Part shown: piece after piece, positions 1-64,000 of the stretch
Numbering within the stretch: position 1 is the stretch's first letter
How the letters are laid out: each line of letters starts with the position of its first letter
Origin: Sporocytophaga sp.
GTDB taxonomy: Bacteria > Bacteroidota > Bacteroidia > Cytophagales > Cytophagaceae
Length of the DNA stretch: 64,000 nt
Assembly (NCBI RefSeq): GCF_017745095.1
Contig: NZ_JAGHZZ010000002.1
Location: forward strand, 248,001-312,000
Direction of reading: 5' to 3'
Translations under genes and position numbers: made by a program
The notes under the pieces: model-generated
The model's input: only the letters and a program-made list of their open reading frames with translations
Databases searched by the model: none
Told to the model about the DNA's origin: nothing

Positions 1-180
1 CAATGCTCCTGTAGAGGATATAAGCCAAAGTCCATTGGAAAACAAATTATTGTCTTTCAATGCCATCAAGAAAGTTATCACAACTGAAAATAAGAATATG
101 TTGATACCCGAAGTTTGATCATAAAACAGGTAACTATAGATTAGCGTCGCTATTACAATTATTATATCGTTCTTTTTCAT
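1..180 (-). CDS. DUF4173/DUF4153-like membrane protein (N-terminal fragment)
   Basis: Translating the minus strand from an ATG at 180 gives 60 residues with no stop before the window edge, so only the N-terminus is present. It starts MKKNDIIIVIATLIYSYLFY and holds two hydrophobic stretches around an Asp-Gln-x-Ser-Gly-Ile motif, which resembles the first membrane hairpin of Bacteroidota DUF4173/DUF4153 proteins. Such genes are often found beside small winged-helix regulators, as here (575-883). The family assignment is from memory and rests on little sequence; that a membrane protein gene starts here is much safer. Function unknown. Confidence 0.6.
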   Translation of the reverse strand, partial: MKKNDIIIVIATLIYSYLFYDQTSGINIFLFSVVITFLMALKDNNLFSNGLWLISSTGAL

Positions 181-348
181 ATATATTTTAGGTTTTAATT
201 TTTTACATCTCACATCTTTATTTTGATGTTACCTTAGGTACCTTCTGAGATCCCTTTTAATGCTGACTGGATGCCCATTACTTCTTTGAGCAAATAAGTT
301 ACATGTAGTTCCTTTATTAGCACATAGCAATTCCTTTTGCTGTAGTGG

Positions 349-528
349 TCACTCATCGATGAGGTCAATCTCTTCTCCATGTTCATCCTGAATTATTGTT
401 TGATCAATATAAGACAGACAGGAAACAAGTGTCGACAATCCAAGAGGATGGTATAAAGAATATGTAACAGGCATCCCTCAAGGACTTTTAGTTTCATTTA
501 GTGTTGGTAATATAAATTCTACTTTCAT
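349..528 (-). pseudogene. short broken ORF with in-frame TGA downstream of an operator copy
   Basis: From an ATG at 528 the frame reads MKVEFILPTLNETKSP, then TGA (478-480), then continues open for 42 more codons (GMPVTYSLYHPLG... to ...GEEIDLIDE) and stops at 349-351. A palindromic operator-like site (541-557) lies just upstream, as it does upstream of the gene starting at 1491, so this looks like the beginning of a regulated gene that has decayed. No family recognised. Alternatives are a 16-codon leader or a 41-residue ORF from the ATG at 474. Confidence 0.35.
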
Positions 529-540
529 ATTTTTAAAAGT

Positions 541-557
541 ACTTTGTATTTCAAAGT
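541..557. promoter_or_regulatory. palindromic operator candidate, copy B
   Basis: The sequence ACTTTG-N5-CAAAGT is a perfect inverted repeat preceded by AAAAGT. It lies between the winged-helix gene and the decayed ORF starting at 528. The same palindrome with the same flank occurs at 1498-1514. It is a candidate binding site for the neighbouring winged-helix protein (inference). Confidence 0.5.
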
Positions 558-574
558 TCAAGGATAAAAAAAAA

Positions 575-883
575 CTACTTCAGTTTTTCTTTTGCATTGA
601 TAAGGGCTTCTAAAGCATTCAGATGTTCTTTAAATGCATTTTTTCCTTCTTTAGAAGCTCCATAAGATGTATTAGGTTTTTTACCTATAAATGATTTTCT
701 CACTTCTATATATTTTATTTTCTCAAGCGCATTAAGGTGACTTGCCAGATTTCCGTCAGTTACATCAAGGGTTTCTTTCAAGGCATTAAAATCCACCCAG
801 TCATTGACCATCAGAACAGACATTATACCTAGGCGGATTCTGTTTTCAAATGCTTTATTTAAATTTGTTATTAGACCTTTCAC
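575..883 (-). CDS. winged-helix transcriptional regulator (MarR/ArsR-like, HTH_34 type)
   Basis: A 102-residue DNA-binding protein. The chosen start is the GTG at 883, which overlaps the TGA stop of the upstream gene (sequence GTGA) and yields MKGLITNLNKAFENRIRLGI; longer readings run into the coding part of that gene. The core (about 10-75) reads ENRIRLGIMSVLMVNDWVDF...LKETLDVTDGNLASHLNALE, the helix-turn-helix of small winged-helix regulators that recognise DNA through the helix around DGNLASHL. A lysine-rich wing and a C-terminal helix follow. It is translationally coupled to the membrane protein at 880-1491, which it may sense or control. Two matching palindromes flank the pair and are the likely operators. 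Confidence 0.8.
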   Translation of the reverse strand: MKGLITNLNKAFENRIRLGIMSVLMVNDWVDFNALKETLDVTDGNLASHLNALEKIKYIEVRKSFIGKKPNTSYGASKEGKNAFKEHLNALEALINAKEKLK

Positions 884-1491
884 TTCTCGTATTTGAAATA
901 CATAACCACTCCATATACTATGTGCAATACGCCAAAGCCCACTGCCCAAAAAAGTATACCGTATCCGATAAATATTGTGGCTAATATACCTAATATAATT
1001 TCACAATAACCAAGATTGCGGATATCATTCAATGTAAAATTACTTCCATTAAGCAAAGCTAAACCATAGAAGATTAATGTACCAGGAGCAATGAGACCAA
1101 CTACACCATAGTATAATAATGCAAGACAGAAGAAACCTCCGGTTGCTAATGGCACTGCTACACTGATGATCAACCTTTTGCTTGTTGAGTCCCAAATGCG
1201 CAGGCCTTTCTTCCTAGTTTGTCTAATGGTAAAAAACAATCCTGATCCAATTGCCAGCAGAATCACAAGGAATGCATCCATAAAAAGAAAGATATAAATT
1301 TCCTCTACAGACATCCATACTCTCCCGCTCTTTAGTCCCTCTATTAATATATATGCAAATCCCGCTCCCAACAATGCAAATATACCAGCAAATACTCCGG
1401 AAAGGCCACTGAGAGAGATAAATCTCGAAGAGCGCTCCATCAAAGAGCGAATTTCCTTCAGGTCGTTTAAATGATCTAATGTTTCGGACAT
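880..1491 (-). CDS. six-helix membrane protein co-transcribed with winged-helix regulator
   Basis: A 203-residue protein starting MSETLDHLNDLKEIRSLMER at the ATG at 1491. A longer upstream reading would be translated from the AT-rich promoter and operator, so I reject it. A short soluble N-terminal helix is followed by about five to six hydrophobic segments (roughly 28-52, 66-90, 108-130, 135-150, 160-200). I recognise no domain. Similar genes next to HTH_34 regulators are common in Bacteroidota (from memory). The stop codon overlaps the regulator's GTG start, so both come from one transcript. Function unknown. Confidence 0.7.
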   Translation of the reverse strand: MSETLDHLNDLKEIRSLMERSSRFISLSGLSGVFAGIFALLGAGFAYILIEGLKSGRVWMSVEEIYIFLFMDAFLVILLAIGSGLFFTIRQTRKKGLRIWDSTSKRLIISVAVPLATGGFFCLALLYYGVVGLIAPGTLIFYGLALLNGSNFTLNDIRNLGYCEIILGILATIFIGYGILFWAVGFGVLHIVYGVVMYFKYEK

Positions 1492-1497
1492 AAAAGT

Positions 1498-1514
1498 ACT
1501 TTGTTTTTCAAAGT
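1498..1514. promoter_or_regulatory. palindromic operator candidate, copy A, overlapping a -7 box
   Basis: ACTTTG-N5-CAAAGT lies 7 bases upstream of the ATG at 1491. On the minus strand its first arm is part of TAACTTTG, which fits the Bacteroidota -7 box TAnnTTTG, so a bound protein would block the promoter. Together with copy B at 541-557 it suggests autoregulation by the winged-helix protein. Confidence 0.5.
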
Positions 1515-1585
1515 TAAAAAATGAAATAGAAAAAGAAAATATTTTGAGGATTTTTTTTCTGAATATCAAAAGTGGCTAAACAACA

Positions 1586-1610
1586 AAGGGTGATCTAATA
1601 GATCACCCTT
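1586..1610 (-). terminator. hairpin terminator
   Basis: Perfect 10-bp stem (AAGGGTGATC / GATCACCCTT) with a 5-base loop. Read leftward it is followed by TTGTTGTTT, a usable T-rich tail. It would end transcripts coming from the signalling genes at 2045-7800. Confidence 0.55.
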
Positions 1611-1880
1611 GTCCCCAAGTAAAAAATTTGCATTACTGGAAAATCTCTGAAGATTTTACATACTGTTTCAGGAATAAGCATCCAAGTTTAATCTCCCTAT
1701 TAATAACCGGATTCTCTAAAAATTTCCCATTTACAAGTTTGTCAGTCCCCTCAAGAGATTATATTTTAAAAATTAAAATTCTGCGACTATTAAATAAATG
1801 ACTATCAGAGCATTAATTTATACCAAAAAATAATTAACTGTTACTCTGTCACAAATATGATAAAGAAGTAAAAGTTTGGC

Positions 1881-1925
1881 TATCCCGTAAACTGGTATTT
1901 TTTTTCTCTACCGGTTTACGGGATA
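1881..1925. terminator. long hairpin downstream of LuxR-type regulator gene
   Basis: A 17-bp stem (TATCCCGTAAACTGGTA against TACCGGTTTACGGGATA, one G-T wobble) with an 11-base pyrimidine loop. It lies 120 bases past the stop of the regulator gene at 2045. The T-run follows only on the plus side, so it could act in either direction or protect mRNA ends. Confidence 0.5.
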
Positions 1926-2044
1926 ATATTTTTAACTATCCTTTAAAAAATATGATTTTTCTAATGAAGCTTGCAATAATAGGAAATGATTTTTCGGATC
2001 AGCTCAAAAGTGAGCCGCAAGGATACTTCAATTGAGGAAAGGAA

Positions 2045-2695
2045 TTAATCAATAAGATTATTCTGAATACAATACTTGATAAGTCCTACGGTATTTTTCA
2101 CACCCAATTTCAATATGATATTCTTTCTATGTGTATCAACAGTGCCAGTACTGATAAATAATTTCTCAGCTATGGTGTTATTGGAACATTCCTGAACGAT
2201 TAGTTTTAATATCTCTAATTCTCTTTTTGTTAATACATTGTCAATGCTGGAAGACTTTAAACTAAAGGCAGGCATAAGATCTTTGGTATTTTTGGCGCCG
2301 CTTGAAAAGAGTTCTTTACTAATATACATTTCTCCCTGAGATGCCATTTTAATTGCGGTAAGAAATACTTCCTTCCCTTCGCTTTTATAAAGGTAGCCAT
2401 GAATACCATATTTAAGCAGCTTGGTATAATATCGGGTCCCGTGGTACATTGTCAGTATTATGACTTTCAGGTTTGGATATTTTTCACGGATTTCCTTTGT
2501 AAGAGCGACGATATCAGTATCAGGCATATTGATATCAAGGAGAATGATATCAATACTTTTGCTAGCAAGTACAGAGAGTACCTCTGCCCCGTTTAGTGCC
2601 TGGCCAGAGATTTCTATCCCAGGTTCGTTTTTCATTAAACTTGATAACCCGTCAATAAATAACTGGTGATCATCGGCAATTAAGATCTTTATCAT
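2045..2695 (-). CDS. NarL/FixJ-type response regulator
   Basis: A 216-residue two-domain regulator. The receiver (1-120) has the acidic pair D8/D9, phosphoacceptor D54 (DIILLDINMPD), T82 and K104. The C-terminal LuxR-type helix-turn-helix (about 150-212) reads LTKRELEILKLIVQECSNNT and STGTVDTHRKNI. It lies 11 bases downstream of the giant hybrid kinase gene, whose C-terminus is a HisKA_3 histidine kinase, the class that normally phosphorylates NarL-type regulators. They are very probably a cognate pair on one transcript. Target genes are not visible. Confidence 0.92.
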   Translation of the reverse strand: MIKILIADDHQLFIDGLSSLMKNEPGIEISGQALNGAEVLSVLASKSIDIILLDINMPDTDIVALTKEIREKYPNLKVIILTMYHGTRYYTKLLKYGIHGYLYKSEGKEVFLTAIKMASQGEMYISKELFSSGAKNTKDLMPAFSLKSSSIDNVLTKRELEILKLIVQECSNNTIAEKLFISTGTVDTHRKNIILKLGVKNTVGLIKYCIQNNLID

Positions 2696-2706
2696 AGATA
2701 TAGGGA

Positions 2707-5700
2707 TTAATCTATTTTTACTTTTAATGGTATACTTAAAATGACAGAGGTCCCCCTTTCAGAAGAATCGAAATTAACCGTTCCCCTGAGGAAATTCACT
2801 CTGGCAATAATATTGTTTAAGCCTCTGCCCTTTTTCCGGGATTTAATAGTCGCCTCAAAGTTAAACCCTTTTCCGTCATCTTCCACAGTTACCACAAGAT
2901 AATCATTCTGATTTACGAACTGAATATCCATATTTTTTGCTCCGGAGTGTTTTAATGCGTTATTGATAAGCTCCTGAACCACCCGGAAGACTTCAATCTC
3001 AAAATCTGTTCGGAATTTTCTGTTTATATTAAATGACTTAAAGTTAATGGTTACTTTACCTGTGCTTGTAATCCTTTTGCAAACAAAGTCCACTGCGAGG
3101 ACAAGTCCATATTGAAGCAAGACATCCGGCATAAGGTTATTAGAGATTGATTTCAACTCCTTAAAGGCATCTTCGAGAAGATTTAATGAGCTTTCCAGAT
3201 ATCTTTCACGGTCATCTACACCACTCTCTTTAAATGCTGTAAGATTTAATTTTAGTGTGGATAACAAATAACCCATTCCGTCATGCAACTCTTCTGCAAT
3301 TCTCTTCCTTTCATATTCCTGGGTTTTGATAACCTCTTTTGAAAGAATTGTTTGCTGAATATTGATCTTCTTAAGCAGATTTTCTCTCTCTCTGAATGCT
3401 GCTATTTTCTTTTCTTCATTCAATGCATTTTCAATTGACACTGCCATCTGACCCGACAGCAGCTGAAGGAATTGAATCCTTTCAGGAGTAAAGGCATTTG
3501 ATATAAGATTATTTTCCAAATATAGAATGCCCATAAGATTGCCGGATTTCAGGATTGGCAGACATACTACTGATTTAAGCTTTTTTTCCTGAATCAGTTC
3601 ATCTGAAGAAAATTTAGGATCCTCTACTGCATTATCTATTACAAGACTATCTCGTGTATGCAATACGTACTGAAAAATAGAATTGGGGATAAGTCCTGAT
3701 TCTTTAAAATCAATACTCTTAAGCACAGTTACAATTGGGTCACTCAGCGCTCCTTCAGCTTCTATATAAAATTCCTCATCTTCATTTTTAAGAACCAGAA
3801 GTCCCTTTTCTGCTCCTGCATTTTCCAGCACTATCCTGATCATCTTTTCCAGAAGTCTTTCTAGGTTAATTTCTCCGGATATAGCAGTTGATGCCTTCAT
3901 GATACTTTTGAGGTCAAAACCTATTTCATCACCAGAAGCTTGCTCCTTTTCGATCATTGTCGAATGATGGCCTCCAGCTGTTTTTCCGAACTTTAAAAAG
4001 GAAGGATATTTATTTTCCAGTTCTTCAACTTTCGCAATCGCTCCCCAGTGATAGTAACTTTCTCTTGCCTTTTGTATGTAAAATTCCCCCTGGACAGGCT
4101 CTTTGCGGAACAGATGGAATTTACCCATCATCTCCAAAGCAAGCGCTTCTTCATGCAGATATTCATACTGACGGGCAAATGAAATCGCTTTTATGTAATT
4201 AGCATGAGCCTTTTCATTTTTACCTTTGACTCTGTTTAACTCTGCCTCTATGATATAATACTTATGCAGGTAGTTCATTGGAGCGCTTTTGGAAAGCTTA
4301 GCAAGCTTCTTCTGATTATTCAGAACGCGGTCAAACATACCTTTTTGTTCCTTTGAACTCTTTCCATTTATCACAGCCAGATAGGCAATAGATTGGTAGA
4401 GATAAAATGAAGGCACCAATGGATTTCCAACGGAGTTGGCGACATATTTTTCTGCTTCGATAGCATATTTGTATGCCTCTTCATATTTACACAGAAAATA
4501 GGAAAGTATAAGCTTACAAATAAAATAATCAAAGGTTGACGACTTCGTGATCGAACCTTCTTCATATGGATTTACCTTTGACTCATCAAAAAATTCGCCG
4601 ACGAGCCATAGTGGATCTTTAGGATTATCGTGCAGATTTTGAGCTGCCTGAGCAAACAAACTATGACTACACAAAGGAGTAGTCTGCTGCAACTGAATGA
4701 TTCTTCTGGTCCTCTCCCTCATAGAACCTATACTGTCTCTCAACTTATTCCCTGATATGAATTCATTGATGGATTGTATAAGCACCGAATATGCAGCGTA
4801 CTCAAAATCTCCCGCCTGCACACCTGCTTTATAGGCTTCTTCGAGAGGGCTTATGGTATTTTTCAGGTGATCTCCCACATGCGCAAGAAATGTATTGGAG
4901 ACCATTCCAACTCTTGCCTTGTGCTGCTCAGGTGGAAAGTATTTCTCCTGTTCACTTGCAAGTCTTACCAGTCTTTTACTGGTTGCATAATCTTCAAATC
5001 CTCCTGAAATGATCAGTGCATAGCTAACAGAAATATATGATGACATTTCACAATTGCCATGTTTCACCATCAGAAGAAATGGCTTTGTAGCAAATAATGG
5101 AAACAAATCAGGAAAAGAAAAATAGGAAGCAGAGGCTACACTTGCAATAATTCTTATGGCAGCAAATACCTTTGGATTATTCATTTTCTTATTCTTCCAA
5201 AGGCTATCAAGGGACTTTGTACCTAAAGCTGCCTTAACTTTAAGAACATCCATCACTACATGTAACTTGTTTGGCTTATCAGGAAATTTAACTCCAAGTA
5301 TTTTTAGAACCTTCAACGCAGTAACAACGGCTTCTTCAACTCTGGACAGGGCTGTATAGGCTCTTATCCTGATTTCATATACCTTTACCTGATCAAGTGT
5401 TATCTCCGTATTATCCAGAACATGTTCAATCCAATGTTCCATTTTATCATAATTCCCGCAGAGATAAGCACTTTCCGCAGCTTCACTATATAATGCCAAG
5501 CTTAAATCATAACTTTCTTTCCAAGAGTTCCCGGATAGCAAGTCTATACCTCGAATCAGATAATCCAAACTTGAGGAGTATGCAGAAGCTCTCTTGGCCT
5601 TTTTACCTGCAAGCACAAAGAGTTCAGCTGCTTGTTTCCTCTCTTGATCCGATCCAAGCGCCTTTATTCCTGATACAAATTGATTGGCAATATCAAATAT

Positions 5701-7800
5701 ATATTCTTCAACTTGATCCCTGGAAAAGTGAGCAAGCAAAACTTTTCCTAACTGAAGGTGAATCTTACCTCTTTCTTCTTCATTGATCAGCGTATATACC
5801 GCCTGCTGTACTTTATCATGTGAGAATTTATAACTTCTTTCTACCGGAATTACTAGATCTTCTATTAACCCGATCTGAATATCCTGTGCCAGATCATGCT
5901 CAGGCTTATTGCAAATGATAGAAAGTAAAAGAAGATCAAAGCGGTTGCCTAGACAAGCAGCAAGCTTAAACACCTTCTGAGTTTCTTCAGGAAGCTTTTG
6001 TATTCGTGCAGCAACAAGATCTACAACATTGTCCGTGATATTGAGTTCTTCCGTACCTTTGATATCAAGCTCCCACTGACGTTTTATAAAATCAAAATTC
6101 AGAAGTTTTTCCTCATATAAAGATTTAAGGAACTGATGTACAAAGAAAGCATTACCCTTGGTTTTATTATATACGAGGTCTACCAGATGATTCTTTTGTG
6201 ATTCAGTAATCCCAAATGATTCATTGATCATACAACTTACATCATCAAAAGAAAGATTTTGAATATGGATAGCTCTTACTGGTATTGATGATTTTATTTC
6301 ATTTACAACTTTGTTTAAAGGATGATATTCCTTCACCTCATTATCTCTCAGCGCCCCTATGATCAGTAGGTTATTTGTTTCTTTACCGGATAAAAGTAAC
6401 TTAAGCAACTCCAATGATGCATTGTCTGCCCATTGAAGATCATCAATAAATATTACAAGTGGGCTATCTTCAGTAGCAATAGATTTAATAAAGTTTCTTG
6501 TAACGAAATTGAACCTATTAAGTGTCTCTGCCGGAGTAAGAGAAGGCACTTCTGGTTGAACACCAATGAGTAGTTCCAGGTTCGGCACCACTTCCGTAAG
6601 TACTTTTCCATTGGCCCCAACTGCCATGCTAATAATGTTTTTCCATTGGGTAAGCCTCTCATGCTTTTCCTTTAGAATAAAATCTACAAATTCTCTAAAT
6701 GCAATAATAAAAGCATAGTAAGGTATATTTTGTTGTATCTGGTTAAATTTCCCTTCTATAAAGCATCCTCTTTTATCAATAACCTTTGTACATATCTGCC
6801 TTATCATTAAAGATTTTCCAACACCTGAGTACCCTGTAACCTGTATGAATCCTGATCTTCCTGCACATACTTCATCAAAAGCTTCCTCAAGTTGTTGAAT
6901 TTCCGCATCCCTACCATAAATCTTCTTTGAGATCTGAAAATTGGAGGAATAGTCTGTGCTGCACAAAGGAAATACCTCTATCGTACCGTTGTTAAGTAAC
7001 TGTTCATAACAATTTTCCAGGTCATCCTTTATACCGCTAGCCGACTGATAACGATCTTCAGGATTTTTACTGATCATTTTACCTATCATGGAAGATAAAA
7101 TATCCGGAACTTCTACTTTCAGCTTAGTGAGCGGTCTGGGACTTTTCGCTATATGGAAATGTATTATCTCCATTGAATCCTCCGAATAAAAGGGATTTAA
7201 TCCCGCAAGCATTTCATAAAATATAACTCCAAGAGAATATATGTCACTACGACTATCGGTCTTCCATTGCACCCTTCCACTCTGCTCTGGAGAAATGTAT
7301 TCAAGTCTGGCTTCACCGGTTACAAAGTTAAGATTGGCAACTTTAGACTTTGAATGAGTTGAGCTGCTAAAGTTTAATATTTTAATATCAAATGTATCAG
7401 GAGAAATAAAAAGATTATAAGGGTTAATAGCATGATGAACAACCCTTCTTTGATGGAGTTCATCCAGAAGACCGCAGATATTTATACTGATCTTAAAAAA
7501 AGAATTTAAATCTATCGGTACTTTTTTTATAAACTCAGAAAGCCTTATTCCTTCAATATCTTCAATAAAAATGCCAGCAAGAGCAGATGTACTTTCCAGA
7601 TGTATATGTCGTGGCACCCCAGGAAATGAAATTTCATTTGCAATAGCAAACTCATGTCTTAATCTTGCAAGACTATTCTGATCACTTGGTGATTTTAATG
7701 CTTTGAGAAGAAAAGTTTCAGAATTAACCGCAACCCGATAAAGTACAGTGCTATAATCAGATTGAATTTCTTCTACTATGCCATAGGATGGAAATTCCAT
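2707..7800 (-). CDS. hybrid Ser/Thr kinase-like / AAA ATPase / GAF / sensor histidine kinase
   Basis: A 1,697-residue signalling protein. In order: an Ser/Thr protein kinase fold (about 1-270); an AAA ATPase with Walker A GYSGVGKS at 323-330 and Walker B LVIFIDDLQWAD; a long helical TPR-like region (about 650-1270); a GAF domain (about 1300-1457); a HisKA_3 dimerisation domain with phosphoacceptor H1506 in EELHDGMG; and a HATPase_c domain to the end. This is the COG3899 multi-domain architecture. Oddity: the kinase-like lobe keeps the ATP lysine (FLLKALK), but the HRD motif reads HHA (A124) and the DFG motif reads NFS (N143), so it looks like a pseudokinase. No membrane segments, so it is cytoplasmic. 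Its likely partner is the LuxR-type regulator 11 bases downstream. The stimulus is unknown. Confidence 0.93.
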   Translation of the reverse strand: MEFPSYGIVEEIQSDYSTVLYRVAVNSETFLLKALKSPSDQNSLARLRHEFAIANEISFPGVPRHIHLESTSALAGIFIEDIEGIRLSEFIKKVPIDLNSFFKISINICGLLDELHQRRVVHHAINPYNLFISPDTFDIKILNFSSSTHSKSKVANLNFVTGEARLEYISPEQSGRVQWKTDSRSDIYSLGVIFYEMLAGLNPFYSEDSMEIIHFHIAKSPRPLTKLKVEVPDILSSMIGKMISKNPEDRYQSASGIKDDLENCYEQLLNNGTIEVFPLCSTDYSSNFQISKKIYGRDAEIQQLEEAFDEVCAGRSGFIQVTGYSGVGKSLMIRQICTKVIDKRGCFIEGKFNQIQQNIPYYAFIIAFREFVDFILKEKHERLTQWKNIISMAVGANGKVLTEVVPNLELLIGVQPEVPSLTPAETLNRFNFVTRNFIKSIATEDSPLVIFIDDLQWADNASLELLKLLLSGKETNNLLIIGALRDNEVKEYHPLNKVVNEIKSSIPVRAIHIQNLSFDDVSCMINESFGITESQKNHLVDLVYNKTKGNAFFVHQFLKSLYEEKLLNFDFIKRQWELDIKGTEELNITDNVVDLVAARIQKLPEETQKVFKLAACLGNRFDLLLLSIICNKPEHDLAQDIQIGLIEDLVIPVERSYKFSHDKVQQAVYTLINEEERGKIHLQLGKVLLAHFSRDQVEEYIFDIANQFVSGIKALGSDQERKQAAELFVLAGKKAKRASAYSSSLDYLIRGIDLLSGNSWKESYDLSLALYSEAAESAYLCGNYDKMEHWIEHVLDNTEITLDQVKVYEIRIRAYTALSRVEEAVVTALKVLKILGVKFPDKPNKLHVVMDVLKVKAALGTKSLDSLWKNKKMNNPKVFAAIRIIASVASASYFSFPDLFPLFATKPFLLMVKHGNCEMSSYISVSYALIISGGFEDYATSKRLVRLASEQEKYFPPEQHKARVGMVSNTFLAHVGDHLKNTISPLEEAYKAGVQAGDFEYAAYSVLIQSINEFISGNKLRDSIGSMRERTRRIIQLQQTTPLCSHSLFAQAAQNLHDNPKDPLWLVGEFFDESKVNPYEEGSITKSSTFDYFICKLILSYFLCKYEEAYKYAIEAEKYVANSVGNPLVPSFYLYQSIAYLAVINGKSSKEQKGMFDRVLNNQKKLAKLSKSAPMNYLHKYYIIEAELNRVKGKNEKAHANYIKAISFARQYEYLHEEALALEMMGKFHLFRKEPVQGEFYIQKARESYYHWGAIAKVEELENKYPSFLKFGKTAGGHHSTMIEKEQASGDEIGFDLKSIMKASTAISGEINLERLLEKMIRIVLENAGAEKGLLVLKNEDEEFYIEAEGALSDPIVTVLKSIDFKESGLIPNSIFQYVLHTRDSLVIDNAVEDPKFSSDELIQEKKLKSVVCLPILKSGNLMGILYLENNLISNAFTPERIQFLQLLSGQMAVSIENALNEEKKIAAFRERENLLKKINIQQTILSKEVIKTQEYERKRIAEELHDGMGYLLSTLKLNLTAFKESGVDDRERYLESSLNLLEDAFKELKSISNNLMPDVLLQYGLVLAVDFVCKRITSTGKVTINFKSFNINRKFRTDFEIEVFRVVQELINNALKHSGAKNMDIQFVNQNDYLVVTVEDDGKGFNFEATIKSRKKGRGLNNIIARVNFLRGTVNFDSSERGTSVILSIPLKVKID

Positions 7801-8046
7801 TTCGAATGAATATTTAGTTTAATACCTGAAGATAAAGTGATAAGACCTGCCTAAGAGATGTTAAATTTATAAAAAATGGAGTAAATAAGCTTTATGTACA
7901 CATAATTAATTCCAGAAAAGTCCTATTTTTAAAATAAAAAATCGGAAATTTACTAAAACCATAGTAAAAATCTACAATTCCTTCCTCATAACCGGTCTGT
8001 TATCTCATAAATAACGCTTAGCGGGGAACCTCTAAAAATATTGAAC

Positions 8047-9294
8047 ATGAAATTCGAAGAATATTCAATTCCACAAGAAATAAAAAAAAGTCTGGAAGAA
8101 GCAGGACTTAAAAGACCAACTGACATTCAGTTCAAGTGTATTCAACCTATCCTGAATAAAGAAGATGTGCTTGCAATAGCACAAACGGGAACTGGTAAAA
8201 CGGCAGCATTTGTAATCCCTGTTCTAACAATACTTCATGAATCCAAATATAAAAACAATAACATCAAGTGTCTTGTAATGGTGCCCACCAGAGAGCTTGC
8301 TGTGCAGATCAACGATGTTTTTGAAAAAATTGGGAAATACACCAAAATAAAATCCTTTGCGCTTTATGGAGGTGTAGAACAGGAAACTCAAATCAGGGAA
8401 TTAGAAGGGAGAATAGATGTACTAATTGCCACACCTGGTAGAATGTTTGATCTTGCACATCAAGGACATTTAAATCTGGAAAACATAGAAATACTGGTTC
8501 TCGACGAAGCAGATCATATGCTCGATCTTGGTTTTATCAAAGATATCAAAGATGTCAAGCAGATGCTTTCCAAAAAGCATCAGACGCTTTTCTTCTCTGC
8601 TACAATTGATAAGAAAATTAAAGAAATTGCTTATTCTCTGGTAAGAAATGCCATAAGGATACAGATCTCACCTAAAGATCCTGTGTCAAAAAAAATAGAC
8701 CATTTTGTAGTCTTTGTTGAAATGGATGATAAGAGGTTTTTTCTTGAAAGAATTATAAAGGATAATTCTCAAAAAAAGATTCTGGCATTTGTAAGAACTA
8801 AGGTGCGTGCCGAACGATTATTAGCCGCAATGGAAAGAGCAGGAATCGCAGCCCTTACCCTTCATGGAGATAAAGAGCAAGAAGACAGACTTAAAGTACT
8901 GAACTTATTTAAGCAGGGAAAATCAAAGATACTTATCGCAACAGATGTGAGCGCGAGAGGTATTGACATTTCTAATGTAGAAATTGTCGTAAACTATGAT
9001 CTTCCTGAACAACCGGAAAATTATGTTCACCGGATCGGAAGGACTGGTCGCGGAAATGACAGAGGAAGGGCAATATCATTCTGCAGCAAAGAAGAACTCT
9101 CATTGCTTGAAACCATTGAAGAATATATAGGAAAGGAAATTACGGTAATGGAGATCAGCAAACAGGACTATATTGAAACTCTTGAATCTACAGAAGAAAA
9201 TAACACAGACTGGAAATCTTTAATGAAGAATGCTGAAGATTTAGATTTTGACAAAAATCATCAGAAAGGAAAGCAATCAAAAAAGAAAAAATAA
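8047..9294 (+). CDS. DEAD-box RNA helicase (RhlE-like)
   Basis: A 415-residue ATP-dependent RNA helicase. I take the ATG at 8047 (MKFEEYSIPQEIKKSL) rather than a TTG two codons earlier. All core motifs are present: Q motif (FEEYSIPQ...PTDIQ), motif I AQTGTGKT, Ia PTRELA, GG, motif II DEAD (VLDEADHMLDLGF), motif III SAT, and helicase-C motifs including ATDVSARGID and HRIGRTGRG. A short lysine-rich tail (KGKQSKKKK) is typical of RhlE/CsdA-like enzymes and helps RNA binding. Role is probably ribosome assembly or RNA turnover, often at low temperature (family knowledge). It is transcribed alone, divergently from the hybrid kinase. Confidence 0.93.
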   Translation: MKFEEYSIPQEIKKSLEEAGLKRPTDIQFKCIQPILNKEDVLAIAQTGTGKTAAFVIPVLTILHESKYKNNNIKCLVMVPTRELAVQINDVFEKIGKYTKIKSFALYGGVEQETQIRELEGRIDVLIATPGRMFDLAHQGHLNLENIEILVLDEADHMLDLGFIKDIKDVKQMLSKKHQTLFFSATIDKKIKEIAYSLVRNAIRIQISPKDPVSKKIDHFVVFVEMDDKRFFLERIIKDNSQKKILAFVRTKVRAERLLAAMERAGIAALTLHGDKEQEDRLKVLNLFKQGKSKILIATDVSARGIDISNVEIVVNYDLPEQPENYVHRIGRTGRGNDRGRAISFCSKEELSLLETIEEYIGKEITVMEISKQDYIETLESTEENNTDWKSLMKNAEDLDFDKNHQKGKQSKKKK

Positions 9295-9395
9295 TTTGAC
9301 AACTTAATTCATCCTAAACTATGTTATATATTGAAATGACTTATAGTTAATCAACTTTAAACTAGAGGTTTCTTACTAGTTAAACGCCAATCAGC

Positions 9396-12197
9396 ATGGA
9401 CAAAAGAAAGAAAACCTTAGACACAAAAATAAAGAGTGAGAAAGGCAGGCCTGCCTTTCCTCAAAGGATTGTCTTTAGAATAAAAGCGGAGGCTGGCGCT
9501 TTCTCTATTTTAAAGACAATACTCACCACCATTTTTAACATATATAATCAGCCTTCAGCCATCATACTGATTGACGATAATTTTAAGGCGGAGAAAGTAC
9601 AAAAACTAAAAAAGTTCCTCCACAGCCATAATCATTCTTTACATAAACTTATCAACCAGTCTTCTTTAAAAGCTGATAAGGTTTACCTTATACCTCCGCA
9701 AAATCAAATTGATATTACTGAAACAACACTACAGATAGCAACTTATCCAGATATCTTTTCCAATGGCAATATATCAATTATTGAGATAGCAGATGGCAAA
9801 ATAAACTTTACGCCATCATCTTATACTCAGATTAAAGAAAGCAGATACAAGATCAGACGATTTAAATTATGTATTTCAAAAATCAACAGGATTAATCTTG
9901 AAGCTAAGAAACAAAAGGGTTCAAATTCATCAGAGACAAATTCAGGCTCCAACCTTATCTCAAGCTATATACTTGATAACATCATCGATTCTACCAACCT
10001 GATTATAGTTGGTATAAGCGAAAACGGAATCATCCAAATCTTTAACCGAGCTGCTGAGGTTACTTCAGGATTTTCAAGGAAAGAAATTATTGGAAAGAAG
10101 TGGTTTGATTATGTAATACCTAAAGATGTTTACAAATATTATGATGATAAATCAAAGTCTACTTTCAACAATTTTGAAAGTTCCATTATCACAAAAAACG
10201 GTGTGGAAAAAGTTATTCACTGGCAGATCAATGAAGTACATTTTGGTGGGGAACTGATGGGTACCCTAGCTCTTGGTATGGACATTTCTGGCCTTATAAA
10301 ATATATTAATAAGCTGAATGAAGGATATGAAAAATTTAAAGCACTCGAGGAAAATAAACTTGTCGGTATTGTAAGAAGATCGCCTTATGGAAAATATATA
10401 TCAGCTAATAATACGTTCTGTCAGCTTTCTGGATATACGCAGAGGGAACTTAAAAGTCTAACGCTTGACGTCCTCACTTATCACGAAGATCTTGATAAAG
10501 AAAGGATATTAATAGAGCAGTTAGTTTCTGGCAATATTCCTACCTACAAAATTGAAAAACGCTTAATAACGAAATCAGGGAAACTTATCTGGGTTGAAGT
10601 GAATGCAGCACCATTCAAAAATCTTTATGGAAAAATTGAATACATCATTGTTATTATTGAAAACATAGATCAAAGAAAAAGAGCAGAATATTCATTAAAA
10701 CAAAATGAAATAAAATACAAAATCCTAGCAGATAACCCCACGATCGGCTTTGCCTGGGCCGACGACAGAGGCTTCCTGATTGAAAGTAATGAAGCTTTCC
10801 ACAAAATGTTAGGTTACAAAAAAAATGAATTACTTGGAAGAAATTTTAGAGACTTCACTTATCCTGATGATGCAAAAAGAGAATATGAATTAATTGAAAA
10901 AATATTTAAAGGAGAGATCAATGAATATCAGATTGAAAAGAGATACATCAATAAAAACAATGAGGTATTCTGGGTTGATCTGAATTTAAGTTCTGTCAGA
11001 AACGAAAAGAATGAAATTCAGTATTTCATTGGGATTACTCAAAATATCGATGCAAGGAAAAAAGTAGAAGAAGCTTTAAAACAAAGTGAAGAACAATATA
11101 GATTCCTCGCCAACACTGTCCCTCAGATATTCTGGAGTGCAGATGAAAATGGTATCGTTAATTTTTTCAACAAAAAATGGAGAGAATTTACTGGGCTATC
11201 CGATGAAGAATCCCTTAATAATGGATGGATATCAGCTTTATATCCTGAAGATGCCGCATCGACTGAAAAAGAATGGTTTGATACTGTTCATCAGGGTGTG
11301 AAATATGAAAGAGAATTGAGGTTAATGAACAAGGAAGGAAAATATAAATGGTTTCTTTCCAAAGCAACACCATTAAAGGATTCCAAAGGAAATATCATTA
11401 AATGGTTCGGAACCTGTATAGATATTCATGACTTAAAAATCGCCATTCAAAATCTTGAAGATGCCTATAAAGAATTAAAAAAAGCCAACGTAGATCTTGA
11501 CAATTTTATTTATACTGCCTCACACGATCTGAAAGCTCCAGTATCAAATATCGAAGGGCTTGTAACATATCTGGATCAACTTCTCAAGGAACTCATTTCT
11601 AAAAACGACCGGAGAGATGAAGTTAACGATCTGATCGAAATGATCTACCAAAGTATAGGCAAATTCAGAAAAACCATTGAAGATCTCTCTGATGTAGCCA
11701 AAGCACAAAGCAATGGTAAATCTGAAGATTTAACAGTAATCAACCTTTATGATGCATTGGAAGAAGCCAAAATTACGCTAATGAATGACCTCAACAACTC
11801 CAAATGTATCATTACCTATCAATTGGATGCCCCTGAAATTGAGTTTTCGATGAAGGATCTCAGAAGCATCTTATACAACCTGCTTAGTAATGCTATTAAG
11901 TACAGATCCAGAGAGAGGGCATGCAAGATTCTGGTTAAAACATACTACCATGGGGACGCAATTATTCTCGAAGTGAAAGATAATGGTATTGGCATCGACC
12001 CTCATAACCAGGAAGGAATGTTTCAGATATTCAGAAGGGTTCATAATCAAAAGCTTGATGTTGAAGGAACAGGAGTCGGGCTGTATATTTTAAAAAGAAT
12101 AATGGAAAATAATAATGGTTCAATACGGGTAGAAAGTGAAATCGATAAGGGAAGTACATTCATACTAACATTTTCTAAACAAAAAAATAACCTGTGA
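9396..12197 (+). CDS. multi-PAS sensor histidine kinase with degenerate CheB-like N-terminus
   Basis: A 933-residue soluble kinase. Residues about 20-150 resemble the CheB methylesterase fold: RIKAEAGAFSILK aligns with the CheB nucleophile motif IGASAGG, and KVYLIPPQNQIDI with VYVIPPNKDLTI. The nucleophile position carries E32 and the usual His of the VQH motif is Asp, so it should be inactive. Four PAS/PAC units follow (about 190-300, 310-430, 435-555, 560-685; PAC endings such as VIIENIDQRKRAE). Then comes a HisKA domain with H710 in SHDLKAP and a HATPase with DNGIGID and GTGVGLYILK. CheB/CheR-PAS-kinase fusions are known; here CheR is missing and CheB is eroded. No regulator gene is adjacent. 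The stop codon lies inside a terminator hairpin. Confidence 0.9.
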   Translation: MDKRKKTLDTKIKSEKGRPAFPQRIVFRIKAEAGAFSILKTILTTIFNIYNQPSAIILIDDNFKAEKVQKLKKFLHSHNHSLHKLINQSSLKADKVYLIPPQNQIDITETTLQIATYPDIFSNGNISIIEIADGKINFTPSSYTQIKESRYKIRRFKLCISKINRINLEAKKQKGSNSSETNSGSNLISSYILDNIIDSTNLIIVGISENGIIQIFNRAAEVTSGFSRKEIIGKKWFDYVIPKDVYKYYDDKSKSTFNNFESSIITKNGVEKVIHWQINEVHFGGELMGTLALGMDISGLIKYINKLNEGYEKFKALEENKLVGIVRRSPYGKYISANNTFCQLSGYTQRELKSLTLDVLTYHEDLDKERILIEQLVSGNIPTYKIEKRLITKSGKLIWVEVNAAPFKNLYGKIEYIIVIIENIDQRKRAEYSLKQNEIKYKILADNPTIGFAWADDRGFLIESNEAFHKMLGYKKNELLGRNFRDFTYPDDAKREYELIEKIFKGEINEYQIEKRYINKNNEVFWVDLNLSSVRNEKNEIQYFIGITQNIDARKKVEEALKQSEEQYRFLANTVPQIFWSADENGIVNFFNKKWREFTGLSDEESLNNGWISALYPEDAASTEKEWFDTVHQGVKYERELRLMNKEGKYKWFLSKATPLKDSKGNIIKWFGTCIDIHDLKIAIQNLEDAYKELKKANVDLDNFIYTASHDLKAPVSNIEGLVTYLDQLLKELISKNDRRDEVNDLIEMIYQSIGKFRKTIEDLSDVAKAQSNGKSEDLTVINLYDALEEAKITLMNDLNNSKCIITYQLDAPEIEFSMKDLRSILYNLLSNAIKYRSRERACKILVKTYYHGDAIILEVKDNGIGIDPHNQEGMFQIFRRVHNQKLDVEGTGVGLYILKRIMENNNGSIRVESEIDKGSTFILTFSKQKNNL

Positions 12198-12214
12198 AAT
12201 TACTTTCACAGGTT
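12189..12214 (-). terminator. terminator of the leftward surface operon, overlapping the kinase stop codon
   Basis: An 11-bp perfect stem (AACCTGTGAAA / TTTCACAGGTT) with a 4-base loop, followed on the minus strand by TATTTTTTT. The T-run and left arm are the last codons of the convergent histidine kinase gene, whose TGA (12195-12197) is in the stem. Confidence 0.85.
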
Positions 12215-12241
12215 ACCAATAAACTTATTACCTAGAGAAAA

Positions 12242-14446
12242 TTATTTTAATTTTATTATCATACCTGCAGTAATAGAATCCTCTTCAAGATTATTAATCC
12301 TTTTCAAATCTTCTACAGAAACCCCATATACTTTTGAAATAGTTTCAAGTGTATCATATGGCCCAACTTTGTGTACTTCAGGTTCGATAATTTCTGTTAC
12401 CTTAATTTCAGTTCTCCTGTTGTACTGATGCTCTTCCTCATTACAATTAATTCCGTCTTTGCAGTGATTCATAATTTTACTTTCACCATAGCCTTTAGCT
12501 ACTATAGCATCAGCAGGAATTCCTTTAGCAACGATGTACTGAACTGCAGCTTCTGCCCTTTTCTGAGAAAGCTTCATATTGTATTCATCTGAATGCCTGC
12601 TGTCAGTGTGCGAAGAAAGTTCCATTTTAATATTCGGATTTTCTTTTAACACTTCCACCAGTTTATCCAGCTCAAGTGCAGCATCATATCGAATCTCAGA
12701 CTTATCGAGATCATAATAAATATTTCGGATTACAAAAAGCTTATCCTGTTCATTAAAAAATACATCTTTAAGAACAATAGGTTTGTCTATTTCGATTTCT
12801 TTTAGTTGAATAGCAATATTCATTGTGTCTGCTGTATTGCACTTTGCCTCTATGGTCGTAGAATGAGAGAAGAAATTATTTTTAGCCAACTTTAGTTCAT
12901 ATTTTTCTCCTGGCTGCAATTTAAAGAAGAATTTACCTTCAGGATTTTTTACTACAGCGCATGGTTCATAAGATCTCAGACAAATCTTCTTTGCAGGCTG
13001 TCCATAAGTTCTTTCATAGGCTATAACATTAGAAGTATCCCCCATCTTATAAAGTTTTACCAATACGTTCTCCAGTGGTTTTTCTGACTTATCAACTAAA
13101 TGTAACGTAAGTCCTGCAAGCACGCAGGTAGGATTGGAAAATTTATATATATCATCTTCGCCTAATCCACCTTCTCTGTTGCTTGAAAAGAAACCTCCGT
13201 TCAACGTAGTATCCAGTGTAATACCAAAGTCATCTTTTGGTGAATTCATTGGGAACATAAGATTTTCAGGTCTGTCCCATTTATCATGTTTCCCGTTTGT
13301 CACGAACATATCAAGTCCGCCAAGACCAGTATGACCGTTGGATGAAAAATAAAGCTTTCCATCAGGAGCAACATAAGGGAATACTTCCTTTGCCGGAGTA
13401 TTTATATATTTACCGGCGTTTTTAGGAAAACTCCATTTTCCATTGGCCTCCATGGTACAGAAGTAAATATCTGTCTGACCAAGAGAACCAGGCATGTCTG
13501 ACACAAAATATATAGTTTTTCCATCCGGAGAAAGGGCTGGATGACCTACTGAATAGTTCAAGACGTTATTATATTCAAAAGGTAATATTGCAGACCATGA
13601 GCCATTTTTCTTTATAGAATAATATATTTCAAGTCTGTTAACAAAGTCAGGGCCTTTCTTTTGGCCATTAATTTTACCTCTGTTACTAACTTTGTTCGTT
13701 CTGGTAAAGTAGATAGTATCTCCTTTCTTTGAAAATGTTGCAGGTCCGTTATGATACATTCCATTTACTCCTTTAAGTTTATTTTTAAACTCAATTTTGA
13801 AGTTTGTATCAATCTCTGCAAATGCCAGGTTTAAGAAAGGTGTTCCAGTCCATCCGTAAATCTGCTTGTTGGAATAATCTGTATCATCAAACTTTCTATC
13901 CGTTGCAAGGATAAGCTTGTTATCAATGAGCTGAGGAGAAAATTCAGAATAAGCAGTATTCACAGATTTTACATTTTCAATCTTAACCTGTACTGGATTA
14001 GACATCCATTCCATTGCCTTTTCACAGTTTTTAGCAAATGCTTCCGCCATCTTTTTTTCAGAAGGAAAGAGTTTACCATACTGGATATATTGTTTTCTTG
14101 CCTCCTGGTAATCTCCGTTGTTTCGAAGTGCCTCAGCATAGAACAATAAATTTGCAGGTTCAACTTTGGAAAATTTAGTCAATAAAACAGCATACCATTT
14201 TTCTGCCTCTTCTGACTTATTCATTTTTCTGTAACAGTCTGCTATCTTCTGTACAATTTCCGCAGACTGCCCTTTCTTTTCTGCAATGACTTCATATTCT
14301 TTAACAGCAAGAGAGTAATTGAATTGATTAAAGTTTTTATCTGCCCTTGCAAGAATGCTCTGCCCCGATGCTGCGTAGCTTTGGATCAGACTATACAATA
14401 GGATAAGTGATCCGGTTCTGATAAGAAGACTCATAATTTTATACAT
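12242..14446 (-). CDS. OmpA-family protein with TPR, PD40 and LysM regions
   Basis: A 734-residue envelope protein with an N-terminal signal (hydrophobic stretch about 5-28, ending near AASGQS). Residues about 30-150 are TPR-like helices (FNQFNYSLAVKEYEVIAEKKGQ). Residues about 170-430 hold WD40-like PD40 repeats (HPALSPDGKTIYFVSDMPG, FPYVAPDGKLYFSSNG). A carboxypeptidase-like beta domain follows. Next is an OmpA peptidoglycan-binding domain (about 570-685; YDLDKSEIR, LSSHTDSRHSDEYN, LSQKRAEAA). The last 45 residues look like a LysM (GPYDTLETISKVYGVSVEDL). This architecture accompanies PorP/SprF proteins and is thought to anchor them to peptidoglycan. The start overlaps the porP-like stop by one base. 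Confidence 0.92.
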   Translation of the reverse strand: MYKIMSLLIRTGSLILLYSLIQSYAASGQSILARADKNFNQFNYSLAVKEYEVIAEKKGQSAEIVQKIADCYRKMNKSEEAEKWYAVLLTKFSKVEPANLLFYAEALRNNGDYQEARKQYIQYGKLFPSEKKMAEAFAKNCEKAMEWMSNPVQVKIENVKSVNTAYSEFSPQLIDNKLILATDRKFDDTDYSNKQIYGWTGTPFLNLAFAEIDTNFKIEFKNKLKGVNGMYHNGPATFSKKGDTIYFTRTNKVSNRGKINGQKKGPDFVNRLEIYYSIKKNGSWSAILPFEYNNVLNYSVGHPALSPDGKTIYFVSDMPGSLGQTDIYFCTMEANGKWSFPKNAGKYINTPAKEVFPYVAPDGKLYFSSNGHTGLGGLDMFVTNGKHDKWDRPENLMFPMNSPKDDFGITLDTTLNGGFFSSNREGGLGEDDIYKFSNPTCVLAGLTLHLVDKSEKPLENVLVKLYKMGDTSNVIAYERTYGQPAKKICLRSYEPCAVVKNPEGKFFFKLQPGEKYELKLAKNNFFSHSTTIEAKCNTADTMNIAIQLKEIEIDKPIVLKDVFFNEQDKLFVIRNIYYDLDKSEIRYDAALELDKLVEVLKENPNIKMELSSHTDSRHSDEYNMKLSQKRAEAAVQYIVAKGIPADAIVAKGYGESKIMNHCKDGINCNEEEHQYNRRTEIKVTEIIEPEVHKVGPYDTLETISKVYGVSVEDLKRINNLEEDSITAGMIIKLK

Positions 14447-15393
14447 TAAAAGTATCTTGGTGTTAACATTTTTGATCCGCCTTTTCTGTTAATATTGTAT
14501 CCCGCAGATATTTCGTGGGTAGCAAAGTCTTTATAACTATTTAAGGAAATATCATAAGAGTATCCCAACCTCAGATTTGGAATGGGGAAGACTTCCGCCA
14601 TAATTACGACTGCATCTTTTGCTGATCCGACATCCTCGACATCATTTTTATTAAAGACTCTAGTTCTGTAAGAGCCTCCGAGCCAAACGATATCATTAAA
14701 AATAAAAAAGACGGAAGCATCACCATTAGTAGGTCCTTTCAAATCTTCCTTAATCATTATACTTGGTCTGATCTTTACTTTTTCAACGATTTGAGAAACG
14801 AAACCAGCTGCTAGAAATAAGTGTTTTCTTTGAGATGGAATCATATCGGATCCTTTACTCATGTTTACCACCACGTTATTCAATGATAAGCCTACAAAGA
14901 ATCTATCGGTATTAAAATAAAGCCCTCCCTGAAAAGCCGCTCTGGTTTTTGCTTCACGCCCAATAGGCACAGCCGGATCGTTTGGCTGATCAGTTGTTAG
15001 CTTATTCCCATCTATACCATAATTAGTGATACCAGCAGCCACTCCCAATGCCAACCTTCCTTTGGTTGATACTTTTATCCTGTAGGCAAATGACCCAAAA
15101 AAAGAATTCTGAAATTGGGCACCTAGTTCATCATGAATAAAATAAGCCCCAACTCCTGCTCTATTCCAGTAAAGCGGCATATCTCCACTCAGTGTTATAG
15201 AGTTTGGCTCTCCATTTACCTTTGACCACTGCTTTCTGTAAAGGCCATTAATATTAATTGCTTCTCTGCTTCCTGCATACGCCGGGTTTATTACTACACC
15301 ATTGAACAGATACTGACTGAATTGTAATGTCTGCTGGGCATGGCAATGAACAGAGAACAAAAGAATTACGGATGTAAATAATTTTCTCATCAC
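14446..15393 (-). CDS. PorP/SprF family type IX secretion membrane protein
   Basis: A 315-residue outer-membrane beta-barrel protein. After a signal peptide (cleavage near VHCHAQQ) comes the PorP/SprF hallmark QTLQFSQYLFNGVVINPAYAGSREAININGLYRKQW. The rest alternates short strands with glycine and aromatic residues to the end. Family members act with one particular type-B CTD cargo protein, attaching it to the cell surface after T9SS export. The gene lies directly between such a cargo gene (15394-17508) and an OmpA-like gene, with no spacing on either side, so one dedicated secretion/anchoring unit is the natural reading. Confidence 0.93.
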   Translation of the reverse strand: MMRKLFTSVILLFSVHCHAQQTLQFSQYLFNGVVINPAYAGSREAININGLYRKQWSKVNGEPNSITLSGDMPLYWNRAGVGAYFIHDELGAQFQNSFFGSFAYRIKVSTKGRLALGVAAGITNYGIDGNKLTTDQPNDPAVPIGREAKTRAAFQGGLYFNTDRFFVGLSLNNVVVNMSKGSDMIPSQRKHLFLAAGFVSQIVEKVKIRPSIMIKEDLKGPTNGDASVFFIFNDIVWLGGSYRTRVFNKNDVEDVGSAKDAVVIMAEVFPIPNLRLGYSYDISLNSYKDFATHEISAGYNINRKGGSKMLTPRYF

Positions 15394-17508
15394 TTATCTT
15401 ACAATGGTTAAATAATTAACGATAGTTTTTTCTGAGTTACAAAACCTGATCTTCAGCTTAAAGTAATAGGTACCTTCATTCAAATTGCTTCCATCCCAGG
15501 TATTTTTATATCCTCTTTTCTTATATACTTCATTACCCCAACGGTTCAAAACAACTAGCTCATTGTCGGGAAAGTATTCTATATTTCTTAACACCCACAC
15601 ATCGTTTATACCATCACTATTAGGAGAAAATGTATTAGGCACATGCACTGAATAAATCGTTTCATTAGACTCAATAGAAGCTTCGCCACTGGCACAATTT
15701 GCCATACTGTTGTTGGCCTTTACAGTAATTGTTCCTTGCTTCATTTCATTGGATTCCAATTCGACAAGGTTCGTACCTTGTCCACTTAAAATTTTCCATC
15801 CATCGGGAACTTTCCATTCATAAGAGCTTGCTCCAGGTACTGGATTTACCATAAATTCAAGCTTTCCGCATGCAGAACTTAAATCCAGAATTGAAGTAGG
15901 ATTTGCAAGCACTTCCACAAAACTGACTTCCAAAGTATCTGTCAATGTATCTTCAGGTAAGCAACCATTCACATTGAAAACTTTAACAGCGTAAAAACCT
16001 GATTCATGAACTGTTATTTCAGGGGTAGTTTCTCCTGTACTCCAGACATAATCACCTTGAAGAAAAGGACTTTTAATAGTTACTTCCTGACCGCACAATG
16101 TAGTATCTTTACCAAGGATAGCTCCTAAGTCATCTCTGATAAATAGTATAACAGTATCGGAAGCGCTACACGAATTACTATCTATTACTTTTGCCCACAC
16201 ATTATTCTCTCCTGTTTTGCAATAAGATATCTGTTGAGAAGTTTCACCTGTACTCCATTGATATATCCCTCCTGCCACTGTTCCGGCGTCAAGAGAAAAA
16301 CATCCGGTACATTTTTTATCAGGGTCAGGTCCGAGGTTTACGACTGGTAATTTATTAAGCGTCACTGTGATAGTATCGGAAGTTGTATCCGCAGGATTAC
16401 ATCCAGGAATATCCGTAATAGAGACATAATACACACCGGAACTTTTCACTATGATTGAATCTGAAGTTTCTCCGGTATTCCAAACTATTTTCCTTCCTAT
16501 ATCAGCGGAGTGAATGATCAAACTATCACCACATAGTGTTATATCATCTCCCAAGGAAGGATCATAACCTTGTTTGATATTTATCTTTATCGTATCTGCA
16601 TCGAAGCAACCATCTGCAGTTGTTACCTTTACACATACACTTGTAAATCCTGTTTTACAGTAATGGATAGTTGAAGTCGTATCTCCTGTACTCCACCAAT
16701 ATTTTGTATTACTAAGATTACCAGCATCAAGCAACACACATCCCCCACATTTTACATCCGGATCAGGTCCAAGATCGACACTTGGAGAACCGCTTAATTT
16801 AACATTAATTGTATCACTTACCGTATCGGCAGGGCTACAACCAGGAATATCAAAAATACTTATGTAATAAATTCCGGACTGTTTCACGACGATAGACTTA
16901 TCCGACTGACCGTTGCTCCACTTGAATGTACCGCCAAAGGAACTTTGAGGAGAAATAGTTATGCTATCTGCACATACTATGGTATCAGCTGATCCGAGAT
17001 CAATACCGTATCCTGGCTTCACTGAGACCTCAATAGTATCAGAAACAGTACATCCAAGATCATTCGTAACTGTAGCCCATACTTTATTCACTCCAATATC
17101 ACAGTATTTTACTACCTGAGAAGAATCTCCAGTACTCCAGAGAACTTTTGCTCCCCCCTGATCCCCTACATCCAGCGTGACACAGCCGCCGCAGCGTGGT
17201 AATGGATCTGATCCTAAATAAACAATTGGACTTTCGAGAAAAATGACCGGTACGGTATCTACACCTATACAACCTACCTTATCGACTATTACTGTAAAAG
17301 TATCTGTTTTGGTAACAGTTATCTGCTTTGTAGTTTCTCCGGTACTCCAGAGGTATGTTGCGTCGGGAACATTTGCGTCAAGAATAATTGGTCCTTTACA
17401 GGGATCCGCTTCTTGCTCTATCACAACTCCGACATTTACCTGCAAACATTGTCCCAGTACATTTGCAGTAATAAATAAACCGGCAAGGATAAAAAGGAGA
17501 TTTTTCAT
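15394..17508 (-). CDS. T9SS type-B cargo surface protein with alternating Ig-like repeats
   Basis: A 704-residue secreted protein. After a signal peptide (ending near LGQC) come seven repeats of roughly 75-90 residues, each with a W-S-T-G-E/D core (YLWSTGETT, VLWSTGDSS, FKWSNGQSD, and so on). Two forms alternate: one with a C-G-G-C pair and a second Tyr-Cys, and one with a Gly-Cys and Pro-Ala-Asp-Thr segment. A PKD/Ig-like unit follows. The end (about 610-704) is a gliding-motility-associated CTD: VPNTFSPNSDGINDVW, LVVLNRWGNEVYKK, WDGSNLNEGTYYFKL. The likely role is a surface adhesin or gliding component exported by T9SS and held by the PorP/SprF-like protein next door. Confidence 0.9.
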   Translation of the reverse strand: MKNLLFILAGLFITANVLGQCLQVNVGVVIEQEADPCKGPIILDANVPDATYLWSTGETTKQITVTKTDTFTVIVDKVGCIGVDTVPVIFLESPIVYLGSDPLPRCGGCVTLDVGDQGGAKVLWSTGDSSQVVKYCDIGVNKVWATVTNDLGCTVSDTIEVSVKPGYGIDLGSADTIVCADSITISPQSSFGGTFKWSNGQSDKSIVVKQSGIYYISIFDIPGCSPADTVSDTINVKLSGSPSVDLGPDPDVKCGGCVLLDAGNLSNTKYWWSTGDTTSTIHYCKTGFTSVCVKVTTADGCFDADTIKINIKQGYDPSLGDDITLCGDSLIIHSADIGRKIVWNTGETSDSIIVKSSGVYYVSITDIPGCNPADTTSDTITVTLNKLPVVNLGPDPDKKCTGCFSLDAGTVAGGIYQWSTGETSQQISYCKTGENNVWAKVIDSNSCSASDTVILFIRDDLGAILGKDTTLCGQEVTIKSPFLQGDYVWSTGETTPEITVHESGFYAVKVFNVNGCLPEDTLTDTLEVSFVEVLANPTSILDLSSACGKLEFMVNPVPGASSYEWKVPDGWKILSGQGTNLVELESNEMKQGTITVKANNSMANCASGEASIESNETIYSVHVPNTFSPNSDGINDVWVLRNIEYFPDNELVVLNRWGNEVYKKRGYKNTWDGSNLNEGTYYFKLKIRFCNSEKTIVNYLTIVR

Positions 17509-17680
17509 GATTCTATAAATTCAGTAAGACCTCTAGTGATTTTAAAACTTCAATCTTAACTAGGCTCTTTTCAATTTGTTTTTACAAAAAAAAAGTGTTA
17601 TACAAACTCCCTTACATAGATAAAACTTTGCCGAAAGAACAAAGCTTACTTAATAATATGTTACATAATAAAGGTGTATT

Positions 17681-18589
17681 ATGGAGAAGGATGGTTTCAG
17701 ATTCAGAGACATAGGAAGCCTGTTAAAGGAAACCATTATTAAGTGGAACAATGATGATGCATTTACTCATGCAGCTGCTGTTTCATTCTATGCTTTGATA
17801 TCATTGCCAGGGATATTGATTATAATCGTCAATACCATGGGAATCTTTCTTGGCAAGAAAGTCATTGAGGGTGATATTGCAGAAAAGATTAATATGTTTA
17901 TGGGTAAAGATACTGCTAAACAAATTCAGCAGATAATAGTAAATGCTTCTCAACAACCCAGCTCAGACATATTGGTAATAGTAGGTATTGGCGTACTTAT
18001 GGTAAGTGCAACAGGAGTATTTATTCAACTGCAAACCTCACTCAATCAGGTATGGCAGGTCAAGGTAAAAAAAGAAGCAGGTTGGATCAAAATATTACGG
18101 GACAGAGCTGAATCGTTTAGCCTTATACTTATAGTTGGTTTACTACTATTTTTATCCATCATCTTATCTTCGGTTGTTTCATCCATTAGCTCTTTTCTAA
18201 CCCTTATCATTCCAGGATTTTCGATATATATATTTTACCTTTTTGATTTTATAATTTCTTTTTCAATACAGACAATCCTCTTTGCGTTTATTTTTAAATA
18301 TCTGCCCGACATAAAGATTAAATTCAACGCATTGTGGGTTGGAGCTTTTCTAACTACTATATTATTTTATCTGGGAAAGATATGTCTTAATATGTACTTC
18401 AACAAAGTATCACCTGAGTCGGTGTTTGGTGCGGCAGGATCAATTATTCTTATTCTCTTGTGGATCTATTACTCCTGCTTGCTTCTCTTATTTGGCGCAG
18501 AGTTTACACAGGTTTATGTAAAAAGGTACAATTATACAATTATGCCTTCCAGCATGGCTTATTCCCTTCCACAAGTAAAAGAGGAGTAG
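17681..18589 (+). CDS. YihY/virulence factor BrkB family membrane protein
   Basis: A 302-residue inner-membrane protein with about six transmembrane segments. The N-terminal motif DDAFTHAAAVSFYALISLPGILIII and the segment VWQVKVKKEAGW...ILRDRAESFSLIL are typical of YihY/UPF0761. So is the C-terminal glycine-rich part (VSPESVFGAAGSIILILLWIYYSCLLLLFGAEFTQVY). The family was once linked to RNase BN; that activity belongs to another protein and YihY function is unsettled. Transcribed alone, divergent from the surface operon. Confidence 0.92.
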   Translation: MEKDGFRFRDIGSLLKETIIKWNNDDAFTHAAAVSFYALISLPGILIIIVNTMGIFLGKKVIEGDIAEKINMFMGKDTAKQIQQIIVNASQQPSSDILVIVGIGVLMVSATGVFIQLQTSLNQVWQVKVKKEAGWIKILRDRAESFSLILIVGLLLFLSIILSSVVSSISSFLTLIIPGFSIYIFYLFDFIISFSIQTILFAFIFKYLPDIKIKFNALWVGAFLTTILFYLGKICLNMYFNKVSPESVFGAAGSIILILLWIYYSCLLLLFGAEFTQVYVKRYNYTIMPSSMAYSLPQVKEE

Positions 18590-18593
18590 TAAA

Positions 18594-18663
18594 TTATAAG
18601 TATTAAGTTTAACCTTGAAATATACAATGCAGTCTTTTTTAACTTTCAACTTAATACTTATAA
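18594..18663. terminator. long-armed inverted repeat between convergent genes
   Basis: Perfect 16-bp arms (TTATAAGTATTAAGTT at 18594-18609 and its complement at 18648-18663) with a 38-base loop. It starts 4 bases after the YihY-like stop and ends just before the YqaE-like stop. The right arm runs into TTATAACTTAAGAC, a sequence repeated exactly at 22661-22674. Confidence 0.45.
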
Positions 18664-18674
18664 CTTAAGACCAA

Positions 18675-18842
18675 TTATAGCTTTCCTTCTTCCTTTAACA
18701 AAGAAAGTAAAGCCCATATAAACGCGGGTAACCAGCCTATAACTGTTATCTGCAACACTAGACAGATGATTCCCGGAACCATCTTTTTTTGTAACATAAG
18801 GGACAACCAGGGTAGAAAGAAAGCTATAATATATTTTACCAT
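18675..18842 (-). CDS. YqaE/Pmp3 family membrane peptide
   Basis: A 55-residue gene starting MVKYIIAFFLPWLSLMLQKK and ending ALLSLLKEEGKL. Two hydrophobic helices (about 4-17 and 21-47) and the core ILQ-x-x-x-IGWLPAFIWALL match the Pmp3/YqaE proteolipids (usual length 50-60). In other organisms these affect membrane potential and salt or cold tolerance. It begins 12 bases after the stop of the outer-membrane protein gene and probably shares its transcript. The N-terminal LP pattern is somewhat unusual for the family. Confidence 0.8.
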   Translation of the reverse strand: MVKYIIAFFLPWLSLMLQKKMVPGIICLVLQITVIGWLPAFIWALLSLLKEEGKL

Positions 18843-18854
18843 ATTAATTTCATT

Positions 18855-19622
18855 TTAGAATTTAATACCAAAGTCTAAAGCAATTATATTACTTTTTATC
18901 TTAACACTTGAATTAACTTTTGTTCTATAAGGATCATTAAATTTTAGATTCGGGTGAATCATATTTACTAGTCCTTTATTCAAACTTAACCCTGCATAGA
19001 GACTGATTTTTTCGCTTAGAGCATAATCTGCTCCCGCACTGAAGAAAAGTCCTAAATCAAAAGGATTAAACAAGCTCTGAGGTCTGTTATCGCCGTTTCT
19101 TCCACGAGAAGGATCATCCCAGAACTCATTTTTAGCAAGGTTCCAGTAATGTGCACCATCTCCTCCGTTTATATCTTCCGAAAGCTTAAAATCCAATGTA
19201 GGTCCGAAAGCAAATACAAGCTTTAAATTATCTGTAATCTCGTTTGTATAATACTTACCAATCAATGGAACCTGCATGTAAATGAGATTATATTTGGAAA
19301 CACCAGAATAAGATCCATCTGTATTTCTGATAAATATATTTTTTGTAGTAAGCCAGAGACCTGGTGAAAATGCAAAATTATCATTCACAAAATATTCAAG
19401 GTTCGCGCCTAGGCTAATACCTCCCACATTTCCCTCCTTTGTTGTTGAACCATCTGCCACATAATAAAATCCAGACGGAGTAGGATCTGGATCTTTCACT
19501 GTTGCTACATTCAGTCCGGGTGCGAATCTAAATGACCAGTGTATATTTCCCTTGGATTGCGAAAAAACCCTTGTGCTTCCAAGAAGCAAAAATAAAAGGG
19601 CAATCAAATAAACTTTTTTCAT
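18855..19622 (-). CDS. outer-membrane beta-barrel protein (PorT/OMP_b-brl-like)
   Basis: A 255-residue protein with a signal peptide (MKKVYLIALLFLLLGSTRVFSQ). The mature part alternates strands: FRFAPGLNVATVKD, VGGISLGANLEYFVNDNFAFSPGLWL, YMQVPLIGKYYT, LVFAFGPTLDFKLSE, DLGLFFSAGADYALSEKISLYAGLSLNKGLVNM, ending IIALDFGIKF with a terminal Phe. This is the usual Bacteroidota outer_membrane_beta-barrel domain. Cargo or function cannot be told from sequence. Confidence 0.85.
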   Translation of the reverse strand: MKKVYLIALLFLLLGSTRVFSQSKGNIHWSFRFAPGLNVATVKDPDPTPSGFYYVADGSTTKEGNVGGISLGANLEYFVNDNFAFSPGLWLTTKNIFIRNTDGSYSGVSKYNLIYMQVPLIGKYYTNEITDNLKLVFAFGPTLDFKLSEDINGGDGAHYWNLAKNEFWDDPSRGRNGDNRPQSLFNPFDLGLFFSAGADYALSEKISLYAGLSLNKGLVNMIHPNLKFNDPYRTKVNSSVKIKSNIIALDFGIKF

Positions 19623-19890
19623 ACTCTTAGTAGTAAAACTTAAATCAATTCAAAAGTATAGACTTTAAATGAAAATAACCACAGGCAATCAAGTTTGCTC
19701 AGCTTGCAATCGGGCTCTTCTCAAACTAAATCTTTTGAATAAAATACAGGAGAAGTTTAAAAAATTTGGATTTAGTGCACAGAAATTAATACATAAATCC
19801 CTTAAACCATTAAGTTCATTTTTAAATTAAAAAAATTTTGATTCTACCTGAAACTTTGGTCGGAGGACAAAATAGAGTAATGATTATCAT

Positions 19891-21087
19891 TTATACTCCC
19901 TTCCATGGAATAAATTCTACTACATCCCCCTCTTTAAGCTGCTCAATTTCTGCCGGATGTACTGCCAGACCAGAAGAACGCGTAATAGAAGTAAAATCAC
20001 CGCTTCCATTATTTTTAATTTGTTGAAGACCTGTCGTAAGTCCAAATGGAGCCAAAATGCAGGGGAAATATTCTTCAAAGGAACTCTTTTTCCTCCTATC
20101 ACTGGTCATAGCCAGCTTTATTGTCTGACATAAAGGAAGTCCAAAGCAGGCCCTAAGAAAGGGTTCTATGAATACCTTAAAAGCAACCTGACAAGACACA
20201 GGGTTACCAGGCAATGCGAACACAACTGTTTGATTATCCCGGATGCCAAACCAAAGAGGTTTACCTGGTTTGATCTGAACTTTGTGAAATATTGTTTTAA
20301 CACCACATTCATTCAGTACTTCCGGAACAAAATCAGCATCTCCCATAGAAACACCGCCAGAAAGAATAAGGATATCCATATCCTTCGAGCTTTCAATGGC
20401 GTGCTTAATCTCTTCCTTGCGATCTGATACTAGTTTCCTTGATGCTATATCAATATTGTAATGTTGGAAAAATGAAGCGATGGTATAAGAGTTACTATCC
20501 CGGATCTGATGAGGCAATACTGAATCACCGACCGCTTTTATTTCATTTCCTGTAGAGACAATAGATACCTTTGGTAAAGAACAAACGGTAACGTTATTTC
20601 TTCCCAGTGAAGCCAGGAGTCCAGAGGTACTTGCATTAATAATGGTCGATCTTTTCAACACCAATTCTCCGATCTTTGCGTCCTCTCCCTGCAAAGCTAT
20701 GTTCTGCCAGATCTTAGATGAAAGAGATTTAAATTTCACTATATCATTATTTAATTCAGAATCCTCCACACGAATGACTAGATTTGCACCTTCCGGAACA
20801 GGTGCCCCTGTCATTATCTTAATGCATGTTCCCTCCTCGGTTAAAATCTTAATACTCTCTCCTGCCAGCATTTCTGCCACAAGTTTGAATTCTGTATATT
20901 TCTCTATGTCTTTTAATTGAAGGGCATAACCATCCATTGCAGAACGGTTAAAAGGAGGATAGTCACGGTCTGCATAGATATCTTCAGCAAGAACTCTATC
21001 ATATGCTTCAGAAAGCAAAATTGTTTCAGTTCCAAATGATCTTGACTGTTGCAGTATCAGATTTCTAGCTTCGGCAACTGTAAGCAT
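19891..21087 (-). CDS. moeA: molybdopterin molybdenumtransferase MoeA
   Basis: A 398-residue enzyme that inserts molybdate into adenylylated molybdopterin, the last common step of Moco synthesis. Motifs: PPFNRSAMDGYAL, IMTGAPVPEGANLVIRVED, the MPT-binding core STGNEI and SGGVSMGDADFVPEVL, and ALPGNPVSCQVAFKVFIEPFLR. All four MoeA domains appear present at normal length. It starts 4 bases after the moaCB stop and ends the leftward nirB-nirD-moaCB-moeA operon. It supplies cofactor for the nitrate reductase encoded at 33122. Confidence 0.96.
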   Translation of the reverse strand: MLTVAEARNLILQQSRSFGTETILLSEAYDRVLAEDIYADRDYPPFNRSAMDGYALQLKDIEKYTEFKLVAEMLAGESIKILTEEGTCIKIMTGAPVPEGANLVIRVEDSELNNDIVKFKSLSSKIWQNIALQGEDAKIGELVLKRSTIINASTSGLLASLGRNNVTVCSLPKVSIVSTGNEIKAVGDSVLPHQIRDSNSYTIASFFQHYNIDIASRKLVSDRKEEIKHAIESSKDMDILILSGGVSMGDADFVPEVLNECGVKTIFHKVQIKPGKPLWFGIRDNQTVVFALPGNPVSCQVAFKVFIEPFLRACFGLPLCQTIKLAMTSDRRKKSSFEEYFPCILAPFGLTTGLQQIKNNGSGDFTSITRSSGLAVHPAEIEQLKEGDVVEFIPWKGV

Positions 21088-21091
21088 AAGG

Positions 21092-22045
21092 TTAGTGTGC
21101 TCCTCCTCTTAGCATACTTTTAGCATGAAACACTGCAGGCAAAATAGCTTCCAGAGATTCCTTCACTCCATTAGTACTTCCGGGCAAGGTAACAATCAAT
21201 GTACCGCCAATGGAACCGGCAATGGATCTGGACATCATCGCCAGTGGCGTTCTCATTCCTCCATATACCCGCATGGCTTCAGCTATTCCCGGCGCATCTC
21301 TTTCAAGGATTCCCTGTACTGCATCCACTGTGTAATCTCTCGGCCCCAGTCCAGTTCCACCTGTGGTAAATATAAATGCTATATCCTGCTTCACCCAATC
21401 TTTGATCTGTTTCTGAATCCTATCCTTTTCATCAGGAATAATCTGATAATCCACAACTTGTGTATTATGAAGTTCCAGCATTTCTTTAATCTTTAACCCC
21501 GAGCTGTCTTTTCTTGTACCAGCAGCGGTAGAATCCGAACACACCAATATGGCTGCCTGATGTGGTCTCTTAGAAAATTTAGCTCTGTCTGACTTACCAC
21601 CGGTTTTATCAAGGAGCTTGATCGAAGATATTTCTATCTCTTTATTTCCCAAAGGTTTTAATAAGTCATAAATTGTGAGTGCAGCAACAGATATGGCAGT
21701 AAGCACCTCCATTTCAATTCCTGTTCTTCCTATCGATTTACCTTCGGCAAAAATAACTACTCCTGACTGATCCTTAAGCTTTCCTTCAGGATCATCCTCT
21801 TCGGTAAGTTCATCAATAAATTTGTAGGATATATTCAACCCGTCGATAGAAACCGGGTGACAATGCGGGATTAGGTTTTGGGTATTTTTTGCAGCAAGAA
21901 AAGCGGCTGCTCTTGCTACATCAAAAAGATTTCCTTTCGGAAGTTTGTCATTTCTAATCAGTTCAACAATCTCCTTAGCACAAAGAACAGCTCCCATACC
22001 TTTGGCTGTCCTTAGGGAAATTTGCTTTCCTGTAATATCTCTCAT
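21092..22045 (-). CDS. moaCB: bifunctional cyclic pyranopterin monophosphate synthase MoaC / molybdopterin adenylyltransferase MogA (MoaB)
   Basis: A 317-residue fusion. Residues 1-155 are MoaC, which with MoaA turns GTP into cyclic pyranopterin monophosphate: motifs AAKNTQNLIPHCHPVSIDG, GRTGIEMEVLTAISVAALTIYDLLK and KTGGKSD. Residues about 163-317 are the MogA/MoaB fold that adenylylates molybdopterin: AAILVCSDSTAAGTRKDSSG, FTTGGTGLGPRDYTVDAV, MMSRSIAGSIGGTLIVTLPGST. Such moaCB fusions are known in several lineages. It sits between nirD and moeA with 4-21 base gaps. The two steps are not consecutive in the pathway, so the fusion is probably about co-production, not channelling. Confidence 0.95.
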   Translation of the reverse strand: MRDITGKQISLRTAKGMGAVLCAKEIVELIRNDKLPKGNLFDVARAAAFLAAKNTQNLIPHCHPVSIDGLNISYKFIDELTEEDDPEGKLKDQSGVVIFAEGKSIGRTGIEMEVLTAISVAALTIYDLLKPLGNKEIEISSIKLLDKTGGKSDRAKFSKRPHQAAILVCSDSTAAGTRKDSSGLKIKEMLELHNTQVVDYQIIPDEKDRIQKQIKDWVKQDIAFIFTTGGTGLGPRDYTVDAVQGILERDAPGIAEAMRVYGGMRTPLAMMSRSIAGSIGGTLIVTLPGSTNGVKESLEAILPAVFHAKSMLRGGAH

Positions 22046-22066
22046 AAATGTTATAGCAGAGGTTTG

Positions 22067-22420
22067 TTATTCCAAACCTCCAATATACACATTTCCTGCT
22101 TCAACTTTAATAGGATAAGTCTTAATGCTGTATTCTTCTCCATTAAGGTTTTCTCCCGTCTTGAGTGAAAAATTTTTCTTATGGTAAGGACACGCAACTT
22201 TAGGTTCACATTCTTTATCTCCAATCATTCCTCTTGAAAGGATCATTTGTTTTTTATGCGGACACATATTCTGTGTTGCATACCATTCATCTCTTTTTTT
22301 AAAGTTGAATATCGCAATCTGCTCATTTTTATACATCACGCATGATCCACCATTTGCCGGAACATCCTCTTCCTTCGCCACCAGGACCCATTTTGTTGTT
22401 TCTATTGAAGTTACTTGCAT
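22067..22420 (-). CDS. nirD: nitrite reductase small subunit NirD (Rieske type)
   Basis: A 117-residue Rieske-fold subunit of assimilatory NADH nitrite reductase. Unlike many NirD proteins, which have lost the cluster ligands, this one keeps the full [2Fe-2S] pattern: C-P-H in NMCPHKKQM and C-P-Y-H in VACPYHKKNF, the second followed by SLKTGE. It is separated from nirB by 270 bases of repeat-rich sequence, unusually far for a subunit pair, and is followed at 21 bases by moaCB. Confidence 0.93.
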   Translation of the reverse strand: MQVTSIETTKWVLVAKEEDVPANGGSCVMYKNEQIAIFNFKKRDEWYATQNMCPHKKQMILSRGMIGDKECEPKVACPYHKKNFSLKTGENLNGEEYSIKTYPIKVEAGNVYIGGLE

Positions 22421-22690
22421 AATAATAGTATTTAGATATTGAGTTGTTAGAATTTAAAGGAAAAACTTAATCTTAATTTTTCTCATGGTTTAGAAGGCCT
22501 CACTATAACCCCCTCTCCTAAAAAGAGGAACTTTAATGCATGCTTGAAATTTTCTTCTCTCAGGACTTAACTTGTTAACAAGAAATATTTCGCAGCTTTT
22601 AACTTTAGTCTTTGCACTTTCAGCTTTAAGCTTCATCATGAAAGAGAAAAACTTTTAACTTTATAACTTAAGACTTATAACTTACAACTT
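22421..22690. repeat. repeat-rich spacer between nirB and nirD
   Basis: No ORF is evident. It contains a small hairpin CCTCT-N7-AGAGG (22512-22528) of the CCCCTCTCC intergenic type. It also contains a run of AACTT/ATAACTT units (about 22646-22690) including TTATAACTTAAGAC (22661-22674), identical to 18658-18671. Such units between operon members could act as processing or mRNA-stability elements. Confidence 0.45.
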
Positions 22691-25195
22691 TTATGCTCCC
22701 CATTCTACTGGCTTCTTCTGATCTCTCATAGCCTGGAATTTGATTGTTGGGTCTGCAATTGTAGAGTTAACAAAGTGAGTAAATCTCTTTCTCTTTGAAG
22801 GATCCTCCACAACGTCTTTCCATTCACACTTGTAGGTATCCACCATGTATTGCATCTCCATTTCCAACTGCTCTCCTATACCAAGAGAATCATTCACGAT
22901 CACATCTTTCAAATATTCTATACCACCTTCCAGTTTATTGAGCCATGTTGATGTTCTGTTAAGCGGCTCTGCAGTACGTATGTAGAACATTAGGAATCTG
23001 TCGATGTATTTGATGCAGGTTTCTTTATCAATATCGGAAGCTAGCAATTTAGCATGCTGAGGTTTTGCCCCACCATTACCGCACACATACAGATTCCATC
23101 CCTTATCCGTGGCAATGATACCAAAGTCCTTACCCTGTGCTTCTGCACATTCACGTACACAGCCAGATACAGCACTCTTAAGTTTATGAGGAGCTCTCAG
23201 ACCTTTATACCGTTCCTCTATTTCTATAGCAAATGTAACAGAATCATGTAGACCAAATCTGCACCATGTAGAACCTACACAGCTTTTAACTGTCCTTAAA
23301 GATTTTCCATATGCATGGCCGCTCTCAAAACCAGCTTCAATCAATTCTTCCCAGATTAAAGGTAATTCATCTACACGAGCACCGAAGAGGTCAATTCTTT
23401 GTCCACCTGTAATTTTACAGTATAGGTCATATTTTTTAGCTATTACTCCAATTGCTATCAATTTTTCCGGAGTGATCTCACCACCAGGTATTCTTGGCAC
23501 TACAGAGTAAGTTCCTCCTTTTTGAATATTAGCAAGGAATCTGTCATTAGTATCCTGAATTGTATCCTGACTCAGGATCATTTCATTCCATGTACTTGCA
23601 AGCATAGAGGCCACAGCAGGTTTACAAACTTCGCAACCATCTCCACTTCCATACTTCGCAAGCAATTCATCATAAGTTTTGATACCGGTAGATTTGATAA
23701 TTGCCAATACCTCCTGTCTTGAGTATCCGAAATGTTCACACAAAACTTTATTTACTTCTTTACCAGAAGCCTTCAATGTAGCAGTAAGAAGGTCATTCAG
23801 CATGGGAACACAACCACCACAACCGGTTCCTGCTTTGGTACATTTTTTTATACCGGCAACATCCTCAAGATTGTTATAGGTTACTGCAGAACAAATATCT
23901 CCTTTGGTAACATTTTCGCATGAACAGATTAAAGCTGCATCAGGAAGACTTAAAACTCCGCTACCTACTGACTCAGCTCCACCTCTTGGCCCCAGAATAA
24001 GATCTTCGGGTGTAGGAGGCAGAATAATTGCATTCTTATAAGTCTGCAATAACATATTGTAATCTTTTGCATCACCGACAAGAACTCCACCAAGAAGATA
24101 GTTTCCACAAGATGAAATGTTTACTCTTTTGTATATACCTTTTGTTTTATCTTCATACACGATGTGCTGATGTTCTTGCTCTGAACAGAATGGATCTCCA
24201 AAGCTTGCTACGTCTACACCAATCAGCTTAAGCTTAGTAGACATATCATATGGAGCAAAGGTTTTTGATCCACCCGCAAGCGAATTCGCAACAACATCTG
24301 CCATTTCATAGCCCGGAGCAACCAAGCCATAAATCATACCTTTATATAAAGCCGACTCTCCGATTGAATAAATATCAGGATCTGTTGTCTGAAGTAAATC
24401 ATTTACTACGATACCTCCTCGCGGTCCGACTTCCAGGCCAGATTCTCTTGCAAGTTCATCGCGAGGTTTAATACCTGCAGAAACTACAATCATATCCGTC
24501 TCCAACTCACTTCCATCTGCAAAAACCATCTTTGTAACTTTTCCTTCACCATCGATAGATTTGGTATTCTTATTAAGGTGTATAGAAATGTTAAGAGATT
24601 CTATTTTCTCTTTAAGCATTATCGCACCCTTTTCATCCAGCTGCCTTGGCATAAGCCTAGGGGCAAACTCCACTACATGCGTTTCAAGACCAAGATCCAT
24701 CAAAGCTTTAGCTGCTTCCAACCCAAGAAGTCCACCACCAATAACAACTCCCTTTTTGGACTTAGCTGCATATGATTTTATATCATCGAGATCTTCAATA
24801 GTTCTGTAGGCAATTACTCCGTCTTTTTCGATACCTGGTATAGAAGGGATAAAGCAACTCGAACCTGTTGCAAGTACAAGTTTAGAGTATGAAATCGACT
24901 GACCTTTTGAAGAAATGATTGTTTTTTTCTCTCTGTCAATTTTTACAACAGGGTCATTTAAATATAGAGTAATGCCATTTTCTTTATACCAGTTTGCAGG
25001 AGCCATCAAAAGATCCTCTGCAGATTTGCCAGAAAAATATTCGGACAGATGTACTCTGTCATAAGCTGGTCTTGCCTCTCCTCCGAATACAATTATATTA
25101 TATTCATCCTGCACCTTCTTTTCAATGAGCTTTTCGCACATTTTATATCCAACCATTCCATTTCCGACGATAACAAGATTGTTTAGCTTCTTCAT
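22691..25195 (-). CDS. nirB: assimilatory nitrite reductase [NAD(P)H] large subunit NirB
   Basis: An 834-residue enzyme reducing nitrite to ammonium. In order: FAD/NAD(P)H oxidoreductase (1-400; IVGNGMVGYKM, GGGLLGLEAAKAL); a BFD-type [2Fe-2S] domain (CSCENVTKGDIC and CTKAGTGCGGC); a second BFD-like segment (CEVCKP); two nitrite/sulfite-reductase ferredoxin-like halves; and the siroheme/[4Fe-4S] ligands C-x5-C (SCVGSTWCRFG) and C-x3-C (SGCVRECAEAQ). Normal length for the family. First gene of the leftward operon, with a TATATTTG -7 box and two TACGTA boxes upstream. Confidence 0.97.
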   Translation of the reverse strand: MKKLNNLVIVGNGMVGYKMCEKLIEKKVQDEYNIIVFGGEARPAYDRVHLSEYFSGKSAEDLLMAPANWYKENGITLYLNDPVVKIDREKKTIISSKGQSISYSKLVLATGSSCFIPSIPGIEKDGVIAYRTIEDLDDIKSYAAKSKKGVVIGGGLLGLEAAKALMDLGLETHVVEFAPRLMPRQLDEKGAIMLKEKIESLNISIHLNKNTKSIDGEGKVTKMVFADGSELETDMIVVSAGIKPRDELARESGLEVGPRGGIVVNDLLQTTDPDIYSIGESALYKGMIYGLVAPGYEMADVVANSLAGGSKTFAPYDMSTKLKLIGVDVASFGDPFCSEQEHQHIVYEDKTKGIYKRVNISSCGNYLLGGVLVGDAKDYNMLLQTYKNAIILPPTPEDLILGPRGGAESVGSGVLSLPDAALICSCENVTKGDICSAVTYNNLEDVAGIKKCTKAGTGCGGCVPMLNDLLTATLKASGKEVNKVLCEHFGYSRQEVLAIIKSTGIKTYDELLAKYGSGDGCEVCKPAVASMLASTWNEMILSQDTIQDTNDRFLANIQKGGTYSVVPRIPGGEITPEKLIAIGVIAKKYDLYCKITGGQRIDLFGARVDELPLIWEELIEAGFESGHAYGKSLRTVKSCVGSTWCRFGLHDSVTFAIEIEERYKGLRAPHKLKSAVSGCVRECAEAQGKDFGIIATDKGWNLYVCGNGGAKPQHAKLLASDIDKETCIKYIDRFLMFYIRTAEPLNRTSTWLNKLEGGIEYLKDVIVNDSLGIGEQLEMEMQYMVDTYKCEWKDVVEDPSKRKRFTHFVNSTIADPTIKFQAMRDQKKPVEWGA

Positions 25196-25237
25196 AAAAT
25201 TTATTTAATAAGGTTGCCAGAAGTAATTCACTTAAAT

Positions 25238-25245
25238 CAAATATA
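25238..25245 (-). promoter_or_regulatory. nirB promoter -7 box (TATATTTG)
   Basis: On the minus strand TATATTTG fits TAnnTTTG and would start transcription near 25231, about 36 bases before the nirB ATG. There is no well-spaced -33 TTG, which suggests dependence on an activator. Confidence 0.5.
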
Positions 25246-25272
25246 TAGAAAAAAAATACAACTAAGTAATAT

Positions 25273-25300
25273 TACGTACAAATTTATCAACACATACGTA
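25273..25300. promoter_or_regulatory. pair of TACGTA boxes upstream of nirB
   Basis: TACGTA at 25273-25278 and 25295-25300, two helical turns apart. They centre near -44 and -66 from the predicted nirB start. Candidate binding sites for the NarL-type regulator encoded at 27346 (inference). Confidence 0.45.
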
Positions 25301-25488
25301 AAGTTCTTTTTAAAACAACATACTCACTAAATTAAATACCATTTGCAAATATTTTTTTGTATTTTTAAGAAACAACACTTAAAATTTAAGCATGTTTACA
25401 AACAAAAACTATAATTTTTTAAAAAATAGGTTTGATTTTAAAGTAATTTTAAAAAATATAACTACTTATATAAGAATAAGTAATTACC

Positions 25489-25494
25489 TACGTA
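25489..25494. promoter_or_regulatory. TACGTA box upstream of the sensor kinase gene
   Basis: A single TACGTA lies 63 bases before the GTG start of the sensor kinase gene, within AT-rich promoter DNA. It may mediate autoregulation; its role is unproven. Confidence 0.3.
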
Positions 25495-25556
25495 CAATAT
25501 TCTATATACTTTGAATTAACTGAGTGTCTTATTAAATTTATATTTTAAGTAATCGC

Positions 25557-27341
25557 GTGAAACCTAAAAAAGAAGTTCTGGATGAAAAAACGGGGAATAA
25601 CTTTACCCGAATGTACATTTTCGCCCTTACAGCGGTTGCATTATTAACCCTTACCGGCCAGTTTTTAATCCAATCATCAATAAGTAGTCAGATTTCAGAC
25701 TCCCATGTGGTAAATCTGGCAGGAAAGCAGCGATTTAAAAGTCAGGAAATTGTTAAGCTATGCCTTATATTATATGCAGATCTTGACCATATAGAATATA
25801 AAGACAAAATAAAGGAACTGAAGAACCTTGTTGAGTATTGGGAAAAAAATCACCTGGGCCTGCGATATGGCAATAAAGACCTCAACCTTCCGGGAAAAAA
25901 CAGTGTCAAAATCGAAGAAATGTATGACGCTATTGATCAGAACTTTTACAATGTACTGAACGGAGCACTTACTATTATAAATCTCAAAGAAAATCCATCC
26001 GAGCCAACTCAGAAAAAAATGGACGCCGCCATTCGGAGAATCCTGAGCAACGAAAGGACATTTTTAAATGGCATGGATGAAATTGTACACCAATATGATG
26101 TAGAAGCTCAGAAAAAAATGGCGCTTTTAAGAAAAATAGAGCACTTCTTACTAATTATCACCCTTATTATACTCATATTTGAAGGCCTGTTTATATTCCG
26201 ACCTGCAGTACTACAGATCAAATTAACTATCAGAGAATTAATTCTCTCAGAGGAAAAGGCATCAGATCTGGCAAAAAAACTGACACTTGCCAATAAATCA
26301 CTTGAAAGATCTATCAGAGATCTTAAAGACATTCATTTTGCACTAGACCATGCATCAATTGTAGCAAAAACAGACAAATATGGTATCATTACGTATGTAA
26401 ATGATAAATTTTGCGAAATTTCGAAATACAAAAGAGAAGAGCTTTTAGGAAACAGATTTCATATGATCAGTGGCCATTATCATTCCAAACAGTTTTTTGA
26501 TAGAATGTGGGAAACCATATCCTATGGCAAACTTTGGAATGACGAGATCAAAAATAAAGCTAAAGACGGAAGTTTTTTCTGGCTGGACACCACGATTGTA
26601 CCTGTCTTAAGCAATGATGGAAGCCCCGGAAGTTACATTGCTATTTATACAGACATTACCCAAAAATTCAGACAAAGCATTAACGAACAGAAAATTAGAA
26701 CATCGTCGATAATCGAAGGACAAGAGAAAGAGCGAAAAAAAATAGCAAGAGAATTACACGATGGCCTGGGACAAAAATTAACAGCATTAAAATTTAATAT
26801 TGAAGGACTTAAAGGTGCAGCATCTAAAACCGAGAAATCCAGGCTAACTGAAATAAAAAACATGCTGTACGAGACCATAGTCGAGGTCAGAAGAATATCT
26901 TTCAATCTGATGCCCAGTGTATTGAGCGATTTCGGCATAATACCCGCTCTTAAAAATCTCAGCGATCAGGTTTCTAAAAGCTCTAATATTGATGTGGTTT
27001 TTGAAAATGAATCCAACATTCAAAGATTAAATAAAACAGTAGAAATAAATATCTATAGAATTATACAAGAAGCATTAAACAATGCAATTAAATATGCTGA
27101 AGCAGATGAGGTAACAATCTTCGTATCAAATTCAGAAACCTGCCTTACCATCTGCATTTCAGATAACGGAAAAGGATTTAATACTTCTTATCTTGATTCA
27201 AAAGTAAGATCGGCAAGTTCAGGAAACGGAATAGTAAACATCCAGGAAAGAACAAGCCTTATAAATGGCGAATTCCGGATTGAAACCGGAATCGGCAAAG
27301 GAACTAAAATAATGATAAAAGTACCTATAGTAAACGCTTAG
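25557..27341 (+). CDS. NarX/NarQ-like nitrate/nitrite sensor histidine kinase with PAS domain
   Basis: A 594-residue membrane sensor. TM1 is about 19-39. Directly after it lies VVNLAGKQRFKSQE (51-64), which matches the nitrate-binding P-box of NarX/NarQ (N-x-AG-x-R-x-x-SQ; R59 is the anion-contacting arginine by analogy) and the PilJ-type N-terminal domain. An all-helical extracytoplasmic region runs to TM2 (about 192-212). Then follow a PAS/PAC domain (about 255-370), HisKA_3 with H401 (ARELHDGLGQ), and HATPase_c (DNGKGF, GNGIVNIQER). Start: GTG at 25557; the next ATG is M19, which would trim the TM1 flank. The response regulator starts 4 bases after its stop. Position inside the nitrate island supports nitrate/nitrite sensing. 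Confidence 0.88.
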   Translation: MKPKKEVLDEKTGNNFTRMYIFALTAVALLTLTGQFLIQSSISSQISDSHVVNLAGKQRFKSQEIVKLCLILYADLDHIEYKDKIKELKNLVEYWEKNHLGLRYGNKDLNLPGKNSVKIEEMYDAIDQNFYNVLNGALTIINLKENPSEPTQKKMDAAIRRILSNERTFLNGMDEIVHQYDVEAQKKMALLRKIEHFLLIITLIILIFEGLFIFRPAVLQIKLTIRELILSEEKASDLAKKLTLANKSLERSIRDLKDIHFALDHASIVAKTDKYGIITYVNDKFCEISKYKREELLGNRFHMISGHYHSKQFFDRMWETISYGKLWNDEIKNKAKDGSFFWLDTTIVPVLSNDGSPGSYIAIYTDITQKFRQSINEQKIRTSSIIEGQEKERKKIARELHDGLGQKLTALKFNIEGLKGAASKTEKSRLTEIKNMLYETIVEVRRISFNLMPSVLSDFGIIPALKNLSDQVSKSSNIDVVFENESNIQRLNKTVEINIYRIIQEALNNAIKYAEADEVTIFVSNSETCLTICISDNGKGFNTSYLDSKVRSASSGNGIVNIQERTSLINGEFRIETGIGKGTKIMIKVPIVNA

Positions 27342-27345
27342 GAAT

Positions 27346-27996
27346 ATGATAAAAATTTTATTGGTTGACGATCATGGCATTGTAAGAGATGGAATAAAAG
27401 CCACTCTAAGCAGTGAAAAAAATATAAAGATAATCGGAGAAGCTTCTAATGGAATCGAAGCAATTGAGCAAGTAAAAAAACTCACTCCCGATGTTGTCAT
27501 AATGGACATTTCAATGCCGGAAATGAATGGCATAGAAGCCACTGCAATCATATCCGATCGTTACCCCAATACAAAAACTCTTGTCCTTTCTATGCATGAC
27601 AATGAGGATTATATTTTAAAATCCATAGAATCAGGAGCTTACGGATACCTTCTAAAAGACACGGGGAAGGAAGAATTCATAAAAGCAATAACTACAATTT
27701 CTAAAGGAGATAAATATTTTAGCACTCCCGTTTCAAGCATAATAGCAGAAGGTTACTTACAAAAAATCAAAAAAGGATCCGCTCCCGATGATGATTCTGA
27801 TGATTTTGGCCTTACCAAACGCGAAAAAGGTATTTTAAAAATGATCATCAATGGAAACAGCAATAGAGAAATCGCCGATAGTTTTACAATAAGCATCAGA
27901 ACAATTGAAACCCACAGATTTAATATCATGAAAAAGCTTAAAGTAAAAAATGCGGCAGAACTCGTAAAACTTGCTTTAGAAAATAAGATAGTTTAA
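27346..27996 (+). CDS. NarL-type response regulator of the nitrate island
   Basis: A 216-residue regulator. The receiver has D8/D9, phosphoacceptor D54 ([14 protein letters not shown]) and K104 region [12 protein letters not shown]. The LuxR-type HTH (about 150-212) includes [23 protein letters not shown] and [17 protein letters not shown]. Coupled to the P-box sensor kinase by a 4-base gap. The probable targets are the two divergent operons around it, both carrying TACGTA boxes near predicted promoters. A strong terminator follows at 28018. Confidence 0.92.
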
Positions 27997-28017
27997 CATA
28001 AAACTTAACCATAAAAT

Positions 28018-28048
28018 AAAAATGCTCCTTATACCAAGGGGCATTTTT
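28018..28048 (+). terminator. rho-independent terminator of the sensor/regulator operon
   Basis: A 13-base-arm hairpin (AAAAATGCTCCTT / AAGGGGCATTTTT, one mismatch) with a 5-base loop ending in TTTTT, 22 bases past the regulator stop. Confidence 0.85.
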
Positions 28049-28078
28049 GCTTTATATAATTTCAAAAATAAAACTACC

Positions 28079-28293
28079 ACCTACTTTCTCACCCCATTAT
28101 TTTTGTCATCAAAACAACATACCTCCTCCCACTTGGTTAAATACAATTAAAATACCAAAACAATCAAACAGAAAAATTAAACCTACTTTCAAAAATTTTA
28201 TATATTTTTAAACAATTTAAGTTATTTTTCAAACCTACTTTTAGCATTAACTTACTTTTAAATAAAAAATAGATCATTTTTCAAACCTGTTTT
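28079..28293. repeat. ACCTACTTT-like direct repeats upstream of the nitrate import operon
   Basis: Exact ACCTACTTT at 28079, 28181 and 28233, with variants ACTTACTTT at 28250 and ACCTGTTTT at 28285. Two copies sit in an exact 13-base repeat ATTTTTCAAACCT at 28224 and 28276, 52 bp apart (about five helical turns). Candidate binding sites for a second regulator. Confidence 0.4.
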
Positions 28294-28361
28294 AAGAAAA
28301 AACAAATAAAAATATAACTTTTTCTATTTACCTTTTTCTTAAAAAAAGAACTTTCACGTTT

Positions 28362-28378
28362 TACGTAAGATTTACGTA
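28362..28378. promoter_or_regulatory. tandem TACGTA boxes upstream of the porin-nrt operon
   Basis: TACGTA at 28362-28367 and 28373-28378, exactly 11 bp apart, about 48 and 59 bases upstream of the predicted start near 28423. This is comparable to the placement in front of nirB. Confidence 0.5.
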
Positions 28379-28408
28379 TTTTTACTTATCAGTCTAATTT
28401 TTATTACA

Positions 28409-28416
28409 TACATTTG
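28409..28416 (+). promoter_or_regulatory. porin-nrt operon promoter -7 box (TACATTTG)
   Basis: TACATTTG fits TAnnTTTG. No -33 TTG at the right distance, which again points to activation by a bound regulator. Predicted start near 28423. Confidence 0.5.
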
Positions 28417-28543
28417 ATTATATACTTCAACAAACTGAAAGGAGGCCCTCAAAAACATAATCCTTAATCCCGAAAACTAACCTGAGAAAGAAAAACCTAA
28501 CAAGCAATTAAACAAATCTTAAATCCCTTTAAATCCCTGGAAT

Positions 28544-30073
28544 ATGAAAAAAAGATTTTTACATAAAGTGCTTTTAATACTCACCTTATGCTTGTTTGCA
28601 CTTGAGAAGGAAGGATTTTCTCAATTACTTATAAACGCCCAACTAAGAACCCGTACTGAAATTCGTGACGGACAGGGCACCTTACCACTACCACATCAAA
28701 CTCCTTCCGTTTTCACATCGCAGAGGACTCGTCTGAACATTGGCTACGGTATGGATAAGTTAAGGCTCTTTACATCCATTCAGGACATTAGAGTTTGGGG
28801 GCAGGACGCTTCTACAATATCCAATATTGACGGGAATAAACTGTTCCTGCATGAAGCTTGGGGCGAAATCGTATTTAATGACACAATTCACTTCAAAACC
28901 TTTAAAAACGTATCATTTAAGCTAGGTAGGCAAGAGCTTGTATATGATGACGAACGTCTGCTAGGAGGCTTAAACTGGCTTCAACAAGGTAGAAGACATG
29001 ATGCTGCAGTACTAAAGTTTGCCAAAGGCACATGGACTGCAGATCTTGGAGCTGCATTCAATCAACAAAGGGAACTAAAAAATACAGGTAACCTATACTA
29101 TGGCGTTCCTGGAACCCAGATTGCTACAGACAGCGCAAACGTAGCTGCACCTGCTGGCACTAACTTTATAGGAACCATGTACAAAAGCATGCAATTCTTA
29201 TATGTATCTAAAGAAATAGGCTTTTCAAAAGCAACATTCCTGCTATTTAAAGATGACTTTCAAAAACCTATTGCAGGCGGAAAATTTACGAAAGGAACTA
29301 ACAGCCGTGTCACTGTAGGAGGTAACATCTTCGGTACTCTGATGAGAAAGCACAAAATAGATGCCTCATTCTTTTATCAGGGAAATAAAGACAAACTGGG
29401 AAATAAAATGGATGCTTACATGGCATCATTATCAACCATGTTTGCTATTGACAGAAAGTTAAGTTTAGGACTTGGAGGTGACTACCTTTCAGGTAACAAC
29501 ACAACCAAAAGCGGAGAAGTTAACCACAGATTCGATCCGCTCTATGGCACACCGCATAAGTTCTGGGGATACATGGACTATTTCTACGTTGCAGATGCAT
29601 ATGGAGTACAAGGAAATGTAGCGAAAAATCCAGGTTTAATAGATCTATTCTTGAAAAGCAGATACAAACTAAAAGACAATTTACTTCTAAGCCTTGACAT
29701 CCACGAATTCTATGCTGGAAATAAAGTAGCTGACGAAACTGCTCCTGGAAAAACCCTTGACAGCAGATTAGGTACTGAATTTGACTTTGTATTGAATTAC
29801 AACTTCACAAAACAAATCGGAATAGAAGCAGGCTACAGCCTTATGCTAGGCACCAACACCCTGGATAGATTAAAGAGAGGTGGAAATCAGGGCGCAATAG
29901 CAGCAACAGCAAATGCTCCATACATCAACAAAAGAAATAACGGCAACTGGGCATATCTGATGATAACCATAAGACCAGACTTGTTAGGTCAGATCAACGA
30001 CAAACTGGCATCACTTGTAAAATCAGTAGATGGACTTAGAAAAGATGTAGACACGTTGAACCAAGCAAAATAA
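28544..30073 (+). CDS. alginate-export-type outer-membrane porin, putative nitrate channel
   Basis: A 509-residue protein with signal peptide (MKKRFLHKVLLILTLCLFAL...GFS) and the Alginate_exp barrel pattern: LINAQLRTRTEIRDGQG, FTSQRTRLNIGYGMDKLRLFTSIQDIRVWG, FKLGRQELVYDDERLLGGLNWLQQGRRHDAAVLKF, FDFVLNYNFTKQIGIEAGYSLML. After the last strands comes a short coiled-coil tail (INDKLASLVKSVDGLRKDVDTL). It is the first gene of the nitrate import operon, directly before nrtA. I infer that it lets nitrate or nitrite cross the outer membrane; nothing in the sequence argues for alginate. Confidence 0.85.
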   Translation: MKKRFLHKVLLILTLCLFALEKEGFSQLLINAQLRTRTEIRDGQGTLPLPHQTPSVFTSQRTRLNIGYGMDKLRLFTSIQDIRVWGQDASTISNIDGNKLFLHEAWGEIVFNDTIHFKTFKNVSFKLGRQELVYDDERLLGGLNWLQQGRRHDAAVLKFAKGTWTADLGAAFNQQRELKNTGNLYYGVPGTQIATDSANVAAPAGTNFIGTMYKSMQFLYVSKEIGFSKATFLLFKDDFQKPIAGGKFTKGTNSRVTVGGNIFGTLMRKHKIDASFFYQGNKDKLGNKMDAYMASLSTMFAIDRKLSLGLGGDYLSGNNTTKSGEVNHRFDPLYGTPHKFWGYMDYFYVADAYGVQGNVAKNPGLIDLFLKSRYKLKDNLLLSLDIHEFYAGNKVADETAPGKTLDSRLGTEFDFVLNYNFTKQIGIEAGYSLMLGTNTLDRLKRGGNQGAIAATANAPYINKRNNGNWAYLMITIRPDLLGQINDKLASLVKSVDGLRKDVDTLNQAK

Positions 30074-30094
30074 CCTTACTAAACAATGACCTTT

Positions 30095-31324
30095 ATGAAA
30101 AAATTACTAAATAAAATAGGCGTAGCATTTCTTCTTGCAATTGTACTGCTCACACTCCCATCAGTAACAAACGCCCCGGCATCAGAGCCAAAAGAAAAAC
30201 ATTCTGTAATAAAACTGGGCTTCATTCCCCTTACAGATTGCTCACCTATTGTGATGGCAAAAGAATACGGACTATTTAAAAAATATGGTGTGGAAGTAGA
30301 AGTTTCAAAAGAAGCTTCGTGGGCAAATGTGAGAGATAAGATATTAACCGGAGAGCTAGATGGAGCACATTGTCTGTTCGGGATGCCCTTCTCTGTATAT
30401 ACAGGCATAGGAGGCAAAGCTGGCTCTGAAATGAAAATAGCTATGATCCTCAATGTTAACGGACAAGCTATAACATTATCTAAAGAATTCTGCGGCAAAG
30501 TCGGCTTTAAACAAATAAGCAAAGTAAGCCCTGCGATTTCCGAAAAAACAAAATCTAAAGAAGTCATAGTAGCCGCCACCTTTCCCGGAGGAACTCATGA
30601 TATATGGATGAGAAACTGGCTTGCAATGGCAGGAGTTAACCAAAATTCTGTTAAACAAATCACTATCCCTCCTCCGCAAATGGTGGCTAACATGAAAGTT
30701 GGCAATATGGATGCTTTCTGTGTAGGTGAACCTTGGAACGGAGTTGCTGTAAAACAAGGCGTCGGTTTCACACAGATTGCAACTCAGGATATGTGGAAAG
30801 ACCATCCGGAAAAAGCTCTTGTAGTAAATAAAAAATTCTCAGAAGAACGTCGTGAGGATCTGAAAAAAGTAATGATGGCTATCATTGAAGCTTGTAAACT
30901 ACTTGACAAAGCTGGAAACAGAAAACAATCTGCTTCAATCATTGGAAAGGTAAGTTATGTGAATGCTCCATCTGATGTGATTGATAACAGACTGGCCGGC
31001 ATTTATGACCTGGGCTGCGACCAGGGACAGGAAGTATATAAAGACTATATGTTTTTCCACAAAAATGGATCGGTGAACTATCCAAGAAAAGCACATGCCA
31101 TTTGGTTTATGGCCCAATATGTAAGATTTGGCCTTCTTGATGCAGCTCCTGATTATAAGGCTATAGCAGACAAACTCATCCTTCAGGATCTGTATAAAGA
31201 AGTAGCTGCAGAAATGAAAATCCCAATCCCTGCAGATGATATGAAACCATTTTCTTTAACCTTTGACAAGACAGTGTTTGATCCTTCCAATCCGGAAGCG
31301 TATTTGAAAGTATGTAAGAAATAA
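30095..31324 (+). CDS. nrtA: NrtA/CmpA-like nitrate ABC transporter substrate-binding protein
   Basis: A 409-residue periplasmic protein starting MKKLLNKIGVAFLLAIVLLTLPSVTNA. An ATG three codons upstream (30086) is possible, but MKKLLNK makes the better signal. No lipobox cysteine, so it is probably soluble in the periplasm, unlike cyanobacterial NrtA. The core has family motifs IKLGFIPLTDCSPIVMAKEYGLFKKYGVEVEVSKE, ATFPGGTHDIWMRNWLAMAGVNQ, and MKVGNMDAFCVGEPWNGVAVKQGVGF. It delivers nitrate (possibly nitrite) to the NrtB/NrtC-like pair next in the operon. Length and motifs are normal. Confidence 0.92.
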   Translation: MKKLLNKIGVAFLLAIVLLTLPSVTNAPASEPKEKHSVIKLGFIPLTDCSPIVMAKEYGLFKKYGVEVEVSKEASWANVRDKILTGELDGAHCLFGMPFSVYTGIGGKAGSEMKIAMILNVNGQAITLSKEFCGKVGFKQISKVSPAISEKTKSKEVIVAATFPGGTHDIWMRNWLAMAGVNQNSVKQITIPPPQMVANMKVGNMDAFCVGEPWNGVAVKQGVGFTQIATQDMWKDHPEKALVVNKKFSEERREDLKKVMMAIIEACKLLDKAGNRKQSASIIGKVSYVNAPSDVIDNRLAGIYDLGCDQGQEVYKDYMFFHKNGSVNYPRKAHAIWFMAQYVRFGLLDAAPDYKAIADKLILQDLYKEVAAEMKIPIPADDMKPFSLTFDKTVFDPSNPEAYLKVCKK

Positions 31325-31359
31325 AATAACAACATTAACCTTTACTAAATAGCATTAAA

Positions 31360-32175
31360 ATGGACAAGTCCAATCAACAATTAGGAGCCGCGACTTTAAA
31401 AGTCGTCACCTACAGAACAGGAAGGTTTTTATATTTCCTTCTGGGGATGTCATTCATGTTGATCATCTGGCATGTAGCAAGCCTTTCCACAGATGGAGAA
31501 CTTCCCGGCCCGATACAAACGTTCTCTGTATTCTATGACCTTGTAAGTCATCCTTTTTACGACAATGGGCCAAATGATAAAGGGATAGGCAATCAATTGC
31601 TAAGTTCATTAGAAAGAGTCACTAAAGGGTTTATAATTGGTTCAGTTATAGCAATCCCTCTCGGACTTATCATGGGTTCAAGTACCCTGGGAATGAACCT
31701 TCTGAATCCAATGGTACAGGTATTAAGACCAGTATCCCCTCTAGCCTGGTTTCCGATTGGACTTGTTGCATTTCAGTCTGCTCAGACATCAACTGTGTTC
31801 GTAATCATCATTACATCACTTTGGCCCACGCTTATTAATACGGCCTTTGGAGTGTCAACAATTCCACAGGATCATAAAAACGTAGCCAAAGCATTCGGAT
31901 TTTCTACTTTCAAGTACATAACAAAAGTATTACTTCCGTTTACCTTGCCACATATTATAACAGGATTAAGACTAAGTGTAGGTATTGCCTGGATGGTTAT
32001 TGTAGCAGCAGAAATGCTTTCCGGTGGAGTTGGTATCGGATTCTTTGTATGGGACAGCTGGAATGCTTTAAGTCTTGAAAAAGTATTTTCTGCAATATTA
32101 ATCATCGGCCTTGTAGGCTTCGTTCTTGACAAAACTTTTAAATCACTACAAACCAGATACTCCTATGATAGCTAA
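31360..32175 (+). CDS. nrtB: nitrate ABC transporter permease NrtB
   Basis: A 271-residue inner-membrane permease with about six transmembrane helices. Family features are ELPGPIQTFSVFYDLVSHPFYDNG near the start, PLAWFPIGLVAF, and the cytoplasmic EAA loop (KNVAKAFGFSTFKYITKVLLPFTLPHIITGLRLSVGIAWMVIVAAEML) that docks with the ATPase. Its last codons overlap the ATPase start by 11 bases, so translation is coupled. Confidence 0.94.
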   Translation: MDKSNQQLGAATLKVVTYRTGRFLYFLLGMSFMLIIWHVASLSTDGELPGPIQTFSVFYDLVSHPFYDNGPNDKGIGNQLLSSLERVTKGFIIGSVIAIPLGLIMGSSTLGMNLLNPMVQVLRPVSPLAWFPIGLVAFQSAQTSTVFVIIITSLWPTLINTAFGVSTIPQDHKNVAKAFGFSTFKYITKVLLPFTLPHIITGLRLSVGIAWMVIVAAEMLSGGVGIGFFVWDSWNALSLEKVFSAILIIGLVGFVLDKTFKSLQTRYSYDS

Positions 32176-33034
32176 TACAAATATCCTTTCAGAAGATAAA
32201 GTAAAAGAGAGCATCCTGCTTCGTCCGGTAAGCATTGAGGTAAAAGATGTAACTGTAAGCTTCCCAACTCCCAAAGGCGAATACATTGCGGTAAAGAACA
32301 TAGACCTTGAAATAAGAAAAGGTGAAATCATCTCACTTATTGGTCACTCTGGTTGCGGAAAATCCACTCTGATGAGCACTATAAGTGGAATGGTAAAACC
32401 AAGCAAAGGAGAAGTGATAGTTAACGGTAAAAAAGTAACCGGTGCTGGCCCAGACAGAGGAATTGTTTTCCAGAACTATTCTCTATTACCCTGGCTTACG
32501 GTATACGAAAATATCTATGAAGCCGTTGATTCATGCATAAAAGGTATTTCAACAGATGAAAAACACGCAATCGTTGAAGAAAATCTTGCAATGGTAAACC
32601 TTACTCCTCATCAGGATAAACTTCCTAAGCAACTATCAGGAGGTATGAAGCAAAGAGTAGCTATAGCAAGAGCGTTTGCAATCAATCCTAGTGTCTTGCT
32701 TCTGGATGAGCCCTTCGGCGCTCTTGATGCATTAACCAAAGGAAGCATGCACGTAGAGCTTTTGAAACTCTGGAATCTGGACAATAGAAACAAAACTATT
32801 ATAATGGTTACTCACGATATCGAAGAGGCTATCTTCTTATCAGATAGAATCGTTGTTTTAAATAATGGTCCGGCAGCAACTATAAAAGAAATTGAAATAG
32901 TTGGTTTGCCAAGACCTAGAAACAAAAAAGATATCGTAAATTTACCTGAGTATAAATCCATAAGAGAACGACTCCTTAACTTGTTGGTAGAGAAATTTTC
33001 GATTGAGGACGACGGAGTTAAATTTGAGGAATAG
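32165..33034 (+). CDS. nrtD: nitrate ABC transporter ATP-binding protein
   Basis: A 289-residue ATPase. I take the ATG at 32165 (MIANTNILSEDKVKES); an earlier ATG at 32126 would lie deep in nrtB. Motifs: Walker A GHSGCGKST, Q-loop VFQNYSLLPWLTVYENI, signature LSGGMKQRVAIARA, Walker B VLLLDEPFGALD, H-loop VTHDIEEA. It is a single ATPase domain without the NrtA-like regulatory extension of cyanobacterial NrtC, so it is NrtD/NasD-like and probably works as a homodimer. Confidence 0.93.
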   Translation: MIANTNILSEDKVKESILLRPVSIEVKDVTVSFPTPKGEYIAVKNIDLEIRKGEIISLIGHSGCGKSTLMSTISGMVKPSKGEVIVNGKKVTGAGPDRGIVFQNYSLLPWLTVYENIYEAVDSCIKGISTDEKHAIVEENLAMVNLTPHQDKLPKQLSGGMKQRVAIARAFAINPSVLLLDEPFGALDALTKGSMHVELLKLWNLDNRNKTIIMVTHDIEEAIFLSDRIVVLNNGPAATIKEIEIVGLPRPRNKKDIVNLPEYKSIRERLLNLLVEKFSIEDDGVKFEE

Positions 33035-33066
33035 AACCTTGTTCAAGGTTAGTGTAAAGGTTAGTA

Positions 33067-33105
33067 CAAATAAGCTGTGGGCATTTATGCCTGCAGCCTT
33101 ATTTG
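33067..33105 (+). promoter_or_regulatory. hairpin between nrtD and the nitrate reductase gene
   Basis: CAAATAAG pairs with CTTATTTG (8 bp), continues through CTG, two G-T wobbles and GGCAT/ATGCC with one bulge, and has a very short loop. No T-run follows, so it is more likely a processing, stability or translation-control element than a terminator. An adjacent AACCTTG-TT-CAAGGTT repeat lies at 33035-33050. Confidence 0.4.
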
Positions 33106-33121
33106 TTAATATAAATGCCGG

Positions 33122-36100
33122 ATGCCTGCAAAAAAAAACATATCAAAAACAACCTGTAACTATTGTGGATCAGGATGCGGTGTTATCGTTAAAAAAGATA
33201 CCACCGGCAAAATCACAGTATCAGGTGACCAAGACCATCCGGCAAACAAAGGAGTACTCTGCTCAAAAGGAATTGCACTCCATAGCAAAATTTCCGACCA
33301 TAGCGACAGGATATTATATCCTGAAATGCGATGGAACAGAAATATGCCAAGACAAAGGGTAAGCTGGGATACAGCTCTGGAAAGAGCAGCAGCTGTATTC
33401 AAAACTTTCATTTCCAAATACGGGCCCGATTCAGTGGGTTTTTATATTTCAGGACAATGCCTTACCGAAGAATATTATTTAATTGACAAACTCGTCAAGG
33501 GCTTTCTTGGAACAAACAATATCGACACCAATGCCCTCATTTGTGCAGGATCAGAATTCATTGCAAACAAACTTGTTTTTGGTGCGGATGCCATTCCGGG
33601 ATCCATTGAAGATCTTGAACTTGCAGACTGTTTTTTCATTACCGATGCCAATCCTTTCCGTTCAAACCCAATTGTATTCAAACGACTGGAAGCATATAGA
33701 GCCAGCAATCCTGAAGTGAAAATAATCATTGCAGATTCAAGAAGAACAGAGTCTTGTGATATCGCAGATATTCACCTTCAATTGAAACCTGGCACTGAAA
33801 TTATCCTTTACAGGGCCATAGGAAGGTTTCTTATAGAAAACAACCTAATTGATAAAAACTTCATAGAACAGCATACAGAAGGCTTTAATGAATATAAAAA
33901 TAAAGCGATGGAGAAGTCGCTCGAAGAAGCTTCTGCCATATGTGATATCCCTGTTCACGACTTAATACTTGCAGCAGAATTTATAGGCAAAGCCAAAGGC
34001 TTCATACCTATGTGGTCTGCTGGCAATAACCAAAGTGCAACAGACATTAATAAAAATCTTTCATTAATAAACCTTTCTCTGATAACCGGCCAAGTCGGGA
34101 AAAAGGGCTGCGGGCCCTTTCCTCTTTCAGATCAGCCAAACACAATTACAGGAACAGAAGCCGGAGGTCTTTCCAATTTTCTTCCTGCTCGCAGAAGCAT
34201 AGTTAATCCTGAGCACAGAGAGGAGATTGCAAAATATTGGGGAGTACCATCAATCTCTGATAAAAGAGGATACACAGACACAGAACTTTTCGACAATCTG
34301 CTTTCCGGAAGACTCAAAGCTATCTGGATTATCAACACAAATCCTTTGGTGAGCTTGCCTTCTGCAAGAAATGTCGAGGTTGCGTTGAAGAATGCAAAGT
34401 TTGTAATCGTACAGGACATATCTTTAAAATCAGAAACAGTACCATTTGCAGATCTTATACTGCCGGCAGCTGGCTGGCTTGAGAAAGAGGGTACTGTAAC
34501 CGCTCAAGGAAGAAGAATAAGTATTGCACATAAACTTAGCAGTGCCCCGGGAGAGGCTATTCCTGGTGTTGAAATCATATCCCGATTCGCTTCTAAAATA
34601 GGATTTGGAAATGTATTCAACTATGAAAAAACCTCTGATATATTTCTTGAATATAGCAGAATAACAAAGCAAACGAACTTTGATATCAGCAATATTAATA
34701 TTGAACTCCTTCTTCAAAAAGGATCAATGCAATGGCCATTCGAATCTTCTTCAGGAAACAGTACTAAAATATTATATTCAGATCATAGATTTAACACAGC
34801 CTCTGGTAAAGCTAATTTTTACTCAGTAGCCAAAAGTCATATTCCATATGAACTTAGTCAGAACTACCCTTTAATCCTTACCTCTGGGCAGACTAAAGAT
34901 CATTGGCATGCCTTTAGCAGTTCTGGAAAACTCGTAAAAGTGAACCAACAGACTGATAAGCCATTTCTGGAAATCAATAAAGATGACGCATTGAACCGAG
35001 GCATTAAGAATGGTGATGTTGTAGAGGTATTTAATGAAACAGGTACTGTGAAAGTGACAGCTCAGTATTCTACAGATATAAAAAAAGGAGTTGTTTTTCT
35101 TCCATTACAGTGGGGGAATATTCTAAATAACGATTTGGAAAGAATGTCTGCATCTCCCCATACAGGACTTGATCAAATGGTTACTACCTCAGGTTCTGGA
35201 TTATCAGTCGTTCAGGTTAAAAAATATAATAAGAAAAAAGAAAAGATAATAGTCATTGGGGCGGGTGTGGGCTCCAGTCAATTTGTTCGAAAATATCGTA
35301 CACTAAATCCTGATGATGAAATCCATATTTTCAGCAAGGAAAAAAATCTTTTCTACAACAGGATCATGCTTCCAGGCTATATAAGCGGGAAACAAGACTG
35401 GAATAATCTTGTCAGGATCAATGAAGATGAACTTAATACATCGAAAATCTTTCTTCACAGGAGCACTTCCATAACTTCGATTGACCCTGGAGATAAAGTG
35501 ATCACAGACCATACTGGAAAAATTCACTCTTATGATGTTTTGATCATCGCTACGGGCAGCAGACCTGCACTTCCGAGAGAAGTTCCCAAAATTCAGGGAA
35601 TATTTACTATGAGGAGTAAAGAAGATGCTGATAAATTTAAAAGATCTATTTCCCCCGAAAGCAATGTAGTAATAGCAGGTGGAGGATTATTAGGGCTCGA
35701 ACTTGCAGATGCGCTTACTCAGCTTTCTATAAAAGTCTCCGTTGTACACCGGTCTTCAAGACTGATGAACAAACAGTTAGACGCAACTTCAAGTAGTTTT
35801 TTGCATGAAGAACTATCCGATAGAAACATTAGTTTCTACTACAATGATGAAGTTCTTTCTCATTTGGGAAAAGATAAAATTACGGGTGTAAAATTAAAAT
35901 CAGGAAAAGATCTTAGTTGCGATGTACTCGTATATACGATTGGTACGAAACCCAATATTGAACTTGCCCAATTAGCAGGACTAAATTGCAACCGAGGAAT
36001 CGTTGTTAATGAATATCTGAAAACCAACAATCCTAACATATTTGCAATCGGCGAAGTAGCAGAGTTTGATAAATCCTTGTTTGAAAGCTCTACTGCAGCT

Positions 36101-36493
36101 GAGGAGCAGGCAGATGTTGTGGCGGGATTTCTAAATGGTGACGAAACGAAGTCTTATTCAGGAACATTACCCGTCAATGTACTCACAGTTTCAGGCTTTG
36201 ATATTTGCTCTATAGGCATGATAGAAGTGCCAGGAAAGAAGGAAGATGAGTTTGAAGAAATTGTATATATTGATAAATCTAAAAGATATTACAAAAAATG
36301 TATAGTGCAGAATGACAGACTTGTCGGGGCAATACTAGTTGGTGACAAATCAGAGTTTCCTGAATTTAAAAATCTGATACTACGCAAAGTTGAACTCGCA
36401 GACAAAAGAGTTTCTTTATTGCTTTCAAATAAAAACAAGCACGCAGAATCTGATCAAATTACCTCCTTTGATCTGGGACATACATACAGATAA
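33122..36493 (+). CDS. assimilatory nitrate reductase fused to a NirB-like FAD/NAD(P)H domain
   Basis: A 1,123-residue fusion. Residues 1-690 are a molybdopterin oxidoreductase of the NarB/NasA/NapA type: [4Fe-4S] ligands C12, C15, C19 and C47, probable molybdenum ligand C141 (NALICAGSEF), and the bis-MGD-binding C-terminal fold (TSGQTKDHWHAFSSSGKL, FLPLQWG). Residues about 708-1110 are a pyridine-nucleotide disulfide reductase fold like the N-terminus of NirB: IVIGAGVGSSQF, FYNRIMLPGYISG, IIATGSRPALP, GGGLLGLELADAL, IFAIGEVAEF. The BFD [2Fe-2S] domain that follows in NirB is absent. The enzyme can plausibly take electrons from NAD(P)H itself, but needs a one-electron carrier between FAD and the iron-sulfur cluster; the rubredoxin protein 23 bases downstream is the obvious candidate. 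Confidence 0.92.
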   Translation: MPAKKNISKTTCNYCGSGCGVIVKKDTTGKITVSGDQDHPANKGVLCSKGIALHSKISDHSDRILYPEMRWNRNMPRQRVSWDTALERAAAVFKTFISKYGPDSVGFYISGQCLTEEYYLIDKLVKGFLGTNNIDTNALICAGSEFIANKLVFGADAIPGSIEDLELADCFFITDANPFRSNPIVFKRLEAYRASNPEVKIIIADSRRTESCDIADIHLQLKPGTEIILYRAIGRFLIENNLIDKNFIEQHTEGFNEYKNKAMEKSLEEASAICDIPVHDLILAAEFIGKAKGFIPMWSAGNNQSATDINKNLSLINLSLITGQVGKKGCGPFPLSDQPNTITGTEAGGLSNFLPARRSIVNPEHREEIAKYWGVPSISDKRGYTDTELFDNLLSGRLKAIWIINTNPLVSLPSARNVEVALKNAKFVIVQDISLKSETVPFADLILPAAGWLEKEGTVTAQGRRISIAHKLSSAPGEAIPGVEIISRFASKIGFGNVFNYEKTSDIFLEYSRITKQTNFDISNINIELLLQKGSMQWPFESSSGNSTKILYSDHRFNTASGKANFYSVAKSHIPYELSQNYPLILTSGQTKDHWHAFSSSGKLVKVNQQTDKPFLEINKDDALNRGIKNGDVVEVFNETGTVKVTAQYSTDIKKGVVFLPLQWGNILNNDLERMSASPHTGLDQMVTTSGSGLSVVQVKKYNKKKEKIIVIGAGVGSSQFVRKYRTLNPDDEIHIFSKEKNLFYNRIMLPGYISGKQDWNNLVRINEDELNTSKIFLHRSTSITSIDPGDKVITDHTGKIHSYDVLIIATGSRPALPREVPKIQGIFTMRSKEDADKFKRSISPESNVVIAGGGLLGLELADALTQLSIKVSVVHRSSRLMNKQLDATSSSFLHEELSDRNISFYYNDEVLSHLGKDKITGVKLKSGKDLSCDVLVYTIGTKPNIELAQLAGLNCNRGIVVNEYLKTNNPNIFAIGEVAEFDKSLFESSTAAEEQADVVAGFLNGDETKSYSGTLPVNVLTVSGFDICSIGMIEVPGKKEDEFEEIVYIDKSKRYYKKCIVQNDRLVGAILVGDKSEFPEFKNLILRKVELADKRVSLLLSNKNKHAESDQITSFDLGHTYR

Positions 36494-36516
36494 AGCAAAA
36501 GATCCTAAGAATAGAA

Positions 36517-37983
36517 ATGAGCAAAGACATATTTATAAGGCTCTTTATTCCCGGTGGAATATTATCTCCCGGAGATTTGCGCAAAGTAGTTTCATCAGCA
36601 TACCACTTTGGCACTAATTCTATTCATATAAGTTCAAGACAAGAACTACTTTTAAAATGTAAAACGCAATATAAACGATCTCTTGAACAAAGGTTCAGCT
36701 TCCTTCAGTATAAATTTGAAACTGAAAAAAGTCAAAAACAAAATATAGTAACCTCCTATCCTGCTATTCATTTACAGGAAACTACCAATTGGTTATCAGA
36801 AGGCACATTTCATCAGATACTTTCAAACTTTGACTTTCAGCCAAATTTAAAAGTCAATCTAGTAGATCCATTACAGTCATTAACACCTCTATTCATCGGA
36901 CAATTAAACTTCATTGCTTCCGAGTTCAGAGGATTTTGGTTTCTTTATCTTAAAATTAAAAATAAGAAGGGATATGATCTTTGGCCTTTTCTGATAGAGT
37001 CAAATGAAATTCCTCCACTTTGCAAAGCAATAGAGCAAACGTTTGAGAAATTCCCATCGGCTTCCTTCGAATACCTTAAAGATGATGTGCTCAATTTCAG
37101 TAAATGGAATACTATACCAATCATCAATCAACTTGATTTTCCACCTTATCATCTTCCCTATTACGAAGGGTTCCATCAGCAGGAAGATCATAAATGGTGG
37201 CTGGGTATTTACAACTCGGAAAACTCTTATAATGTTAACTTCCTGGAGTCCCTTTGCCTGTTGTGTTCTGAAACGAACAACAACTCCATATATCTTACAT
37301 CAAACAGTTCTGTTATTATCAAGAACATAGAAAGAAAAGATATATTTGAATGGGAAAAACTTCTTGGAAAATATAAAATCAACACTGGTCATTCTTCTCT
37401 TGAACTGAACTGGCAGATACCTGATCTTGATAAGGAAGCTACGAAACTAAAAAAGTTTATCACCAGATCATTCATTAAAGAAGGTCTAAGAACAAACGGA
37501 TTGATCTTCGGAATCAGGACTACTGATGTTGATCTTGCCTGTTCGGTTATTATCAGAAGAAAGTTCAGGATAGAAATTGGAAAAATAAAGCTGTTGGATT
37601 TTTATAACATCAGTTATAAGAAAAACTTTGATATCAATTCAAGAGAGGCTATATCATATGCTAATTATGTCAAGAAGCGGGATGTGCCAACTGTATTAAC
37701 ATACCTTACAGAAGTATTTTATAAGAAACTTAATTCAAGTGCTGCACAATCTGAATCTGATTATTTGCAGGAAGAAATTGAAATTAATCAGCGGACATAT
37801 GAAGAGGTTGAATTATTTCAGTGTCAAAATTGCCTGACTATATATGACCCCAGATATGGAGATGACATCGGGGAAATACCCGTAGGGAGGCCTTTTGAAG
37901 AGTTACCGCCTTCGTATAGATGTCCTGTATGTGATTCAGAAAAAGAATCTTTTAAATCAGTAAATTTGGAAATATTACTTTAA
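36517..37983 (+). CDS. rubredoxin protein with siroheme-reductase-like N-terminal region lacking cluster ligands
   Basis: A 488-residue protein. The C-terminus (about 437-483) is a rubredoxin: C-x2-C in FQCQNCLTIYDP, the conserved DIGEIPVGRPFEELPPSY, and C-x2-C in RCPVCDS. The N-terminus (FIPGGILSPGDLRKVVSSAYHFGTNSIHISSRQELLLK) resembles the ferredoxin-like half-domain of nitrite/sulfite reductases. However, the C-x5-C and C-x3-C ligands for siroheme/[4Fe-4S] are absent, so it should not reduce nitrite. The middle is poorly conserved and may be a second half-domain. It lies between the nitrate reductase fusion and moaA. I infer an electron carrier or docking subunit for nitrate (or nitrite) reductase. 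Rubredoxin: confident. Rest: moderate. Confidence 0.8.
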   Translation: MSKDIFIRLFIPGGILSPGDLRKVVSSAYHFGTNSIHISSRQELLLKCKTQYKRSLEQRFSFLQYKFETEKSQKQNIVTSYPAIHLQETTNWLSEGTFHQILSNFDFQPNLKVNLVDPLQSLTPLFIGQLNFIASEFRGFWFLYLKIKNKKGYDLWPFLIESNEIPPLCKAIEQTFEKFPSASFEYLKDDVLNFSKWNTIPIINQLDFPPYHLPYYEGFHQQEDHKWWLGIYNSENSYNVNFLESLCLLCSETNNNSIYLTSNSSVIIKNIERKDIFEWEKLLGKYKINTGHSSLELNWQIPDLDKEATKLKKFITRSFIKEGLRTNGLIFGIRTTDVDLACSVIIRRKFRIEIGKIKLLDFYNISYKKNFDINSREAISYANYVKKRDVPTVLTYLTEVFYKKLNSSAAQSESDYLQEEIEINQRTYEEVELFQCQNCLTIYDPRYGDDIGEIPVGRPFEELPPSYRCPVCDSEKESFKSVNLEILL

Positions 37984-37994
37984 AAAATATAATT

Positions 37995-38948
37995 ATGTTG
38001 GCTGATAAATATGGTAGAACATTTAAAACATTACGGGTAAGTCTTACCAATGCCTGTAATCTGTTCTGTAACTACTGTACAGATCAGCCTGCAAGTGAGA
38101 AGTCTTCTCAACCCGAAAGTAATGTGCTCTCAACAAATGAATATATTAAAATTATTAATAGTTTACACACCCGTCTTAACCTTGAAACAGTAAGACTTAC
38201 AGGTGGGGAGCCTCTGCTATACAAAGATATCAGCAATCTCATTGAAGGTATCAGAGAAATTGGCATAAGAAATATTAAATTGACTACCAATGCAGTTTTC
38301 CTGAAAGAAAAAGCTGTGCCTCTCAAGAATGCAGGTATAACCAATATTAATGTCTCACTAGACAGCCTGGATCCGGATTCTTTCTTTAAAATATCAAAGA
38401 GAAGAAATCTGAAGAAGATCCTTGAGGGTATTGATCATGCTATAGCTATAGGCATTCCTGTAAAACTTAATACAGTTGTGATGAAAGGAATGAATACTGA
38501 TCAAGTCCTTCCATTACTTGAATTTGCAAGAGAAAGAAGTATCAGTATACGTTTTCTTGAGGTAATGAAAATGGGACATCTTCACAATAGTTATCAGGAC
38601 CTGTATTTTTCACAGGAAGAAATACTTGAAAAAATTGCCGAGCAACATCAGTTCATACCAATGGACAGAGAACACGGAGCTACAGCTACTTATTGGATAA
38701 CTGATAAAAAACAGATCTTTGGAATCATAGCAAATGAAAGTCATCCCTTTTGCGGAGATTGCAACCGATTGCGGCTTGACAGCTATGGCAATATCTATGG
38801 TTGCTTGAGTAATGATAATGGTATTAGTATAAAGGATCACTCAGATAATTCATTAAAATTAGAACACTCCTTGCAACAAGCGCTTTTACAAAAACAAGAA
38901 GTTCAGTTTGCAGGAAGCGTTATGTCTATGAGGTACATTGGAGGATAA
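37995..38948 (+). CDS. moaA: GTP 3',8-cyclase MoaA
   Basis: A 317-residue radical SAM enzyme, first step of Moco synthesis. N-terminal cluster motif C-x3-C-x2-C in NACNLFCNYCTDQ; SAM-binding LTGGEPLLY; second [4Fe-4S] cluster C-x2-C-x13-C in HPFCGDCNRLRLDSYGNIYGC; and the C-terminal GG required for catalysis (SMRYIGG). Works with the MoaC half of the fusion at 21092. The start lies 11 bases after the rubredoxin gene stop and its stop is 2 bases before moaD, so it belongs to the same operon as nitrate import and reduction. Confidence 0.96.
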   Translation: MLADKYGRTFKTLRVSLTNACNLFCNYCTDQPASEKSSQPESNVLSTNEYIKIINSLHTRLNLETVRLTGGEPLLYKDISNLIEGIREIGIRNIKLTTNAVFLKEKAVPLKNAGITNINVSLDSLDPDSFFKISKRRNLKKILEGIDHAIAIGIPVKLNTVVMKGMNTDQVLPLLEFARERSISIRFLEVMKMGHLHNSYQDLYFSQEEILEKIAEQHQFIPMDREHGATATYWITDKKQIFGIIANESHPFCGDCNRLRLDSYGNIYGCLSNDNGISIKDHSDNSLKLEHSLQQALLQKQEVQFAGSVMSMRYIGG

Positions 38949-38950
38949 AA

Positions 38951-39199
38951 ATGAAAATGAAAATTAAAATACAAGTATTTGCTGCCTTGAAGGACTATCT
39001 TGATCCCCAGTTCTATCTTGAGTTGCAAGATGGCACTACGGCAAACGAAGTACGTTCCCAATTATTAACAGAGTATCCGATGGCAGAAAATATTCTCCGC
39101 AAATCAAAGCTGGCAGTAAACGATTGTTTTGTTGAAGGAACTTATACCCTGAAGGACAATGAACATTTATTAATTATTCCACCATCAAGCGGAGGCTGA
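38951..39199 (+). CDS. moaD: molybdopterin synthase sulfur carrier subunit MoaD
   Basis: An 82-residue ubiquitin-like protein (KIKIQVFAALKDYLDPQ...) ending in the obligatory Gly-Gly (IIPPSSGG), the site of thiocarboxylation. It starts 2 bases after moaA and its stop abuts moaE. Its activating enzyme (MoeB/ThiF type) is not in this window. Confidence 0.94.
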   Translation: MKMKIKIQVFAALKDYLDPQFYLELQDGTTANEVRSQLLTEYPMAENILRKSKLAVNDCFVEGTYTLKDNEHLLIIPPSSGG

Positions 39200-39200
39200 T

Positions 39201-39638
39201 ATGAATTTAATTACTGAAGATCCGATAGATTTGATAAAGATGTTTTCTGAAGCACATGACCCCAAAGCTGGTGCAGTTGTACTGTTCAGCGGAGAAGTCA
39301 GAAATCACAGCCATAAAAGAGATGTAGATTATCTTTTTTACGAGTGTTATGTTCCGATGGCAGAGAAGATAATTAAAGAAATTATTGAAACCAGTTACAC
39401 CAAATTTAAACTGCACAAAGCCCTGTGTTGCCATAGAATTGGTAAAGTTGGTATCAGTGAAAGTGCTGTCGTCGTTATTACAGCTTCATCTCACAGAGAA
39501 GAGGCCTATGCTGCGAACAGGTATATTATAGATAGAGTAAAACACGAAGCTCCCATCTGGAAACAGGAGTTTTTCTCTGATGGCACCCATGAATGGGGAC
39601 ATAATTGCAGTTGTTTTGATCATCAACACATTCAATAA
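39201..39638 (+). CDS. moaE: molybdopterin synthase catalytic subunit MoaE
   Basis: A 145-residue subunit that with MoaD converts cPMP to molybdopterin. Motifs: GAVVLFSGEVRNHSHKRDVDYLFYECY, HRIGKVGISESAVVVITASSHREEAY, and the active-site lysines in IDRVKHEAPIWKQEFF. Starts one base after the moaD stop. Confidence 0.95.
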   Translation: MNLITEDPIDLIKMFSEAHDPKAGAVVLFSGEVRNHSHKRDVDYLFYECYVPMAEKIIKEIIETSYTKFKLHKALCCHRIGKVGISESAVVVITASSHREEAYAANRYIIDRVKHEAPIWKQEFFSDGTHEWGHNCSCFDHQHIQ

Positions 39639-39650
39639 TTGAAATAAGCT

Positions 39651-40259
39651 ATGGAAGAAAATGTACTTGGAGTTGTAATGGCCGGAGGCCTTAGCAGCAG
39701 AATGGGACAAGACAAAGGTTTATTAAAGGATACCTGTCACACATGGGTTGAAAACGCCTTTGCAAAATTAAACCAACTACCTATGGAAGTTATTGTTTCT
39801 ATTAATGAAAAACAAAAGCTTCCTTACTCTGCCTTATTTCATCCAGAGTTATTGATCGTAGATAAGAACATTGTAGAAGGCCCGCTAAACGGTATTCTCA
39901 CAGTGCATTCCCATATACCATCAAAAGATCTTTTTCTGCTTGCCTGCGATGTTAGGGATATCAGCACAGACTTATTGAGCAAAATTTATAATGCTCATAT
40001 TTCCAACTTTGCGGAGGACTATGATTACTACATTCTTAAAAACGATACACAGGAAGAACCACTCATAGGTATTTATAAATCAGACTTTTTGAAAAGAATT
40101 ATGTTCATGGCCGAAAAGAAACTACTACTCAAAAACAGCCTGAAATATATAATGTCATTTGGAAGAGGATTTTATCTCAATCTCGACGAAAGTCAGAAGA
40201 GCTATGTAAAAAATTATAATACACCTGGCGACCTTATGGAATCATTAGCAATACAATAA
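39651..40259 (+). CDS. mobA: molybdenum cofactor guanylyltransferase MobA
   Basis: A 202-residue NTP-transferase that adds GMP to Moco to make the bis-MGD form needed by NarB-type nitrate reductases. The N-terminal signature is VVMAGGLSSRMGQDKGLL. Further motifs are NIVEGPLNGILT and LFLLACDVRDISTDLL (metal-binding Asp), then QEEPLIGIYKSDFLK. Last gene of the long rightward operon, which fits the demand created by the reductase upstream. Confidence 0.93.
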   Translation: MEENVLGVVMAGGLSSRMGQDKGLLKDTCHTWVENAFAKLNQLPMEVIVSINEKQKLPYSALFHPELLIVDKNIVEGPLNGILTVHSHIPSKDLFLLACDVRDISTDLLSKIYNAHISNFAEDYDYYILKNDTQEEPLIGIYKSDFLKRIMFMAEKKLLLKNSLKYIMSFGRGFYLNLDESQKSYVKNYNTPGDLMESLAIQ

Positions 40260-40290
40260 GTTTCGAAATTATTTTCCAGCTCTTTTCTCG

Positions 40291-40321
40291 TGATGGTTGA
40301 TTTTTAAAACAACAACCATCA
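40291..40321 (+). terminator. possible terminator after mobA
   Basis: A 9-bp stem (TGATGGTTG / CAACCATCA) with a 13-base loop containing TTTTTAAAA, 31 bases past the mobA stop. There is no clear T-run after it, so confidence is modest. Confidence 0.4.
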
Positions 40322-40370
40322 TTATAAATCCTATCCTGCAGAGATTTTACATTTTTTTCTGAATTTATTA

Positions 40371-40400
40371 TATCTCTAAAATTTCTCTAATTTAGAGATA
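40371..40400. promoter_or_regulatory. inverted repeat upstream of the TPM-domain gene
   Basis: TATCTCTAAA and its exact complement TTTAGAGATA, separated by 10 bases, end 12 bases before the ATG at 40413. An operator or 5'-leader hairpin is possible. Confidence 0.35.
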
Positions 40401-40412
40401 CAATATTCAATC

Positions 40413-41834
40413 ATGACCAAATACATTTTTCTATTATTGCTTGCTTTACAATCTTTTCAACTTAAAGCTTAATACACCATTGAAACTGTCCCCAACCCTA
40501 AGGACATAGACGGAGGCTGGGTGAGCAATCCCGATGGACTTCTTAGCTCTGACGATGTTAATTCCATTAACCAATTGATTACAGATATAGAAAATAAAAC
40601 TACCGCCCAGATTGCAGTAGTTGTGGTGCAATCCATCGGCGATCAGGTACCTAAGGAATTTGCGAACAGACTGTTTAACTATTGGGGAATCGGACAAAAA
40701 GATAAGAATAATGGTCTTCTGCTTTTGATAGTAATGGACCCCAAAAGATGGGAGTTTGAAACAGGATACGGACTGGAAGGAACACTTCCGGATGTAATAC
40801 TTTTCAGAGTCGGACAACAGGAAATGGTTCCTCATTTTAAAGAAGGAGATTTTGGCGGTGGCATCCTTGCAGGCCTTACCAAAGTAAGCGAAATTCTTTT
40901 AAAACCAGAGGCAAAACAAAATGATTTAAAGAATGATGCAGCTACTGACCTATCAAATTTTTTTTATACTTTTTTTGGAATAATATCATTTATTATCACA
41001 ATTCGCTCTTTTTTGGCCAGATACCGTTCGAAAAAGAAATTTAAAAAAGAAGGTAATAAAGTGGATATACCGATGAATAGTATACTTTACTATTTTCTGT
41101 TACTTTCAGTTCCGGCATTGTTAATAATAAACTATTCGTTTTCTGACTTTCTTTTTAAAAGTCAAAATCCTCTGAAGTTTATTTTAATCTTATATCTGCA
41201 GTCGCTTCTCCTGGCATTGGCCTCAAGAATAAACAGGAATATTCGTTTAAAGAAATCTGATCCTTGCAGGGAGTACAATGCACTTAGAGAAGATCACTCT
41301 TCAATCTCGCGTCACATACTCCTTTTTCCTTTTGCATTTATTCCTTATTACATCTGGTATCTGTTTCATCGAAGAGCTCTTAGACTTTCCCCGGTATTGA
41401 GTGCAACAGGAATGGTCATGAAAAGATTAAGGGAAAAAGCCGATAATGCCTATCTTGATGAAGGGCAAAGACTTGAGGAAAAGTTTGGATCTGTTGATTA
41501 CGATGTTTGGATCACAGAAGATAAGTCTCAACATATTATTAAGTCATATACTAATCCATCCAGTAAATACACTATTTGTAGATCCTGTAACTATCATACT
41601 TTATATACGAAGAATGACATTATCACAGCTAAGTCTCCGAAATACGGATTGGCATGGGGTATAGAAACAGTCGTATGTAAAAACTGTAACGACGCCTATG
41701 AAGAAGAATATACTAAACCAATTAGAAAGCGAGGAACGTTTTTCGGGTTTTCCAGTGGTGGCAGCGGAGGTGGCTCCGGAGGTGGTTTCGGAGGTGGATC
41801 ATCTGGAGGTGGCGGTGCTGGAGGAAGCTGGTAA
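40413..41834 (+). pseudogene. TPM-domain (YgcG-like) membrane protein gene interrupted by a stop after the signal peptide
   Basis: From the ATG at 40413 the frame encodes a classic signal peptide (MTKYIFLLLLALQSFQLKA), then TAA at 40470-40472, then continues in the same frame as YTIETVPNPKDIDGGWVSNPDGLLS. Family members typically read ...AQYTIE..., so a single CAA-to-TAA change explains the stop. Downstream is intact: TPM domain (to about 165), two or three TM helices, a Cys-pair segment (CRSCNYHTLYT and CKNCNDAY) and a Gly/Ser-rich tail, 437 residues from the GTG at 40521. An internal start would lack the export signal. It is a pseudogene, a recent mutation, or a sequencing error. Confidence 0.75.
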
Positions 41835-41839
41835 TACTA

Positions 41840-41879
41840 AAATGACAAAGCCCTGATAATAAACAGGGCTTAATCATTT
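41840..41879. terminator. bidirectional terminator
   Basis: AAGCCCTG / CAGGGCTT stem with an 8-base loop, extended by AAATGA / TCATTT across a small internal loop. It lies between the convergent TPM and Thg1-like genes. Confidence 0.75.
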
Positions 41880-41887
41880 TAACCTAC

Positions 41888-42649
41888 TTAATTTAGTTCA
41901 ATAATATCCGAAATGAAATTTGAATATTCATCTTTCATTGGAAGGTCCATATCTACCTTTAACTGTCGTCTTGGGGAAATCACCTGCTCATTTGTCTTGG
42001 GATTAAAGCCTTCTTTATTGATTATTTCCCAATAAAACCCAATCCCCCTCTTCTGCCATACTGGCAAATCATTGAAATTTATATTATAAGAAAATAATAA
42101 TTCATTCTTTTCGGCAACACTTATACCTTCTATCCTTTTAGTAGCTACGCTCTTAGAAAAATTATCTTTTCTCAGCCTCCAGTAACAGTGGGCATTCAAA
42201 GAGTTTCTATAAGCATCTTCATTTCTCCATCTGAAATAATCTATCACCAGTTGTTCATTTGGTAACTCGCAGATCCTACAATCGAACGCTGCAAGATCAC
42301 CAAGAAGCAGAGAAAATTTAGCACTTGCTTCACCTGCAAGAATTGAATTATACTTTCTGTGTTTACGTGAAAACAAAGATTCGTTTAAATCAAACAGCAG
42401 CGATATTTCATCACTTTCGGTATATCCGTAAACAACCTTAAAGCCACAGTTCATAAGGTGCTTCACCGTTTCAATCATATAATCTCTAAACCTCACATCA
42501 AAAGGAGCTTCAAATTGATGTACTTCTTTGGTAAGTTTGGTAAAACCTCTTCCGTCAATTCTGGCAACCATGTAGATGCCAGGCAATACGCAAACATCAT
42601 GAGTAGTTTCATAAACTCTCATCTTACTATCCAATTCATCAAACTTCAT
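41888..42649 (-). CDS. Thg1-like protein (3'-to-5' nucleotidyltransferase, tRNA His guanylyltransferase family)
   Basis: A 253-residue member of the Thg1 superfamily, polymerases that add nucleotides to the 5' end of RNA. The metal-binding aspartates are in place: D32 in ARIDGRGFTKL and D80/E81 in YTESDEISLLF, equivalent to yeast Thg1 D29 and D76/E77. The HINNLYN motif of true eukaryotic Thg1 is absent (the region reads RNSLNAHCYWRLRKDN), as in bacterial and archaeal Thg1-like proteins that repair 5'-truncated tRNAs. Its start overlaps by 11 bases the stop of a PNK-like kinase gene, so the two are co-translated. Only some bacteria carry this family. Confidence 0.9.
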   Translation of the reverse strand: MKFDELDSKMRVYETTHDVCVLPGIYMVARIDGRGFTKLTKEVHQFEAPFDVRFRDYMIETVKHLMNCGFKVVYGYTESDEISLLFDLNESLFSRKHRKYNSILAGEASAKFSLLLGDLAAFDCRICELPNEQLVIDYFRWRNEDAYRNSLNAHCYWRLRKDNFSKSVATKRIEGISVAEKNELLFSYNINFNDLPVWQKRGIGFYWEIINKEGFNPKTNEQVISPRRQLKVDMDLPMKDEYSNFISDIIELN

Positions 42650-43085
42650 CTGACCAATCTTTTATTATAAATTCACCATTAATAATCTCAACACAATACA
42701 ACTCATCAAAGCCTTCATCAAGTAAAGGTAGTTCAAACTTTTTCAAAGTGGCTTTTATACCTACCTCAGGCACACACTCCTTCCCATCTCTGCAATTGTT
42801 CCTTTCCAGAGCATCTTTCAAGTTTGTTTTGAAATAATAACCTATGACCTTATAGTTTCTTTCTTTTGACATTGATATATACTTCTCTCTTTCTAACCTT
42901 GTAGGATTAGTATTTTCAACCACAAAAGGCTGTTGCGTTTTCAAACAGACCTCCAGAAAAAGCCTTTCTCTGTTTCTTGTTCTGAGCAAATCCATTGAAA
43001 TGCGGACATGCGTTTTAAAAAACTTTTCCTTGAAAAAAGTGGATTTTCCAGAAGCCTGAATACCACAAAATATAACTGCTTCCAT
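42639..43085 (-). CDS. polynucleotide-kinase-like P-loop ATPase (AAA_33)
   Basis: A 148-residue protein with Walker A GIQASGKST (8-16), the acceptor-binding Asp motif RISMDLLRTR, the segment VVENTNPTRLEREKYI (lid arginines), and FKTNLKDALERNNCRDG. This is the kinase fold of T4 Pnk and bacterial Pnkp, which phosphorylates 5'-OH ends. It overlaps the Thg1-like gene by 11 bases and is the first gene of the pair. I infer it supplies the 5'-phosphate that the Thg1-like enzyme needs. The substrate could be something else, since AAA_33 includes other small-molecule kinases. Confidence 0.8.
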   Translation of the reverse strand: MEAVIFCGIQASGKSTFFKEKFFKTHVRISMDLLRTRNRERLFLEVCLKTQQPFVVENTNPTRLEREKYISMSKERNYKVIGYYFKTNLKDALERNNCRDGKECVPEVGIKATLKKFELPLLDEGFDELYCVEIINGEFIIKDWSDEV

Positions 43086-43227
43086 TTACTTTAATTCAAA
43101 AAACTCTTGAAGTCTGTCCCTCACAAAACATAAAACACTACAAATCAACAACAAAACCCTCTAATCTTTCCAAAATCAATCTTTGAAGACTCTTTATAAA
43201 TCTCATTGTCAAGCGGTCTAAAAATCG

Positions 43228-43235
43228 TATTTTTG
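43228..43235 (+). promoter_or_regulatory. promoter of the SBBP/T9SS cargo gene
   Basis: TATTTTTG fits TAnnTTTG, and a TTG at 43206-43208 lies 19 bases upstream of it, matching the Bacteroidota -33/-7 spacing. Predicted start near 43242. Confidence 0.55.
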
Positions 43236-43280
43236 AATATATAAAAATAGTAGATTTTTCTAATGACATTGCCTTTACAA

Positions 43281-46200
43281 ATGAAAAGTAGATTTTTCTT
43301 AATCATCCTATTACTGCTTACCATTACAGGATTAAAAGCTCAACATAGCAAGTTTGACTGGGGATTCTCCATTTATGAAGGTCAGGGCTTACTTCAGCAA
43401 ACAAATGACTTTGTACTTGATACAGATGGAAGTATTATAGCAACAGGCTATTATACAGGTTCCGGACTTGATTTTGATCCGGATAACACCAATAAATTTT
43501 TAGTAGGACGTGGTGAGAAAGATATCTTTGTTGCCAAATATAATCAGGATGGAAAATTAATCTGGGCCTTTGGAATCGGGTCTTCCCAAGATGATGAAGG
43601 TAAAAGTATTTGCATTGATAAAGAAGGAAATATTTACGTCACCGGTTATTTCCAGGGAAGTAATATAGACGTCGATCCTGGAGAAGGCATCCATAGCCTC
43701 TTTGGTGAATTTAATATCAAACAAACTTTTGTCGCTAAATATAAAGGAACCGATGGTTCATTAATCTGGTCTGGCGTGGTAAAATCCTCTTCAGATAATA
43801 TGGGAATTGGTATATCATACGAGGAGTCCGGCAACATTACTTTAACCGGAAATTGGATATCTAAAAATCAGTTAAACCAGATTGATTTAGACCTTAACAG
43901 CAAAGGTTATTATAAACAAAGTAGAGGACAAACTTCTTCTTTCATTTCAATGTACAGCGGAACCACGGGAGAAATTAAATGGGGCGGAGTAATCACCGGT
44001 TTTAATGCAGAATGTGAAATTACAGCTCACACTTCAGATTCTAAGGGAAATATCTATACTACAGGATACTTTTCACAATCAGTAGATTTTGATATTAATG
44101 AAACTGTGAATGATCAAAAAAGCAACTATGGTTCTGTCTTTCTGGCAAAGTTTTCCCAGACAGGAACTTTAGAATGGATCAACACTTTCCAGAATAATTT
44201 TTCCGACAAGACCAACATGATCCATGATCTTTGTATTGATAATTCTGGTTACATTACCATTACAGGATCATTGGAAACACAGACAGACATAGATCCATCA
44301 TTTGTTACTAATAACATCAGTCCAAAATCTTCCTGTAATATCCTCCTTGCTCAGTTTGACGCACTTGGAACTTATAGGTGGTCACTTGTCATTGGAAGTG
44401 GTGCAGTGACTCGTGGATTAAATGTGACTGCTTCATCATCAGGTACCATTTACCTTGCCGGAGTTTTTCAAAACAGATTAGATCCGGATCCGGTCAATTC
44501 AAATTCAAGTACATTAGATGGTTTAGCAACAGATATAGTAATGGCTAAATATTCTCAGGAAGGCAAATTTATCTGGGCTGAAAATATTGGAGGTAATCTC
44601 AATGATACTGTATCTGCTATTGCTGTTAACGGCAAAGGAAAAATATTTATCGGTGGAGCTGTCAATGGCAGCGGGAACTTCGATCCTGATCAGCAAAAAC
44701 AGGCTTTTTTCTCTGGAAACAATGGTGACCTATTTATTGCAAAGTACGATAGCAGAATTGAACCTGTGTTTACTTTCAATCAACTTTTACAAATGACATA
44801 TGGGGATAAGCCTTTTACACTGGAAGCTTCAGTTAATTCAGGTTTGCCTATAACTTTTACAAGCTCTGATACTTCTGTTGTGAAATTTTCAGGAGCAACA
44901 GCAAATATTACAGGAGCAGGCTTCACTATGTTAACAGCAAATGCAGGAGGCGATGAAAATTATTTTCCTGGTTCATCATCACCCAGAGATTTTACAGTTA
45001 ACAAGGCACAACAAGAATTAACCTTCCAAGATATTCCCACAAAAACATATGGTGATGCTCCATTTGTACCTGATTTCAAGTCGAGTGCTGGTCTTCCTAT
45101 TACCCTTTACAGCGAAATTCAAAGTATAGCTACTACCTCTGGAAGTGTTATTACAATTACCGGAGCAGGTTTTGTTACAATCAGCGCTTGGTGCGACGGA
45201 GACAAGAATTATTTTCCATCAAATGTTGTTTATAAAATCTTAAATGTAAACAAAGCTAATCAAATAATAACCTTTGAGCCACTGGCAGAGCGTACTTATG
45301 GCGAACCGCCTTTTAACCTTGTTGCCAAAGCTACATCAGGCCTTCCTGTTGTCTTCAAAAGTTCAAATAATACTATCGCTACCATTGAGGGTTCTGTAAT
45401 TACATTAGTTGGAGTAGGCACTGTTGAGATTATTGCATCTCAACAAGGGAATGGGAACTATCAGGAAGCTGTTTCTGTCAGACAAACCCTAACAATTAAA
45501 GGTCCTGTACTATCAATTTACGGAAGAGAAACTGTAGCTGAAAACACATTACAAGTATACTCTGTTGGTCCTCTTTTAAGCGGACATACATACAAATGGA
45601 GTTATTCTGATAAAAACGTAATATTCACAGATTCCACGGGACCGAGCGTGGTTATCGGCTTTAACAAATCATCTGTTGACGGCACACTAAGTTGCTATAT
45701 TTATGATCAGGAGGGCATTCCTTATGATACAGTGAAATATGCATTGAGAATAAACAGAGGATCAACAGTAATTCTTCCCGGAACCTCTTGCCCTACTTCT
45801 ACAGCATTTGAGCCTTGTGCCGGAGGGCAGATTGACTATTTCAGCCTGGCATCCATAGGCAACAAAGATTCAGGATGCAATCCCACCGGATATTCAGATT
45901 ATACCCAGTCAGAGATAAGTACAAAAATCTTCCTCGGAGATATTTATAGTGCAGAGATACATTCATCAAGTTATAAACTATCCTCACCTACTTACTACAC
46001 TGCCATCTGGATTGATTATAACAACAATGGTGAGTTTGATGATGCAGGAGAATTTCTTACTTCATCTTTCGGTAAAGATTCAGTGATTACACTTCAGAAT
46101 CTTTCTATCTCCAGCAATGCAGATTTTGCAGGAGCAAGAAGGCTCAGAGTGCGTATGCGTACCACCGGTGCATTCACTTCTTCACAGGGTTGTATCTCAC

Positions 46201-46514
46201 AAGGTGAAACAGGAGAAACAGAAGACTACTTGGTACACCTAACCAGCCACGATCGTTTGGAAGCTCCGAGTATAATTACTCCGAATAACGATGGAATGAA
46301 TGATTTTTTCGTTATTCGTGGAATCAATAACAAAGAAGAAAACAAACTGGAAATATTTGATCGTTTTGGCCAGGTGTGGTATAGCAGAAAGAGCTACGCA
46401 AACAACTGGAACGGCACAACTGATGAGGGACAGCAGCTTCAGGCCGGAACCTATTATTATGTTTTCTACAATGGAGACAGTATCATCAAAGGATTTGTTG
46501 AATTGAAATATTAA
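43281..46514 (+). CDS. T9SS type-B cargo protein with SBBP propeller, MBG-like repeats and GEVED domain
   Basis: A 1,077-residue secreted protein. I prefer the ATG at 43281 (signal MKSRFFLIILLLLTITGLKAQ) over 43263. Residues about 20-490 are SBBP beta-propeller-like repeats (GNIYVTGYFQGS, GKIFIGGAVNGSGNFDPD). Three repeats of about 80 residues follow, each with a T-Y-G-D/E-x-P-F motif and SGLPI core, as in MBG domains. Residues about 840-985 are a GEVED domain (WIDYNNNGEFDDAGEF, TEDYLVHL). The end is a type-B CTD (APSIITPNNDGMNDFF, LEIFDRFGQVWY, WNGTTDEGQQLQAGTYYYVF). Probably a T9SS-exported surface protein; ligand unknown. Confidence 0.9.
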   Translation: MKSRFFLIILLLLTITGLKAQHSKFDWGFSIYEGQGLLQQTNDFVLDTDGSIIATGYYTGSGLDFDPDNTNKFLVGRGEKDIFVAKYNQDGKLIWAFGIGSSQDDEGKSICIDKEGNIYVTGYFQGSNIDVDPGEGIHSLFGEFNIKQTFVAKYKGTDGSLIWSGVVKSSSDNMGIGISYEESGNITLTGNWISKNQLNQIDLDLNSKGYYKQSRGQTSSFISMYSGTTGEIKWGGVITGFNAECEITAHTSDSKGNIYTTGYFSQSVDFDINETVNDQKSNYGSVFLAKFSQTGTLEWINTFQNNFSDKTNMIHDLCIDNSGYITITGSLETQTDIDPSFVTNNISPKSSCNILLAQFDALGTYRWSLVIGSGAVTRGLNVTASSSGTIYLAGVFQNRLDPDPVNSNSSTLDGLATDIVMAKYSQEGKFIWAENIGGNLNDTVSAIAVNGKGKIFIGGAVNGSGNFDPDQQKQAFFSGNNGDLFIAKYDSRIEPVFTFNQLLQMTYGDKPFTLEASVNSGLPITFTSSDTSVVKFSGATANITGAGFTMLTANAGGDENYFPGSSSPRDFTVNKAQQELTFQDIPTKTYGDAPFVPDFKSSAGLPITLYSEIQSIATTSGSVITITGAGFVTISAWCDGDKNYFPSNVVYKILNVNKANQIITFEPLAERTYGEPPFNLVAKATSGLPVVFKSSNNTIATIEGSVITLVGVGTVEIIASQQGNGNYQEAVSVRQTLTIKGPVLSIYGRETVAENTLQVYSVGPLLSGHTYKWSYSDKNVIFTDSTGPSVVIGFNKSSVDGTLSCYIYDQEGIPYDTVKYALRINRGSTVILPGTSCPTSTAFEPCAGGQIDYFSLASIGNKDSGCNPTGYSDYTQSEISTKIFLGDIYSAEIHSSSYKLSSPTYYTAIWIDYNNNGEFDDAGEFLTSSFGKDSVITLQNLSISSNADFAGARRLRVRMRTTGAFTSSQGCISQGETGETEDYLVHLTSHDRLEAPSIITPNNDGMNDFFVIRGINNKEENKLEIFDRFGQVWYSRKSYANNWNGTTDEGQQLQAGTYYYVFYNGDSIIKGFVELKY

Positions 46515-46542
46515 TTTTTAAATTATTTAAATATAATTGACT

Positions 46543-47301
46543 ATGCTAACGGGAATACTTGTACCAATGCCTGAGGAAATAGAGCTGATCATTTCCAATA
46601 TGAATATAGAATCAGTGTATGAATCGGGCCGTAGAAATTTCTATAAAGGAACACTTAATGGCCATGAATGTGTGGTAGCACTTTCTCGTATTGGTAAAGT
46701 TGCCTCATCTGTAACTGCTGCAATTATGATTGAGCGTTTCGGAATAGATCGTCTTATCGTTGCAGGTGTGGCAGGCGCTATTAATACAAAATTAAAAGTC
46801 GGAGATATAGTAGTAGCAACAGAAGCAACCCAGCACGATCTTGATGCACGCCCTTTGTTTCCTCAATTTGAAGCACCTTTGCTAGATAAGGCAATATTCC
46901 CATGCCATGATTCCCTTGTCTGCTCTGCTGTTTCCTGTTGCGAAGAGTTCCTTCAGGATGATTTTCAAAAGTATATTGACAGGGAATATATCGATCAATT
47001 TTCACTTAGCAGCCCTGCTGTTTATAGTGGACAGATATGTTGCGGAGATCAGTTCATTGGTTCTGCACAACAATTGAACAAGATACAAAAGGAGTTGCCA
47101 GATGCTTTATGTGTTGAAATGGAAGGCGGTGCTGTAGGACAAATTTGTTATGAATTCAACATTCCTTATATCGTCGTAAGAACCATTTCAGATTCAGCTA
47201 ATGACCATGCTCCAATAGATTTCTCCAAATACATTGAAAATGTTGCCAAGTATTATACTCTAGGAGTAGTAAGCAAGATTCTTTCAAAGATAAATGAATA
47301 A
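46543..47301 (+). CDS. mtnN: 5'-methylthioadenosine/S-adenosylhomocysteine nucleosidase
   Basis: A 252-residue nucleosidase that removes adenine from MTA and SAH. ATG at 46543 is taken over a TTG two codons earlier. Motifs: N-terminal MLTGILVPMPEEIE, SRIGKVASSVTAA, VAGVAGAI, the substrate-binding EMEGGAVGQICYEF, and catalytic Asp in RTISDSANDHAP. Slightly longer than E. coli Pfs (232) because of an insertion after DARPLFPQFEAP. Its terminator lies directly behind it. Confidence 0.92.
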   Translation: MLTGILVPMPEEIELIISNMNIESVYESGRRNFYKGTLNGHECVVALSRIGKVASSVTAAIMIERFGIDRLIVAGVAGAINTKLKVGDIVVATEATQHDLDARPLFPQFEAPLLDKAIFPCHDSLVCSAVSCCEEFLQDDFQKYIDREYIDQFSLSSPAVYSGQICCGDQFIGSAQQLNKIQKELPDALCVEMEGGAVGQICYEFNIPYIVVRTISDSANDHAPIDFSKYIENVAKYYTLGVVSKILSKINE

Positions 47302-47303
47302 AT

Positions 47304-47333
47304 AAAGGCTGTTTAAATCATTAAACAGCCTTT
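47304..47333. terminator. bidirectional terminator
   Basis: A 13-bp perfect stem (AAAGGCTGTTTAA / TTAAACAGCCTTT) with a 4-base loop, between convergent mtnN and the cysteine-rich gene. Confidence 0.85.
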
Positions 47334-47340
47334 CATACAT

Positions 47341-47688
47341 TTACTTTTGCAAAATAGGTTCATGCAGCTCATGGCAGGCTTCTGCACAACGCAGACATTC
47401 TTCCGCGCATTCTTTGCAATGACGCATGGAAGAGTGTTTGCTGCATTCAGCAGCACACATTCTGCAGATTTCCTCACACAATAAAAGATATTGATGTGCA
47501 ATCGTAGAGTCTCTTCTTAAAAGTGCTGCTGCGGTTCTGCATATATCCGCACAGTCTCTGTCAAGCTCAACGCATTTTGTCAGCATTTTTACACTATCTT
47601 CTCTCAGGCAAGCTGTTGCACACATTTCACAGACTGCTCCGCAGTCATTTAAAATTTCTATTAAAGCAAGGTCATTTTGATTTAACAT
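47341..47688 (-). CDS. Csp-like four-helix-bundle cysteine-rich (copper storage) protein
   Basis: A 115-residue protein, start at the ATG at 47688 (MLNQNDLALIEILNDCGAVCEMC). It has 16 cysteines on amphipathic helices in C-x2-C and C-x3-C spacing (CEMCATAC, CEEICRMCAAEC, CKECAEECLRCAEAC) plus several histidines. This is the pattern of the Csp/DUF326 copper storage bundle, which binds many Cu(I) ions in its core. There is no signal peptide, so it is cytosolic (Csp3-like). No other copper gene is adjacent. Metal identity is inferred from family. Confidence 0.85.
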   Translation of the reverse strand: MLNQNDLALIEILNDCGAVCEMCATACLREDSVKMLTKCVELDRDCADICRTAAALLRRDSTIAHQYLLLCEEICRMCAAECSKHSSMRHCKECAEECLRCAEACHELHEPILQK

Positions 47689-47811
47689 ATTGTTTTTCCA
47701 TTGGTGGCTTACTAGATAAACCATCAATACTTGGTAATGTTAACTTTGCGTTAATGAGACCTTATGCGATTTATAAATTCAAAAGCATTGAAAATCCGGA
47801 TATCATAAAAA

Positions 47812-47839
47812 AAGCTCAATGCCTTTTAGCATTGAGCTT
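47812..47839 (-). terminator. rho-independent terminator
   Basis: An 11-bp stem (AAGCTCAATGC / GCATTGAGCTT) with a 6-base loop, followed on the minus strand by a T7 run. It lies 22 bases past the stop of the secreted protein gene at 47861. Confidence 0.85.
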
Positions 47840-47860
47840 AATAACTTTTATTTTATAACA

Positions 47861-48358
47861 TTATCTCCGTCTTCCCTTTCCCTTACCATTTCCATGGCCA
47901 TTCCCTTTACCTCTCCCATTTCCCTGATAATCTCCGTCTTCATTACGATCTTTATTCCCCTTGCATTTATACTTTAGATTCTTTTTCATGGCATGGAATT
48001 CAGGTGATCCAGGTTTAATGCCTAAGCCTTTAGCTATTTCCCCCCAACCATGCCCCTTATTTCCCTCATAGCATTCGATTACTTTTTCAACAGGTTTACT
48101 ACAATGACGGGAGGTCTCTAAAACTAGTAATAAATCGGATGGTTCCATTTTATAAGAAATCAGCAAATGATCTATTCGTCCTTCAGACAAACCAAAGTCA
48201 ACACTGATTTTCCTCTTAAACAAACTCAAATCAGTCTTTGAGTGAATATTAAAATCTCTTAAAGCTGCATCTATATTTGCATCTCCAGTCTGAAAACTTT
48301 GGGCATCAGCAAATTGAACTATCAAGCAAAATAAAACGAACAGTTTAAAAACTCTCAT
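47861..48358 (-). CDS. secreted hypothetical protein with Gly/Lys/Asn-rich tail
   Basis: A 165-residue protein with a signal peptide (MRVFKLFVLFCLIVQFADAQ). Residues about 25-130 are predicted helical (IDAALRDFNIHSKTDLSLFKRKISVDFGLSE...) with a Cys-Ser-Lys-Pro-Val-Glu-Lys-Val-Ile-Glu-Cys segment and GHGWGEIAKGLGIKPGSPEFHAMKKNLK. The last 25 residues are GNGRGKGNGHGNGKGKG-type, highly basic. I recognise no named family, though similar short proteins with GNGKGKG tails occur in Bacteroidota (from memory). A 10-bp inverted repeat sits directly at its start. Confidence 0.7.
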   Translation of the reverse strand: MRVFKLFVLFCLIVQFADAQSFQTGDANIDAALRDFNIHSKTDLSLFKRKISVDFGLSEGRIDHLLISYKMEPSDLLLVLETSRHCSKPVEKVIECYEGNKGHGWGEIAKGLGIKPGSPEFHAMKKNLKYKCKGNKDRNEDGDYQGNGRGKGNGHGNGKGKGRRR

Positions 48359-48391
48359 AATCGTATAAATTAATTATTGAATTATACGATT
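48359..48391 (-). promoter_or_regulatory. inverted repeat touching the start codon of the secreted protein gene
   Basis: AATCGTATAA (48359-48368) and its exact complement (48382-48391), with a 13-base spacer. The left arm directly abuts the ATG at 48358. Could be an operator, or a leader hairpin hiding the start. Confidence 0.35.
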
Positions 48392-48476
48392 ATCTTTCAA
48401 ACCGGTTTACTCACTGTAATCCAAACGCTTAGTATTAATCATTCAATAACACCGACTCAAAATTGTCCTTCTGATA

Positions 48477-50678
48477 TTAAGATCTGTTTACATCTCTTGG
48501 AAGGATTATATGAAATTCTGCTCCACCGGATTCAATATTTCGGACAGAAATACTTCCGTTAAACTTCTCAATCCCATTCTGAACAATATATAACCCTAAT
48601 CCTGACCCTTTGGAATCAGAATCTCCACGATAGAACATATCGAAAATCCTGTTTATAATATTTGAATTAATCCCACGTCCATTATCTTCAACGAATATCT
48701 CAATACCATCATCATTAGTGTCTCTCACTGTTACCTTAATCAGTAACTTCCTCAGCAGAGATTTATATTTTATGGAATTTTCAAATAGGTTCTGAAAAAT
48801 AGATACCAGTAATTCTTCATCAGAAAAAAAAGGAGCTTTAAGATTTACATTCAGCTCAAATTTAGGAAGATCATACGCCTGCTGATAAATTAGAGTATCC
48901 AGCACCTCCGGCACCAGCTTGTTGAAATCAATTTCTACAAACTCAAATACATTCCCTTTTATCCTTATTATCTTCATCAGGTTAAGCAAAGAGCTGTCAA
49001 GCTTTTTAGTACATTTTTCTATAAGTGAAAAATATTCAATAGCTTTTGCATCTGTTACTTCACCTTTAGCGACCATGGTAAGGCCAATCACAGACGCCAG
49101 CGGGCCTTTAAGATCATGAGAAGCCATGTACAAAAACTTTGAAAGCTCCTCCGCAATCTTATTAGTCTCTTCTCTACTTTTCTTTAACTCCGAAACATCT
49201 ATTACAAACCCTACACCAAGATTCTTGATGCCTTCAAGTTTAGCAGAGGCTATAAGTACTGGAACCTTGCTACCATCTCTGCGAATATATACTTTTTCAT
49301 AAGGAGTAATAAAACCGTTTTTCATAAACTCTTCCACCGCAAGTTCATCTCTCCACAAGTATTCTGTTGGAGTAAGATCCATCCAATACATTTCTTTCTC
49401 ATGAAACTGTTCCTTCGTGTATTTGATAATTTCCAGGAACTTTGCATTTACTTCCACAATCTTTTGCTGTGAATCCGCGAATGCAATTCCAATCATCTGT
49501 GTATTAAATAAGCTGCGAAACTTGGCCTCACTATTCTTTATCTCCTCTTCTGCTAACTTTTGAACCGTGATATCCTTTATTGAGATATGTGTGGATTTTC
49601 CGTCCTCCAATTCAAAATATGTAATTTCAACCTCTCCGGGAAATTCTACACCAGCCTTATCGGAAAAAATCAATTCAAACGTTGGTTCAACTTCTTCCTG
49701 ATTATCTATTTTGGTGATTCTTTCATTGATCGTTTCTACTGACTGTGGAGAAAGAAGGACAGTCGGTGATTTTCCCCTAAGCTCATCGATTGAGTCGTAT
49801 CCAAACTTCTTCAATAACGCATCATTTACAAGAGTAATCTTCCTGTCTTTTGATATCAGATTTGCTCTGTGAGATTTTTCAAAAAGCATTCTAAATCTTT
49901 CTTCAGAATTTTTTAACTCTCTTTGATAGTTAATTTTGGAAGTAATATCCGTAAATGTTCCAATATACCCCTTTACCTTTCCACAGCTATCAAATATGGG
50001 TGAACCGTGGATCATCACATTTAAAATATCGCCATTCTTCGAAATCAGCTCTCCCTCAAAAACAGAAGCAACATCAGATAACCTTGCCTGATGTTGGCTC
50101 CTCATAGCTTCAATACTCCTTTGAGTAAAGAATTGATAATATGTTTTTTCCTTTATATCATCAATAGACGAAAGATTTAACATGGCACACATACTTTTAT
50201 TGAGATATAATGTATGCCCCGTCATATCCACCTCCCAAATCCCTATATCTATTTCATCCATCATAAATTCAAACTTTTTTCCAGCAGGATTAATGGCTTC
50301 TTCAGCTTGTGTCAGATTCTTGACAAGCATAAGAACACCTGTTCCCTCATCATTATCAGCCATAAATGGAAGATAAGAGAATCTGAATACCTTGCGGGAA
50401 TTAATTGAAAATGGATTTAAATTGGCTTCTGTTAATTCTTTAGAATTACCATTTAAAGCTTCATTGATACAAATAAAATGTTCCGAATCCCTGAGAGAAG
50501 GAAAAAGATCTGTAATCAAGCACTCCAATACGTTATGCTTTGCAATACAGAAAATATCCTCTGCCTCTGAATTTATATTATAGATTCTCAAATCTGAATC
50601 CAATAAAAGGTATCCTAATTGCTCATGCCTGGCAAGCATTTCAGCCAATTGTACTGAGGCATTGTTATTTCGGATCAT
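48477..50678 (-). CDS. PAS-domain sensor histidine kinase
   Basis: A 733-residue soluble kinase. Four PAS/PAC units occupy about 1-510 (YLLLDSDLRIYNINSEAEDIF; MDEIDIGIWEVDMTG...ITSKINYQREL; FEKSHRANLISKDRKITL; FNTQMIGIAFADSQQKIVEVN...). A HisKA domain with H521 (MASHDLKGPLAS) and HATPase_c (VEDNGRGINSNII, GSGLGLYIVQNGIEKFNG) follow. No transmembrane segment and no response regulator nearby, so the partner and signal are unknown. Confidence 0.9.
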   Translation of the reverse strand: MIRNNNASVQLAEMLARHEQLGYLLLDSDLRIYNINSEAEDIFCIAKHNVLECLITDLFPSLRDSEHFICINEALNGNSKELTEANLNPFSINSRKVFRFSYLPFMADNDEGTGVLMLVKNLTQAEEAINPAGKKFEFMMDEIDIGIWEVDMTGHTLYLNKSMCAMLNLSSIDDIKEKTYYQFFTQRSIEAMRSQHQARLSDVASVFEGELISKNGDILNVMIHGSPIFDSCGKVKGYIGTFTDITSKINYQRELKNSEERFRMLFEKSHRANLISKDRKITLVNDALLKKFGYDSIDELRGKSPTVLLSPQSVETINERITKIDNQEEVEPTFELIFSDKAGVEFPGEVEITYFELEDGKSTHISIKDITVQKLAEEEIKNSEAKFRSLFNTQMIGIAFADSQQKIVEVNAKFLEIIKYTKEQFHEKEMYWMDLTPTEYLWRDELAVEEFMKNGFITPYEKVYIRRDGSKVPVLIASAKLEGIKNLGVGFVIDVSELKKSREETNKIAEELSKFLYMASHDLKGPLASVIGLTMVAKGEVTDAKAIEYFSLIEKCTKKLDSSLLNLMKIIRIKGNVFEFVEIDFNKLVPEVLDTLIYQQAYDLPKFELNVNLKAPFFSDEELLVSIFQNLFENSIKYKSLLRKLLIKVTVRDTNDDGIEIFVEDNGRGINSNIINRIFDMFYRGDSDSKGSGLGLYIVQNGIEKFNGSISVRNIESGGAEFHIILPRDVNRS

Positions 50679-50898
50679 TGAATTCTCGTATCGTTAGAGG
50701 AGTTTTAAACAGAAAAGCTTTGGAAGTATTAATACATTTCAATTTACTTTTCAACTAATGCAAATATAAACAACTGCAAATCAATAGAAAAAACACCTTA
50801 CAATTGTTAATAAGTTGTTCAAAATTAGCTATGTTAGCAAACAAAAAAAACTCTTATTTTTAAAATTAGCATTTATAATTTTCTTTTGATTTTCACAG

Positions 50899-52143
50899 AT
50901 GGATTCATTGCAGGTTCTCCAGGAAGTATTTGGGTATTCCAGTTTCAGATTTGAGCAGGAAAATGCAATCAGGAGTATATTGTCGGGAAGAGATACATTT
51001 GTCCTCATGCCTACTGGTGGTGGCAAATCCCTTTGTTATCAGGTACCTGCGTTAGTATTTAAAGGATTAACAATTGTTGTTTCTCCCTTACTTGCTCTTA
51101 TGAAAGATCAGGTAAATACGCTTAGGGCTAAGGGCGTGGAAGCTGCCTGCCTGAATTCCACGATTGGCGTAAGTGAACGATTGGATACCCTTGAGAAAAT
51201 CGAAAATCAGCAATTAAAAGTTTTATATCTGGCTCCTGAAAGGTTCTTTGGCGAAGAAAACGAACTGATGGAGTTATTGAAGTCGGTAAAAGTTTCCCTT
51301 ATAGCCGTAGATGAAGCGCATTGCATTTCCCAATGGGGACATGACTTCAGACCTGAATTTCTGCAACTAGGAGAACTTCGTAATAAATTTCCCGGAGTGC
51401 CTGTGATAGCTTTAACTGCTACAGCTGACGAACTTACAAGAAAAGACATCATTCAGCAGCTGCAACTAAGAGACCCTGAAATACTGGTGGCCGGATTTAA
51501 CCGGCCCAATATTAAATACCACGTAAGAGCAAAAAAAGACGGCTATGCCAAGCTCGTTTCTTACCTGAGACCAAGGAGGAATGAATGTGGAATCATTTAT
51601 GTTTTCTCAAGAAAATCAGCGGAAGAACTTGCTGCTAAACTTCGCCTTGAGGGATACAATGCAAGGCCTTACCACGCCGGACTTGACAAATGGGTAAGAG
51701 ATCAGAACCAGGATGCATTTATAAAGGGAGAAGTAAAAATCATTGTTGCTACCATTGCCTTTGGAATGGGAATAGACAAATCAGATGTCAGATATGTGGT
51801 ACATATGGATTTGCCTAAAAATATTGAAGGGTACTATCAGGAAACCGGAAGAGCCGGACGAGACGGTAATCCAAGTGAAGCAATACTTTTTTACAGCAGC
51901 GCAGATGTGTCAAAAATGAAACGTTATGTTGAAGTTGAAAACAACTCAGAACAAACAGCTCTTATGTTTAAGAAATTGGGTAGAATGGCAGAGTTCTGTG
52001 AGATAAATACCTGCAGAAGAAAATACCTTCTGGAATACTTCGGAGACACATACAACACCGAAAATTGCGGTTCCTGCGATGTTTGCATGAATGCAAATGA
52101 AAACCCCCAAACACAACTATTTTCGCCTTATACAGCTCAATAA
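50899..52143 (+). CDS. recQ: RecQ-family ATP-dependent DNA helicase (short form)
   Basis: A 414-residue 3'-5' helicase. Motifs: EVFGYSSFRFEQENAI, Walker A MPTGGGKSLCYQVPAL, DEAH box AVDEAHCISQWGHDFRPEF, ALTATA, and helicase-C with HAGLDKWVRDQNQDAF, ATIAFGMGIDK and QETGRAGRDG. A zinc-binding segment has cysteines in CEINTCRRKYLLEYFGD and NCGSCDVC. The protein ends there, so the winged-helix part of RQC and the HRDC domain are missing. It abuts the MtfA-like gene without a gap. Confidence 0.92.
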   Translation: MDSLQVLQEVFGYSSFRFEQENAIRSILSGRDTFVLMPTGGGKSLCYQVPALVFKGLTIVVSPLLALMKDQVNTLRAKGVEAACLNSTIGVSERLDTLEKIENQQLKVLYLAPERFFGEENELMELLKSVKVSLIAVDEAHCISQWGHDFRPEFLQLGELRNKFPGVPVIALTATADELTRKDIIQQLQLRDPEILVAGFNRPNIKYHVRAKKDGYAKLVSYLRPRRNECGIIYVFSRKSAEELAAKLRLEGYNARPYHAGLDKWVRDQNQDAFIKGEVKIIVATIAFGMGIDKSDVRYVVHMDLPKNIEGYYQETGRAGRDGNPSEAILFYSSADVSKMKRYVEVENNSEQTALMFKKLGRMAEFCEINTCRRKYLLEYFGDTYNTENCGSCDVCMNANENPQTQLFSPYTAQ

Positions 52144-52947
52144 ATGGTTCCTACTTTTTATCTGTTCCTCTTTCTTTTTCTGGTTCTTGCAATTTCGGGG
52201 ATTGTTTTTTTTATTTCTTATTGGATAAAAAGTGAGAAAAAGAAAAAGGAGAAAATTCTGAATGCGCCTTTTCCTGAAAGCTGGAAGAAATACCTGATTA
52301 AAGAAATATCATTCTATCGTGACCTTGACGAAATTCAAAAAGTAAGATATGAAAACAAGGTTAAATTATTCCTCAACGACATCAGAATTACAGGGGTTGA
52401 GGTAAAAATAACTGATGAACTCAGGCTGCTGGCTGCTTCCAGCGCTATTATTCCTATTTTCTATTTTGATGAATGGGATTATTTCAACCTGGTTGAAATT
52501 TTGATTTATAATGAAGAAGTCAACCCCAATCAGGCAAACGACCCGGAGCGTGGCGGCACTTTACTCGGACAGGTTAGACCCTTTCAAAGCAGACATGTGA
52601 TGCTTCTGTCTATGCAGTCTCTCATTCGTGGGTTCGCATACATGAATGGCAAAGACAATCTAGGCTTTCATGAATTCGCACATCTGATTGATGAGACAGA
52701 TGGATCTATTGATGGAATTCCAAAATCCATTTTGCCCCCTTCCCTAGTCAGACCCTGGACAGACCTTATGTTTAAGGAAATCGAAAAAATTAAAAAGGGT
52801 CGCTCGGATATCAATCCTTATGGAATTACTAATTCTGCTGAATTCTTCGCTGTTGTGTGCGAATACTTCCTTGAAAATCCAGATAAGTTTAAGGTTAAAC
52901 ATCCTGAACTTTATTCTATTCTAAGCACGGCTTTTAAAAGATCATGA
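52144..52947 (+). CDS. mtfA: MtfA-like zinc-dependent peptidase (M90)
   Basis: A 267-residue protein with one N-terminal membrane helix (about 5-28), absent from E. coli MtfA, followed by the M90 domain. The zinc motif is H176-E177-x-x-H180 in GFHEFAHLIDETDG; another conserved part is NSAEFFAVVCEYFLENPDKFKVKHPELY. E. coli MtfA affects the Mlc regulator and has peptidase activity; Bacteroidota lack Mlc-type PTS control, so the role here is unknown. The ATG directly follows the recQ TAA, so the two are co-transcribed. Confidence 0.88.
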   Translation: MVPTFYLFLFLFLVLAISGIVFFISYWIKSEKKKKEKILNAPFPESWKKYLIKEISFYRDLDEIQKVRYENKVKLFLNDIRITGVEVKITDELRLLAASSAIIPIFYFDEWDYFNLVEILIYNEEVNPNQANDPERGGTLLGQVRPFQSRHVMLLSMQSLIRGFAYMNGKDNLGFHEFAHLIDETDGSIDGIPKSILPPSLVRPWTDLMFKEIEKIKKGRSDINPYGITNSAEFFAVVCEYFLENPDKFKVKHPELYSILSTAFKRS

Positions 52948-53145
52948 ATATGAGTTAAATACAGATTTGTCCCCTAAAATTTATTTTTTCAAGAACACCA
53001 TCTTTGTATAATCCAAACAAAAAGTATTTCATACCGGTTATTTACACACATGGTTAATCAAGCCAGAGAGGGGTTTGATTTCCTGAATATTAAATCTGAA
53101 TAATTACAGAAGACTAAGCTCAGGAGACTCATCTCAACCTTCATA

Positions 53146-53415
53146 ATGACTAACAGAAATGATATTACTAAAATGGAAGAGAAAATTTTAATTACCGAAG
53201 CAATTGAACTGAAACCTGAAGATATATTAAGAAATCCTAAAGGAAGGGTATATAGGATTAATTCATACCATCAAAATAAAACCAGTTTCAGACTTAGCCC
53301 TTACCCAGTCGAGCAAGAGAATGAAAATCCGGTCAGCCTTATCATTACTAAAGAAGCACTGATCGCGAAAAAATGGGAACTAATAACAGAAAAAGACATC
53401 AAGCTTTCAGCCTAA
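53146..53415 (+). CDS. small hypothetical protein
   Basis: An 89-residue ORF (80 residues if it starts at the ATG at 53173, MEEKILITEAIELKPEDILRN). Mixed alpha/beta composition, no signal or membrane part, no family recognised. A strong terminator overlapping its stop codon supports that it is a real transcribed gene. Confidence 0.6.
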   Translation: MTNRNDITKMEEKILITEAIELKPEDILRNPKGRVYRINSYHQNKTSFRLSPYPVEQENENPVSLIITKEALIAKKWELITEKDIKLSA

Positions 53416-53433
53416 TGAAAGCTTGATTTTTTT
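53398..53433 (+). terminator. rho-independent terminator overlapping a stop codon
   Basis: A 12-bp perfect stem (ATCAAGCTTTCA / TGAAAGCTTGAT) whose 6-base loop contains the TAA of the small ORF, followed by TTTTTT. Confidence 0.88.
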
Positions 53434-53436
53434 CAA

Positions 53437-54261
53437 TCACTCCTTTTTCTTTTCAACGTCCTTTTTTAATTCGATCAGACTTTCCTGACTCACCCTTATC
53501 AACCCTCTCCTCGGCCTGTCCAGATCCATTATCACTAAGAGAATGGTACACACACAAAAGGAAAATATAATGGTGAAAAAGATATGTCTGTCTGCCGCTA
53601 TTCCGCAACTATAGCCGACCGCAACATTAGTTAGTACAGATATGAGAAACAATAGAAAAAATATCAGTTCGGGAACATGATTTTCCATTGCTATATACCG
53701 TTTATTGCTTACGTTGATAAGATGATTCAGAGATTCCAACACACCTGCTGCCAGATAGTCAGGAAGCCCCTTTGTAATCTCAGGTGCATAGGACCATAAT
53801 CTATTCTGAATTTTCCTGGTCTGCCTGTTGACGTTCAAAACCTTAGATTCATCAAGTCTGGGCTGATAAAACAAAAGTCGAATATCAATATATTCTCTGA
53901 GTACATTGTGCAATTTCATCCTTGTGGAATCAGGCAAAAGATCGCATCTGAAATAAGCTGTTTCCAATGCATCAGTTTCTTCTGCCATAAGAGTACGTCC
54001 ATCATCAAATCTCGCCACTGCCATAGCAAATGTAAATGCAATCATAAGTCCAAGGAGGCTTATCAAACCTACCTGAAAATTTGTAACCACATTTCGCCTC
54101 TTTTCATCGTTCACTGCAAGACTTTTAATACCCATCCTGAAACCTGCTTCAAAACCAGCAAACATTAGTATCAACACAACCAATGCTATATACCATTCGC
54201 CAATCCAGAACAGAAACATTTTAGTCAAAAGAATAAAATCATCTGGCATCATAAGCATCAC
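53437..54261 (-). CDS. bestrophin-like (DUF4239) membrane protein
   Basis: A 274-residue protein with two N-terminal TM helices (about 10-40, 62-85) and two near the C-terminus (about 195-250). Signatures: LLGLMIAFTFAMAVARFDDGRTLMAEETDALETAYFRCDLLPD and the C-terminal MDLDRPRRGLIRVSQESL. These are hallmarks of the DUF4239 bestrophin-like group. An anion-channel role is suggested only by distant bestrophin similarity. It is downstream of the LytTR regulator gene on the same strand with a 60-base gap and might be in its operon. Confidence 0.8.
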   Translation of the reverse strand: MMLMMPDDFILLTKMFLFWIGEWYIALVVLILMFAGFEAGFRMGIKSLAVNDEKRRNVVTNFQVGLISLLGLMIAFTFAMAVARFDDGRTLMAEETDALETAYFRCDLLPDSTRMKLHNVLREYIDIRLLFYQPRLDESKVLNVNRQTRKIQNRLWSYAPEITKGLPDYLAAGVLESLNHLINVSNKRYIAMENHVPELIFFLLFLISVLTNVAVGYSCGIAADRHIFFTIIFSFCVCTILLVIMDLDRPRRGLIRVSQESLIELKKDVEKKKE

Positions 54262-54321
54262 AATTACATCAATGAATACTCATTGTATTTACTGATGTTT
54301 AAAAGAGACTGATAAAACAGA

Positions 54322-55071
54322 CTAAAAATTGAGCGTCTTTTTCAATTCGGAATAATTGCTTCTGCTTACAGGTATCTTTGCACCATTGCGTAAAACGATA
54401 AGGTGACTATCCTTTTCATAAGGTTCAATCTGAGTAATTTCATTAAGGTTGACGATGTAGGACCTGTGAACTCTCATGAACATTTCAGGATCGAGAGCAT
54501 CTTCGAAATACTTCATCCTTTGCTGCTTTAAAAATTTTCCAGCAGAACAATAAATCATAACGTAATCATCCTGTGCTTCAAGGTAAAAAATATCTTCTAC
54601 CTGAAGGACATTGATTTTATTGCCTGTTTTAACCGCAATCCTTTCTAGCGTCCCTTCCCTTTGTTTTAGGCTGTTGTTAATTCCTGAAGGATCATTGACT
54701 GATTCATTATGCTTAAGTCTTGCTTTTGCTTTTTTAACAGCCTGTTCAAATCGCTCTCGGGAGTAGGGCTTCAGAAGATAGTCAGCAGCATTCATTTCAA
54801 AAGCTTTCAATGCATATTCGTCATATGCAGTTGAGAAAATAATCAAAGGAGGATTTTCCATCAGCTCAAGCATTTCAAAGCCTGTAAGCTTGGGCATTTG
54901 TACATCCAGAAAAAGAAGATCAGGATGCAGTTCCTGAACGGATTTTAATGCTGAAAAACCGTCACCGCACTCAGCTATTATTTCCACGTCAGGATCATCT
55001 TTCAGATATGATCTGATAAGACTTCTTGCGAGAGGCTCGTCATCCGTAATAATTACTTTATATTTAGTCAT
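54322..55071 (-). CDS. LytTR-family response regulator
   Basis: A 249-residue regulator. The receiver (1-120) has D10/D11, phosphoacceptor D56 (DLLFLDVQMPKLTG) and K in LLKPYSRE. The C-terminal LytTR domain (about 145-245) reads AVKTGNKINVLQVEDIFYLEAQDDYVMIY, MRVHRSYIVNLNEI and NGAKIPVSRSNYSELKK. The start overlaps the sensor kinase stop by 4 bases (ATGA), so the two are coupled. Binds DNA by the beta-type LytTR fold. Confidence 0.94.
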   Translation of the reverse strand: MTKYKVIITDDEPLARSLIRSYLKDDPDVEIIAECGDGFSALKSVQELHPDLLFLDVQMPKLTGFEMLELMENPPLIIFSTAYDEYALKAFEMNAADYLLKPYSRERFEQAVKKAKARLKHNESVNDPSGINNSLKQREGTLERIAVKTGNKINVLQVEDIFYLEAQDDYVMIYCSAGKFLKQQRMKYFEDALDPEMFMRVHRSYIVNLNEITQIEPYEKDSHLIVLRNGAKIPVSRSNYSELKKTLNF

Positions 55072-56123
55072 ATTTGCTTTTGTGGAATAAGAACATCTAC
55101 ACGGAATGTATGATATTCTCTATGAATTTTTAACAGATCAGATCTACCAAAGCTGAGATATAGTCTTTGTGCCACGTTCCTCAATCCTATTCCTTTGCGG
55201 CCTTCTTTTTTTATTTCCTGATCACATGAATTCTCAATTGATATATGTAAGTCACCATTTTTTAATTCTGCATTGATTGATATTTTAATATTTTCAAGAC
55301 TTTCATATACACCATACTTTACAGCATTTTCAACCAAAGGCTGAAGCAACATAGGAGGTATTAAAGTACCATTCACAGAATCATTAATATTTAATTCTAT
55401 TTGTAACTTTTCACTGAAACGTATCTTTTCAATATCAAGGTATAAATTTATAGTTTCAAGCTCTTCTTCAATATCCACAAGGGGAGTTTTACCTTGATCC
55501 AGGGACTTTCTAAGAAAGGTTGATAGTTTAACAATCATTTCACCCGCTGCTTTGGGATCCAGTATTGTCAAGGCATTAATAGAATTGAGACTATTGAATA
55601 TAAAATGAGGATTGAGCTGAGACTTAAGCATAGACAGCTCTGTTTCCTGAATTGCTGACTTCAGCTCAGCTTCTTTTAATTGTTTTTCCTTTATTGTCCT
55701 GGAAAACATGATCAGATAATAAGTCAATATGAATGCCAGGAAATAAAAGACAGCCAGTATACACCTCCAGGGTATTGAAGCATCAAGGAAGTCTAGATAT
55801 TCATAATTACCATCGCTTACTGCATTCAATACTAAATAACCAGAGCCTACAGAAAATAATACATATATCAGCGCGGCTCCCAGATAATTCGTACAGATGA
55901 AATAAAAAGTCTGGTTTTCAAAATTAAGATATCTGACCATATACCAGAGGCTCAAGCCAGTGAAGGAAAATAAAAAATTAAAAACCACCGCGTCCAATAA
56001 TGCCGGGGGAAGAGGCTGGTCATATAAAAAGAACAATATCTTTGTATGGGCAACTGTAATAAGTACCCATACAGAGATATAAAAATAAAGCTGCTTAAGT
56101 TTTCCGGTAAAGGGATGAATCAT
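55068..56123 (-). CDS. LytS/YpdA-type sensor histidine kinase (His_kinase domain)
   Basis: A 351-residue membrane kinase with four N-terminal TM helices (within 10-145) and no extracytoplasmic domain. A short coiled linker (EKQLKEAELKSAIQETELSML) leads to the His_kinase domain with H173 in KSQLNPHFIFNSLNSIN and a HATPase (LLQPLVENAVKYGV, RKGIGLRNVAQRL). The upstream LiaF-like gene ends one base before its start and the LytTR regulator follows with overlap. Suggests envelope-stress sensing. Confidence 0.93.
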   Translation of the reverse strand: MIHPFTGKLKQLYFYISVWVLITVAHTKILFFLYDQPLPPALLDAVVFNFLFSFTGLSLWYMVRYLNFENQTFYFICTNYLGAALIYVLFSVGSGYLVLNAVSDGNYEYLDFLDASIPWRCILAVFYFLAFILTYYLIMFSRTIKEKQLKEAELKSAIQETELSMLKSQLNPHFIFNSLNSINALTILDPKAAGEMIVKLSTFLRKSLDQGKTPLVDIEEELETINLYLDIEKIRFSEKLQIELNINDSVNGTLIPPMLLQPLVENAVKYGVYESLENIKISINAELKNGDLHISIENSCDQEIKKEGRKGIGLRNVAQRLYLSFGRSDLLKIHREYHTFRVDVLIPQKQI

Positions 56124-56124
56124 C

Positions 56125-56862
56125 TTATCCTCTTTTAATTTCTACTCCTCCCATTACCAGAGTGCCTTTGAGCACAATCTCAGCGGCTGGATCTATGTAT
56201 GCATTTTTATCTTTAGAAGCTGCTTTATCTTCAAAGCCAGCCAAAATTGTCACCAATTCAGAACGAACATTCCATTCATGTGGCACAACCAGTGTTACTC
56301 CTCCGCAAACTACTTCAACGTTAATAACGTTGTTTTCTTTTGACAGATAGCAATTGGTAAGATCTATTTCAGCACCTCCGAAGATTGCAGTAACTTTTCC
56401 ACCTTTAAAATCATATGAGCTAATTTGCTTTTCAGCTCCGCTAAAGATTACAGTTGTTTCCATATAATTTTCCTCTGTTATTTCTATTGTTGAATCTCGT
56501 TTAAAATCTATTAATACTTTTTTTTTGGGAAAGATCATTTTAAAGAAAATGCCTAAGCCTATTAGTATAAGAATCGCTGGCCATACTTTACCAAATTCTA
56601 ACTTAGGAATGTTCAATGCTTCAGGCAATATAAAGAATGTTCCTATTGCTGCCACAGTAAGCCCAAACATCCAGTTTCTAAGAAGAATATTATACACACC
56701 AAATGCGATCAATAGCATTTTCCATGTATATACATAAGGAGGCAGTATCAATAATTCGAGGTTCTTAAATAACAGAACTGCTCCGATACCAATAAAAAAC
56801 AATGCTGACCAAAAAGCATCTATAGATGAGTTTTTCATATTTGAATAATTATTTTTTTTCAT
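56125..56862 (-). CDS. LiaF-like membrane protein (DUF5668 plus LiaF C-terminal beta domain)
   Basis: A 245-residue protein; start taken at 56862 (MKKNNYSNMKNSSIDAFWS), with 56838 also possible. It has three to four TM helices in the first 130 residues (AFWSALFFIGIGAVLLFKNLELL, WKMLLIAFGVYNILL, WPAILILIGLGIFFKMIF). A beta-helical C-terminal domain follows (TTVIFSGAEKQISSYDFKGGKVTAIFGGAEIDLTN, VEVVCGGVTLVVPHEWNV, VLKGTLVMGGVEIK), as in LiaF. LiaF-type proteins act upstream of envelope-stress kinases, and here the kinase is the next gene. Confidence 0.88.
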   Translation of the reverse strand: MKKNNYSNMKNSSIDAFWSALFFIGIGAVLLFKNLELLILPPYVYTWKMLLIAFGVYNILLRNWMFGLTVAAIGTFFILPEALNIPKLEFGKVWPAILILIGLGIFFKMIFPKKKVLIDFKRDSTIEITEENYMETTVIFSGAEKQISSYDFKGGKVTAIFGGAEIDLTNCYLSKENNVINVEVVCGGVTLVVPHEWNVRSELVTILAGFEDKAASKDKNAYIDPAAEIVLKGTLVMGGVEIKRG

Positions 56863-56995
56863 ATCTTTTCTGCTTGATGATTCAAAAATAGAAAGCACCA
56901 AAAAAAATAAAAATTAAAAATCGGTGAGCTGCAAAAAAATACCGGTAAATGGAATAAAAATATACTTAGTACTGAACACCAAACATTAATGACAT

Positions 56996-57499
56996 TCAGA
57001 TATCTTCTTCCTCATGTCTGGAGTTGAATTTTTCAGTTCCCACATCTAAAACATAGTTCATTTCTTCTCTTACCGCAATCAATGCGATGCCTGATTCTGA
57101 GATCAATAACAATGTTGCATAGAATACAAGTCCTGAACCAAATATTCCAAGAACCAGAGGTAACCATGTAAAGCGGATATTCAGTATTTCCACAACACCT
57201 ATGCAAATACTGGTAGCCACGAAATCACTGAGAGCTACATAGAGTATAGTCATAGCTCTCTGCAGCAATCTGGTTCTTCTTGTAACCTTATTTAACTGAT
57301 TATAAACATGTTCTTTTTCCGAAAGTGCTTTTTTGCTGAATAAATTTCTGATAAGTCTTTCGGACAAGTTTCGAGCTCGATCAATATTCCTTCCCAAACG
57401 CTGGCTCGTGGCCACAATGAGCGAAGTTGTAGCCAAGATCAACACCGCAGGTGTGATCATAGCTGTAAGTATAGTTAATGCAAGAGATACATCTTTCAT
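56996..57499 (-). CDS. DUF2721 family membrane protein
   Basis: A 167-residue protein with three TM helices. N-terminal ALTILTAMITPAVLILATTSLIVATSQRLGRNIDRARNL is the DUF2721 signature: a helix followed by an arginine-rich cytoplasmic stretch. Two further helices are at about 85-105 and 110-135. Function unknown; the family is widespread in bacteria. It sits alone between the LiaF-like operon and the phosphoesterase gene. Confidence 0.85.
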   Translation of the reverse strand: MKDVSLALTILTAMITPAVLILATTSLIVATSQRLGRNIDRARNLSERLIRNLFSKKALSEKEHVYNQLNKVTRRTRLLQRAMTILYVALSDFVATSICIGVVEILNIRFTWLPLVLGIFGSGLVFYATLLLISESGIALIAVREEMNYVLDVGTEKFNSRHEEEDI

Positions 57500-57544
57500 A
57501 AGATTCAGCCAAACTCTCTTTTCTCTTTTAATTCAAACTAAAAT

Positions 57545-58729
57545 TTAATCCTGCAAATTCCACTCTTTTCTAAAGTCCACAAAATCAACTCCGGGATAAT
57601 ATGGATCAAAGGAATTTACTGATATGAGCTCATTCTCCGGGTATCTTAATGCAGTAAGCTTTCCTCCGAAAACACATCCACTATCTATATCTATTGAGTT
57701 ATTAACCCAAAAAGGTTCTTTTACAGGCGTATGTCCATATACAACTTTAGCCTTCCCTCTATAATTGCGGCCCCAATCTCTCCGCTCAGGAAGGCCATCA
57801 TACTTTTTCTTTTCCCCCGGCTCGCCAAAAACACAATAATCTTTAATTTCCCTTGAATCCTTTCCTTGCATATCTTCTCTGATTCCAGCATGAACAGCTA
57901 CGACATTTCCATTATCAAAAACATAATGCGAAGGCAGACTCTTTAGAAAACAAATAATATTGTTTTTAAACTCTTCCGATTTTCCCTCAACTTGGCTTAT
58001 TGTTTCTTCCAAACCGCTATTAACGGTAACAGGATTGCCTTTCAGATAGCGTAAAAATTTTTCGTCATGGTTTCCAAGCACAGCATAAGCCATATTCTGA
58101 TTATTCAACTCAAGTATAAGTTCCATTACTTTATCGCTCGCAGGTCCTCTGTCAACCATATCACCAAGAAAAACTAATTTTCTTTTCTGAGGATGGAAAT
58201 ATCTCTTATGGATAGAACCATTTATTATTGTCTCTGAAGCTAGATAACCTAGTTTATTAAGAAGAGCAGTCAACTCATCATAGCAACCATGAACATCTCC
58301 AATAAAATCTAAAGGACCGTGTTCATCTAACATTCTTGTATGCTTCTTTTTAAGACTGTACGAAAGATTATCCCACCCCTTTTTATCATCAGTAAGATAT
58401 ACATTCTTTACCCCTTGCCTCCGTAGCTTCTTCCTCATTTTTAAATTAATCACTTTGTCCGGATTATTGCGATCTACTTTGCCCAAAACATGAAAAGGCA
58501 CAAAGTTTCTTTTTGCAATCTTAGCCAACTTCATGATTTCATCGAAAGCAGGTCTTACCAGGTGAAGAAAGGTCAACAATCCCTTTTCTAATCGTCCTGA
58601 GAGCTTAGGGTCTTCTATACCGGTGACATCATTCTTCTGTATCCATTCAGGCAAATGCTCTGTCCCGGTAATTAAAATCAATGCATCTTCTTCAAAAGAT
58701 AACTGCATTCTGTTTAGATTTAAATTCAT
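57545..58729 (-). CDS. Pnkp-like metallophosphoesterase with degenerate kinase-like N-terminus
   Basis: A 394-residue protein. From 138 on it is a calcineurin-type phosphoesterase with all metal motifs: GDVHGCYDE (144-152), FLGDMVDRGP, VLGNHDE, HAGIRED and YGHTPV. HGPLDFIGDVHGCYDEL closely matches the phosphatase domain of bacterial Pnkp RNA-repair enzymes. The N-terminus (1-135) follows the layout of the Pnkp kinase domain (strand ALILITG at 16-22, segment LRRQGVKNVYLTDD before the phosphatase). Where the P-loop should be it reads GTEHLPEW, so it cannot bind ATP in the usual way. No ligase domain. Likely activity: 3'- or 2',3'-cyclic phosphatase, or a protein phosphatase. Confidence 0.8.
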   Translation of the reverse strand: MNLNLNRMQLSFEEDALILITGTEHLPEWIQKNDVTGIEDPKLSGRLEKGLLTFLHLVRPAFDEIMKLAKIAKRNFVPFHVLGKVDRNNPDKVINLKMRKKLRRQGVKNVYLTDDKKGWDNLSYSLKKKHTRMLDEHGPLDFIGDVHGCYDELTALLNKLGYLASETIINGSIHKRYFHPQKRKLVFLGDMVDRGPASDKVMELILELNNQNMAYAVLGNHDEKFLRYLKGNPVTVNSGLEETISQVEGKSEEFKNNIICFLKSLPSHYVFDNGNVVAVHAGIREDMQGKDSREIKDYCVFGEPGEKKKYDGLPERRDWGRNYRGKAKVVYGHTPVKEPFWVNNSIDIDSGCVFGGKLTALRYPENELISVNSFDPYYPGVDFVDFRKEWNLQD

Positions 58730-58824
58730 TTACTCTCACTCACATGATAACAAAAAACTTAAAGCAATCAGTTTTAGGAAACGTAAAGGATGAATTTTCT
58801 TGTTAGATATAAAAGGAATGGATT

Positions 58825-59595
58825 ATGGCAATGGTAAGTGAAGATAGAATCAGGCTTCTGGATATGGCCGATTCCATAAGAGAAATACAAAGTTATATCG
58901 GAAGAGATGATTTCGCTGAGTTTAGCATCTCAGATAACGAGAGACAAGCTGTAATAGAACAACTTGTTATGATAGGCGGAGCCTCTGCTATGCTGAGTGA
59001 TGAATTTAGAGAGAAATATGGGGAGATAGATTGGGATATGTTAAAAGGATTGCAATATGCAAACTTTGACGAAACCTTAGAGCTTGATTTACATCCACTA
59101 TGGAGAATAGCTCAAGAAGATCTTCCAGATATCATGAATCAGATATTGGACCTTGCTGCGGTAGTTGAGGGAGAAGAAGATTTATCGGATGTTACTCTTA
59201 ATGAAGAAGATCTTAAGGACAATCAATCCATACAGGAAGAAATTACGTCCAGGATAAACGTTGATAAAAATGTACGATTGGAAGATGAAAGCTTTAATCC
59301 TCCCCTTGAGAAGGATATGGTTGTAAATAAAATCCGTCCAAGAAAAATCGGTAGCAACAGAGATTCCCTAAAAATGCCTAAGCACATGAAAAAGAAAGAA
59401 GCTAAAAAGGTTTCCAATGAACCATCTTCTTCTCTTGAACATCATGAAGAAGAACATTTACCCTTGGGAGCAGGAATTGCAGATGAAGAAATCAGAAGAA
59501 ACGTTGAGACAATCCATAAAGGCTCAAAGGGAACAATCGATGACAATGAAATTGAAAACACAGATCTCAAAGGCTTTGACCGATCCGACGATTAA
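58825..59595 (+). CDS. HepT-like (DUF86) domain protein without active site, with long acidic tail
   Basis: A 256-residue protein. Residues 10-112 follow the HepT/DUF86 HEPN fold: DMADSIREIQSYI, QAVIEQLVMIGGASAMLSDEFREKYGEIDWDMLKGL, then LDLHPLWRIAQEDLPDIMNQI. The RNase motif (R-x4-H, normally RN-x-x-x-H-x-Y) is replaced by Q77 and D82 in GLQYANFDET, so ribonuclease activity should be lost. Residues 115-256 are a charged, low-complexity tail with basic patches (HMKKKEAKKV). No MntA nucleotidyltransferase partner is nearby. Probably a domesticated protein-interaction module. The family call rests on pattern matching by eye. Confidence 0.65.
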   Translation: MAMVSEDRIRLLDMADSIREIQSYIGRDDFAEFSISDNERQAVIEQLVMIGGASAMLSDEFREKYGEIDWDMLKGLQYANFDETLELDLHPLWRIAQEDLPDIMNQILDLAAVVEGEEDLSDVTLNEEDLKDNQSIQEEITSRINVDKNVRLEDESFNPPLEKDMVVNKIRPRKIGSNRDSLKMPKHMKKKEAKKVSNEPSSSLEHHEEEHLPLGAGIADEEIRRNVETIHKGSKGTIDDNEIENTDLKGFDRSDD

Positions 59596-59610
59596 AAAAA
59601 TTCTTAATAA

Positions 59611-59653
59611 ATACTAAAAAAAGATACTCATCAGAAGCATCTTTTTTTAGTAT
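59611..59653. terminator. bidirectional terminator
   Basis: A 15-bp perfect stem (ATACTAAAAAAAGAT / ATCTTTTTTTAGTAT) with a 13-base loop, between convergent genes. Confidence 0.8.
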
Positions 59654-59669
59654 TCAGTATCATATGAAT

Positions 59670-60005
59670 CTACACCCTCTGCTTTAATACAATCTTATGT
59701 TCAGCATGGCTGTCTACAGTTAATCGCCAAGGTTTCATCTCCCTGCAAAGCTTACCATTAAACAGGCAAGGAATATCTGCCTGCTCAATTTCTGTTAAAT
59801 GCTTCTTAATCTTGAAAAAACCTACAGACTTCCCTACTACAGTTTCCTGATTGGGATATAAAATCATCACATTCGTTTCCTTACTATCCTTTTCACACTG
59901 TCCTTCAGAAATCAGAATTACAGCACTTTCGTCTTCCAGATAATCTGCTATCCACTTTTTCATGGATTCAATCTTTTCTGAACAGACGTTGTATTTTTCA
60001 TTCAT
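59670..60005 (-). CDS. hypothetical protein
   Basis: A 111-residue protein starting MNEKYNVCSEKIESMKKWIADYLEDESAVILISEGQC. Soluble, mixed alpha/beta, with four cysteines (two in the C-terminal half: DIPCLFNGKLCREMKPWRL). No family recognised. It reads in the same direction as the sigma factor gene, 112 bases downstream of it. Confidence 0.6.
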   Translation of the reverse strand: MNEKYNVCSEKIESMKKWIADYLEDESAVILISEGQCEKDSKETNVMILYPNQETVVGKSVGFFKIKKHLTEIEQADIPCLFNGKLCREMKPWRLTVDSHAEHKIVLKQRV

Positions 60006-60117
60006 GACTACTTCCTTTATTTAAAAAACCCACATTCATGAATTTTGTTAACTCTATAACTATAAGCAGATTATATAAACTAAAGATAAATCCTTAGGGA
60101 AAAATCTCGAAATACTA

Positions 60118-60975
60118 TTAAAAATATGCTGTTAGCAGCTCTGGTTTTACCCCTGATCTCAGCTTACGCAGCGCACATTCTTTCAACTGTCTCACTCTCT
60201 CCTTGGTAAGCCCCATGGAGGCTGCAATGTCTTCCAGAGATTCGCTATATTCCCTTCCAAGTCCAAAGAATCTAAGAATAACTTCTCTTTCCCTATCTGA
60301 AAGTTTTCTTAAAATCCGTTCAATATCTTTTCTAACCGAATCAAACATTAAATCTTGATCAGGATTAGCTGAATTTGAATGCTTCAGGATATCCAGCATA
60401 CAACCTTCTCCATCATCGAACTCAGCCTGAAGTGATGCTGGCTTATCCCCTATTGGATTTAAGTCTACAACTTCCTGAGGTTTACAATCCACGTGTTCGG
60501 CAACTTCTTCAGGTGTTGGCTCACGTTCAAATTTTTGTTCAAACTCTGAGCTGAATTGCTTTATTTTAGATCGCTCCATTATCTTATGTAATGGTAACCT
60601 TACAAATCGTCCGTTTTTAGATAAAGCATCTAATATAGATTGCCTGATCCACCATACAGCATAAGAGATAAATTTAAACCCCTTTGTCTCATCAAACTTC
60701 TGAGCCGCTTTAATAAGACCAATATTACCTTCATTAATCAAATCATTAAGCGGAATATCTCCATAGTGATATTGTTTCGCCACTGATATAACAAAGCGAA
60801 GATTTGCTTTTACCAATCTTTCCAGAGCGGCTTCATCTCCCTCTCTTACTTTCTTTGCAAGAATTGCTTCTTCATCCGGCGTCAGAAGTTCTGCTTTAGA
60901 AACTTCATTGAAATACTTCTCTACCGTAGAACTGTCTCTGTTTGTTAAAGATTGTGTAATTTTAAGCTGTCTCAT
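60118..60975 (-). CDS. RNA polymerase sigma-70 factor, RpoD-type (group 1/2)
   Basis: A 285-residue sigma factor. Regions: 1.2 (VEKYFNEVSKAELLTPDEEAILAKKVREGD); 2 (LVKANLRFVISVAKQY, INEGNIGLIKAAQKFDETKGFKFISYAVWWIRQSIL); 3 (KQFSSEFEQKFEREPTPEEVAEHV); 4 (LSDREREVILRFFGLG, LTKERVRQLKECALRKLRS). Starts MRQLKITQSLTNRDSS, the usual beginning of Bacteroidota RpoD. Promoter-contact stretches differ from the usual housekeeping form as I recall it (DALSKNGRFVRLPLHKIMERSKI rather than QALAEQSRIVRLPLN), so I suspect a second RpoD-like paralogue. Confidence 0.9.
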   Translation of the reverse strand: MRQLKITQSLTNRDSSTVEKYFNEVSKAELLTPDEEAILAKKVREGDEAALERLVKANLRFVISVAKQYHYGDIPLNDLINEGNIGLIKAAQKFDETKGFKFISYAVWWIRQSILDALSKNGRFVRLPLHKIMERSKIKQFSSEFEQKFEREPTPEEVAEHVDCKPQEVVDLNPIGDKPASLQAEFDDGEGCMLDILKHSNSANPDQDLMFDSVRKDIERILRKLSDREREVILRFFGLGREYSESLEDIAASMGLTKERVRQLKECALRKLRSGVKPELLTAYF

Positions 60976-61246
60976 CGCGCCTATAAATAAAATTTTACTC
61001 TCAGCACCCTGCTGAAAAAGTATTTTGAAAATTCTCTTTTAAAATTGAGTCAAATATCATACAGAGATATTTTAAGAAAAGTTCATTAAGGGAGAACAAA
61101 TTAGAACTATAAAAAAACAGCCAGCTTCTCACTTAAAAGATTCTGACTGTACCATATTTTTATTGCTTTTAAGAATAAAATCTTTCTGCTTTTTCAGTGT
61201 AAAAAACTTCTGAAAAAATTTCAACTAAAGCTATATTCTCTTGCAA

Positions 61247-61708
61247 CTATCTTCTGTCCTTTTGTTTCACCTTTAGTCTTTCATAAGTTCCGACAAGAGT
61301 GGCTTCCTCTATGACATGTCCTTTAATATAATTCAAAAGCATTCTTCTATCTGACTCTTCTGGTATCGAAGGTATATTATTAAGTGCAAACAGGCGAAAG
61401 ATATAATGGTGTTCTCCTGTAGGAGGACAAGGGCCTTCATATCCTAGAGTACCACCTGAAGATATTCCTTCAATTCCGTCTGGTTCTGAATTTTCAGCTA
61501 TGCCTTTGCAGTCTGCAGGCATATTAAAGACTACCCAATGAGCCCATATTTTTGTGGGTGCATCCGGGTCTTCAACCAGCAACACAAGACTTTTCGTACC
61601 TTCTGGAACATCCAGAAATTGTAATTCAGGATTAATGCTTGCTCCCTCACAAGTAAATTCAAGAGGTATCATCTCTCCGTTTCTAAAAGCCGGACTAATT
61701 ATCTCCAT
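61247..61708 (-). CDS. YbhB/YbcL family (PEBP-like) protein
   Basis: A 153-residue cytoplasmic protein of the Raf-kinase-inhibitor/PEBP family. Motifs: FRNGEMIPLEFTCEGASINPELQFLDVPEGTKSLVLLVEDPDAPTKIWAHWVVFNMPA, the anion-pocket DPDAP and GYEGPCPPTGEHHYIFRLFALN. No signal peptide, as in E. coli YbhB. Bacterial function unknown; the pocket binds phosphate-like anions. Confidence 0.94.
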   Translation of the reverse strand: MEIISPAFRNGEMIPLEFTCEGASINPELQFLDVPEGTKSLVLLVEDPDAPTKIWAHWVVFNMPADCKGIAENSEPDGIEGISSGGTLGYEGPCPPTGEHHYIFRLFALNNIPSIPEESDRRMLLNYIKGHVIEEATLVGTYERLKVKQKDRR

Positions 61709-61857
61709 ATTCTATAATGTTTTACCCTATATCTTTTAACATCTTATCAATGTACCCTCGTTCGGTTAATCATGGAAAAATTCAAAAAAAGACTCTATAA
61801 ACTATCCTTAAAATATCAATGTTCTTCTGATGATTAGAACACAATAAGGAATTTAAA

Positions 61858-62229
61858 ATGAACAGATTGATTCTTTTGGAAAATAGCAAGACAAGCTTTG
61901 GCAGCTTACACAGAGAACTTGAAGAGAGAGGTTTCCTGGAATTCCGTGTATACAATACAATGAGTGATTTTATTAATCATTCATATCAGAAAAAAGAAGA
62001 TTTATACCTCGTTGTAATAGACTCACTCCTTGCAGACTTTTCAATGCAAACATTACAAGATTTGAAAGAAAAATTTCCGGATGACTACCTACTGTTAATT
62101 CATAATATTGATGATAAACAACAACAAAAAATAGCTGACATCGTGGGAGTCAATAAATCTATCATTAAAAGTTCCAACACGGCTGATCAAATAAAAAATA
62201 TTTTCGTTTCATTAGGGCAACCTGCATAA
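61858..62229 (+). CDS. receiver-like small protein
   Basis: A 123-residue protein whose secondary-structure order resembles a stand-alone receiver: LILLENSKTSFGSLHRELEERG, then LYLVVIDSLLADFSMQTLQDLKEKFPDDYLLLIHNI, then KSIIKSSNTADQIKNIF. The Asp in VVIDS would match the phosphoacceptor and the Lys in SIIKSS the conserved lysine, but the N-terminal acidic pair is reduced to a single Glu (LLEN). Possibly a degenerate receiver; low certainty. Confidence 0.6.
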   Translation: MNRLILLENSKTSFGSLHRELEERGFLEFRVYNTMSDFINHSYQKKEDLYLVVIDSLLADFSMQTLQDLKEKFPDDYLLLIHNIDDKQQQKIADIVGVNKSIIKSSNTADQIKNIFVSLGQPA

Positions 62230-62232
62230 ATG

Positions 62233-62268
62233 GGAGAGCTAGACTGCCAAAAACTTTACTAGCTCTCC
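62233..62268 (+). terminator. hairpin terminator
   Basis: A 10-bp perfect stem (GGAGAGCTAG / CTAGCTCTCC) with a 16-base loop, beginning 4 bases after the stop of the receiver-like gene and followed by TCTATAATTCTTT. Confidence 0.6.
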
Positions 62269-62338
62269 TCTATAATTCTTTGATACGAAATAATACGTTT
62301 CTAAAAAATAACTTCATCTCTGTTTAATATTTTATTCT

Positions 62339-63658
62339 TTATTCTTTATATATCTCTGATTTATAAATCTTCTTTTCCCATAAAGGCTTTCCGCTATTTG
62401 AATAGATAATCATATTGACAAATCGCTTTTCACCTTCCCCACCTATAGTAATGATGCTGAAGTTTCTTTCTCTAATTAATGATCCTTCAACTCTTAAATT
62501 ATTATGACCAAGCTCTTTCTTCAGAACACTGGAGGTAAGAGGTGAGCAAGTCAACTCGAATAAAGGATAACTATTTTTTCTAGGCATCATGGTGGCTTCC
62601 GAAAAATGCCTGTCGCCTGTTAGAAGCATTATTCCTCCTACTCCGCTTTTATCAAGCTCACTGAGCAAATACTTCCATTCCTTCTTATACCTTGAATAAT
62701 TTTCGAATACCTTATCAGGATTTAGAATCTGTCCCCCCATGGCAATGAACTTAAATGTAGCATTACTTCTCTTTAGTTCCTTAATGAGCCAGTTTATCTG
62801 TTCTTTTCCTAATAATTGTTTATTGGCTCTTGCATTCTTTGCTGGAGCTCTGAAGGTTCTATTATCAAGAAGGAAAAAATCAACATCATTCCATGAAAAT
62901 ATGTTAGCTATGCTATTTCTTTTTGGGAACTCTGTTAAATTATTATTGCACCAGAACAATCGGAATATCTCATTGCTGTAAGCTTTATTATTGAAAGAAC
63001 TATCAGCATCGTTAGGACCAAAATCATGGTCATCCCAGATAGCATAATGATGAGAAGTTCTTAAAAGATTTTGTAGGTAAGTATTACCTCTTGAAAAAGT
63101 ATATCTGTGCAGCATACCTCTTCTGCTTGTAACATCAGCATTTTCAAAGTAAACATTGTCGCCAAGCCAGAGCATGAAATCGGGCTTAAGTGCTGCAATA
63201 GAAGTATAAACTTTATAGATGCTTTTATCTTCATCACTTGCTGTATCTATTTCTTTAGTATATGCACAGCTTCCGGTTGCAAAAGAAAACTCCTTACCAG
63301 CAGTTGCATCTGGCTGAGTTCTGAAGAAAAGAGGCTCTTTAAACTCCTGTTTTATATCATTAATATAAACTTCATACTGATAGATTTTTCCAGGTTTGAG
63401 ATTGCTGATAGCAAAATGAAAAGTATTACCATGCTCAGCATCTGATAATATTTCAGGACTTGAGTAAATATCGTTTTCATCGTAAGGTATCCAATATTTG
63501 ATTTTTGCTTTGGCGGGTTCATTAGTTTGAAGCCAAACGTTTACTCTGTCTTTTCCGGAAAAGCCCGGCATAGGTCCCGAATGCAATAGGCCGTTCTGAG
63601 CAAAGGCAATTGGTGAAAAGGATAATATTAAAAGAAGATGAACAATGAAGACTTTCAT
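62339..63658 (-). CDS. PhoD-like alkaline phosphatase/phosphodiesterase, exported
   Basis: A 439-residue protein with a signal peptide (MKVFIVHLLLILSFSPIAFAQ). A fibronectin-like N-terminal domain (DRVNVWLQTNEPAKAKIKYWIP...) is followed by the PhoD metallophosphatase domain: FATGSCAY, DFMLWLGDNVYFEN, HHYAIWDDHDFGPNDAD, FFLLDNRTFR, and MLLTGDRHFSE. Cleaves phosphate mono- or diesters outside the cytoplasm, using iron/calcium in PhoD proteins. No Tat motif, so probably Sec-exported. Transcribed alone; no Pho box was recognised. Confidence 0.92.
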   Translation of the reverse strand: MKVFIVHLLLILSFSPIAFAQNGLLHSGPMPGFSGKDRVNVWLQTNEPAKAKIKYWIPYDENDIYSSPEILSDAEHGNTFHFAISNLKPGKIYQYEVYINDIKQEFKEPLFFRTQPDATAGKEFSFATGSCAYTKEIDTASDEDKSIYKVYTSIAALKPDFMLWLGDNVYFENADVTSRRGMLHRYTFSRGNTYLQNLLRTSHHYAIWDDHDFGPNDADSSFNNKAYSNEIFRLFWCNNNLTEFPKRNSIANIFSWNDVDFFLLDNRTFRAPAKNARANKQLLGKEQINWLIKELKRSNATFKFIAMGGQILNPDKVFENYSRYKKEWKYLLSELDKSGVGGIMLLTGDRHFSEATMMPRKNSYPLFELTCSPLTSSVLKKELGHNNLRVEGSLIRERNFSIITIGGEGEKRFVNMIIYSNSGKPLWEKKIYKSEIYKE

Positions 63659-63784
63659 GAGTAAGTGATTTTATAAATGAGAAATTAAAAAATATTTATT
63701 ACCTGCAAGTTAAATCTTAAACCTTTTTTGAAAAATGGTGTTTTGAAATTAAAATCATCACAAATAGAATAACACACTACAGAT

Positions 63785-64000
63785 ATGAACAGATCAATAA
63801 GCATTGTGCCGGCTGGCTCTTGCTGGGAAGCAAAAGAAGCCATTTCTGACAGAGTTATTTTCAGAAGCCCTACTAAAAGAGACATTGTACTGAGAACTTT
63901 TGAATTTGCCAGAAAAGAGCAAAAATGCAAGGTGACTATTCTTAACCATAGTGGACATGTTGAAGAAGAAAGACTTTTTGATGAAAATCCTGAAAAAAAA
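63785..64000 (+). CDS. DUF2188-like small protein (truncated by window end)
   Basis: An ORF from the ATG at 63785, open for 72 codons to the window edge. It reads MNRSISIVPAGSCWEAKEAI..., then SPTKRDIVLRTFEFARKEQKCKVTILNHSGHVEEERLF. The pattern (VP-x-x-x-x-W, thread-to-helix core, V-x-x-x-N-x-x-G-x-x-E) resembles DUF2188. Function unknown. Confidence 0.55.
   Translation, partial: MNRSISIVPAGSCWEAKEAISDRVIFRSPTKRDIVLRTFEFARKEQKCKVTILNHSGHVEEERLFDENPEKK

Follow-up and report, generated by a model that had tools for sequence, protein, structure and literature searches.

Two overlapping genes of Sporocytophaga sp. code for a P-loop kinase related to polynucleotide kinases (PNKs) and for a Thg1-like protein (TLP) of the 3'-5' RNA polymerase family. 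Together they probably act as a cassette of two co-translated enzymes for the healing of damaged RNA 5' ends, a reading to which we give a probability of about 0.6. They are found in the window, the 64,000-nucleotide stretch of contig NZ_JAGHZZ010000002.1 analysed here. Action of the kinase followed by that of the polymerase is the best-supported scheme because of the PNK-type fold, the TLP family, the near-constant pairing of the two genes and the RNA-repair or RNA-damage neighbours found in some genomes. The idea itself has been in print since 2010, and the window locus is an ordinary but clear example of the Thg1-PNK pair. Judged from its sequence, it clearly belongs to a known kind of module, predicted by computation to repair RNA 5' ends with two enzymes. 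The interest of these analyses rests on the genetic neighbours and on a missing lysine residue more than on the window itself.

The overlapping kinase and TLP genes

The kinase gene (42639..43085, minus strand; 148 aa) lies upstream of the TLP gene (41888..42649, minus strand; 253 aa). Its final 11 bases (42639..42649, minus strand) are the initial 11 bases of the TLP ORF, with the kinase ending in -DEV-stop and the TLP starting with MKFD. ORF analysis bore out the coordinates and overlap given in the initial annotation. On one side of the pair is a converging gene whose product has a Gly-rich tail, and on the other a diverging 1083-aa ORF. Both flanking proteins adjoin the pair in the same-genus genomes G002 and G003, and the diverging one does so in G001, which indicates that the pair is old in the genus.

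The P-loop read in the initial annotation, GIQASGKST (kinase residues 8-16; 43038..43064, minus strand), is present in the translation, and the protein matches Pfam AAA_33 over the curated cut-off (E 4.4e-10). G8, G13 and K14 are kept in 75/75 aligned kinases, as is D32 (42990..42992, minus strand). The latter aligns with the Asp of the 'NRDTL' motif of mammalian PNKP, and we take its role to be that of the general base. At position 35 these kinases have K, N, H or R, and at position 39 all 75 have K or R; in PNKs, the catalytic Asp is followed by a substrate-binding Arg (D35..R38 in T4 Pnk, D396..R403 in PNKP). The AlphaFold2 model of the kinase has a mean pLDDT of 94. Its closest solved folds are mammalian PNKP, fungal kinases complexed with GDP and Clostridium thermocellum Pnkp, with PNKP ranking first in Foldseek and VIA-align 2, and also by sequence comparison. 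In its predicted structure, the kinase combines a P-loop with a PNK fold. It scores below the whole-protein cut-offs of the Pnkp and PNKP equivalogs TIGR04075 (24.0 versus 750 bits) and TIGR01663 (39.5 versus 502.8).

The second protein matches Pfam Thg1 (E 1.4e-31; 109.5 bits versus a cut-off of 29.2) and Thg1C (E 7.1e-14; 52.5 bits versus 26.3). Alignment with solved Thg1/TLP chains placed its metal-binding residues at D32 (42554..42556, minus strand) and D80-E81 (42407..42412, minus strand). All three are invariant in the 81 genomic rows, window included, and in 11/11 viral relatives. Because YRNSLNA (residues 147-153; 42191..42211, minus strand) aligns with the HINNLYN motif of human THG1, the protein is a TLP rather than Thg1 proper. 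The Thg1-family assignment of the initial annotation, with these carboxylates and without HINNLYN, is therefore upheld. The nearest solved chains are 5axk (E 3.6e-26, the closest), 3otb, 7cv1 and 4kgk; 5axk is, we assume, the archaeal TLP of Methanosarcina acetivorans.

The window TLP has A48 (42506..42508, minus strand) opposite the ATP-positioning lysine K43 of Bacillus thuringiensis TLP, as aligned by anchoring on the next proline. According to the portion of the report available on that enzyme, the K43A substitution lowers adenylylation about 10-fold and leaves guanylylation unchanged (PMC3701042). The residues at this position in the 81 genomic rows are A (62), S (9), R (4), K (4) and T (2), such that 77/81 TLPs of the clade have no lysine there. 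The four genomic exceptions are L072, L100, L104 and L109, two of which have no kinase and one a kinase detached by 32 bases. Lysine is also found in 6/11 viral TLPs, and alanine in four kinase-less loci. Since most of the clade lacks this ATP-positioning lysine, we predict from these alignments that kinase-linked TLPs activate 5' ends with GTP.

Distribution and descent of the pair

A pattern scan of genome contigs collected 438 TLP relatives, of which the best 80 were analysed. A kinase gene is directly upstream of the TLP gene in 74 of these best 80, a proportion to be read with the scan patterns in mind, as they were drawn from seven TLPs, all kinase-paired, with the MKF start as one pattern, and may favour paired or overlapping cases. 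Among the loci without the MKF pattern, 15/16 have the kinase. The adjacency survey excludes a pairing unique to one genome, which the initial annotation had named among the outcomes that would refute its proposal. In two of the 74 loci (L030 and L064), the kinase was partly read (68 and 117 aa). The genes overlap by 11 bases in 65 paired loci, by 14 in five and by 4 in two; of the remaining two loci, one has a gap of 4 bases and the other a gap of 32. That many genomes share the pair and its overlap argues that the gene arrangement is not due to chance. The six TLPs with no kinase directly upstream are those of L067, L092, L093, L104, L109 and L096, the last having one about 2.7 kb upstream.

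The 74 paired loci span seven named phyla: Bacteroidota (52), Pseudomonadota (7), Myxococcota (4), Cyanobacteriota (3), Bacillota (3), Acidobacteriota (1) and Ignavibacteriota (1, almost identical in sequence to the Bacteroidota-labelled bin L050), with three loci unplaced. In viral loci, the kinase was found beside the TLP in 2/11 cases by a search that may overlook more divergent kinases. TLP-like matches are present in 120/50,697 phage records of INPHARED, each sharing <60% identity with the window TLP; among the 25 records listed, large phages are frequent.

Genome surveys gave a similar picture. Among relatives of the Sporocytophaga genome, 9/59 have a TLP match. Seven are of the window type, with the kinase adjacent in 7/7, the TLP being interrupted in G001 and G003 and cut by the contig end in G049. 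In G001 (L004, L012) and G003 (L006, L011, L013), the overlapping kinase is intact, and the broken TLP frame may reflect either decay or assembly error. The other two genomes, G041 (L009) and G056 (L010), have another TLP type that lacks this kinase; upstream of it is a Macro gene, and an RtcB-like gene is the second one downstream (the Macro and a partial RtcB match were verified for G041). Across the phylum, any Thg1 was found in 5/395 genomes. Four, the Sporocytophaga genome included, have the window type, overlapped by the kinase in each; the fifth (G397, L029) has, by reading, the other TLP type adjoining an RtcB-like gene. In the family to which G447 (the Tenacibaculum genome with L080) belongs, 4/249 genomes have a TLP match, and all three full-length TLPs are with a kinase. 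The fourth genome, G636 (L206), has an intact kinase, after which only the first 28 residues of a TLP are left before the sequence continues into an unrelated frame of 528 aa where the contig stretch ends. In the genus of G447, the TLP is present in 3/97 genomes, each time with the kinase. The order of G448 (Dysgonomonas, L078) has TLP matches in 4/295 genomes: two with the kinase, one (G1067) without it in its 3.75-kb locus, and one of the other TLP type by reading. Over all surveys, with each genome counted once and G636 left out, the kinase adjoins the TLP in 17/18 genomes of the window type, and in 14/15 without the survey centres G000, G447 and G448; these genomes overlap in part with those of the 80 scan loci.

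The two proteins appear to have been inherited together. The pairwise identities of kinases and TLPs correlate (r 0.716 over 75 pairs, the window and two viral pairs included), and none of 1000 label permutations gave as high a value (maximum 0.18), with shared descent itself contributing to r. In 15 of the 21 loci outside Bacteroidota and Ignavibacteriota, three unplaced ones included, a Shine-Dalgarno-like word is found 4-18 bases ahead of the TLP start, within the last part of the kinase gene, versus 13.8% of control windows from the same kinase genes. Within Bacteroidota and Ignavibacteriota, such a word precedes the TLP start in 2/53 loci only (11.1% of control windows). The overlap is partly forced, since the MKFD start persists even where no kinase overlaps, and the preferred interpretation of the constant 11-base length is that a single ancestral gene order was retained. 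A quick TLP tree showed 9 phylum changes (minimum 7; shuffled mean 21.6). Being mostly sorted by phylum, it makes a weak case for rampant recent inter-phylum transfer. The rarity of the pair, with any Thg1 in so few genomes of the phylum, points to patchy loss or to transfer within phyla.

Genetic environments and candidate substrates

In the predicted pathway, the kinase would phosphorylate 5'-OH ends of the kind that metal-independent RNases produce, as its family and fold suggest. For activation of the 5'-monophosphate, the TLP would use a purine NTP; as the ATP-positioning lysine is missing, this is probably GTP in the clade. It would add nucleotides in the 3'-to-5' direction with the opposite strand as a template, as reported for other TLPs, until the helix is flush, the typical helix being presumably a tRNA acceptor stem. 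Ends that also need joining might be left to ligases encoded elsewhere: the pair is beside Hen1/Pnkp or RNA ligase genes in some genomes, and the Sporocytophaga genome has two RtcB loci. The initial annotation had the kinase restore the 5'-phosphate and the TLP fill in the missing nucleotides. Fold, family, pairing and neighbours agree with that proposal, but it is not new, having been published in 2010 (PMC2904730). Its suggested substrate, nicked or trimmed tRNA, can be kept for the trimmed acceptor stem, but 'nicked' is too wide: since the TLP copies the opposite strand, it could refill such a stem or another recessed helix 5' end, but not a cut in a loop.

We surveyed flanks of up to 8 kb using chosen queries and reading, so that the counts below are leads rather than enrichments. 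The gene-chain listing left out L069, L073, L083, L086, L087 and L101, in which longer antisense ORFs displaced the TLP; their overlaps were counted. A his operon holds the pair in 5/80 loci, at separate places on the TLP tree (three changes). The gene order is hisG-hisD-pair-hisC, one ORF, hisB in L068 and L080 (Tenacibaculum); hisG-hisD, other genes, pair-hisC-hisB in L078 (Dysgonomonas); hisH-hisA-pair-hisF, one ORF, hisIE in L048; and pair-hisF, one ORF, hisIE in L030. The his identities come from Pfam for ten proteins (hisC and hisH to general families only) and from tblastn for the rest. In the genus of G447, the pair is between hisD and hisC in 3/3 positive genomes of the 97.

These operons are an argument for a role centred on tRNA-His, in which the pair would mainly restore a lost 5'-phosphorylated G-1 and so supply histidyl-tRNA synthetase, with some lineages tying its expression to histidine starvation. 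C73 can template G-1. Nevertheless, we consider this role unlikely: our queries detected no his gene near the pair in the window or in the 75 other loci, and TLPs act on many tRNAs in vitro, according to the accessible part of a review (PMC6471195). Moreover, G-1 is encoded in every genome checked, which leaves only repair. The tRNA-His gene of the Sporocytophaga genome (C33:195995) encodes G at -1 and C73, and so do those of 12/12 other genomes, including G447, G448 and G449, which have the his-operon arrangement, and G450 (L030). In these genomes, this rules out the first addition of G-1 as the job of the TLP; it is needless, and repair could be needed.

Other features of the tRNA genes were noted. 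Seven of the 12 other genomes (L176, L177, L178, L180, L181, L182 and L189) have one or two mismatches at positions 5 and 6 of the tRNA-His acceptor stem, as called by ARAGORN. In G001 (L173, about 680-1500), degenerate tandem partial tRNA-His copies lie beside the intact gene, with a GIY-YIG-like ORF between them. The Sporocytophaga genome has a cluster of weakly scoring tRNA genes (two His, two Pro and one Gln) at C23:8400-8848 (L155), on a 51.8-kb contig that is perhaps a mobile element. Its ARAGORN acceptor stems, a subset of 47 RF00005 matches in which identical genes appear once and some of the weakest loci are unnamed, are paired except at position 1 of an initiator-type tRNA-Met and in what looks like a partial copy of tRNA-Arg next to a complete one. 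The stems thus give no support to 5' editing of mismatched tRNA genes.

RNA-repair or RNA-damage genes were found in the flanks of 12/80 loci (L055, L063, L074, L077, L084, L089, L090, L092-L095 and L109). In L094 (Tolypothrix), Hen1, the pair and Pnkp follow one another on a single strand. Hen1-Pnkp genes lie beyond the pair in L074, a convergent Pnkp near it in L089, and a Hen1 fragment upstream of it in L095. Downstream of the pair are two RNA ligases and an HD-AAA_33 protein in L077 and a Macro gene in L055; L084 has a distant RtcB-like match. On a Deinococcus plasmid (L208), Hen1 and RlaP lie past the pair, and RlaP follows the TLP in L207 and L092. In L092 and L103, proteins seemingly related to Pnkp resemble metallophosphoesterases instead and were not included in the counts.

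RNA-cutting enzymes are encoded in line with some pairs. PtuA-PtuB genes precede the pair in L063 (PADLOC 4e-92 and 7e-39) and the TLP in L109 (7e-107 and 7e-38). A small ORF and a MazF gene (PemK Pfam) precede the pair in L090. MazF precedes the TLP in L092 (PemK Pfam) and likewise, from its sequence, in the near-identical L093; a match of only 13 residues between the two genes (E 0.003) may be a kinase remnant. By reading, the small ORFs beside MazF are putative antitoxins. MazF cleavage leaves 5'-OH ends. As for the other enzymes, the portions available of two papers state that PtuAB depletes tRNA-Tyr, another retron's PtuAB being likely not tRNA-targeting according to the authors (PMC11555353), and that Septu cuts tRNA-Tyr in the variable loop (PMC13096335). 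A bolder version of the repair scheme would make the pair a portable, antidote-like module wired to a source of RNA damage, with its TLP switched from ATP- to GTP-dependent activation. Encoded next to PtuA-PtuB (L063) or MazF (L090), it might serve as built-in repair of self-inflicted damage; in a his operon, removal of G-1 would cost the cell chargeable tRNA-His and thereby induce the repair genes. We put this version forward tentatively, as doubtful overall.

Several further loci deserve mention. On C6 of the Sporocytophaga genome (L213 1586-4978), two RlaP genes are followed by an N-terminal part of Hen1 and, directly after it, a C-terminal part of the ligase domain of Pnkp. These pieces are an apparent remnant of a Hen1-Pnkp repair operon, and our search for Hen1 in this genome found only that N-terminal part. 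Nearby (L213 6187-6259, minus strand), a weak tRNA match (36 bits) has a long acceptor-like stem that is unexceptional against shuffled sequences (z -1.08); it is possibly a tRNA-like RNA of a repair system. In L104 (8001-16242), the kinase-less TLP overlaps the start of HsdM, which heads an apparent type I restriction operon. In L205 (2699-3034; G483), a 111-aa ORF ahead of the pair reads as a CsaA-type tRNA-binding protein. The window kinase and TLP matched no PADLOC family at E 0.001, and we rejected the idea that they form an anti-phage defence system of their own.

The genes for RNA joining bear on whether the ends are sealed rather than filled. In that scheme, the kinase and TLP would make 5'-activated ends, and either the TLP or a ligase would link these to a 3'-OH, an alternative raised in the available text of PMC2904730. 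Hen1/Pnkp, RNA ligase or RtcB-like genes are near some pairs, and same-order TLPs of the other type are near Macro and RtcB-like genes. However, just 5/80 loci (L074, L077, L084, L089 and L094) matched the ligase queries (Pnkp, RNA ligase or RtcB-like), and the Thg1C domain and polymerase carboxylates are kept, which makes sealing improbable. Least probable of all is that the kinase acts on a nucleotide, a toxin-like small molecule or a charged tRNA and is merely co-inherited with the TLP: AAA_33 is a broad family, and tRNA(Sec) kinase and zeta toxin outscore T4 Pnk in the fold comparison, but PNKP and C. thermocellum Pnkp are in the top fold group, PNKP also leads by sequence, the pairing is nearly constant and kinase and TLP identities agree.

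Prior work and comparison with known systems

Burroughs and Aravind are said to have surveyed RNA repair systems in 2016, and the neighbour associations of the pair may already be known. Our word searches of the literature, which mostly covered papers available without subscription, did not find Thg1 jointly with MazF or with Septu, nor tRNA-His guanylyltransferase, histidine biosynthesis and operon together. Thg1 and 'histidine biosynthesis' met only via a reference entry, and Hen1 and Thg1 were not found together among the matches listed. The arrangements not met in these searches are hence the pair in a his operon, after PtuA-PtuB (Septu) or MazF, and beside Hen1/Pnkp or RNA ligases. According to the accessible part of a 2019 review (PMC6471195), what bacterial and archaeal TLPs act on in nature is not entirely settled. 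The near-constant kinase partner, the TLP start inside the kinase gene and the neighbours (hisD/hisC, MazF, PtuAB, Hen1/Pnkp and RNA ligases) name testable substrates, stresses and genera within reach of the laboratory.

With respect to known systems, the window kinase resembles the kinase domains of mammalian PNKP and C. thermocellum Pnkp but is a stand-alone protein of 148 residues, devoid of phosphatase or ligase domains. The TLP of 5axk is the closest solved relative of the window TLP, and it has a lysine at the position of A48. The B. thuringiensis TLP (4KGK) is likewise a bacterial Thg1-like protein with metal-binding carboxylates, as described in the available part of its report (PMC3701042); it is farther from the window TLP than 5axk (E 3.2e-21) and has the ATP-contacting K43 where the window protein has alanine. 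The Hen1-Pnkp RNA repair operon shares with the pair a 5' kinase in RNA repair and lies beside it in L094 and L074 (Hen1 in L208), but it is not adjacent to the window pair. The nearest precedent is the Thg1-PNK neighbourhood described by Anantharaman, Iyer and Aravind in 2010 (PMC2904730). In the available text of that paper, a P-loop kinase of the PNK family is the most persistent neighbour of bacterial Thg1, Macro and RNA ligase genes occur in subsets of the neighbourhoods, and the kinase is proposed to supply the 5'-phosphate substrate for RNA repair, with ligation as an alternative. The words 'overlap', 'histidine' and 'Hen1' are absent from its main text as available. Since its bacterial Thg1 gene adjoins a gene for a PNK-family kinase, the window locus is one more case of this neighbourhood.
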